From: Ignavibacteriales bacterium
GTDB lineage: Bacteria > Bacteroidota > Ignavibacteria > Ignavibacteriales > Ignavibacteriaceae
Reading direction: 5' to 3'
Assembly (NCBI GenBank): GCA_016182615.1
Contig: JACPGF010000082.1
Span: forward strand, 1-39,874
Length of the DNA: 39,874 nucleotides
How positions within the stretch are numbered: the first letter of the stretch is position 1; the number at the start of each line of letters is the position of its first letter. Below are positions 1 through 39,874 of the stretch, in pieces. The notes beneath the pieces were generated by a model. That model was given only the letters and a program-made list of their open reading frames with translations. It was not told the origin of the DNA and made no database searches. Made by a program: the position numbers and the translations under genes.

Positions 1-370
1 ACGGCACAATGCTTTGATAAAAGCAATTTACCAAAAACATCTTGCAAAAGGGATGCGTAAAAAGGCTGCAATGGGGGCTTGTATGCATAAAATTCTCAGG
101 ATAGTTTTTGGAATATTGAACAGTAAAAAACCGTTCGATCCGCAAATAGATATAAAAAACAGCAGTAAAATAGCAGACAAAAAAAACGAAGACAGTAAAA
201 AAATAGAAATACAAAACCAGGTAAGAAGGTATCAGCCGGCAAATACTGATGCCCCTATATCACAGAGACAAACAAAAAAAAGAAAAGAGCAAGAGCTGAC
301 CCAAAAGGATAAATCCTCATGTACGGGTTCTGACTCCGGCTCCTCTCATATTTTGCGTTCTAAAACTTAA
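1..370 (+). mobile_element. C-terminal part of an IS110-family (IS116/IS110/IS902-like) transposase, truncated by window start
   Basis: Frame open from the window edge (RHNALIKAIYQKHLAKGMRKKAAMGACMHKILRIVFGILNSKKPFDPQID) resembles the conserved C-terminal IS110 segment (xxYxxLxAKGKxxKxAxxACMxKxLxIxxxxL); tail ISQRQTKKRKEQ is Lys-rich. Confidence 0.72.
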
Positions 371-431
371 GAAATATTTTTAACTAAAGCAAAATGGTAC
401 ATTGTCATGTACAGTGAATTTGATGAATTTT

Positions 432-655
432 TTACAAATACTTCTTGACTTTAAACAGAATAACTTCGGCATAGCTATTCCAGCCCTTGGCGGGCTTCCG
501 GATTTTCACTTTTATCATAGTAACATATTCATACACCGAGTTTCTGAAGTTCGGAAAAACCGAAATAGCATGATCAACGTGATATCATTAAACGTTTGTG
601 TACCACCGGAACTCTGACCGGACACCAGATATTTGGTAGCAATTGCGAAATGTTT
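432..655 (-). pseudogene. Possible frame-disrupted 3' gene remnant (hypothetical)
   Basis: Minus-strand frame FKHFAIATKYLVSGQSSGGTQTFNDITLI continues in another frame as DHAISVFPNFRNSVYEYVTMIKVKIRKPAKGWNSYAEVILFKVKKYL*; no intact start in either frame. Confidence 0.3.
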
Positions 656-864
656 AAATTATTGATCTCCCAATAAACTCCCCCAAAAAATCATGTGAAC
701 CGTTCGGGGTTCTCGCCTGCAATATCGTTAAAGAGGGTGTTCCGGCAAATGAATCTTTGTTGTTTTTCATGCAACTTAAGTCTTTTTTTTTGTGATAAAA
801 TTGTATTTTTACACTAAAGATGAAACAATCATTTATCTAATTCCACTAAAATTTCGGGAGTGCC

Positions 865-1464
865 ATGAGAAAACGTGCCTTCTTTTTTGCCTTCATTACG
901 TTAATATCTGCGAACATTTTTTCACAGGTTCGAAATTACACAATAAAAGATATACCAAAGGAAGTGAAACCGTTTATCGAAAAAGGAACATGGGTGCTTG
1001 CGCTTCAGGAAGCCGATCTGAATGGGGACGGAAAAATGGATTATGTAATGATACTCACCAAAGAAGATTCGGATCCTTATAACGATGACGGGCAGCGCCC
1101 GCTGATTCTGCTGATCCGGAAGCCGGATAATTCGCTGTACATGGCAAAAAGAAACGAAAATATTGTGTTATGTAAAGAATGCGGGGGCATTTTGGGCGAC
1201 CCGTTTGCCTCACTCAAAGCAGAAAAAAAAACTTTTACCATCACCCATTTCGGGGGAGATGCCTTACGTTGGTTTTACAGCTATACTTTTAATTATTCCC
1301 GGGTTGATAATACGTGGCAATTGGTGAGGGCTGAAGAACGCTCATCAAACATCTATTCTCCCGAGGATGATTGGGACTCTGTTTTTACACCTCCCAAACA
1401 CTTTGGTAAAATTGATTTTTCTGATTTTGACCCGAATGATTTTAAGAACCGGGGTGAAAAGTAA
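865..1464 (+). CDS. Hypothetical secreted protein with N-terminal signal peptide
   Basis: 199-aa ORF, hydrophobic N-terminus MRKRAFFFAFITLISANIFSQ, purine-rich SD-like gggag upstream; ADLNGDGKMDYVMIL segment. Confidence 0.75.
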   Translation: MRKRAFFFAFITLISANIFSQVRNYTIKDIPKEVKPFIEKGTWVLALQEADLNGDGKMDYVMILTKEDSDPYNDDGQRPLILLIRKPDNSLYMAKRNENIVLCKECGGILGDPFASLKAEKKTFTITHFGGDALRWFYSYTFNYSRVDNTWQLVRAEERSSNIYSPEDDWDSVFTPPKHFGKIDFSDFDPNDFKNRGEK

Positions 1465-1497
1465 TGAGGGTGAAAGTAGTTTCCACACATCATTCAT

Positions 1498-1856
1498 CCC
1501 TCAAAACTCATCACTCGTTCCGGCTTTGCCGCATTTTTCAAAAAGTGCGGAATTAAGCCAAAAACATAGAAAAATTTTCATTCGGGTGTCCCCTTACCTA
1601 AGTCTGGAGAAATAATAGGTGAAGTAGTTTACACTCATCATTCATCGCTCAAAGCTCATCACTCTTTACTGTTCAACCCTCAAAACTCATCACTCGTTCC
1701 GGTTTTGCCGCATTTTTCAAAAAGTGCGAAATTAAGCCAAAAACATAGAAAAACTTTCATTCGGGTGTCCCCGTACCGAAGTCTGGAGAAATAATAGGTG
1801 AAGTAGTTTACACTCATCATTCATCACTCAAAGCTCATCACTCTTTACGGTTCATC
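1498..1856. repeat. Two tandem copies of a ~179-bp unit with internal TCATCACTCAAA-type subrepeats
   Basis: CCCTCAAAACTCATCACTCGTTCCGGyTTTGCCGCATTTTTCAAAAAGTGCGrAATTAAGCCAAAAACATAGAAAAA... begins at 1498 and again at 1677, with few substitutions. Confidence 0.9.
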
Positions 1857-1978
1857 ACTCAAAACTCATTACTCCTCATATTGCCCTTTTTTAATCCCTG
1901 CTAAAGAATTATTTTGCGCACTATGAATATGTATATAAAGAGAACTTTTGAGCCCGCATGCGGGTTATATAGATTGAT

Positions 1979-3727
1979 ATGAAAAATTTACGAACATTAA
2001 AAAAATACTTTGTACGGTACAAAGCTAAATTATTGTGGGGAATGTTATTTATCCTGCTATCTAACGCGGGAATGGTTTATGTACCAATAATAATAAAAGA
2101 TGCTATAAACCTCCTGCAAACGCGGGTCAGCTATGAAGCACTTGCCCGCTATGCCATACTGCTTGTTGTTGTCTCTGCCATTTCGGGGTTGTTTCGCTTT
2201 TATATCAGGCAGACCATTATTGTTGTTTCGCGCGAAATTGAATACGATTTGCGCGGCGACTTTTGGAAACATATACAGGAGCTGCCGCTCCGTTACTTTC
2301 AGAACAACTCAACCGGTACCATTATGGCTCACGCTACGAACGATATTAATGCCGTCCGTATGTTTATCGGACCGGCCGTTATGTATAGTACCGATACACT
2401 GCTGCGCTTTGTTTATGTTATTGTCATCATGTGCTCTATTAGCCCGTCCGTCACCGTCTATTCTCTTATACCTTTACCTTTTCTGTCATTTTTGGTTTTT
2501 TATGTTGGCAAAATGATACATGTGCGTTTTACTGCTATTCAGGAAGTGTTCGGCGTGCTTACAACCAAAGCACAGGAAAATTTTTCCGGAATCAGGGTGG
2601 TTAAATCGTACGTGCGTGAAGACAGTGAAATTGAGGAGTTCGTTAGGATTAGCAAGGACTCGCTGGTTAAAAACATGAGCCTCGCCAAGGTGCAGTCGTT
2701 ATTCCAGCCCATACTGTTCTTGTTAACCGGGCTTTCTATTATTATTGTTATTGGCGCGGGCGGTGCAAAAATTATGCGCGGCGAGCTGCTGATAGGCGAT
2801 ATTACCGCGATGATACTCTATCTCGGGATCCTGATTTGGCCCATGATTGCTTTTGGATGGGTTATTAACATTATTCAACAGGCCGAGGCAAGCATGAAGC
2901 GGCTTAATAAAATTTTTGCAGAACCTCTTGAAATAAACAACGGACCGGATACACGGAACGATATTACAGAGATAACAGGAAATATTGAATTCAGGGATAT
3001 GTCTTTTACTTACCGGGCAGGATTAACTCCCGCGCTGAAGAATATTAATTTTACCATTCCCGCCGGTAAAACGGTCGCGATAATGGGCCACACGGGCTGC
3101 GGTAAAACTTCTCTGGTAAACCTTATTCCCCGGTTGTACGATGCCACCGGCGGCGAAATATTTATCGATGGCGTACCCATCAAACAGTTACCGTTAACGG
3201 TTTTACGTCGGAGTATTGGATTTGTACAGCAGGAAGCATTTTTATTTTCGGACACGTTGTTAAACAATCTCAGTTACGGGCTGCGTGAAGTAAACGAAGA
3301 GCAGGTAATGAACGCCGCGCGCATAGCGCGGTTTGACCATGACGTGAAAGACTTTCCTGAAAAATATAATACTATTATAGGCGAAAGAGGCATTACCCTT
3401 TCGGGTGGGCAGAAACAGCGGGCTACCCTTGCAAGGGCTATTGCAATGAACCCGAAGATTCTGATCCTGGACGATTCGTTCTCGGCGGTTGACACGCACA
3501 CGGAAGAAGAAATCCTGAAAAACCTGCGCGAGTTTATGAAAGGCCGGACAAGCATTCTTATCAGCCATCGGGTTTCTACAGTACAAGCTGCCGATATTAT
3601 TATTGTGCTGGACCGCGGCAGTATTGCCGAAACCGGCACACACGATGAACTGCTTGCGCTGAATGGCATTTATTCCGAAATTTATTACAAGCAGCTGCTT
3701 GAAAAAGAACTGGAAGAATTAGGATAG
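1979..3727 (+). CDS. ABC transporter, fused permease/ATP-binding half-transporter (subunit 1 of heterodimer, degenerate Walker B)
   Basis: Six-TM N-terminus; Walker A GHTGCGKTS, signature LSGGQKQR, Walker B ILILDDSFSAVD (Asp in place of catalytic Glu), H-loop SHR. Confidence 0.95.
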   Translation: MKNLRTLKKYFVRYKAKLLWGMLFILLSNAGMVYVPIIIKDAINLLQTRVSYEALARYAILLVVVSAISGLFRFYIRQTIIVVSREIEYDLRGDFWKHIQELPLRYFQNNSTGTIMAHATNDINAVRMFIGPAVMYSTDTLLRFVYVIVIMCSISPSVTVYSLIPLPFLSFLVFYVGKMIHVRFTAIQEVFGVLTTKAQENFSGIRVVKSYVREDSEIEEFVRISKDSLVKNMSLAKVQSLFQPILFLLTGLSIIIVIGAGGAKIMRGELLIGDITAMILYLGILIWPMIAFGWVINIIQQAEASMKRLNKIFAEPLEINNGPDTRNDITEITGNIEFRDMSFTYRAGLTPALKNINFTIPAGKTVAIMGHTGCGKTSLVNLIPRLYDATGGEIFIDGVPIKQLPLTVLRRSIGFVQQEAFLFSDTLLNNLSYGLREVNEEQVMNAARIARFDHDVKDFPEKYNTIIGERGITLSGGQKQRATLARAIAMNPKILILDDSFSAVDTHTEEEILKNLREFMKGRTSILISHRVSTVQAADIIIVLDRGSIAETGTHDELLALNGIYSEIYYKQLLEKELEELG

Positions 3728-3927
3728 TGAATGAGAGTTATTACGGGGAAAGGAAGACTGAAAACGGGCAGGTTGTTTTGTTTTAGCGGCATTAGCACCT
3801 ATTATAAACGAGTCTCTTCCCAATGCAATGGTGGTTGTCAGACGGTTAAAACAGAGAACCTTTTTTTTGATGGAAAATGCAGTGTTGTTTAGCTGCATAG
3901 AATTAAAAAAAATAAAAGCGAGTTATT

Positions 3928-4950
3928 ATGGCAAAGAAAGAAAAAACAATTAAAGTAGTATTTTTTGAGATTACCCCCCCTGAAAAAGCAATTGTTAAAC
4001 GCTTCCTGAAGGGTAATTTTATTATGGAATTTTATCCTGATAAACTGACAGAGGAAAACGCGCACCTTATTAAAGATGCGGACATTATTTCTGTGTTCAT
4101 TTTCTCAAAAGTAACAGAAAGTGTGCTTACAAAAGCCCGCAAACTGCAGCTTGTTACAACCCGGAGCACGGGATTTAACCATATCAATCTTGTTGCCGCG
4201 CAAAAAAGGAATATCTCGGTTTGCAACGTTCCCTATTACGGAGAAAATACCGTTGCCGAGCACACGTTCGCGCTTATTCTTGCCCTGTCGAGAAATTTGC
4301 ACAAGGCTTACACGCGCACAGTTATGGGTAATTTTTCTATCGAGGGATTGCGTGGTTTTGACCTGAAAGGAAAAACAATCGGTATCGTGGGTGCAGGAAG
4401 TATCGGCGTGCACGTTATAAAAATGGCGCAGGGCTTCGGCATGAAGATACTCGCCTTCGATGTAAAGCCAAATCACATTCTTGAAGAAGTGCTTGATTTT
4501 TCTTATGTCTCTCTTGAAGAACTCCTGTCAAAGTCAGACATTATTTCATTGCATTGCCCTGACAACGAACAGACCCGGTACATGATAAACATGGGCAATA
4601 TCGGCTTAGTTAAAAAAGGCGCTCTCTTTATTAACACGGCCCGCAGCGGTCTTATTGAGCCTTCGGCTTTATATCACGCTATCGATACCGGCATCTTTGG
4701 CGGCGCTGGATTGGACGTGTTCGAGGGTGAGGATCTGATGAACGAGGAGAACCAAATGCTCTCAAAGAACGTTTCGCTTGAGCATCTTGAGGCAATAATG
4801 AAACGTAATATCCTTCTGCGCCGTGAAAATGTTATTATCACCCCGCACATGGCTTTCGATTCAATAGAAGCAATCGAGCGGATAATTGAAACAACTGTAA
4901 ATAACATAATGCAATACTTAAAAGGCGAGAGCTTTTACAAGGTTGTGTAG
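3928..4950 (+). CDS. D-isomer specific 2-hydroxyacid dehydrogenase (D-lactate dehydrogenase-like)
   Basis: NAD-binding GKTIGIVGAGSIG, TTRSTGFNHINL, NTARSGLIE, ITPHMAFDSIEA motifs. Confidence 0.9.
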   Translation: MAKKEKTIKVVFFEITPPEKAIVKRFLKGNFIMEFYPDKLTEENAHLIKDADIISVFIFSKVTESVLTKARKLQLVTTRSTGFNHINLVAAQKRNISVCNVPYYGENTVAEHTFALILALSRNLHKAYTRTVMGNFSIEGLRGFDLKGKTIGIVGAGSIGVHVIKMAQGFGMKILAFDVKPNHILEEVLDFSYVSLEELLSKSDIISLHCPDNEQTRYMINMGNIGLVKKGALFINTARSGLIEPSALYHAIDTGIFGGAGLDVFEGEDLMNEENQMLSKNVSLEHLEAIMKRNILLRRENVIITPHMAFDSIEAIERIIETTVNNIMQYLKGESFYKVV

Positions 4951-5051
4951 TTATTAAAAAATTAAATTACAATATCTTTCATCACGATGTATCCTTAAGT
5001 AAAACGGGGTGGACGTGGTAATAGTAAAAACAAAAAAGTTATTATTGGCAA

Positions 5052-6842
5052 ATGGCTCAAAATAAAAATGATGATGAAGTAATCGGCAAAGCGTATGATG
5101 CAAAACTCATGCGGCGCTTGCTGCATTATGTAAAACCCTATAAAAAATACGTGGTTCTGGCAATTGTGCTTAACATAATAGTTGCGGCACTTGGCCCTTT
5201 GCGGCCGTACTTAACCAAAATAGCGGTCGATGACCACATTGTCCACAAAAACTATAACGGTTTATTGTGGATTGTACTGGCAATGCTTGCAACGCTTATT
5301 TTCCAGTCCGTTATGCAGTATTTTTTAACCTATTACACGCAGTATCTTGGGCAGCGCACCATACTTGACCTGCGGCGTGAACTGTTTGCACACACGCAAA
5401 AACTTGCAGCCCGTTTTTTTGATAAAACACCCATAGGACGGTTAGTTACCCGTGTAACCAACGATGTTGAATCACTAAATGAATTGTTCTCTTCGGGCAT
5501 CATCATGGTATTCAGTGATGTCTTCATTGTTCTTTGGATACTTGCCTTTATGTTTTACATGGATTGGCAGCTATCCTTGGTTACCCTCTCGGTTATGCCC
5601 GTGTTGATATATGGTACATTTCTTTTCCGCACTAAGGTCAGGGAAGCATTCCGTGATGTCCGCCTGCATCTTGCCCGGCTTAACTCGTTCATGCAGGAAA
5701 ACGTTACGGGCATGTCGGTTGTGCAGATTTTTAATCGTGAAAAGAAAGAATTTAAAACCTTTTCAGGTATTAATGCCGACCACCGCAAAGCTAACATCGA
5801 TTCGATTTTTTACTACGCGGTTTTCTATCCCGGGGTTGAGTTGCTCAGCACGATTGCCATCGGCCTGATAATCTGGTATGGCGGCGGCGAGATTATTCAA
5901 AGCCGCATGCAGCTTGGCGTTTTGTTCGCGTTTTTACAATACACCGAAATGTTCTTCCGTCCCATCCGTGACTTATCGGAAAAATATAACATCATGCAAA
6001 CCGCGATGGCTTCGTCCGAGCGCATATTTAAGCTGCTTGATGACGGCACCATGATAAAGAATCCGGAAAACCCGGTACCAATGGGAAAATTGCAGGGTGA
6101 TATAGAATTTAAAAATGTCTATTTTGCGTATAATGAAAACGATTTTGTCCTGAAAAATATTTCGTTCGGCATTAAACCCGGTCAAACTATCGCTATTGTT
6201 GGTGCAACCGGTGCCGGAAAATCGAGCATTATTAATATACTGACCCGTTTTTACGACATTGGCAACGGCAGTATTACTGTCGATGGTGTTGATATCAGGA
6301 ACATTGATAAAAAAGAACTGCGCGAGCATATTTCCATTGTGCTGCAGGATGTATTTCTCTTTTCAGGCAGTATCCGCTCGAATATTAGCATGAATAATCC
6401 GGCAATTTCCGATGAAAAAATTATCGAAGCTGCAACGCTGGTTGGTGCCGATAAGTTTATCAGGGAGCTGCCAAACAAATATGATGAAGAAGTGAAAGAA
6501 CGCGGTGCAACACTCAGCGTTGGGCAGAAGCAGCTTATTTCTTTCGCGCGTGCGCTGGCTTACGATCCGCAGATATTGATTCTTGATGAGGCTACCTCAA
6601 GCGTGGATACCGAGGCCGAGCAAATGATACAGCGGGCAATTGAGCAATTACTGAAAGGCCGTACTGCAATCGTTATCGCGCACAGGCTTTCTACAATTCA
6701 GAATGCCAATACGATAATAGTGCTGCATAAAGGTGAGATAAAAGAAATGGGAAATCATCAGGAGCTGCTTGCAATGCGCGGCATTTATTACCGCTTGTAT
6801 CAATTGCAATATAAAGATCAGGAAGCGGTAAAAAACGTGTAA
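5052..6842 (+). CDS. ABC transporter, fused permease/ATP-binding half-transporter (subunit 2 of heterodimer)
   Basis: Walker A GATGAGKSS, degenerate signature LSVGQKQL, canonical Walker B ILILDEATSSVD, H-loop AHRLST. Confidence 0.95.
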   Translation: MAQNKNDDEVIGKAYDAKLMRRLLHYVKPYKKYVVLAIVLNIIVAALGPLRPYLTKIAVDDHIVHKNYNGLLWIVLAMLATLIFQSVMQYFLTYYTQYLGQRTILDLRRELFAHTQKLAARFFDKTPIGRLVTRVTNDVESLNELFSSGIIMVFSDVFIVLWILAFMFYMDWQLSLVTLSVMPVLIYGTFLFRTKVREAFRDVRLHLARLNSFMQENVTGMSVVQIFNREKKEFKTFSGINADHRKANIDSIFYYAVFYPGVELLSTIAIGLIIWYGGGEIIQSRMQLGVLFAFLQYTEMFFRPIRDLSEKYNIMQTAMASSERIFKLLDDGTMIKNPENPVPMGKLQGDIEFKNVYFAYNENDFVLKNISFGIKPGQTIAIVGATGAGKSSIINILTRFYDIGNGSITVDGVDIRNIDKKELREHISIVLQDVFLFSGSIRSNISMNNPAISDEKIIEAATLVGADKFIRELPNKYDEEVKERGATLSVGQKQLISFARALAYDPQILILDEATSSVDTEAEQMIQRAIEQLLKGRTAIVIAHRLSTIQNANTIIVLHKGEIKEMGNHQELLAMRGIYYRLYQLQYKDQEAVKNV

Positions 6843-6926
6843 AGCCAACAACTTATGTAAATTAAAGTCGCGTTTATGTGTTTAACTCAAATTAGATGTT
6901 TCAGAAGTATAGCAAAATTTTTATCA

Positions 6927-7120
6927 CCTAACCTCAGACTTTCACGAAGTGATGGATATCCATAGTCTGAGGTTTAAACAGTCAACAAACCACAGGCTTT
7001 AGCCATTAAGTTTTGCTTTTGAAGTTCAAATCAATTTCCAGTGGCTAAAGCCTGTGCTTTTATTTGTTGGGATTCCTCAGACTATGGGTATCCATCACTT
7101 CGTGAAAGTCTGAGGTTAGG
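6927..7120. repeat. Nested inverted-repeat element (outer 46-bp arms; inner GGCTTTAGCC/GGCTAAAGCC stem)
   Basis: Left arm CCTAACCTCAGACTTTCACGAAGTGATGGATATCCATAGTCTGAGG (6927-6972) is the reverse complement of 7075-7120 with one mismatch; inner CACAGGCTTTAGCCA / TGGCTAAAGCCTGTG. Confidence 0.95.
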
Positions 7121-7452
7121 AGATGGAAATTTTTATAGAGATATGCTAAGTAGTTACTAATGCAGACTGTCTTCTTAGCGAGCAGAGGAAAAAAAGACAG
7201 CCATGTAAAATAAGATTATGCACAATAATTCCGGCTCAGAACAGTTCCTGTTATAGACTGTTTTGTGCCGGGAAATGAAAAAACATCTTACAAATAACCG
7301 GCAATGGCGGGTGCTATTTAAAGCAATCCGGCTGCCGGTAGGGTGTAACCAAACACTTGAACAACAATGGCGGAAAGCCGCCCGGATGTAAGGAATCTAT
7401 TAGTTTTGTTGGCTCAAGTGACTTATACAAGAAAAATAATCAGGAGGCGCAA

Positions 7453-8478
7453 TTGGCAAGAAGCCGGTTTATGACGTTAGAACGTCACATTATCGAAGGT
7501 GAGCGCATGCACCCGGAGGCAACGGGTGAACTTTCCCGTTTGTTGTCAGATTTAGCAATCGCTATAAAAATCATCTCGCTTGAAGTTAATAAAGCGGGTA
7601 TAGTTGACATATTGGGTCTGACAGGTGATGAGAATGTTCACGGCGAAAGTGTCCGTAAACTTGATATGTATGCCCATGATATGATGTTCAAGGCAATGGA
7701 TCATGGTGGACATCTTTGTATCATGGCATCGGAAGAAGAAGAAGATATTATTCACATTCCAACCGATTTCGAGATCGGAAGGTATGTGCTGTTATTCGAT
7801 CCGCTTGACGGCTCATCAAATATTGATGCAAACGTCAGCATTGGAACTATATTTTCCATTTACCGCCGCCAGTCACCCGATGGATTACCGGGAACATTGG
7901 AAGACTGCCTGCAGCCGGGATATAAGCAGGTCGCGGCAGGATATGTTGTTTACGGGAGCAGCACCATGCTTGTTTACACCGCGGGTCATGGTGTACACGG
8001 TTTTACGCTTGATCCGTCAATCGGAGAGTTTATTCTCTCTCATCCGGATATTCGCATTCCGCAGAAGGGAAAAATTTACAGCGTTAACGAAGGCAATTAT
8101 AAATACTGGCATCCCGGTCTGAAACAGTACATTAAATTTCTTCAGGAAGAAGATGCACCAAGCAGCCGCCCTTACAGCACCCGCTATATCGGCTCGATGG
8201 TAGCTGATGTACACCGTACGCTATTATATGGCGGCATTTTCATGTACCCGGCGGATAGCCGCAGTCCTAAAGGGAAATTACGCCTGATGTACGAATGTAA
8301 CCCCGTTGCTTTTATCACGGAAGCAGCAGGTGGTATTGCCACAGACGGCAATATGCGCTTGATGGATAAAGTACCGGAGCACCTGCACGAGCGGTCGCCA
8401 ATCTTCATCGGCAGCCCTGATGACGTTAACACATTGCTGCGCTTTTTACGCAGGGCGGAAGAAGCCGGACTGGTGTGA
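7453..8478 (+). CDS. fbp: Fructose-1,6-bisphosphatase, class I (probable TTG start at 7453; ORF track extends to 7357)
   Basis: TLERHIIEGERMHPEATGELSRLL, EVNKAGIVDILG, LLFDPLDGSSNIDANVSIGTIFSIYRR, YIGSMVADVHRTLLYGGIFMYP; AGGAGG at 7442-7447 places a TTG start at 7453. Confidence 0.95.
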   Translation: MARSRFMTLERHIIEGERMHPEATGELSRLLSDLAIAIKIISLEVNKAGIVDILGLTGDENVHGESVRKLDMYAHDMMFKAMDHGGHLCIMASEEEEDIIHIPTDFEIGRYVLLFDPLDGSSNIDANVSIGTIFSIYRRQSPDGLPGTLEDCLQPGYKQVAAGYVVYGSSTMLVYTAGHGVHGFTLDPSIGEFILSHPDIRIPQKGKIYSVNEGNYKYWHPGLKQYIKFLQEEDAPSSRPYSTRYIGSMVADVHRTLLYGGIFMYPADSRSPKGKLRLMYECNPVAFITEAAGGIATDGNMRLMDKVPEHLHERSPIFIGSPDDVNTLLRFLRRAEEAGLV

Positions 8479-8531
8479 GTTTGTAGTTTGGTTTTCGTAT
8501 CCCGCTAAACGGCGTAAGTTGAAAATGAACA

Positions 8532-8568
8532 AGGCTGTATCAGAAGATAACCTGATACAGCCTTTTTT
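8532..8568 (+). terminator. Rho-independent terminator downstream of fbp
   Basis: AGGCTGTATCAG-aagataac-CTGATACAGCCT followed by TTTTT. Confidence 0.9.
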
Positions 8569-8801
8569 TGAGCAAATATTGTGATAGAGAAACAAAGCTG
8601 CCAAGCCATGTTTAAGTTCCAGCGGAACGAAATAGATTCGTATTTGCTCCAGTACTTAAATTGAAGAGGATAGAATTAAAATCCCTCTGTTTATTGAGAA
8701 ATAACAGGTCGTAACATTGTTGTTATTAAATGAGTTAGAGCAAACTTGTTTTACTATTGCGTAAGCTGCGATAAAACACGAAGTTATTAAAAGAAGACTT
8801 G

Positions 8802-10622
8802 TTACTGATTTAACCCGATTACATTTTCTCCAATCGGTACATCAATTACTCTCTCATTTCCTGCATGGATAATTACAAGCGCGAACGCTTTTTCAGCGGT
8901 GGTGCGTATGCTTTTTCCTTCGGGGTTATACACAAACGATACACGGTTACCACGGAAGAGCAGGTTCTCGATTCCCAGTGTACACTCTTCGCTTATCCTC
9001 CAAACTATCTTATCGTGTAAACCGTCCAGCTGTATGCCGAGTATGTTCTCGATAAAAAAAGTAACCGGGCCGCAGGCGGACCAGCCGGTAAAATCTTGCC
9101 GGGAATAAAAATGATTGTCCCACCGGGTGGCAGGCTCTGTTTTGTCGGGGGAGTAGCACTCCCAAATTGTTTTATAACCATCTGCATACCGTTCTTCAAA
9201 TGCTATTTTTTCTTCATCCGGCTTAAAGTTTTTATACACTGCATACATATTCTGCAAATGGTTCAGGCTAATTTCACGGGCTAAACGATAATACCCGTAG
9301 CGCTCCAACCCCTTTACCACCATAAAATTAGTGGGTGCCCAAACGCTGCCTAACCAGTAGTGCCCGCTGGGATCATACATTTTTTCATCGGCTGCAAGCG
9401 TCGGCACCATGTGCGGCCTTTTAAATTCAGTGGTATTATTCAAGTGGGCAAGCAGACTTTTTGTTATTTCAGGGTCGGCAATATCCGCGAGAAAAGCCCA
9501 GAATGCGCCGATGTGTTTAACCGAATCGCACTCACCGACCGCGTTCAAATCATAGTAAAATCCGGTTTTCTCATCAAAGCAATATTTGTTTACTGCCGAA
9601 CTGATAATTGCATGATACACCTTGTAATAGCGGGCGGAAGAGGTATCTCCTTGTATGGTAAACAACTGTTGCAGGCAGTCTGCCGCTAGTGCCTGCTGCA
9701 TGGTCATGTCAACATACGCGCCCGGTTTATCAGGCCGGGGTGTATTGTCCATACCGCTGCCTAATGGCGAACTATAATAAAGGTATGAACCGGGAGCCGT
9801 CATGCAATGCCCATTAATCCACTTGAAATAGGCCGAAAGATGCGGCAACACGCGGCTGAGGCGCGAGGTATCACCGGTAATTTGCACGTAGCGCAATTCC
9901 ATCCATGCAAACAGGGGTGGATTTATCATTGGTTCGTTAACGGTTGGCTCAGCAGCTTCACGTCCGTCCGACTCGTTATATACTCTTTGTATGTAACCGT
10001 CCGGGCGTTGCTTCAGGTAAAAATTATCAAGCGAGGGCATCGCGGGAAAAAGCCCATTCGTGTAGATGCCAAACGCGGTCATGAAATTGGTGTCCCATTG
10101 ATAGATGTGCTCACTAAAGCCTTCATCCATGTACTGGTCAACAAAACCGTTTTCAGGGGTACCGCGTGTAATTTTTTGCCACGCCAACCGCAGCGCCAGA
10201 TAATAGAAATCCACAAATTCAGGCCGGGATTGGTAAACGGGTTTTGGCAGCAGCTCAGCCGGGAATTTTATATCCCGGTGTTTCCGTTTTGGTACCGGCG
10301 GGTTACCCGCTTGCAGAATTGAGTTAAAGCCGTCCCCGCCATCGTTGATTTTTCTGGTGTTGTTTGAATCATACACCCATGTGTTATTATCAACAACTAT
10401 TTTATAATAATAGTATCCGTTGGGAAGGTAAAGGGCAAGATCCCACGTTCCGGACTGGCTTTTTTTCATTTGGTTGGCCGTGCTGTTCCATCCGTTAAAA
10501 CTGCCAGCAACTGTAACCGTATTCGCATCCGGGGCAAACCAGGAGAAGTGCACAAGGGTTGAGTCGCCTCGGATAATTGCTGCCGCGAGGAAAACGAAAA
10601 TGAATATTGTTCTTAAATGCAT
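8802..10622 (-). CDS. Secreted glycoside hydrolase (MGH1-like/GH37-63 (alpha/alpha)6 type) with N-terminal AMPK1-CBM/CBM48-like glycogen-binding domain
   Basis: N-term VHFSWFAPDANTVTVAGSFNGWN...GYYYYKIVVDNNTWVYDSNN; C-term YWLGSVWAPTNFMVVKGLERYGYYRLAREI, WECYSPD, WSACGPVTFFIENILG. Confidence 0.85.
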   Translation of the reverse strand: MHLRTIFIFVFLAAAIIRGDSTLVHFSWFAPDANTVTVAGSFNGWNSTANQMKKSQSGTWDLALYLPNGYYYYKIVVDNNTWVYDSNNTRKINDGGDGFNSILQAGNPPVPKRKHRDIKFPAELLPKPVYQSRPEFVDFYYLALRLAWQKITRGTPENGFVDQYMDEGFSEHIYQWDTNFMTAFGIYTNGLFPAMPSLDNFYLKQRPDGYIQRVYNESDGREAAEPTVNEPMINPPLFAWMELRYVQITGDTSRLSRVLPHLSAYFKWINGHCMTAPGSYLYYSSPLGSGMDNTPRPDKPGAYVDMTMQQALAADCLQQLFTIQGDTSSARYYKVYHAIISSAVNKYCFDEKTGFYYDLNAVGECDSVKHIGAFWAFLADIADPEITKSLLAHLNNTTEFKRPHMVPTLAADEKMYDPSGHYWLGSVWAPTNFMVVKGLERYGYYRLAREISLNHLQNMYAVYKNFKPDEEKIAFEERYADGYKTIWECYSPDKTEPATRWDNHFYSRQDFTGWSACGPVTFFIENILGIQLDGLHDKIVWRISEECTLGIENLLFRGNRVSFVYNPEGKSIRTTAEKAFALVIIHAGNERVIDVPIGENVIGLNQ

Positions 10623-10830
10623 GCTTAACTCATAAAAACTTTTATGTACAAATGTACGGAAAGATTCACTTATAGAGTTTTTATGGCAAGGGTATAATTT
10701 CTGCTTCTATTTTAGGGCATTCGGAATGGGTAAACATCTTCTACAGCACACTTCTTACCGTTCAGTTTAGTTACCTTGATAAAAGAAAACTAATCAAGCA
10801 GAAGTTTATTCTGTAGAAATGAGTTAAATA

Positions 10831-11538
10831 ATGACTTTTCTAAACATTGTAAAAATTATAGTACGCAAAAACAATTTTTTACCCAAGTTACTTATTGTAA
10901 TACTGTCCATCGGCACAAGTTATGGATTCATAGCAGCGAAGGAAAAGGCGAAAGCTCTGGGCAATGAATACTTTCCTTATTATCTAAACAAAACTATGAT
11001 ATATAATTCACCGTTTGGAGATGCCATAACGAAGGTAACGTTAAATAATGGCGTATATACGGTTAAGAGCGATGGTGCAAAATTTGCTTATCATCTGGAA
11101 CTCTCATCATCCGGCAATGGCCTTGAAATTAAAAAGATTTATCAAAAATTTGTACTCTTAGCTTTTATCACCAAGGAAAACTCGGTTAGCTTTAACCGGC
11201 CGGTGCCCCGCTTTCCGGTGCCGTTTACCGAAGGTAAAACCTGGGCATGGAGCGGCATCGAGTATGCAAATGGTGACTCTGAAATGGTATATGTAACCGG
11301 GAAAATAGCCGGAATAGAAAAAGTAACCGTACCGGCCGGGCAATACGAGGCGTTAAAGATTGAGACCACGTTTAAACATGATGACGCGGGCACCAATACT
11401 GTAACCGACTGGATTGCCCCGGATGTTGGCATCGTTAAGGTAAAAATAGAGATTAACGGCGGAGGCCTTATCGGGTTTATCCGAAGCCTGCTTGGATATG
11501 ACGAAATAGTATTCGAGTTAAAAGAAATTGTTTATTAA
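10831..11538 (+). CDS. Hypothetical exported protein
   Basis: 235-aa ORF, hydrophobic N-terminus; KVTVPAGQYEALKIETTF...TVTDWIAPDVGIVKVK resembles DUF3108-like/LolA-like beta-rich lipoproteins. Confidence 0.75.
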   Translation: MTFLNIVKIIVRKNNFLPKLLIVILSIGTSYGFIAAKEKAKALGNEYFPYYLNKTMIYNSPFGDAITKVTLNNGVYTVKSDGAKFAYHLELSSSGNGLEIKKIYQKFVLLAFITKENSVSFNRPVPRFPVPFTEGKTWAWSGIEYANGDSEMVYVTGKIAGIEKVTVPAGQYEALKIETTFKHDDAGTNTVTDWIAPDVGIVKVKIEINGGGLIGFIRSLLGYDEIVFELKEIVY

Positions 11539-12092
11539 CCGCGCTGAGGATATTTGCGGCCTCGGGTGTGCACTTTGTGTTAATAATGATTTCTCCGGCA
11601 ATACAACGGCCTGAAGTTTACGCATAACTAATTATAATTTAAGAAAACGCTTTAACTTTAATTATAATGTTCGGAATTGTTGGTAAAAATCTCAACAGTA
11701 GTTTGAATACCTAGAAAATCAGAACCTGCATTAAATTCAAACCTAAAGAAACTCTGAATTGGACTAAAGATACAGCAAACGAATTTTGATTAATATTGTT
11801 TGAAATCGAAAATTCAAGAATCTGTATTTGTCTCAAAAAAAAACTCATAGACAATGGCTCATTTGTTTCTATCCGAATTGTAATGCTCAGCTTGCTTGAG
11901 AATCACTCCCGGTTTTTTCTCAGGATAATACAGGGGATTTAGCAACTTATACTTTTCTGCCTTAAAGTAACTACATAAGCATCTCTACCCCGCACAGCAA
12001 AATTTCTTCCTTTCACCAATAAAAGCCTCAATTAAATCCATTAGTTTTTTATCTTTCATTAAGAATTCTATTTTTTATAAGCGAAATGAAAC

Positions 12093-12257
12093 GTGTCGAA
12101 ACTACGCAAAGAAATTGATAAAAAAGACTGGAAAGACTGCTGCGGCGGCTTTTGCGGCGATTGTGCTGTTGCTAAAAAATACCATGTTGAGTACGGAAAG
12201 AAAAAGGGTAAAAAAAAGTTTGAAGAAGACTATAATAAAATAAAAGCTAAAGATTAA
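12093..12257 (+). CDS. Small Cys-rich hypothetical protein (54 aa, GTG start), absent from the ORF track
   Basis: GTG frame reads MSKLRKEIDKKDWKDCCGGFCGDCAVAKKYHVEYGKKKGKKKFEEDYNKIKAKD*; in-frame TGA just upstream; 22 bp before the beta-mannosidase ATG. Confidence 0.6.
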   Translation: MSKLRKEIDKKDWKDCCGGFCGDCAVAKKYHVEYGKKKGKKKFEEDYNKIKAKD

Positions 12258-12279
12258 TTATTAAAAATAGACAACCGCA

Positions 12280-14850
12280 ATGACAACAGTTTCCCGCAAT
12301 TTCTATTTTACCTGTTTGTTGTCTCTGCTATTGTCCCCGCAAATCTATATGCAAAATATTATTTCCGGTTCAACAAATATGATACAGGTTGCTGCTAAAA
12401 CCATTCTCCTTGAAGGTGAGTGGTCATTCAGAAGATACGGTGATGCCGAGTGGCTGTCAGCCCAAGTACCGGGCTGCGTCCACGAAGATTTGCTGCGGCA
12501 TGGTAAAATTCCCGACCCGTACCTTGGTACAAACGAAACCAAAGTACAGTGGGTTGAAAATGAGGACTGGGAATACACTATCAATTTTACTGTTGATGCC
12601 GCTTTTTTAGAACAGTACAATAATGCTGAAATGCTGTTTATCGGTCTGGATACCTATGCTGATGTTTTCTTGAATGAAACGCGGATACTTTCCGCTGATA
12701 ACATGTTCCGAAGTTGGGAAATGCCGGTAAAACACTTGTTACAACCCGGTAAAAATAATCTGCTTATCAGGTTTCATTCACCCATGCAGGTAAACCTTCC
12801 TAAGCTGTACACCATTCCATACGCGCTCCCGGCGGCTAACGATGCACATACCTATAAAGTAAGCGTGTTTGCCCGGAAAGCTCCATATCATTTTGGGTGG
12901 GACTGGGGTCCGCGCCTTGTAACGAGCGGTATAAGGCATAGAATTACGTTAACCGGGTGGAACACTGCCCGCATTACAAACCTGCAAATTTTACAGCCGG
13001 ATATAACGGTCACGAAAGCAGAACTAATTGCCAGAGTGCATATTCAGCAGGAAGTACCGGGAAAGGAATTGCATATCTCCCTGCCCGGATTTGCCGATAC
13101 AACTTTCACTCCACGGAGTAATTCAGACGTTATCGATATACCGTTTACTATTGCCAATCCGCGCTTGTGGTATCCGTTGGGGTATGGTAAACCGGAACTA
13201 TACACGTTCACCGCGAAAATTTCGGCTCAAGGCACAATAACAAGCACTACATCAGTCATAACAGGACTCCGTTCTATAAAGCTTGTGCAGGAACCCGACA
13301 AAAAAGGCAATAGCTACTTTTTTACCGTTAATGGCATTGCCGTATTTGCCAAAGGTGCCGATTATATCCCGCAGGACAATATGATTGGCCGGGTAACTGA
13401 GCAGCGCTACAAAAGATTAATTAATGATGTCTGCAACGCGAACATGAATATGCTGCGCGTGTGGGGCGGTGGTTACTACGAAGATGAAACCTTTTACCGT
13501 TTATGCGATGAGCGCGGCATTCTCGTGTGGCAGGATTTTATGTTCGCGTGCAGTATGTATCCCGGCGGTAAGGAGTTTTTTGATAACATTGCACATGAGG
13601 CCCGTGAACAAGTTATCCGGTTAAGTAATCATCCAAGCGTGGCAATTTGGGTGGGCAATAACGAGGTTGATGTAGCATGGAAAAACTGGGGCTGGCAGGA
13701 ACAATTCATGTTAAGCCCGAAAGACTCGGTTAATATTAAACAGGATTACGACACTATTTTCAAAAGTATATTACCAACAGCCGTTGGCCTTAACGATATT
13801 AACAAAGCATATATGCACACCACCCCGCTTAGCAACTGGGGCAAGCCCGAGTACTTCAATTCGGGCAGCATGCATTACTGGGGCGTGTGGCACGGTGATG
13901 AGCCATTCAGCGCGTTTAAGAATAATGTTCCCCGCTTTATGGCAGAGTATGGCTTTCAATCATTCCCAACAATGCCGGCTATCCGGCAGTTTGTCCCGGA
14001 TGATGAGATGTCTTATAATTCGGAGACGATGAAACTGCATCAAAAAAGTTACAAGGGTAACAAAACCATATTGAAGTATCTTGAACCGCTCTACGGAAAG
14101 CCGAAAGATTTTCTTTCGTTTGTCTTTCTCAGCCACTTAACGCAGGCCGAAGGCATAGCGTATGCCATCCGCTGCCACAGGCTGCAAAAGGGGCATTGCA
14201 TGGGTACGCTTTACTGGCAGTTGGATGATTCATGGTATGGGCCATCCTGGTCTGCAATAGATTACACCGGCCGGAAAAAAGCACTGTACTATTTTTCAAA
14301 GAATATGTATAAACCGGTAATAGCTATTATAGAACAACTGGGTGAACAAATTGTTGTTAGTGCAGTTGCGGATACGATAGAACCGGTTTCTGTAAAAGCC
14401 GAAATTGACCTGCTGGATTTTACGGGGAAAAACCTCTTTCACCATGAAACCACTGCGCAGCTTGCAACGGATAAAGCAACGCGGTTGTACGCGTGGAACG
14501 CGGTTAAAATGATTCCACTGCACAGTAAAAAACGGGTGCTTGCACGGGTGCGGTTGTACAGTGCAGGGCAGTTGGTTGATGAGCAGTTGCATTACTTTGT
14601 TATACCTGAAAAAATGCAATTACCCAAACCCGTGTTTAGCAGCGGCTATGATGAAACTACTCATGTATTGACTATTAAGGCACAAACATTTCTTAAGAAC
14701 CTGTATGTACAAACCGAGACAGACGGGATTGACTTTTCGGACAATTACATAGACATGCTGCCCGGCGAGGTAAAAGAAATACATGTTACCGGGTGCAGCA
14801 AGGAGCCCGATATACATATCTTTAGTTTATGGGATATTTTGCACAAGTAG
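12280..14850 (+). CDS. Beta-mannosidase (glycoside hydrolase family 2)
   Basis: VPGCVHEDLLRHGKIPDPYLGTNE, FGWDWGPRLVTSGI, LRVWGGGYYEDETFYRLCDERGILVWQDFMFACSMYP, VGNNEVDVAW, MAEYGFQSFP (nucleophile Glu), GTLYWQLDDSWYGPSWSAIDYTGR. Confidence 0.96.
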   Translation: MTTVSRNFYFTCLLSLLLSPQIYMQNIISGSTNMIQVAAKTILLEGEWSFRRYGDAEWLSAQVPGCVHEDLLRHGKIPDPYLGTNETKVQWVENEDWEYTINFTVDAAFLEQYNNAEMLFIGLDTYADVFLNETRILSADNMFRSWEMPVKHLLQPGKNNLLIRFHSPMQVNLPKLYTIPYALPAANDAHTYKVSVFARKAPYHFGWDWGPRLVTSGIRHRITLTGWNTARITNLQILQPDITVTKAELIARVHIQQEVPGKELHISLPGFADTTFTPRSNSDVIDIPFTIANPRLWYPLGYGKPELYTFTAKISAQGTITSTTSVITGLRSIKLVQEPDKKGNSYFFTVNGIAVFAKGADYIPQDNMIGRVTEQRYKRLINDVCNANMNMLRVWGGGYYEDETFYRLCDERGILVWQDFMFACSMYPGGKEFFDNIAHEAREQVIRLSNHPSVAIWVGNNEVDVAWKNWGWQEQFMLSPKDSVNIKQDYDTIFKSILPTAVGLNDINKAYMHTTPLSNWGKPEYFNSGSMHYWGVWHGDEPFSAFKNNVPRFMAEYGFQSFPTMPAIRQFVPDDEMSYNSETMKLHQKSYKGNKTILKYLEPLYGKPKDFLSFVFLSHLTQAEGIAYAIRCHRLQKGHCMGTLYWQLDDSWYGPSWSAIDYTGRKKALYYFSKNMYKPVIAIIEQLGEQIVVSAVADTIEPVSVKAEIDLLDFTGKNLFHHETTAQLATDKATRLYAWNAVKMIPLHSKKRVLARVRLYSAGQLVDEQLHYFVIPEKMQLPKPVFSSGYDETTHVLTIKAQTFLKNLYVQTETDGIDFSDNYIDMLPGEVKEIHVTGCSKEPDIHIFSLWDILHK

Positions 14851-14903
14851 AATCAACCGAACACGAAAAGTAAACCAGTGTTCCCATCTTTTCAGCCGGG
14901 TAT

Positions 14904-16376
14904 TTACCGGATAACCATACTCATGCAACGGTTAAACACGTCAAGAATATCATCTTTCCTGAACGGTTTCGATTGGTAGAAAGAGCATCCTGCCGCCAAG
15001 GCACGCTCTTTATCTCCCGGCATTGCATAAGCGGTAACAGCTACCACGGGCACATTTGCATATTCAGGAAATTCTTTCAACTTTTTTACTACCTGCAAGC
15101 CTGTTAAACCCACTCCAAGATTGATATCCATAAAAATAATATCATACTGCTTTTTTGCTACTGCCATAATTGCCCGCCTGCCATCCTGCGCGTAGTCGAT
15201 GTTTGCTTTCCCTGCCAGATATCGTTGAACAATCCTGTTCACCAGTTGGTCATCATCAACAATAAGCACTTCGGGAATAAAATCCCGCTTCTCGGTTGTC
15301 TCAGCAACAGGTATATCCTCAGCAGGAGGAACGGGAAAAACAAGCGTTACTTCGGTACCAATGCCATAATGGCTGTTTATCCTAAACTCCGCGGAAAGTT
15401 TATCGATGAGGCTTTTACAACGCACTAATGTTACCAGTACATCCTTTTCTTCCATTATCTCATCGTTCCCAAGATAGATTGAAAAAGTGGAAAGTATTTC
15501 AAGGTGTGCTTTTTTTAAGCCCAGTCCGGTATCCATTACTTTTACAGCAAGTTTTCTTGCACCTTCCTCAAAAATCTCTAGTACTTCTAATTTTACATCA
15601 CCATCGTTTGTCAGTTTTACTGCCAGCCCGGTAAGCACGTCAACTACTTCGGTAAATACCCGTAAATCGGTGTATAATTCAACTTCCTTTTGGCTGCTGA
15701 TAAATTTAAGATGTATTTTTTTCCGGGCAACTTCTGCGGTGTATTTGTAGATAATTTCTTTTATAACAGAGATGACTTCGTAGCGGTGAAACTCCAATAC
15801 CCGGGTGTGTAAATTTTCTTGCTTTTCCTTTGGATCATCGAGCAGCTTTATTACTTTTTCGCCTGCTTTTGTCAGATTTGTTAACAGCAGGTCAACATAA
15901 CCGGGATCTTTTTCGCCTTTAGCAAGGTGAGAAACATTTATAAGGGTTTGTAAAAGTGAACGCAATTGATGGCTTTGCTCGGGGTTGACCCCGCTGAGCT
16001 GAGAATCGTCTCCATTTTCCTCTTTTTCTTTGCTTTCTGCATGTACCAGATTAAATACACAGATTCCATAGGCATATTCATCCTGAATAATAATTTTGAT
16101 GCTGCAATAATACTTATGTTCTAAACCCGCGTAATGCATAACCATCAGCAGGGTTTCCCCGTCGGAAAAAGCATTGAACTTTTCGTGCAGCAAGCGCCTG
16201 TCATCAGCACTCATAACCGAATCAAGAAACTCGATAGGTTTTTTGGCAATCTGATTTTGGTTTACCCCGAAACGTACACAAAAAGCTGCATTGCCGTATA
16301 AAAAATTATCAGCCAGTAAATCATACACAAGTATCGGTGTCGGTACATTTTCAAGAATAATCTTCGCGTTCAGCAT
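14904..16376 (-). CDS. Hybrid signalling protein: PAS-like N-terminus, degenerate histidine kinase core, C-terminal receiver domain
   Basis: PAS-like NVPTPILVYDLLADNFLYGNAAFC; HATPase remnants VMDTGLGL and GIGTEVTLVFP; REC VLIVDDDQLVNRIV...IIFMDINLG...VAVTAY...YQSKPF. Confidence 0.85.
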   Translation of the reverse strand: MLNAKIILENVPTPILVYDLLADNFLYGNAAFCVRFGVNQNQIAKKPIEFLDSVMSADDRRLLHEKFNAFSDGETLLMVMHYAGLEHKYYCSIKIIIQDEYAYGICVFNLVHAESKEKEENGDDSQLSGVNPEQSHQLRSLLQTLINVSHLAKGEKDPGYVDLLLTNLTKAGEKVIKLLDDPKEKQENLHTRVLEFHRYEVISVIKEIIYKYTAEVARKKIHLKFISSQKEVELYTDLRVFTEVVDVLTGLAVKLTNDGDVKLEVLEIFEEGARKLAVKVMDTGLGLKKAHLEILSTFSIYLGNDEIMEEKDVLVTLVRCKSLIDKLSAEFRINSHYGIGTEVTLVFPVPPAEDIPVAETTEKRDFIPEVLIVDDDQLVNRIVQRYLAGKANIDYAQDGRRAIMAVAKKQYDIIFMDINLGVGLTGLQVVKKLKEFPEYANVPVVAVTAYAMPGDKERALAAGCSFYQSKPFRKDDILDVFNRCMSMVIR

Positions 16377-16818
16377 AATTTAGAGTTTTTGCTATTTTTT
16401 CCGGTTTAGTAATGTAAAATAGTATTTTGGCTTCATCATACATAGAGAATATATAACCATGATATGCAAAATAGCTATATAAATGAAATAAAGTGTGCTA
16501 TTTGTCAAGCGTTCAGGGTTTCTGTCCCATGTGGTTTCCGATAGCGGTTTAACTCAGCCCCAGACTTGAATTGTTTTTGAGTTGAAGTTGCGATGTTAGC
16601 TCAGCATGAATAGACACTCCTCATGTCGTGGTAATGAATAATTGAGAATTAAAAATGAATACTGGGGCAAAATTCAAAGTGTAAACCCGAGTGCTTTGTA
16701 TTAAAAATAAATTGTCAAGACACGAGGCCTTTTGCACGTTCTTATCTGTTTTGTTTTTGGAACACGCAAAAAACAGAATTTTCTGCAGTCGATTGCCGAA
16801 ATTCGTTTATAATAAAAA

Positions 16819-16852
16819 AAGGGATTAACCCCGTTTAAGGCTTAATCCCTTC
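16819..16852 (-). terminator. Rho-independent terminator for the minus-strand YHS-like gene
   Basis: Minus strand AAGGGATTAAgccttaaacggggTTAATCCCTTTTTTTATT. Confidence 0.85.
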
Positions 16853-16897
16853 TTCGTACTGAAATGCTTTCGTCAGTTAAAAAGATAAAGGCAAATT

Positions 16898-17206
16898 TTA
16901 ATCTACGTATTTCTGTCCATCGGCACTGATGTGTTTCATATATTTTTCAGGATCTGCATTGAATTTTTTTACGCATTTCTTGCAGCAGAATCCAATGGTT
17001 TTTCCTTTATACTCAACAGTTTGAACTTTCGCATCAACGTCTTCTTCCATAACCGGGCAGACCTTGTTAAAAATAGTTTTTGCCGCTGCCGGTTTTACTG
17101 TTTCTTTTTTCGCGGCATCTTTTTTAACCGTTTTATCTTGAGCATTGGTTGTAAATAATAAACCGCTGATTGCTAACGCTAAAACTAAAACAACTAGTTT
17201 TTTCAT
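16898..17206 (-). CDS. Exported YHS/TRASH-like metal-binding domain protein
   Basis: MKKLVVLVLALAISGLLFTTNAQ signal peptide; CPVMEEDVDAKVQTVEYKGKTIGFCCKKCVKKFNADPEKYMKHI; SD AAGGAT upstream of the ATG at 17206 (ORF track extends to 17245). Confidence 0.85.
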   Translation of the reverse strand: MKKLVVLVLALAISGLLFTTNAQDKTVKKDAAKKETVKPAAAKTIFNKVCPVMEEDVDAKVQTVEYKGKTIGFCCKKCVKKFNADPEKYMKHISADGQKYVD

Positions 17207-17284
17207 GTATGTATCCTTAGTATTGATAAGTAAATGTATTTGCAATAAGATACATAACCTGCTAGTAATAAAAAAATACCAAAA

Positions 17285-17989
17285 CTATTGCAGTTTAAAC
17301 ATTACCGGGATGGCTATTTCTGCACGGACCGGTTTACCATTCTTTTTTGCCGGTGTAAATTTTGTTTCTTTTAACGCTTTTAACGCGGCCTCATCACAAC
17401 CTGAGCCGAGGCTTTTTATAACTTCACTTTTCTCAATCGAACCGTCTTCTGCAATAACAGCTTTCAAGACAACTTTTCCCTGAACATTGTTCTTTTTGGC
17501 TTCTTCGGGGTAAACTATTTTACTCATCAAAGAACCCATACCACCGACCGGGAATGGCTGTTCATCATTGGGGGGATATTTATCTTTGTCTGCCAGTTTG
17601 TACGCTATCGGGAATACCACTTTTACCTTAACCGGTTTACCTTTAACTTTGCCGGGCTTAAAAGCTATTGAAGTAACTGTTTCCAGTGCAGTGGCATTAA
17701 AAATATCGTTTTCACTTTTCAGTATGCTTGGCGATTCGACTTTGCCTTTTTCGTTGACCACGAACGAGACAAAAACTTTTCCCTCGATACCGGCACGCTT
17801 TGCCAGTTCAGGGTACACTATTTTAGCTGCAACGCTTTCCATGCCGCCCACGGGCTCGGGCATAACATCCGCGTTTACATAAACACTGTCTCCGCCTATT
17901 ATTTCTATCTCCGGCAAACTTGCTTGTACCGGATTGTTAAAAACCAGCAGTAACGGCAGTACGAATAAAATATTTTTCATTGTTTTCAT
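17285..17989 (-). CDS. Exported protein with two tandem TonB C-terminal domains
   Basis: Two repeats IVYPELAKRAGIEGKVFVSFVVNEKGKVES..TALETVTSIAFKPGKVKGKPV and IVYPEEAKKNNVQGKVVLKAVIAEDGSIEK..AALKALKETKFTPAKKNGKPV; likely start MKTMKN after SD AAGGAT. Confidence 0.88.
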   Translation of the reverse strand: MKTMKNILFVLPLLLVFNNPVQASLPEIEIIGGDSVYVNADVMPEPVGGMESVAAKIVYPELAKRAGIEGKVFVSFVVNEKGKVESPSILKSENDIFNATALETVTSIAFKPGKVKGKPVKVKVVFPIAYKLADKDKYPPNDEQPFPVGGMGSLMSKIVYPEEAKKNNVQGKVVLKAVIAEDGSIEKSEVIKSLGSGCDEAALKALKETKFTPAKKNGKPVRAEIAIPVMFKLQ

Positions 17990-17999
17990 TTCAGTATCC

Positions 18000-18455
18000 T
18001 TAGTTGTTTGCAATATGAATTCTGTTATTGTTTTGCGAGGTTACCTGTATTGTCGGCAGCCCGTTCAAAAGCAAATCAATGGTTTGTTTCTGATTACTAA
18101 TTTCTATCATCGCGTGGTCAACCTCGCTGCGGTAGCTTTCTACCCGGTTAAAGAAAAACAGGAACATAACAAGCAATACGGCAGCGGCTGATATGGCGGT
18201 TACATAAACAGGCTGCAACAGCCCGTTAAAAATGGTGGCCGTGCGTTTACCCTGCACCCGTGAAAGGACTGCCTCGTCCAGTTCCGCGGGAAATGGGACT
18301 TCGGCCGCTTTAAGAGCCAGTGACAGCACTTGCCGCTCCTTAAAATACCTGCGGGCTTCGGCATCGTTTGCTAGTGTTGCAAACAAGTATTGTTCTTCTT
18401 CAGGGCTTAAAGCCCCGGTGGTATATGCATCAATTATGTTATAGATATCGTTCAT
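18000..18455 (-). CDS. Putative anti-sigma factor (single TM)
   Basis: Directly downstream of an ECF sigma gene; N-term MNDIYNIIDAYTTGALSPEEEQYLFATLANDAEARRYF zinc-finger-like anti-sigma fold, TM AISAAAVLLVMFLFFF. Confidence 0.75.
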   Translation of the reverse strand: MNDIYNIIDAYTTGALSPEEEQYLFATLANDAEARRYFKERQVLSLALKAAEVPFPAELDEAVLSRVQGKRTATIFNGLLQPVYVTAISAAAVLLVMFLFFFNRVESYRSEVDHAMIEISNQKQTIDLLLNGLPTIQVTSQNNNRIHIANN

Positions 18456-18467
18456 AGTTTTTTTCTT

Positions 18468-18989
18468 TTAATCAATTACCGGAATTAATTTTTTTGCCAA
18501 ACGGGTACGCGCCTTGAACAAACGGCTTTTTACCAGTTCCTCGTCTATTTGCAGCATCTCACCAATCTCGCGGTACGAAAAGCCGCCGTACTCACGCAGC
18601 AACAATGCATCCTTTTGTTCAAGCGGCAGGGTTTCAAGCTCCGCGCGGACAATTTCCCGCAGGTTATTCAGTTCGTACTGCAGCTCAACATTAGCGCTGC
18701 TGCCAGCCGCTACATGCTCAGCATCCTCCAGGCTGCTGCTGCCTGCATCCACCCGTTTTTTCCTGAAAAACGCGTATATCTCATTCCGTGTGCTTTTAAA
18801 CAGCCAGTATGAAATACTTTCCTTGCTGCGTATGCCGGGCAGATGCTCGAACAATTTCAGGAACACCGTTTGCACGATGTCATCGGTTACCATTTTATTG
18901 CTGCTCATCTTCAGGGCATAATTATACACTACCTGCTTGTAGCGGTGATAATAATTCAAAAACTCGTTTTGTTGGTTTTGCAGATTCAT
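18468..18989 (-). CDS. RNA polymerase sigma-70 factor, ECF subfamily
   Basis: Sigma2 ALKMSSNKMVTDDIVQTVFLKLFEHLPGIRSKESISYWLFKSTRNEIYAFFRKKR; sigma4 LPLEQKDALLLREYGGFSYREIGEMLQIDEELVKSRLFKARTRLAKKL. Confidence 0.95.
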   Translation of the reverse strand: MNLQNQQNEFLNYYHRYKQVVYNYALKMSSNKMVTDDIVQTVFLKLFEHLPGIRSKESISYWLFKSTRNEIYAFFRKKRVDAGSSSLEDAEHVAAGSSANVELQYELNNLREIVRAELETLPLEQKDALLLREYGGFSYREIGEMLQIDEELVKSRLFKARTRLAKKLIPVID

Positions 18990-19377
18990 AATTTTTTGTA
19001 TTGTCTGTATATAAAGATGAGGAAACAAGCAAAAAGTTGCCAGGGGAAAAAGATTTATTTTTGTATTTCTTCTCTGCTCTGGAAATTTTAAGCTGTTATA
19101 ATTGAATAAAATGGTCGGTATAAATTGGTCTGCTCAGCCAATAGTAATTCATCATTAACTCAAACTGCAAAACGCAGTTTCTCATTTATGCACTATTCAA
19201 CCCAAATAAAATTAGCAAGAAAACTAATTTCTATATAAAAATAAGGCGTAACAAATGTGCGCCTATATTAAAACAGAAGTTACAGTTTCCTTAAAATTAA
19301 ATATCCTGTAAAAGTTTTCCGGTGGTAAATTCCCAGTCCATTTTACACCCTAACAGGCAAATAACCTTGGCAAAAAC

Positions 19378-21147
19378 TTAGTCTTTCCTTTTCCTGAAAC
19401 AGGCCGTCGGTTCTGTTTTCTCAAAATAGACGATGGCATCGAAATCCTGTGCTATTTTTGTTGGATAGAACGCCTCATCCACTGGAGTGGCGCCGATAGA
19501 TCTGAATCCGATATAATCTTGGACTAACCAAGCAAAGGGGCTGTTCGTAAATTTTCTCAGGTCAATAATCAACTGCTCTTTACCAGCATTATGAAGTATC
19601 CATTCAAATGAACCGGGCTGAGGCAGTGAAGTTGAATAGTTATTTATGCCGTTCTTTCCAACGGCAGTATATTTGCCTTCAAAAAAGCCAAATCCAAAAA
19701 CAACCATTTCCTTTCCATACTTTTTATCTAAAAAGAAACCCATTGACCCTGTTTGAAAATTGCTTTTTGCCACATGCCCATTATGTGCCCACAATACTAT
19801 CTTTGCATCAGCACCCGAATGGTTTAATATCCACCCGGTGTTTACCGCCATACTTTCATCGCGGGAGGCAGAGCCCGGAATTTTATTTGTAATACACTGA
19901 ACAACAATTCTCGCATTCTGTATTGCCCAATCGACGGTATCTTTATCAACATACTCTTTGAATGACTTCTCTTTATTTTCCATGATACTCAATACTTCAG
20001 CAGCATAATTCAAAACCGGTTCATAAAGCTTTTTATCCGGTTTTATATTACTCTTCTTTTGTGTGGCATAATAAGCCAACACGCTATCGTAATTACTTTT
20101 TACTTGTTGTACATTGGTAGAATCATATCTGGCTAAAAAATTCAGGACGTTAGCCGCCGCGATATCCGGGGTTTGCATGTCAAAGCCCCAAAATTCAATT
20201 CTCCCTTTTTTGGACCTATTGAATTCCCGCATCCACTCGATCATATCCAAAACTTCCTGCGTGCTCCATGTCCAAAAATAAAGTCCTGCCAAGGCTTCCT
20301 TTGCAATCCCTTTACCATAAAGGATGTAGTCATTAACAGCTTTAGCTTCAGGCATATTTGCTTCGATAGCAAATACGGTAAAGCCGCACTCCTCTGCCAA
20401 GAATTTTGTCATCCGGTGTTTCATCTTAAAAAATTCGCTTGTACCATGAGTTCCCTCTCCCAATGAAACTATTTTTGCATTACCCACCATTTTTTTCAGA
20501 AAATGCAGGTCGCTGTTATCCTGCTTCGGGTCTGCGGAATTAAACATGCGAACATTCGATTGTAACCAGTTTCTTTGTTCACCTGTAAGCGAAAAAACCT
20601 TGGGTGGTATTTGTTCATAAACTTTTCCATCTAATTCTATTTGCAGATTATCAAACCATGCTTTTCCATCTCCTGCTAACAGAACTCCAAAAACAATGTT
20701 TTCGGGGTTTTCATCGATTTTTAACTCAATTGAGTATTTTTGCCAGCCGGTTGTGCCCTTTACGCCACGGTTTTGCATGTTGTCAAAATTTAAGATTCCG
20801 TTTTTGCCATCAACGCGCCACCACAAGCCCGCGAAACCAGTAGTTACAGCTTCGGTTTTTATATATCCCGTGTAACGGAGTGATTTGCCTTTTGCATCCT
20901 CAGTTTTAATTCCAATAGAAGCAACCCCAAAATCGCCCTCAGCATTTTTTTGTATACATAAACTGCTTTTACCCGTGAAAAATACGGCCGTATCAACTGA
21001 AACTTTGTATCCTTCGCCTGCCTGATACCATCCCTTTGCATTTCCTAAAGATGAATAATTCTCAAAATCCAAATTCAAAAACACTTGGGCTTGTATATTG
21101 CTTATAAAAAATGCGAGGAACAGCGAAAAGAATATAAAATTTTTCAT
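19378..21147 (-). CDS. Erythromycin esterase family protein with N-terminal carbohydrate-binding-like domain
   Basis: IVSLGEGTHGTSEFFKMKHRMTKFLAEECGFTVFAIEANMPEA, WTWSTQEVLDMIEWMREFN, WAHNGHVAK motifs; signal peptide. Confidence 0.9.
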   Translation of the reverse strand: MKNFIFFSLFLAFFISNIQAQVFLNLDFENYSSLGNAKGWYQAGEGYKVSVDTAVFFTGKSSLCIQKNAEGDFGVASIGIKTEDAKGKSLRYTGYIKTEAVTTGFAGLWWRVDGKNGILNFDNMQNRGVKGTTGWQKYSIELKIDENPENIVFGVLLAGDGKAWFDNLQIELDGKVYEQIPPKVFSLTGEQRNWLQSNVRMFNSADPKQDNSDLHFLKKMVGNAKIVSLGEGTHGTSEFFKMKHRMTKFLAEECGFTVFAIEANMPEAKAVNDYILYGKGIAKEALAGLYFWTWSTQEVLDMIEWMREFNRSKKGRIEFWGFDMQTPDIAAANVLNFLARYDSTNVQQVKSNYDSVLAYYATQKKSNIKPDKKLYEPVLNYAAEVLSIMENKEKSFKEYVDKDTVDWAIQNARIVVQCITNKIPGSASRDESMAVNTGWILNHSGADAKIVLWAHNGHVAKSNFQTGSMGFFLDKKYGKEMVVFGFGFFEGKYTAVGKNGINNYSTSLPQPGSFEWILHNAGKEQLIIDLRKFTNSPFAWLVQDYIGFRSIGATPVDEAFYPTKIAQDFDAIVYFEKTEPTACFRKRKD

Positions 21148-21384
21148 AAGTGTATTTTCTTCTTATTCTATGATTGGTTTTTAATTTTTACCCATCGTCC
21201 AAAAATTTGGATTAACAAAGCTTTATCAGACAAGGATTCCTTCGCTTTCAATGCGGTTCTTTAAAAACGGATTCATACTTTTCCTGAGGCGGACTATATC
21301 AACCCGGGTAAGAAAAATTGATTCAAGTTCTTCTTTAATATGAACAAAAACTAATTAAAAATTTTTGCACCTTATTGGCTTAAT

Positions 21385-22524
21385 TTAAAATATAATTTCT
21401 TCCTCAGTTTGGGACTTCTGGTCCGATTGTTCATTTGCAACTATAAATCTTGCTCTCGCTAATAGTTCATCAAAAGTGATTATCTCAGGGTTGTATATAT
21501 TTCGCCTGTAAAGTTCAAAAGTGGCAACACTAGTATCTGTAATGAGTTCTTCAGTCCTTCCTATAACTAAAATACCTTTTGGTTGAATTGTATGAATATT
21601 TAACGGGTGTAGAGTTCTATCATTTTGAGTATTTAGAGCAGTCTCTTGCCAAGTCTTGCAATTTACTTGTATTTGACTTACAGCTCCAGATAATTCTGAA
21701 CTTATTAAGCATGCCCCATTACGATAGATAAAAGGTTGACCTTTTTGATAGAAAAGAAGTTTAGTAAACGGTTTTTTTATTTCAACAAGACAAGTGAATT
21801 TCGCAGCAGCTATTGAAGAAAGTAAAAAATCACCCCTCTGAGTTCCTAATCCTGTATAATTAATACCTCCAATGTGTGGTTGATCAGACAAAACTGAATT
21901 GAACTGGTAATTCAACCCAAAACCAAACAACCATTGGTTACTCTGGAAGAATTTCTGCCAATAGGATTCGTCCAATTCCTCATCTGCAAGACTATTTTCG
22001 AACTCAGCCAAGGCTTCACTTCGTTCCTGTTGTATCCTTGCCCGAGATAAACGGGTTACTAAATTAGGGTTATTATCGACTAATTCCTTCCAAATCTCCT
22101 CACCGAAATCCTGTTCAAGAAGCTTCTGAACAAATAACTTTCTGTTTTCTGGAATACTCAAGATTTTACTTGCTTCTTCAACCACAAATTCCCTCTCGCC
22201 TAAAAAAACTCCTTTTTGGCTTAAGCAATATAATTGCTGCAATCCATCAAATAATCTTTTAAGTGGTGTACTTCGAAGATGTATTTTTATTCCATCTCCG
22301 GCTTTTAATCTTGTCAAATCTATCGCTTCAATATCCTCCCACTTATCATTTAGACCCTTTCTTTGGTGAATAATTGTACCACTTAATGTCTCACCTGTCG
22401 ATACTTTTACATCATTGATCTCTGCTCGGAATACTCTTCTAGTAGTTGCAGTCTCATCAATTATCAGTACTTGCTCCACTTTCGCAGAATTATAACTTGT
22501 GCTTCTTGTTGTCAATTTGCTCAT
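21385..22524 (-). CDS. sduA: Shedu-type anti-phage nuclease (DUF4263, SduA-like)
   Basis: C-terminal YWQKFFQSNQWLFGFGLNYQF...GDFLLSSIAAAKFTCLVEIKKP (D...ExK of PD-(D/E)XK), KGILVIGR, ITFDELLARARFIV; SD AGGAAA upstream. Confidence 0.8.
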   Translation of the reverse strand: MSKLTTRSTSYNSAKVEQVLIIDETATTRRVFRAEINDVKVSTGETLSGTIIHQRKGLNDKWEDIEAIDLTRLKAGDGIKIHLRSTPLKRLFDGLQQLYCLSQKGVFLGEREFVVEEASKILSIPENRKLFVQKLLEQDFGEEIWKELVDNNPNLVTRLSRARIQQERSEALAEFENSLADEELDESYWQKFFQSNQWLFGFGLNYQFNSVLSDQPHIGGINYTGLGTQRGDFLLSSIAAAKFTCLVEIKKPFTKLLFYQKGQPFIYRNGACLISSELSGAVSQIQVNCKTWQETALNTQNDRTLHPLNIHTIQPKGILVIGRTEELITDTSVATFELYRRNIYNPEIITFDELLARARFIVANEQSDQKSQTEEEIIF

Positions 22525-22551
22525 ATTTTCACTTTCCTCATTTTTAGCTTC

Positions 22552-22935
22552 CTATAGAAAAAGCAGTCCGGTTGCTCGAAACTTTTTATATGTGTTTGAG
22601 TTTATGTAAAAATTCTTATCAAAACTCACTCTCTCAAGTTTGATTTTTTGTGTACCCTCCAAACCAATTATTGAGCACAAATTCTGTTGCACAGTATCCA
22701 AACAGTCTGGGCAATTACTTAAGAAATATCCTGTAATCAAGCAATTCCCATGTATTTTTTTTATCGAAACTCGCTTCATTACCTCGAATATTGAAAAAAC
22801 ATTTAGGCTTTTAAAGTAGTGCACATCAGGAATACTAATTTCTTCTTTATCCGGTGTTTCCAGTACACATTTTTTTAGAGTCTTTAATTGTTTAGGATTT
22901 AATAAAATATCTCTATCTATAAGATTTTTTGACAT
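22552..22935 (-). CDS. Hypothetical protein with CxxC motif, operonic with the Shedu-like gene
   Basis: 127-aa ORF, strong SD GAGGAGG before ATG, 27 bp upstream of the Shedu start; NCPDCLDTVQQNLC. Confidence 0.75.
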   Translation of the reverse strand: MSKNLIDRDILLNPKQLKTLKKCVLETPDKEEISIPDVHYFKSLNVFSIFEVMKRVSIKKIHGNCLITGYFLSNCPDCLDTVQQNLCSIIGLEGTQKIKLERVSFDKNFYINSNTYKKFRATGLLFL

Positions 22936-22986
22936 TCTCTCGCCTCCTCGGTTGATATTAATTTATTTTGTGGTAGTGCTATCATC

Positions 22987-24357
22987 TTAAGTACTTTCAC
23001 GCTTATCATTCGCCAATAAAATAAACAATCCATGTTTTAGCTCTTCAATTTCTTTAAAAAGATCATTCATTTTTTTCTTATTAACATATATTTGTCCCTT
23101 ATTTTCAAGAAGATTTATTTCATATTTTCTTTCGACATCTTTTTTCTCTTCTGCTTTTTTTTTTTTTTTATTATAACAAATCGTTGCAGTAGTTTCTTTA
23201 GGATATTTATTTTTTTCCTCATTTTCCGTAGAATCGCTTTCCAAGTCATAAGCCAACGAAAAGAAGAATTCTATTCTCTCTTGTTTCTCAAGAAGTGCAA
23301 TATACTTAAGCTTGGGCAACACATTAACAGTATCATAAGTACCCATATAAGGCAAATCAGGATCGAACCGGACAGTAACATCATAAGCAGCACTTCCACC
23401 CGTGTTTTGTATAATAAGGTTAAGGAAGTCATAATTATCTTTATCAGGAGCAATTTTAACGCTAACCGCTGGTTCATTTATTCTTTTCGTTTCCTCGAGG
23501 GAACTTGCACTCGATTTCATGGAACGATATGCAAATATGACTGCAAAAATTGTAAAGATAGCTGCCAATGCGGTAGCTGCGCTACTAACTCTAATAAACC
23601 AATCTGTTGGATATTTATTTGATTCCATGATAAATAGTTGATTAACTAGTGTGACAATCACCGATGCTGCTATAATAGCAGCAATTAAAACATAGTCATT
23701 TTTCTTTTGCATTATTAAATCCCATTGATTGTTTATAAAAATCAAGTAGTGTTTAGGTTTAATATACTTCCTTCTTGTAAGTTTACTGCTGTAATACAAC
23801 GATGGTAGAGCAGTTAAAATTCCAAGTAATATGATCGAAAATTTCATGCCGACTGAATGACGCAGGTAAATGTTGCCGGTTTTATTGAAATATGAAATGA
23901 GCAGAATTAATTGACTAAAAACGAATACACCATAATAGGGTTGCAGAAAATCAGGGATCCAACTTATTATGCCTTTGGGTGATACAGTCGGGTCATAACT
24001 TTCGGGATAAATGTAATCTTCACCAAACACACCAGCCATTTTTCTAATTTTACCATTAACTATTTGATCCCTACGAAAATTATATGCTATTGTATTAACT
24101 TGCCATGCTCCAAAGAAAATTGAAGCCATAGCTATAATAACTGCATAATTGATTTGTTGTTCTTGCATAACAAAAACATAACCATATCCTAAAACTATTG
24201 AACCTAAAAATCCCAAGATTTTCTGAAATGATTGTTCTCTGATACGTTGATTTTCCGCAAATTGAGTGTGCCAATTGACTAATATTGGATATGTGAGATC
24301 CTTTAAACTTCCTTTTTTTTCTTCACTTCCGTCATTCGTAGAGCGATTTAATTCCAT
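22987..24357 (-). CDS. Multi-TM membrane protein with C-terminal cytosolic beta-rich domain
   Basis: Several hydrophobic segments (ILGFLGSIVLGYGYVFVM, YAVIIAMASIFFGAW, GVFVFSQLILLISYF, FSIILLGILTALPSLY, YVLIAAIIAASVIVTLV, AATALAAIFTIFAVIFAY) then NEPAVSVKIAPDKDNYDFLNLIIQNTGGSAAYDVTVRF. Confidence 0.8.
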   Translation of the reverse strand: MELNRSTNDGSEEKKGSLKDLTYPILVNWHTQFAENQRIREQSFQKILGFLGSIVLGYGYVFVMQEQQINYAVIIAMASIFFGAWQVNTIAYNFRRDQIVNGKIRKMAGVFGEDYIYPESYDPTVSPKGIISWIPDFLQPYYGVFVFSQLILLISYFNKTGNIYLRHSVGMKFSIILLGILTALPSLYYSSKLTRRKYIKPKHYLIFINNQWDLIMQKKNDYVLIAAIIAASVIVTLVNQLFIMESNKYPTDWFIRVSSAATALAAIFTIFAVIFAYRSMKSSASSLEETKRINEPAVSVKIAPDKDNYDFLNLIIQNTGGSAAYDVTVRFDPDLPYMGTYDTVNVLPKLKYIALLEKQERIEFFFSLAYDLESDSTENEEKNKYPKETTATICYNKKKKKAEEKKDVERKYEINLLENKGQIYVNKKKMNDLFKEIEELKHGLFILLANDKREST

Positions 24358-24401
24358 TTAATTCCATTCTTGTAACTATTCAAGGTAATTTTATTTAATA
24401 A

Positions 24402-24767
24402 TTAAAATCTTTTATCGTCCAGAAAACCGTTTGGCGGCTGAAAATTGAATTTTAATATTGTATCCAGGCGGTTTCCTACCACCTCAATACTTTCATGCTT
24501 TAATGAATCTGAAAGCCAGTTTGAGTAATTATTATCTCGTGGGAAATTCTTTAACCGGAGTGTAATTACGTTATAATCTTTAGACATATCTCTATAGAGA
24601 ATCTGATTGCCAGTGATTAGACGCTCACTGCCGCCATTTACACTTAGATAAAAATCCATGTTACACGTTGTTGGTCTTCTATTAGGTATTTGGGCAAACG
24701 CAATACCGTAGAGAAGCTCACAGAATACCAGAATTTTATAACTGCTGATTGATACTTTGCTCAGCAT
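24402..24767 (-). CDS. Hypothetical protein with signal-peptide-like N-terminus
   Basis: ORF MLSKVSISSYKILVFCELLYGIAFAQIPNRRPTTCNMDFYLSV...; ATG at 24767 with GGGAAG upstream. Confidence 0.55.
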   Translation of the reverse strand: MLSKVSISSYKILVFCELLYGIAFAQIPNRRPTTCNMDFYLSVNGGSERLITGNQILYRDMSKDYNVITLRLKNFPRDNNYSNWLSDSLKHESIEVVGNRLDTILKFNFQPPNGFLDDKRF

Positions 24768-24931
24768 CGAATACTTCCCAATAATTAAACTACCTCCCAA
24801 ACGAGCCCTTAATTACTTTTGATAAAACGAGCATTAACTCTTTTATTTTAATATATTAATAAAAACTGAGATAAGAAATACTCATAAACCATGATATTTT
24901 GATTTAAAATTTCAAATCATTGCACGGTGGC

Positions 24932-25020
24932 TAAAGCCAGTGGCTGGCTAGGTTGAGATTCCTCAGACTATGGGTATCCTTCACTTCGTAGCAGTCTGTA
25001 TTTAGGAGAAGTAAATTTTT
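24932..25020. repeat. Degenerate half-copy of the 6927-7120 palindromic repeat
   Basis: GGTGGCTAAAGCC...GATTCCTCAGACTATGGGTATCCTTCACTTCGTAGCAGTCTGTATTTAGGAGA matches 7040-7124 (GTGGCTAAAGCC...GATTCCTCAGACTATGGGTATCCATCACTTCGTGAAAGTCTGAGGTTAGGAGA). Confidence 0.85.
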
Positions 25021-25085
25021 TGATATGAGCTGAGTGATTAAATTTTTTAAAAGCCTTAAGTAAGACTAAAAAGTTATACATTTTA

Positions 25086-25330
25086 TGTGGATAACCCTGT
25101 GGATAACCTACCCGTAACTGTGGGGTTTATGTTAATAACAAAGTGCTGTGGATAAGGTACCGGTTGTCCCCATAAAAAAAGTTCGTGTTTTGTGTATAAG
25201 TGTGCTTAAAATATCCGCTATTTAAGCCCGGTTGCACCTATTTTATACCTTATCCACTTATCCACACCATAATAATAAGATATACATAGTTTAAACTTTA
25301 AATACTTATATATATTATATTAAAAGAGCA
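25086..25330. other. Candidate replication origin: DnaA-box cluster plus AT-rich unwinding element
   Basis: TGTGGATAA at 25086, 25098, 25147; TGTGTATAA at 25191; TTATCCACT at 25250; TTATCCACA at 25258; then CCATAATAATAAG and an AT-rich stretch to ~25330. Confidence 0.7.
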
Positions 25331-25510
25331 GTGGAAAACGGGGATAACCCAGTTTTGTATTTTTAACTGGTAAAGCACTCTTTCGGTACATATGAAAATC
25401 CGGTGGCATATCTGCAATTAAGCGAATCAGGCATTTGAACCACTCTAAGCAATGTATCCTTTTAATAAACCAAATTTTATAATGACAATGCTCTGTTTGC
25501 ACCATACAAT

Positions 25511-25680
25511 TAGTGGCTAAAGCCTGAGAATTGTGGAATGAAGCTACCCCAGGGTGAACTCTGGGGTTAGGGGATATTTAATATTACCCGCTCGCAGAGC
25601 GGTTGCTATTTATGCCCTAACCCCGGCATTCATGCCGGGGTGTCTTACACCACTGGGATTTTCAGGCTTTAGCCACTGAA
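25511..25680. repeat. Nested palindromic (cloverleaf-like) repeat with TGGCTAAAGCCTGA outer stem and internal hairpins
   Basis: AGTGGCTAAAGCCTGA (25512) pairs with TCAGGCTTTAGCCACT (to 25677); internal CCCCAGggtgaactCTGGGG, CCGCTCgcaGAGCGG, CCCCGGCAttcaTGCCGGGG. Confidence 0.9.
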
Positions 25681-25903
25681 AAATCAATAGCAAAAACAAC
25701 CTTCATTTTATTTGAGTATCCGATTTTTTTTTACATCTCTTGCAATAAATCATTACTTCACCACGTGATTCTTCAAAAAAACTCCACAAAAAAATCATGT
25801 GAACCCTTTTTTGTGTTCTCAGCAATCATTTGGCTATTGTGGTGTATTTGCTTATATGGGTTTAATTTGTTAGCTTCGATATTAATCTAATCTCTGTATC
25901 ATC

Positions 25904-26731
25904 ATGAATAAAGTTATGAAATCAAAAAAAATATGCGTCCTGGGCGGAGGGAATATCGGCCTTGCAATCGTTAACGGATTACTAAATTCTAAATTATCGG
26001 TACCAAAAGATGTTTATGTTACCAGAAGAAATGTTGAAGGGCTTGCTGAATATAAAAGCAAAGGACTGCAGGTTACAGCCCAAAATACCATCGCGGTAAA
26101 GAACAGCCAAATTGTAATTCTTGCTGTTCAACCCCGGCAGCTTGATGAGTTACTCGATGAAATCAGCCCAGTAGTTAACCCTAAAAACCAAATAATAATT
26201 TCAGTTGTTTCAGGAGCAACTATCTCGGCAATGAAAAAACGGCTCCCGGAAGGAACATCAGTCGTCCGGGCAATGCCCAATACTGCAATTGCAATTCGTG
26301 AATCGATGACCTGTTTAGCCGGCAGTGGGGATTCTACTGATGCATTGAAAGTGGCAGAGAGTATTTTTAATGCTGTTGGTCAGACACTAATTATTAAAGA
26401 AGAATTAATGGTTCCCGCGACAGCTTTGTGTGCCTGTGGCATTGCATTCTTCCTGCGGGCAGTGCGTGCAGCATCCCAAGGCGGTATAGAGATTGGGTTT
26501 CACTCGGAAGAAGCACTGATGATGGCCGCACAGACCGCTAAAGGAGCGGCTACACTACTGCTTGCACTTGGCAATCATCCGGAAAACGAAGTGGATAAAG
26601 TTACTACTCCCAGAGGCTGCACTATTTCCGGTCTGAACCAGATGGAACATAGTGGATTCAGTTCTGCCATGATTAAAGGAATTATAACTTCTGCAGATAA
26701 AGCAGCAATACTGTATTCAAATAAAGATTAA
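25904..26731 (+). CDS. proC: Pyrroline-5-carboxylate reductase
   Basis: KICVLGGGNIGLAIVNGLL, VVRAMPNTAIAIRESMTCL, MMAAQTAKGAATLL, TTPRGCTISGLNQMEHSGFSSAMIKGI. Confidence 0.93.
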   Translation: MNKVMKSKKICVLGGGNIGLAIVNGLLNSKLSVPKDVYVTRRNVEGLAEYKSKGLQVTAQNTIAVKNSQIVILAVQPRQLDELLDEISPVVNPKNQIIISVVSGATISAMKKRLPEGTSVVRAMPNTAIAIRESMTCLAGSGDSTDALKVAESIFNAVGQTLIIKEELMVPATALCACGIAFFLRAVRAASQGGIEIGFHSEEALMMAAQTAKGAATLLLALGNHPENEVDKVTTPRGCTISGLNQMEHSGFSSAMIKGIITSADKAAILYSNKD

Positions 26732-26766
26732 AAAAAAGCCGTGAAAACTCTGTAGTATTCACGGCA
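26731..26766. terminator. Terminator hairpin between convergent genes, strongest for the minus strand
   Basis: GCCGTGAA...TTCACGGC stem; minus strand is followed by TTTTTTTT. Confidence 0.85.
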
Positions 26767-26789
26767 TTTCATTTTCTTGAATGAAAAAA

Positions 26790-27638
26790 TTATTTTTGCA
26801 GTCTAACTTTAAATGTAATTTCGATTTTTTTATCGACACCGGAATCCGGCCGCATTCTTTCACCGCCTTGTCCACCACCCGGACGCATTCCACCTTGCCT
26901 GCCCTGTCCACCACCTGGGGGCCTGCCGGCTCCGGGCATAGAACCGTCATCTTCACCTCCAACACCGCCATTAGCTTCGCGCATTTTTTCGCGCATTTTT
27001 TTTCTGTCTATTTCACTGGATTGAAAAGAAATAAGCACTTGTTCACCGGCTTTTGCCGGAACTGTAAAACCGGTTCCACTGCCGGTTAAAGGTATTTTCA
27101 GCTCAGAAATAAATCGTCCATCCATCGTATAAGCTGCCACAATTTTATTGTCATCATCATTAAAAATCTGCGATACCTGATTCCCGCTTTTATCTAAAAT
27201 GCTTATTGATTTTGACGGATTCCTAATAGGTCTGTCAATTTCCCTGGCCGGTTCTGTATTTTCACTCAAACCACCCTCGGGGCGCATTTCTTTAATTTCT
27301 TTGGGATTAAAACCTTCGGGATATTTAATACCGATTTTTTGTTTTGTTTCCACATTCTCGAAAAATACCGTCATACCGCCCATCATCAGCTTCCGGCCTT
27401 TACCGCGGTCGCCTGTAATAAACACGCAATACAATTCTTTTTCATCACTCCTGAAGCCAATGAGCGCGTTATCCTGCTGTATTAATCCTTCTTTCCAATC
27501 GTTATCTTTTCCATCGATGGTAATATTACCTTCGGGTTTTAGTGATTCAAGTTCTTTAACAGAGGAGCACCCGGAATAAAGAATTGAAAAAAGAATAGTT
27601 ACACAAAGGGGTAAAAATCTAATAAGGTTACATTTCAT
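26790..27638 (-). CDS. Hypothetical lipoprotein with Gly/Pro/Arg-rich low-complexity C-terminal region
   Basis: Lipobox-like LYSGC; GAGRPPGGGQGRQGGMRPGGGQGGERMRPDSG. Confidence 0.8.
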   Translation of the reverse strand: MKCNLIRFLPLCVTILFSILYSGCSSVKELESLKPEGNITIDGKDNDWKEGLIQQDNALIGFRSDEKELYCVFITGDRGKGRKLMMGGMTVFFENVETKQKIGIKYPEGFNPKEIKEMRPEGGLSENTEPAREIDRPIRNPSKSISILDKSGNQVSQIFNDDDNKIVAAYTMDGRFISELKIPLTGSGTGFTVPAKAGEQVLISFQSSEIDRKKMREKMREANGGVGGEDDGSMPGAGRPPGGGQGRQGGMRPGGGQGGERMRPDSGVDKKIEITFKVRLQK

Positions 27639-27893
27639 ATAGAATCAATCTAATAAATTAACAAAGGATAATTTCGGTGTTATGTTTTAAACAGGTTAGA
27701 CGCTTTAAAGCAATATTTCTTTTAAACGTGCCTTGCATTATTCAGGGTAAAAAATAGTGCCCTAATGAAAACAACGGAATAAATCTCATAAAGATTAAAC
27801 CATCAAAAATTGGCAATAGTACACCATTCTCATTTTTCCTGCTACTTCTTCATTCTTCAATATTCATTCTTCATTAATATTTCCCTCGTTTTT

Positions 27894-28541
27894 TTACAGA
27901 TACGGCAAGACTTCTTCAAGTGAATGAAACACCGGCACTCCGGATGCAGTGAGCCGTTCAAAACTTTGGTGCCCTTTTGCCACGAGAATACAATCCGCAC
28001 CAATTTCCAGAGCAACATCTTTATCGTGCAAAGTATCGCCAATAAGCAGTGCTTCACCTTCTTGAAGCTGCAGTGCCGCCATAAGTTCTTTACCCAACCC
28101 AACTTTGCTGGTTGCGTAAATATGGTCAAGCCCCTTTACATGATCAAAATAATCCAAAAGCCCATGTGATTTAATAATTTCAACAAGCGTATGCTGCGAG
28201 TATGCTGAAAGAACCGATTGACGAATATGCAGGCTCTTTATTTTGGCAAGAAAGTTCTTTGCTCCTCTCATTACGTGGCAGGTATGTTTATTTTCCTCGT
28301 ATCCATCCATCCATATTCTGCCTACTTCCTCAAATGACTCGGTTTCAAAATTCAGTCCGGCTTCCTTGTAATAATCTATCACCGGGAATGTAAAAATATT
28401 CTGATAGGCTTCTTTACTTAATTCAGGCAGGTTTCTTTCGGTCAGTATGTTGTTTATCAGTGAAACACAAAGCTCAAGATCATCAAGCAGTGTTCCGTTC
28501 CAATCCCAAATAATGTGTTTATATGTATTAAAATGTATCAT
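27894..28541 (-). CDS. HAD-family hydrolase (phosphoglycolate phosphatase-like)
   Basis: IIWDWNGTLLDDLELC (DxD motif), VLSAYSQ, GLGKELMAAL, ALLIGDTLHDKDVALEIGADCILVAKG. Confidence 0.9.
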   Translation of the reverse strand: MIHFNTYKHIIWDWNGTLLDDLELCVSLINNILTERNLPELSKEAYQNIFTFPVIDYYKEAGLNFETESFEEVGRIWMDGYEENKHTCHVMRGAKNFLAKIKSLHIRQSVLSAYSQHTLVEIIKSHGLLDYFDHVKGLDHIYATSKVGLGKELMAALQLQEGEALLIGDTLHDKDVALEIGADCILVAKGHQSFERLTASGVPVFHSLEEVLPYL

Positions 28542-28995
28542 TTTTTTTCAACAAAGGTTTACAATGTTTTTTAATTATTTGTTTTAAGCGAGAAAGCTCA
28601 GTTACCGGCAACAATCCGGTAAATAGTGATGCAAAATACGTAATTTTACGCCTATTTTTCAGGTAAATAACGGCAAAACGTAAGCTCTACCACCAGTCGC
28701 TAAATATAGTGGCAGTGGTCTGACCGGTGTTGCGCTTAACACCATAAACCCATAAATCAACATATCTGTAGTATGTTTTAAATATGCGGCTATCGGCTAA
28801 TCTTGAAATTGCAATTGAATTGTCAGGTGCTTTTGTCATTTACCTATTTGTGTGCTCGCGATCAAACCTGAATGAGAATTGGAGAAACAGCTTGTTTCTT
28901 CTGAAAACTTTAATTAATATTTATTAAAAGACCGCTGCAATTTGCGTGTCTGTCTTCTCTTTGAAATTATTAATTGCAACCCAAAACACCGAATA

Positions 28996-29037
28996 AAGAA
29001 CCTCTTTTCTACTCAGTGGGAAAGGGGTTCTTTTTTA
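28996..29037 (+). terminator. Orphan intrinsic terminator in a gene-free interval
   Basis: AAGAACCTCTTTTC...GGAAAGGGGTTCTT followed by TTTTTT; no plus-strand CDS upstream. Confidence 0.75.
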
Positions 29038-29108
29038 GGGGTATTCAGAAATCTGCTGTTTGTCTTGTTGATTTTAGATATATTTTAATTAAATAAATTT
29101 TAATTATC

Positions 29109-30000
29109 ATGCGTTTTGAAAAACTTCATATTGTCTATATCTATATTCTTGGATTCACTTTTATCTCCAGCGGCATCAGTAAATTATTTCCTGTTTCAGC
29201 GTTTGAATTTCAAATTGTCAGCAGTCAAATTACGACATGGGATTACGCGCCAATTCTGGCACGTTTAATACTAATTGGTGAATTAACCATCGGTTTCCAC
29301 CTGATACTTTTTCCCAAAACCAGAAAATATTTTCTGATAATAGCTCTTTTTACATTAACAGGCTTTAGTATGTATCTTGGCTTTGTTCTCGTAAAATTTG
29401 GGAATCAGGCAAATTGTGCTTGTTTTGGGCAGATACTTCCAATGTCAACAACAGCAGCACTCGTTAAAAATATTATTTTGCTTACCCCCGGAATTTTTTT
29501 AATTAAACGATTAGAGGGAAGTTCATCCGGTATAAACTGCTGGCAACTTGTCAGTTTTACCAGCATCGTTATCTTACTGTTCGCTTTGTTTCCAGTTATG
29601 GGAAAGCCTGCCACAAGGCACCTCAATATTTGCAAAGTTTCATAATTTCTCAAACGGAGATGTAAATCTTGATGCCGGACTAAAACTGGTAACGGTGTTC
29701 AGTTTGGATTGTGAACATTGTTTAAAAGCAGCAACTGAATTAGGGAAACTGGGCAAATTGATGCGTGTACCGGGTATTTATACACTCCTGTTTGGTGATG
29801 AAACGCAGTTTAAATTGTTTGTGGAGCAATCAAAAATAACTTTTTCATACATACAATTGCCACCCGAACAGTTCTTTCCCTTGCTCACAAAAAATCCTCC
29901 CCGCATTGTACTTTTAGGTAAAGGAAATGTCCTTTATGATGCAGAAGGTGAAGAATTCCATATCGATTCTTTAAAACAAAAACTGCGCCTGTACAAGTAG
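29109..30000 (+). pseudogene. DoxX/MauE-like membrane domain plus thioredoxin-like domain, split by an apparent +1 frameshift near 29610-29645 (ORFs 29109-29645 and 29548-30000)
   Basis: First ORF has MauE/DoxX-like TMs (ISSGISKLFPVSAFEFQIV, ANCACFGQILPMSTTAALVKNIILL); second frame continues as FAKFHNFSNGDVNLDAGLKLVTVFSLDCEHCLKAATELGKL, with no good start of its own. Confidence 0.65.
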
Positions 30001-30011
30001 GCGCAGTTTTT
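29981..30011 (+). terminator. Intrinsic terminator whose stem overlaps the stop codon
   Basis: AACTGCGCCT-gtacaagt-AGGCGCAGTT followed by TTT. Confidence 0.85.
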
Positions 30012-30034
30012 ATCAACATATATTCCGTTTGTAA

Positions 30035-32446
30035 TCACTTCAGTAATATCATTTTCCGTACTTGTACAAAACTGCCGGATTGTATTTTTACAAAATACAT
30101 ACCCGATGGAACAGACAGACCAAAGGCATCATTCCCTGTCCAGTCTAACTCATGCGTACCCGCGTTCATCTGTTTATGAGCAAGTGTTGTAATGTAGTTG
30201 CCAAGAACATCATAAATATCAATCTTTACAATTTCGTTAACCGGAATTGAAAACCGAATCCTCGTGCTAGCGTTAAAAGGATTGGGGAAATTTTGTTCCA
30301 AAGCATATTGGATTGCAGATAATTTCATTTCTTCAGTGCCATTTATGAGGCCGGTAGTAAATGTCCACACCGCTGACCAATCACTTTCACCCTGCGCGTT
30401 TTTTGTTTTAACCCGCCAGAAATACGCTGTGTTGGCGAGTAATGGGCTGGCTGGTAAAAAGGTTGTATCTGTTAGCTGTTGATCAGCAATTACACTGCCT
30501 GCAGCAAAGGTATTTAAAGTTGCCAATTGCAGTTGATAACTTGATGCTGAATAGTGAGCTTTCCAGCACAGTTTGGTATCCCGGAAAACATTTGTGCTTG
30601 AATCTGCAGGGGAGGCAAGGTACGGTGCACCCGGCATTGAAGACTGGAAAACCGCCACGTCTGAAAAAGCACTGTGGCCAAACATATTTGCTGATTTAAC
30701 CCTCCAGAAATATCTTTTCCCGTTTTCGATAACTGCAAATTGGACGGTTGTATCTTTAAGCTCATACAAATAGACAACTCCATCACTCTCAAAAGCCGGA
30801 TTTAGGCTTACTTGTAAAACATAGGACTCTGCTTTACTACTTTTGCTCCATTTTATCGCTGTCGTAGTGCCGCTTATACTTGCATACTGGGACGGGAATT
30901 TAGCTGCTGGTGTCAAAGGCATATTGCCTGTTGTATCCAACTGCAGTACAGCCGTGCTTTTACTTTCATTAGAATAACGGTCAACACATGATACCGCGTA
31001 ATTATTGCCCTGCGTTGTCGAGAATCTTCCATAAGCATACCGCAAATACTTTTCGCCGGTTACTGCTGCAATATTACTGCCATAGGCAGGAATACCGGGA
31101 AGAGATTTGTACCGGTAAACAATATAGAAAAATGCAGTATCACCATCAGAAGCCGCGGCTGGTGCATCCCACTTGAGCTCGTATTTGCCAAGCGTCGCAT
31201 TCCACTCGCTTCTTAGGTTTGTTGGCGGGTTGGGTGCTATTTCATCATTTGTTTTCCAATTCATCCTGTGGTTAATTGCCGGATTACTATAGAAATTCCG
31301 CATCATAGTATCGGCGCAATGAGCAAGATTATTGGTAACACTTTTCGAACTAAAATAAACACCCCCTCTTGAGGTACTGGTTGCCCGCGAGAGTGTTATC
31401 TGCTTTGAGCACTCTTCCGGAGGAAAGCCTGCTTCTTCGAACCGGTACGCAGCATGGCCAATATACATGAACCTGTTATTCAAGAAAACAGGATCGGACC
31501 AAAGCGGTAGCCTGCCATAGAAATCAACCCAGTAAAGCTGCGGCATTATATAGTCAATATAGGATGCTCCTGACCTCTGTACACCAAGAGTATCTACGTA
31601 TCTGCCCAACAACCAGTCTGTGGGACTGCAATAAATACCGGCGTTAACAGAAGTATTTCCTGACGGGCTAATCCCGAATTTAATGAAGGGTTTTACGGCG
31701 CTGATACTGTCTTTAATAGCTTTGAGCAGCAGGTTTACATTGTTTTTCCGCCATTCAGCCCGGTCGGTAAAGCCATAACTATATGCGTTAAATGCAGCAT
31801 CATCGTTAAAAGTCCCATACGATGAGTAGGGATAGAAATAATCATCAAAATGAATACCGTCGAGATCGTACCTCCTGACAATGTCCATCACAATTTTAAC
31901 AACATAAGCCCTTACTTCAGGAAGACCGGGGTTTAAAAACCGGTACTCAGAACCATTGCATTTAATAATCCATGAGGGTTTTGTTTTTATAATGTGCGTC
32001 GCACTAAGGCTTGAAGTATTGCCACCACTTAAAAGTGCCCGGTAGGGGTTTAGCCATGCGTGCAGTTCAATACCTCTTTTGTGTGCTTCTGTAACAGCGT
32101 AAGTCAAGGGGTCGTAGGCTGGGTCACTCGGGGCGGCACCCTGCGTGCCCGTTAAATATTGGCTCCAAGGTTCATAACTGCTTTTGTAAACAGCATCACA
32201 AACAGGTCTGACATGAAAAAACATTGTATTCATACCATAAGCTTTATGTTTGTCGAGAATTGAAACTAATCCGGCTTTTTGAGAAGTAATAGTACTGCTG
32301 CTGGTTCCCGTTGAAGAAGGCCAGTCAATCCCAAGAGAGGCAATCCAAATTCCCCGCATCTCATATTTGGGGTTTGGTAATTGTGGATAGAGGATAGAAT
32401 TAACTATCCCAACTAACAGGGCAAGTATAAAAACAATCTTTTTCAT
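30035..32446 (-). CDS. Secreted GHL10-type (DUF187) glycosyl hydrolase-like protein with FN3-like repeats and T9SS C-terminal sorting domain
   Basis: MRGIWIASLGIDWPS, GMNTMFFHVRPVCDAVYKSSYEPWSQYLTG, GIELHAWLNPYRAL, LDGIHFDDYFYPYSSYG; tail LEQNFPNPFNASTRIRFSIP...GTHELDWTGNDAFGLSVPSGMYFVKIQSG. Confidence 0.93.
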   Translation of the reverse strand: MKKIVFILALLVGIVNSILYPQLPNPKYEMRGIWIASLGIDWPSSTGTSSSTITSQKAGLVSILDKHKAYGMNTMFFHVRPVCDAVYKSSYEPWSQYLTGTQGAAPSDPAYDPLTYAVTEAHKRGIELHAWLNPYRALLSGGNTSSLSATHIIKTKPSWIIKCNGSEYRFLNPGLPEVRAYVVKIVMDIVRRYDLDGIHFDDYFYPYSSYGTFNDDAAFNAYSYGFTDRAEWRKNNVNLLLKAIKDSISAVKPFIKFGISPSGNTSVNAGIYCSPTDWLLGRYVDTLGVQRSGASYIDYIMPQLYWVDFYGRLPLWSDPVFLNNRFMYIGHAAYRFEEAGFPPEECSKQITLSRATSTSRGGVYFSSKSVTNNLAHCADTMMRNFYSNPAINHRMNWKTNDEIAPNPPTNLRSEWNATLGKYELKWDAPAAASDGDTAFFYIVYRYKSLPGIPAYGSNIAAVTGEKYLRYAYGRFSTTQGNNYAVSCVDRYSNESKSTAVLQLDTTGNMPLTPAAKFPSQYASISGTTTAIKWSKSSKAESYVLQVSLNPAFESDGVVYLYELKDTTVQFAVIENGKRYFWRVKSANMFGHSAFSDVAVFQSSMPGAPYLASPADSSTNVFRDTKLCWKAHYSASSYQLQLATLNTFAAGSVIADQQLTDTTFLPASPLLANTAYFWRVKTKNAQGESDWSAVWTFTTGLINGTEEMKLSAIQYALEQNFPNPFNASTRIRFSIPVNEIVKIDIYDVLGNYITTLAHKQMNAGTHELDWTGNDAFGLSVPSGMYFVKIQSGSFVQVRKMILLK

Positions 32447-32483
32447 AAAACATATTTTTAATTAATGATGATGGAGATATTTT

Positions 32484-33803
32484 TCAGTCCACTGTTGATA
32501 AAGCTAAAAACCGGACACGGTATCGGACAAATACCATAACGATTAGAACATAAATAACAGCGGTTAAGCAAATAGCAATAGAAATACCTAATATCCCAAG
32601 AAACGGGATAAAAATAATTAACGAAACTAAAAGTATTAAACTCCGCACAAGATATAATTTCATTAAAGCTTTCTGCCTTTGTAGCACCGGCAGTAAAGAC
32701 TGTAAAGGCGAAACATACGACTCGAATAATTTAGCTAAAAATACCAATAATAAAGGGAGCACTGCTTCAGAAAAAACGGTTCCCAAATACTTGAATAGAT
32801 ATGGTACAAAAATTATTCCAGCCACCGCCAAAAGCACGTTACTGACAACAATAATTTTAATTGAGGACTTATATAATGCCCGCAATTCATTAAACCGGGA
32901 TGTAAAATAGTATTCAGACATTTTATTGAGCACTGCCGAATTAACACCTGAATCAATAAAATTGAAAATACTGCTTAATTTAATAATTAGCGCGATAATT
33001 CCAACAGCTTCATTGGGCAAATAAACACCTGCAACCAAAATGACAATCCAATCATACCCATTTTCAATAAGCTGATAAATCATGAGCGGCACCGAGTACT
33101 TTACAATTCCCTTTTTTCTTAAGTTTTCCCCGGACTCAGATCCCTCTGCCAAAGGTTTGAAAAATAAAGCATTCACTCCGAAGAGAGCTGTTACAAAAAC
33201 CGCTAGTACATACGAAATTACAATAACACTTGCCGATTTAAAAACCATACCCAACAAGATGAGTAAAATAAATGCAACCGTATTAGTGCTTGTATAATTA
33301 AGAAAAGCAAACCGCACAAGCCTGTTTGCCCTGCGGTAATAATTAGCCTGCAGCCGGATAACCCCTAAAGGAATTACGCCAAGGAGGATTAAATGCCCCG
33401 ATTGATAGTTCGCGGGGAGATATTGTGACAGGGGCGAATTGGCAAAAACATAGTACAAAAGTAAAAGCGCTACCCCCGATTTAATAATCGTGAAAAACGA
33501 GAAACGGAATAACTTTTCTGCGGATATATTTTCTGAACCTGACTCACCACGATACGTAACCATGGCAACATCTAAACCGAGAACCACCAGTATAGCAAAA
33601 AAATTGAGAAACACCAGAGCAATAGAAAAATTGCCAAGTATTTGCACCCCGTAATATTTAGCTATTAGAACTGTAAAAAGATAACCGGATATCATCCCTA
33701 AAACTTTGGCTCCAACCATTAAAAGGGAATTTTTTAGTAAGCCGCTCTCACTGATATTAAATTTTTGAATATATTTATAAATCCAATTGCTCGTTTGTGT
33801 CAA
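32484..33803 (-). CDS. Polysaccharide biosynthesis flippase (Wzx/MATE-like)
   Basis: About 12 TM segments; N-term LLKNSLLMVGAKVLGMISGYLFTVLIAKYYGVQILGNFSIALVFLNF. Confidence 0.88.
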   Translation of the reverse strand: MTQTSNWIYKYIQKFNISESGLLKNSLLMVGAKVLGMISGYLFTVLIAKYYGVQILGNFSIALVFLNFFAILVVLGLDVAMVTYRGESGSENISAEKLFRFSFFTIIKSGVALLLLYYVFANSPLSQYLPANYQSGHLILLGVIPLGVIRLQANYYRRANRLVRFAFLNYTSTNTVAFILLILLGMVFKSASVIVISYVLAVFVTALFGVNALFFKPLAEGSESGENLRKKGIVKYSVPLMIYQLIENGYDWIVILVAGVYLPNEAVGIIALIIKLSSIFNFIDSGVNSAVLNKMSEYYFTSRFNELRALYKSSIKIIVVSNVLLAVAGIIFVPYLFKYLGTVFSEAVLPLLLVFLAKLFESYVSPLQSLLPVLQRQKALMKLYLVRSLILLVSLIIFIPFLGILGISIAICLTAVIYVLIVMVFVRYRVRFLALSTVD

Positions 33804-33847
33804 ATGCTGCTATTTCCAAATCAATTATAAGTGAATTAGTTTAATAC

Positions 33848-35068
33848 ATGATAAAAAAATTGTACGAAAATAAATACTATATACTTTTCTGTATATCATT
33901 TGTTATAGCATTTACCTTTTCATCAATATCCGGCTCAAAATCCGGACTTGTCATATCAAGAACCCTTTTCAACATGCTCGGTATCGCTTGTGCTATGGTA
34001 TATGTTAAAAGTTCAGAGTGCGAAAATATCCGGCTGCCCGAAAGTTTCGGAAAACTTTTATTGATCCTTTTTTCCGTAACTGCCATATTATGTTTATCTG
34101 CTATTTTCTCGGCAAACATGTTTTATGGTTTTACAAAAATTTCAGGAATCCTTACTAATATATTACCAATTTTAGCATTATTTTCGGTATTTGTTTATAA
34201 CACAAACAAAAATAATTTACCCTATTTTTTTCTTGTCCTTGTATTTTTTTGTGCCGTTTTTACAATGGGAATTATTATACTAAGCCCTTTTAAATATGAT
34301 ATGAACTATCATTTTAACTTTTCGAACTGGAGCCATGTAACCTTAGGCAGGTTTTTTTCTTTCACAGCTTTAATCATCCTGTTTTTCACCATAAAATACC
34401 GGAAAAATGGTTCAATGTATTTATGGTTTTTCTTGTTACTGTCAATTGTATCACTATATCTTACCGGCTTGCGTGCCGGTATCTTGGGCTTGATAATTTT
34501 ACTGCCCCTTTTATTGTGGCTTGAAGCAAGGAATAAAACAATAACCTACAGAGCGATGATTTTCTTTTTTATCGTTATTGCAATTTGGAATGTTGCATGT
34601 GCATTGCAATTTTCGGGTAAAAACAGCAGAAGGGCAAGCATAGCAACTATTGTTCAATCTCCCGAAAAAACAAATGATGATGCGGTAAACGTGCGTTGGG
34701 AAATTTATGCTCTAAGTTTAGAGATGATTAAAGAAAAACCAATTTTGGGGTGGGGAATCGGGGGGTTTAGAAATCCTGATAAGGGGTACTTGGCAATGTT
34801 TAATAAATACCCGCACAACTTATTTTTGGAAGTTGGCGTTGAGTTTGGTGTGTTTGGATTAATCCTCTTGATTTATCTTCTCTCTACCATCATCAGAACT
34901 CTGTTGAAACACGAACCAATTTGGCTCAGTATTTTTTTGCTGGCACTGTGGTTATCGATGTTCTCAAAAGACATAACAACAAACGCAGTGATTTGGATGT
35001 TTTTATCATTCCCTGCTCTATCCGCAGCTACTCGATCCACATCAGAACTGCAATCCGTACCTGACTGA
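33848..35068 (+). CDS. O-antigen ligase/polymerase family membrane protein
   Basis: Polytopic; periplasmic-loop motif RWEIYALSLEMIKEKPILGWGIGGFRNPD...YPHNLFLEVGVEFGVFGLILL. Confidence 0.88.
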   Translation: MIKKLYENKYYILFCISFVIAFTFSSISGSKSGLVISRTLFNMLGIACAMVYVKSSECENIRLPESFGKLLLILFSVTAILCLSAIFSANMFYGFTKISGILTNILPILALFSVFVYNTNKNNLPYFFLVLVFFCAVFTMGIIILSPFKYDMNYHFNFSNWSHVTLGRFFSFTALIILFFTIKYRKNGSMYLWFFLLLSIVSLYLTGLRAGILGLIILLPLLLWLEARNKTITYRAMIFFFIVIAIWNVACALQFSGKNSRRASIATIVQSPEKTNDDAVNVRWEIYALSLEMIKEKPILGWGIGGFRNPDKGYLAMFNKYPHNLFLEVGVEFGVFGLILLIYLLSTIIRTLLKHEPIWLSIFLLALWLSMFSKDITTNAVIWMFLSFPALSAATRSTSELQSVPD

Positions 35069-36655
35069 TAATCTGAGCGTATTATTGGCGCCCAAAAGCC
35101 ATTGCGGTCCTCTTGTTGCATCCTGATCCGTGATATACGAGTATTCATACTGAAGAGATGTGAACAAATCATAGGGATATTCATAAGCAATGCTTGTTTG
35201 GATACGTATTTCTTTCCGTATAGCACCTGATAGAAAATTGATATCATTTTCAGTATCCTCGTACGGTATCGCGATATCAAAAAGCCCGCCTTTACGGATA
35301 TACTCCAACGACATTGACATCCTTGTTTTAGACATGCCGTTATAATTAACTGCTATGCCAATCATATCCGCGTTTTGACCAAGCCAATGACCTAATGAAT
35401 AATTTAAATTTTTATACTCGGTTGTTTCATCTTTATGTTCGTAAACCCAGGGGTTTACCCTCGAATATTCCAGATTAAAATTCAGTCCGTCGAGTAAAAA
35501 GTCGTATTTATCCGCGCCAAAAGTATATGCTGCCCAGGATGTTTTCAGGTTACCGCTTAAAACTTCACGCAATTCTATCACATCTAAAAAAAGTGTTCCG
35601 TATAAAGATACATTGTATGGTAATTTAAACCGGTAATCCGAGAAAAGCTGGCCATTTCCGTCATCAACATCAGCCCGCCCCGTGTTATGATCCATTACTT
35701 TGTAATACATAAACGGAATGAACATTTCTGCTCGTATATTTCCACTATATACAAAAGAATTACCTATGGAAAATGAGAACCAGTCTAATGGGGTAACCGA
35801 AAGTGCATTTGCAACGATATATTTAGGAATATAATTTTTTCGCAAAAAGGGTTTATAACTCTCATTATGGTTATAATAAAAATTATTTGAGTCGAAGACC
35901 ATGGAACTCAGCCAGCCATGAAAATAGGTAAAACTAATCCAGTCGGTAGGTTTTAGTGTAAGATTAACCCGAGGAAAAGAAGGTGCTTTTTCAGAAAAAA
36001 TCAATTGCCCAAAATGCCCGGAACCCCACGTGAATTTTTCTTTCAACAAAGAAACACTCCCCCACTTCCAGTTGGCGTTAATTGCCCCAGTTACCTCACT
36101 GTATTCAAAGCCGCCGGGAGCATCTTTAATAAATGATCCTGGACGTGAAGAAAATTCTTTCTTTTTATCGATATGCGTCCCGAATTCCCCACGGTCTATG
36201 TATGTAAAATTTCCGCCAAACCAATCACTTAATTCAATAGAAAACTTGGCACCGATAAACTGTTCCCGCTGAATGTTGTTTTTGACACTATTAATTGTAT
36301 AACCGGCAAAAGGAGTTATTTTTGCCGTAAACAAGGTATCATGGTGATAAAAAAGGTACCGGTGTTTATGAACCGGGCTATTTAATTCGCTAAAGTATTC
36401 ATCTTGGAATCTGTTAAATTCCCAGTCGGTTTTCCTTCTGTTTGCTGTATCGGGCATTGAGATGAGTAATGCAGTAATTTGTTTTCTGCTTAGGGGCAGA
36501 GAGAAGGTGTTAAGATTAAGCTGCCCTTTATTACTGGCAGCCTTCAGATACTGATAAACAGGGGAAGAAATATCTTCATAAATCACTTGACCCCTTACGA
36601 CAGCAGAAAATCCTATCAGAAAAGCAACAATAAAAACAGTAAAACTTTTATGCAC
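35042..36655 (-). CDS. Outer-membrane beta-barrel protein, capsule assembly Wzi-like (probable GTG start at 36655)
   Basis: MHKSFTVFIVAFLIGFSAVVRGQ signal peptide from GTG; repeated amphipathic strands, KEKFTWGSGHFGQLIFSEKAPSFPRVNLTLKPTDWISFTYFHGWLSS; context in a polysaccharide cluster. Confidence 0.7.
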   Translation of the reverse strand: MHKSFTVFIVAFLIGFSAVVRGQVIYEDISSPVYQYLKAASNKGQLNLNTFSLPLSRKQITALLISMPDTANRRKTDWEFNRFQDEYFSELNSPVHKHRYLFYHHDTLFTAKITPFAGYTINSVKNNIQREQFIGAKFSIELSDWFGGNFTYIDRGEFGTHIDKKKEFSSRPGSFIKDAPGGFEYSEVTGAINANWKWGSVSLLKEKFTWGSGHFGQLIFSEKAPSFPRVNLTLKPTDWISFTYFHGWLSSMVFDSNNFYYNHNESYKPFLRKNYIPKYIVANALSVTPLDWFSFSIGNSFVYSGNIRAEMFIPFMYYKVMDHNTGRADVDDGNGQLFSDYRFKLPYNVSLYGTLFLDVIELREVLSGNLKTSWAAYTFGADKYDFLLDGLNFNLEYSRVNPWVYEHKDETTEYKNLNYSLGHWLGQNADMIGIAVNYNGMSKTRMSMSLEYIRKGGLFDIAIPYEDTENDINFLSGAIRKEIRIQTSIAYEYPYDLFTSLQYEYSYITDQDATRGPQWLLGANNTLRLSVRYGLQF

Positions 36656-37718
36656 TCCTTGCACCCTTGATAAAAATATTGTAAAAAGCCAGGAAAAAGT
36701 ACTTGATATCAGCAAGTACTTTGTGTTTATCATACGCATCCAGATATCTCCGCTCGGATTCAATAATCTCATCAAAAGTTTTTGGCAGGTCCACGTAAAA
36801 CGGAGGGACAAGACCCGGTGTATAGTTTTTTCTCCGCTCGCGGAATTCTTCTGGATAGAGGCTAAGGTAATGCTGGCTTAAAGGCCGGACCCCAACAAGC
36901 TTCAACTCTCCTTTTAACATATTTACGATCATAGGCAACTCATCTATCCAGAGTTTTCTGAATACCCTGCCCCACGTTGTTACCCGGAAATCATTTTTAA
37001 TTTTTCCGCCTTCCTCAAGTTTGTTCTTCTCAAAAATAAACTTCTGTAAAAACTCGGAATACGGATGCATTGTACGGAACTTATACACATCAATTAGCTT
37101 TCCGCCTTTGCCGACACGGCGCATTTTAAATAATGGACCGTATGATGGATTGATGTCTGCTTTTGGTTCTCCAACTTTTTTAGCAACAAAATACACGAGA
37201 TACTGAATATTCCTGTATTCAATAATTTCAAACCCCGAGGAGACCAGCCTGCCAAGAACTTCTGCAAGCGGCATAGCCCTGTCAATTCCTTTGGTCAGGT
37301 AAAAATAAACTTTTTTGAAATACGGAAGCCGGGGGAAAACCCGGTGTAGAATAAAATCAGCAAAGTAGTACGGGTACGAAAAAATCTTAGGAAACCGGTG
37401 AGTTATACGGCGAAAACGCTGCTGTACCGATTCAAACCGACCAATATAAATCCCGCCGGAAGCAAGTTTACCGTTAATTGCATGAAAAAATTTATTGATA
37501 TACCTAATATCATTAACCGGTTTAAGATTTACCAACGATTCATAGTCGTTTTTTCTTAAAGTCATAATATTAAATTGCGAGGCTGTCTCCACGAAGTGAG
37601 ATTTTTCATCATCATGCTCTGCATACTTGAAAATGAAATCAATCACTTCATCTTGAATAAAACCTGATAAGTGTTCGCGTAGTGGCAATTCTTCTAATAG
37701 AGCTAGTTCATAAAACAT
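36648..37718 (-). CDS. Sugar transferase (bacterial PglC/WbaP-type phosphoglycosyltransferase domain) with methyltransferase-like N-terminal region
   Basis: LIDVYKFRTMHPYSE...VTTWGRVFRKLWIDELPMIVNMLKGELKLVGVRPL; N-term INGKLASGGIYIGRFES...AEVLGRLVSSGFEIIEYR. Confidence 0.88.
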   Translation of the reverse strand: MFYELALLEELPLREHLSGFIQDEVIDFIFKYAEHDDEKSHFVETASQFNIMTLRKNDYESLVNLKPVNDIRYINKFFHAINGKLASGGIYIGRFESVQQRFRRITHRFPKIFSYPYYFADFILHRVFPRLPYFKKVYFYLTKGIDRAMPLAEVLGRLVSSGFEIIEYRNIQYLVYFVAKKVGEPKADINPSYGPLFKMRRVGKGGKLIDVYKFRTMHPYSEFLQKFIFEKNKLEEGGKIKNDFRVTTWGRVFRKLWIDELPMIVNMLKGELKLVGVRPLSQHYLSLYPEEFRERRKNYTPGLVPPFYVDLPKTFDEIIESERRYLDAYDKHKVLADIKYFFLAFYNIFIKGARSA

Positions 37719-38201
37719 GTAATAATTCCTTGCAAAATTAACAAAGTAAACAGTACTAACCTAAAAAAAGTATTAGGTTATCGCTCAAATACTGGCTCAA
37801 ATTTACGAATTTCGATTTATTGTGTTGTGATTACCCGCAAAAAACAATATTCGGGTGCGATTGTTTAGCCGTGAAGCGCTTCAAAACACAACTATGCTAA
37901 AGCATCCACACATTATCGCGTGCATCACAAAGAATTTTAGAGAATTTTAACAAATATTGGAGAAAAGGGGCAGGAGGTTTTCGGCGTACTGTTTCCACAA
38001 AATCATATTTTACGAATAGAAGCAGGTTCCGCTCAGGTCAAATGGCGGTGTTCATGCAGAAAGGAATTTTTGCAGTGTTTTGGGAAGCGAGGTAAGACAG
38101 CACTCAGTTTTTAATCTGGCCGTAAAAACTAACAAACATGTTTTTAACAAACATCCGGGGGAACATTCCGGAACAATTGTTAATAATGGTACGTTATGCG
38201 T

Positions 38202-39278
38202 CTAACGAAAATTATACTGGTAATCCGGATTTTTCTTCATCGTGTCCCTGCTTTCAGGATAGTTTTCAACAAACCAAACCATAAAATTGGTAACATCGAT
38301 GTTTTCACTGATGATTTTCTCGCTGCTTTTTTTAACATCAAGTTTTATTGCATCACTGGTTAAAACAGCAAGTGCTTTTTCTGTTATCTCATCAATCCGG
38401 GTAATTTTAAACACACCATTGTACCGGCATATATAATCGAAAACACCAAAAAGATCTGCAGCCGAATTATTAAATATAACAGGAACACCAAGTACCGCGG
38501 CTTCGCTGGACATAGATCCGCTTTCACCGATTAACAGGGAACAACAACTAAGAAAATTGTGCAGTTCGTTTGCAGGTAAGTTATATTTATACTGCATAAG
38601 GCTGGGTTCTAACTCATCCTCGGATGATATATAAACCGTGGCATGTTCCAACAGCGTCTGGAGCAATCTTTGCTTGTCTTCGTAGGTCAATCCGTTGTGT
38701 CCCGTATCGTGCGAAGCATGCCAGCCCACGAAACGCAAAAGGACAATCGGTTTTTTACTGTCCTGCTTAAGTCCCGATACCACTGATTTATCCGGAGTAA
38801 AATGTTTCGGGTGCAGGTAGGCCAGATCCATGATACCAGAAAACCGGATATGTTTCGGACCGAAATCCTTTTTAAAATATTCGGGGGTTAAAATGCTGTC
38901 GGTGAATGGCTGATAAAGGAGATGGGCAATTTTCGCATGTTCTGTATCATCAAAGGCAATGTGGGGCTTACCCATTAATTTGGAAACTTGAGCGGCATAC
39001 GGTGAAGCGAAGCTGAGGAAAAGATCGGGCTTAAACTTTTTTGCAATCCGGTAAACGATATAATCCGCATAAAACAGATATAAAAGTTTGCCAATTAATC
39101 CTTTACTCCCTTTTCCACGGGTTTTAAAAGGTAAATTATATTGATTTAATAATTTATGCAAGACTTCTTTATCCCGGGCAACAAGTTCAAATTGGTGCCC
39201 CTTGCCTTCCATAATTTTAATAAAATTTCTAAAGTAGTGTATATGAGCCGGATGCCCTAAATCGATAAGTATTTTCAT
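38202..39278 (-). CDS. DUF354 family protein (glycosyltransferase-like, polysaccharide biosynthesis)
   Basis: MKILIDLGHPAHIHYFRNFIKIMEGKGHQFELVARDKEV, LLIGESGSMSSEAAVLGVPVIFNNSAADLFGVFDY. Confidence 0.88.
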   Translation of the reverse strand: MKILIDLGHPAHIHYFRNFIKIMEGKGHQFELVARDKEVLHKLLNQYNLPFKTRGKGSKGLIGKLLYLFYADYIVYRIAKKFKPDLFLSFASPYAAQVSKLMGKPHIAFDDTEHAKIAHLLYQPFTDSILTPEYFKKDFGPKHIRFSGIMDLAYLHPKHFTPDKSVVSGLKQDSKKPIVLLRFVGWHASHDTGHNGLTYEDKQRLLQTLLEHATVYISSEDELEPSLMQYKYNLPANELHNFLSCCSLLIGESGSMSSEAAVLGVPVIFNNSAADLFGVFDYICRYNGVFKITRIDEITEKALAVLTSDAIKLDVKKSSEKIISENIDVTNFMVWFVENYPESRDTMKKNPDYQYNFR

Positions 39279-39281
39279 ATT

Positions 39282-39874
39282 TTAATCTATGTATGCTCTA
39301 AACCAAAGTTCCAGATTAATCCATTTCCAAATGTCTCCTGAGATCTGGATTTCTCTGTTGATATGTTTTTTATATAATTGTTTTGCCTTTTCGACATCAA
39401 CAATTTTTCTATTCTTGAATGACTCCGAATTGAGAATATCAAGAATAATCTTCTGAAATTTCTCGTTAATAAACCATTCTTCTTCAGGGGTGGAAAAACC
39501 GATTTTATCTTTACGCAGCCTTATTTTTTCAGGCAGAATGCCTTTCATTGCTTCCCGAAGAATACTTTTTGTAATTCCGTTTTTTATTTTCATATCAGGT
39601 ACCGAAGCCAAAGTTTTTTCAACAAGCCGGTAATCCAAAAATGGTACTCTGGATTCTATTGAAAAGAACATGGAGTTCCGATCCTCCCACTTCAGCAAGT
39701 GTTCCAGTTTATGTTCAAAGTGGTCAAACAAGGCGGCTTGCAGGTTTTCCGAACTGTACAATTCATCAATAATTTTAGATTGCTTGGAATATAAACTTGC
39801 AAATTCCTCTTGGAGATATCCTTTCTGAAAAAAGATATTGCTCTTCTTAATAAATGGAGGTAACAGCAAAAACC
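39282..39874 (-). CDS. Asparagine synthase (glutamine-hydrolysing) C-terminal part, truncated by window end
   Basis: RNSMFFSIESRVPFLDYRLVEKTLASVPDMKIKNGITKSILREAMKGILPEKIRLRKDKIGFSTPEEEWF. Confidence 0.9.
   Translation of the reverse strand, partial: FLLLPPFIKKSNIFFQKGYLQEEFASLYSKQSKIIDELYSSENLQAALFDHFEHKLEHLLKWEDRNSMFFSIESRVPFLDYRLVEKTLASVPDMKIKNGITKSILREAMKGILPEKIRLRKDKIGFSTPEEEWFINEKFQKIILDILNSESFKNRKIVDVEKAKQLYKKHINREIQISGDIWKWINLELWFRAYID

Follow-up and report, generated by a model that had tools for sequence, protein, structure and literature searches.

Shedu nucleases (SduA; PF14082 and PF21407, PDB 8ti8) are reported to act at DNA ends, and in the Zorya and Kiwa systems a membrane sensor is paired with a nuclease (PMC12904381). 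Recognition of a phage tail component as a defence trigger has a precedent in DSR2 (defence-associated sirtuin 2), where the tail-tube protein is recognised during SPbeta-group infection (PMC11263360). Temperate phages themselves carry two further families relevant here: phrog_11802, a group of proteins of unknown function present in the SPbeta-like phages Goe12, Goe13 and Goe14, and the 'putative lysogenic conversion protein' (ORF1) in the Z region of P2-EC53. Here we analyse a three-gene locus in a 39,874-nucleotide stretch of DNA from an Ignavibacteriales bacterium (contig JACPGF010000082.1; hereafter the window). On balance, we favour the reading that two independent defence cassettes share one probable transcription unit: a stand-alone Shedu, and an uncharacterised two-gene, membrane-plus-soluble phage-exclusion module. 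This reading sets a known nuclease apart from an unstudied cassette of two genes, one that is met in distant phyla both on temperate phages and in defence islands.

An earlier note on this DNA had described three genes in one tight operon, and their coordinates, spacing and shared strand are confirmed. Three ORFs lie on the minus strand and encode a 456-aa membrane protein (22987-24357), a 127-aa protein (22552-22935) and a 379-aa Shedu nuclease (sduA, 21385-22524). The 456-aa gene is separated from the 127-aa gene by 51 bp, and the 127-aa gene from sduA by 27 bp (22525-22551, minus strand), an interval in which the Shedu start codon is preceded by the Shine-Dalgarno-like GAGGAAAG. A Shine-Dalgarno-like sequence also stands ahead of the 127-aa gene, as the same note had said. 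A search for minus-strand terminator-like sites between the three genes found none, and we consider a single transcription unit probable. Between 21 and 25.5 kb the GC content is lower than in the flanking host genes, and the third-position GC (GC3) of the three genes is likewise below that of the flanking host genes. None of the three proteins found a match in the one genus-mate genome searched (G057); a clean empty site could not be shown there, because gene order around ProC differs.

Pfam, PADLOC and structural alignment agree that the 379-aa protein is, as previously claimed, a Shedu-like (DUF4263) nuclease with a D...ExK core. The PADLOC and PF14082 searches that the earlier note had proposed returned SduA at E=1.1e-62, with many SduA models matching, and SduA_C at E=1.6e-32; SduA_C/DUF4263 scored 113.3 bits against a curated cut-off of 27, and SduA_N (PF21407) matched at E=1.3e-18. 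SduA_N occupies residues 8-104 and the PD-(D/E)XK domain, SduA_C, residues 185-355. The protein aligns end to end (E=6.3e-29, residues 4-362) with PDB 8ti8, which we take to be B. cereus SduA, and its core GDFLL...LVEIKKP falls on DFLY...LIEIKTP of that structure with the catalytic residues conserved; the 8ti9 chain has an alanine in the column of the ExK glutamate. On these matches, we firmly assign the protein to the known Shedu family as an ordinary full-length member that shares its SduA_N plus SduA_C architecture and D...ExK core. The window copy differs from described Shedu in its genomic neighbours only, and there is no sign that these neighbours belong to the system. Shedu would be expected to bind and cut near the ends of invading DNA.

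The other two genes recur together elsewhere. In all 11 distinct loci found, a gene for a protein with two TM helices and an Ig-like domain (2TM-Ig) has a small-gene homologue directly downstream, and the carriers include Ignavibacteria, Paenibacillus, a Bacillus plasmid, SPbeta-like phages and other viral contigs. In the genomes G145, G070 and G113 and on a Bacillus badius plasmid, where the 2TM-Ig protein stands alone, the small gene that follows it encodes 123-135 aa; the loci beyond these four come from Paenibacillus alkalitolerans, two viral contigs, Goe12/13, Goe14 and a third viral contig, in which the pair lies upstream of an aimR-like gene. The two frames overlap in 9 of the 11 loci (gaps of -53 to -4 bp) and are spaced by +17 bp in B. 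badius and +51 bp in the window. Across 346 genomes of the phylum, a profile of the small protein matched exactly G000 and G145, the two with a full-length 2TM-Ig protein, so the 2TM-Ig and small genes form a unit. Weak partial 2TM-Ig matches elsewhere in the phylum (G358, G219, G181 and others) were rejected, as they lie in genomes lacking a small-family match. Judged by its recurrence, the pair is a real conserved unit, named in the searched libraries only as phrog_11802, and our literature search found no paper naming it. Searches of viral contigs with the window's Shedu and 456-aa proteins, and of plasmids with the 127-aa protein, returned no relatives.

The 456-aa protein had been described as a multi-TM protein with a cytosolic beta-rich domain. 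This description is supported, with the correction that the protein is a composite of 4+2 predicted TM segments; charges flanking the two C-terminal segments suggest that the beta domain lies on the cytosolic side. Homologues, profile and AlphaFold model assign the C-terminal part (about residues 215-456; 22987-23715, minus strand) to the 2TM-Ig family, phrog_11802, with two TM helices, an Ig-like beta domain and a conserved C-terminal helix. The C-terminal 242 residues match phrog_11802 at E=1.3e-23, and residues 221-450 match the stand-alone proteins of ~230-260 aa in G145, G070, G113 and the B. badius plasmid. The N-terminal part (about residues 1-214; 23716-24357, minus strand) is an additional 4-TM domain, recognised by TM prediction and a stand-alone relative: residues 24-183 match a 222-aa 4-TM protein in G063 (L013), and the domain is absent from the other 2TM-Ig proteins found. 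The phrog_11802 phage copies are followed by the same small gene; compared with them, the window copy is longer by the N-terminal 4-TM domain, and its two genes are 51 bp apart where the phage genes overlap. The AlphaFold model shows a fairly confident Ig-like domain (residues 298-415) and a C-terminal helix, is of low confidence outside the Ig-like domain and renders the N-terminal 4-TM part poorly; its top Foldseek matches are Ig-like folds and Kir channels.

The usual start codon of the 2TM-Ig family aligns with an internal ATG near residue 215. A second frame at 23713-23725 (minus strand) reads TAATAATG exactly at this ATG, which opens the 2TM-Ig domain, and the position of TAATAATG in the other frame thus points to two genes joined by a small insertion or deletion. 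This suggests that the 456-aa gene represents two ancestral genes merged by an indel, in evolution or in assembly; the finding of the pair holds in either case, and the N-terminal fusion in the window copy is possibly recent. The 4-TM domain has a single stand-alone relative, in G063, and less than 3 kb from it stand genes 75% identical to window 5052-8478 (L021, 9510-10178 and 4541-7368), a curious partial synteny. The SLATT and PD-Lambda-5 membrane defence proteins were considered as relatives and rejected (SLATT_1 at 16.3 bits against a cut-off of 41; PD-Lambda-5_A at E=0.0033 only).

Members of the small family share only about 15-30% pairwise identity. We therefore omitted each of the 11 small proteins in turn, built a profile from the other ten and searched a set of 305 proteins that included decoys. 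The omitted proteins were recovered at E-values from 8e-11 to 2.5e-27, with the best decoys at E=0.16 or worse; the window protein is the weakest member (E=8.4e-11, best decoy E=0.2). By this test the 127-aa ORF is a real gene, and all 11 small proteins belong to one family. The earlier label 'CxxC protein' misleads, as conservation does not extend to the cysteines: the CPDC motif is private to the window copy and absent from 10 of 10 homologues. A redox or zinc role for the CxxC was rejected on the same ground, and a GILT match fell below its cut-off.

AlphaFold models the 127-aa protein as all-beta with an N-terminal helix (pLDDT 82, from a 9-sequence alignment). Foldseek matches of this model, in the PDB and among viral predictions, are mostly to tail-tube, Hcp and tail-terminator proteins (E of 5e-4 to 2e-2 in the PDB and 5e-6 to 2e-3 in the viral library; TM-score mostly 0.4-0.6), and are to be read knowing that tail-tube chains are very common in both libraries. 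A tail-tube match in Pfam and PHROG was sought and not found, and tail genes were absent from the flanks of the pair that were read. We treat the predicted tail-tube/Hcp-like fold as a lead because no sequence profile supports it. Any likeness to phage tail-tube and Hcp proteins would lie in the predicted fold; unlike them, the 127-aa protein has no sequence-family match and is not encoded among tail genes.

The pair occurs in varied surroundings, which also carry non-defence cargo. Just upstream of it in G145 is a gene for a type I restriction R protein (HsdR), and in G113 two GmrSD_N proteins are encoded downstream. In G070, a DUF2326 (ABC-3C-like) gene overlaps the pair at one end and an AlbA_2/RecG-C gene at the other; the surrounding cluster includes an HKD-SNF2 helicase, a type IIG restriction-methylase and a KAP NTPase. 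On one viral contig (L029), which starts at the pair, the pair adjoins a phage integrase. The SPbeta-like phages Goe12-14 carry it shortly upstream of aimR (L031, L032, L088 and L089 compared); at this slot SPBc2 has yopH (annotated as superinfection exclusion B family, SieB), yopI and yopJ, and SPR has other genes. The site upstream of aimR is thus a variable cargo slot. YopI and YopJ of SPBc2 were considered as divergent members of the pair and rejected, as they gave no profile match. Downstream of the pair in G145 (L018, 12017-14051) lie genes for three proteins, of 273 aa (with a metal-binding-like HELAHLYCG motif), 295 aa (weakly similar to DrmA) and 94 aa; they may make up another small defence cassette.

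P2-type phages carry a distant homologue of the 2TM-Ig protein, the P2-EC53 ORF1 product (profile E=5.8e-22). Among 5,426 complete E. coli genomes, 105 contain this Z-region homologue (for example L033, 1247-1939, and L090, 6001-6693), and one copy is part of a P2-like prophage, flanked there by tail-fibre assembly genes on one side and tail-sheath genes on the other. P2-EC53 ORF1 and its R18C counterpart gp24 resemble the pair in occupying a cargo locus of a temperate phage, but differ from it in being single genes: a small partner was sought beside the P2-EC53 and R18C homologues, and none adjoins the copies read.

We propose that the pair may be a phage-exclusion or abortive-infection module. 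The membrane protein, with its two TM helices and cytosolic Ig-like domain, would reside in the inner membrane, where its C-terminal helix would be suited to oligomerise; the all-beta partner, soluble and of predicted tail-tube-like fold, would be co-translated with it. The partner might sense or mimic a phage tail component and so control the membrane protein, which could block DNA entry or damage the membrane. A more specific version holds that a tail-tube mimic encoded by host or prophage serves as a sensor of, or decoy for, tail components, whether incoming or newly made, and triggers the membrane Ig-domain effector, with the cassette swapped between SPbeta-like phages and defence islands and the effector present alone in P2-like phages. 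In all its parts together, this version is speculative and quite unlikely. Unlike DSR2, the pair has no SIR2 domain, and its tail-tube-like protein would come from the module's own small gene; as a sensor or decoy, a tail-tube-like fold found outside tail operons would be unusual. The SPbeta-like phages of B. subtilis offer a laboratory-ready representative, so that a role of the pair in excluding other phages is directly testable.

The pair could alternatively be a toxin-antitoxin or prophage-maintenance module, in which a membrane toxin is held by a small neutraliser and there is no direct anti-phage role. Tight coupling, a small soluble partner and spread on prophages, a plasmid and islands would all fit such a module. 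Toxin-antitoxin modules are, however, more often antitoxin-first, and at every locus of the pair the membrane gene precedes the small one; the P2-type relatives stand alone without a partner, and the contexts of the pair are rich in defence genes. We consider this alternative unlikely, and retain an exclusion module as the better account of the pair.

Whether the pair belongs with Shedu is a separate matter, and the earlier note had proposed that all three genes form one system. In such an extended Shedu system, the membrane and 127-aa proteins would serve as sensor or localiser for the nuclease, and the shared strand, the short gaps of 51 and 27 bp and the lack of any terminator-like site between the genes are in its favour, as are membrane sensor plus nuclease precedents such as Zorya and Kiwa (PMC12904381). 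The distribution of the genes argues against it. Shedu occurs in 26 of the 346 phylum genomes (loci L052-L080), and a scan with both partner profiles and the N-terminal domain took in about 30 Shedu loci and a further two from the order; in most cases the sequence extended some 1.5 kb to either side, which covers immediate neighbours and not distant ones. Within about 1.5 kb, the partner families stand beside Shedu in the window only. Conversely, no Shedu was seen among the read neighbours of the other 10 pair loci, and G145 has the pair, while a Shedu search of its whole genome gave no match. The window Shedu, moreover, is of the ordinary full-length type. The partnership claimed earlier is thus sustained for the membrane and 127-aa proteins, which go together at every locus found, and not for Shedu, since among the loci surveyed all three families co-occur in the window alone.

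With the two partner genes belonging to a separate module, the three genes look like neighbours and not like one new system; the three-gene system as first proposed is decidedly improbable. Defence-gene clustering is the best account of the adjacency, and Shedu and the pair would be neighbours through such clustering in a defence island. A functional link specific to this one operon is possible because of the 27-bp gap and likely co-transcription. An entry-blocking or cell-killing module would complement a DNA-end nuclease; no evidence here links the two.

A last alternative, that the 2TM-Ig protein is an inward-rectifier (KirBac) potassium channel, was raised because Kir channels likewise combine two TM helices with a cytosolic Ig-like domain and KirBac/Kir structures recur among the Foldseek matches of the 456-aa model, but it was rejected as scarcely credible, given that these matches have TM-scores <0.3, that the TxGYG selectivity filter motif is found in 0 of 11 members, and that the inter-TM loop, at 11-22 residues in most members, leaves no room for a pore helix and filter.

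The flanks of the operon hold three further features. Upstream of the 456-aa gene, at a distance of 45 bp, lies an ORF at 24402-24800 (minus strand) whose start is probably the ATG at 24767 and whose N-terminus is signal-peptide-like; it has two weak relatives among 160 genomes of the order. A palindromic, imperfectly repeated cluster (CCCCGGCATGAATGCCGGGG, with nearby GGCTAAAGCC-like stretches) at 25540-25680, between the operon and proC, could be a REP-like element. Adjoining Shedu on the other side, 19378-21147 encodes a member of the erythromycin-esterase family (PF05139, E=3.7e-65) whose N-terminus resembles a signal peptide.
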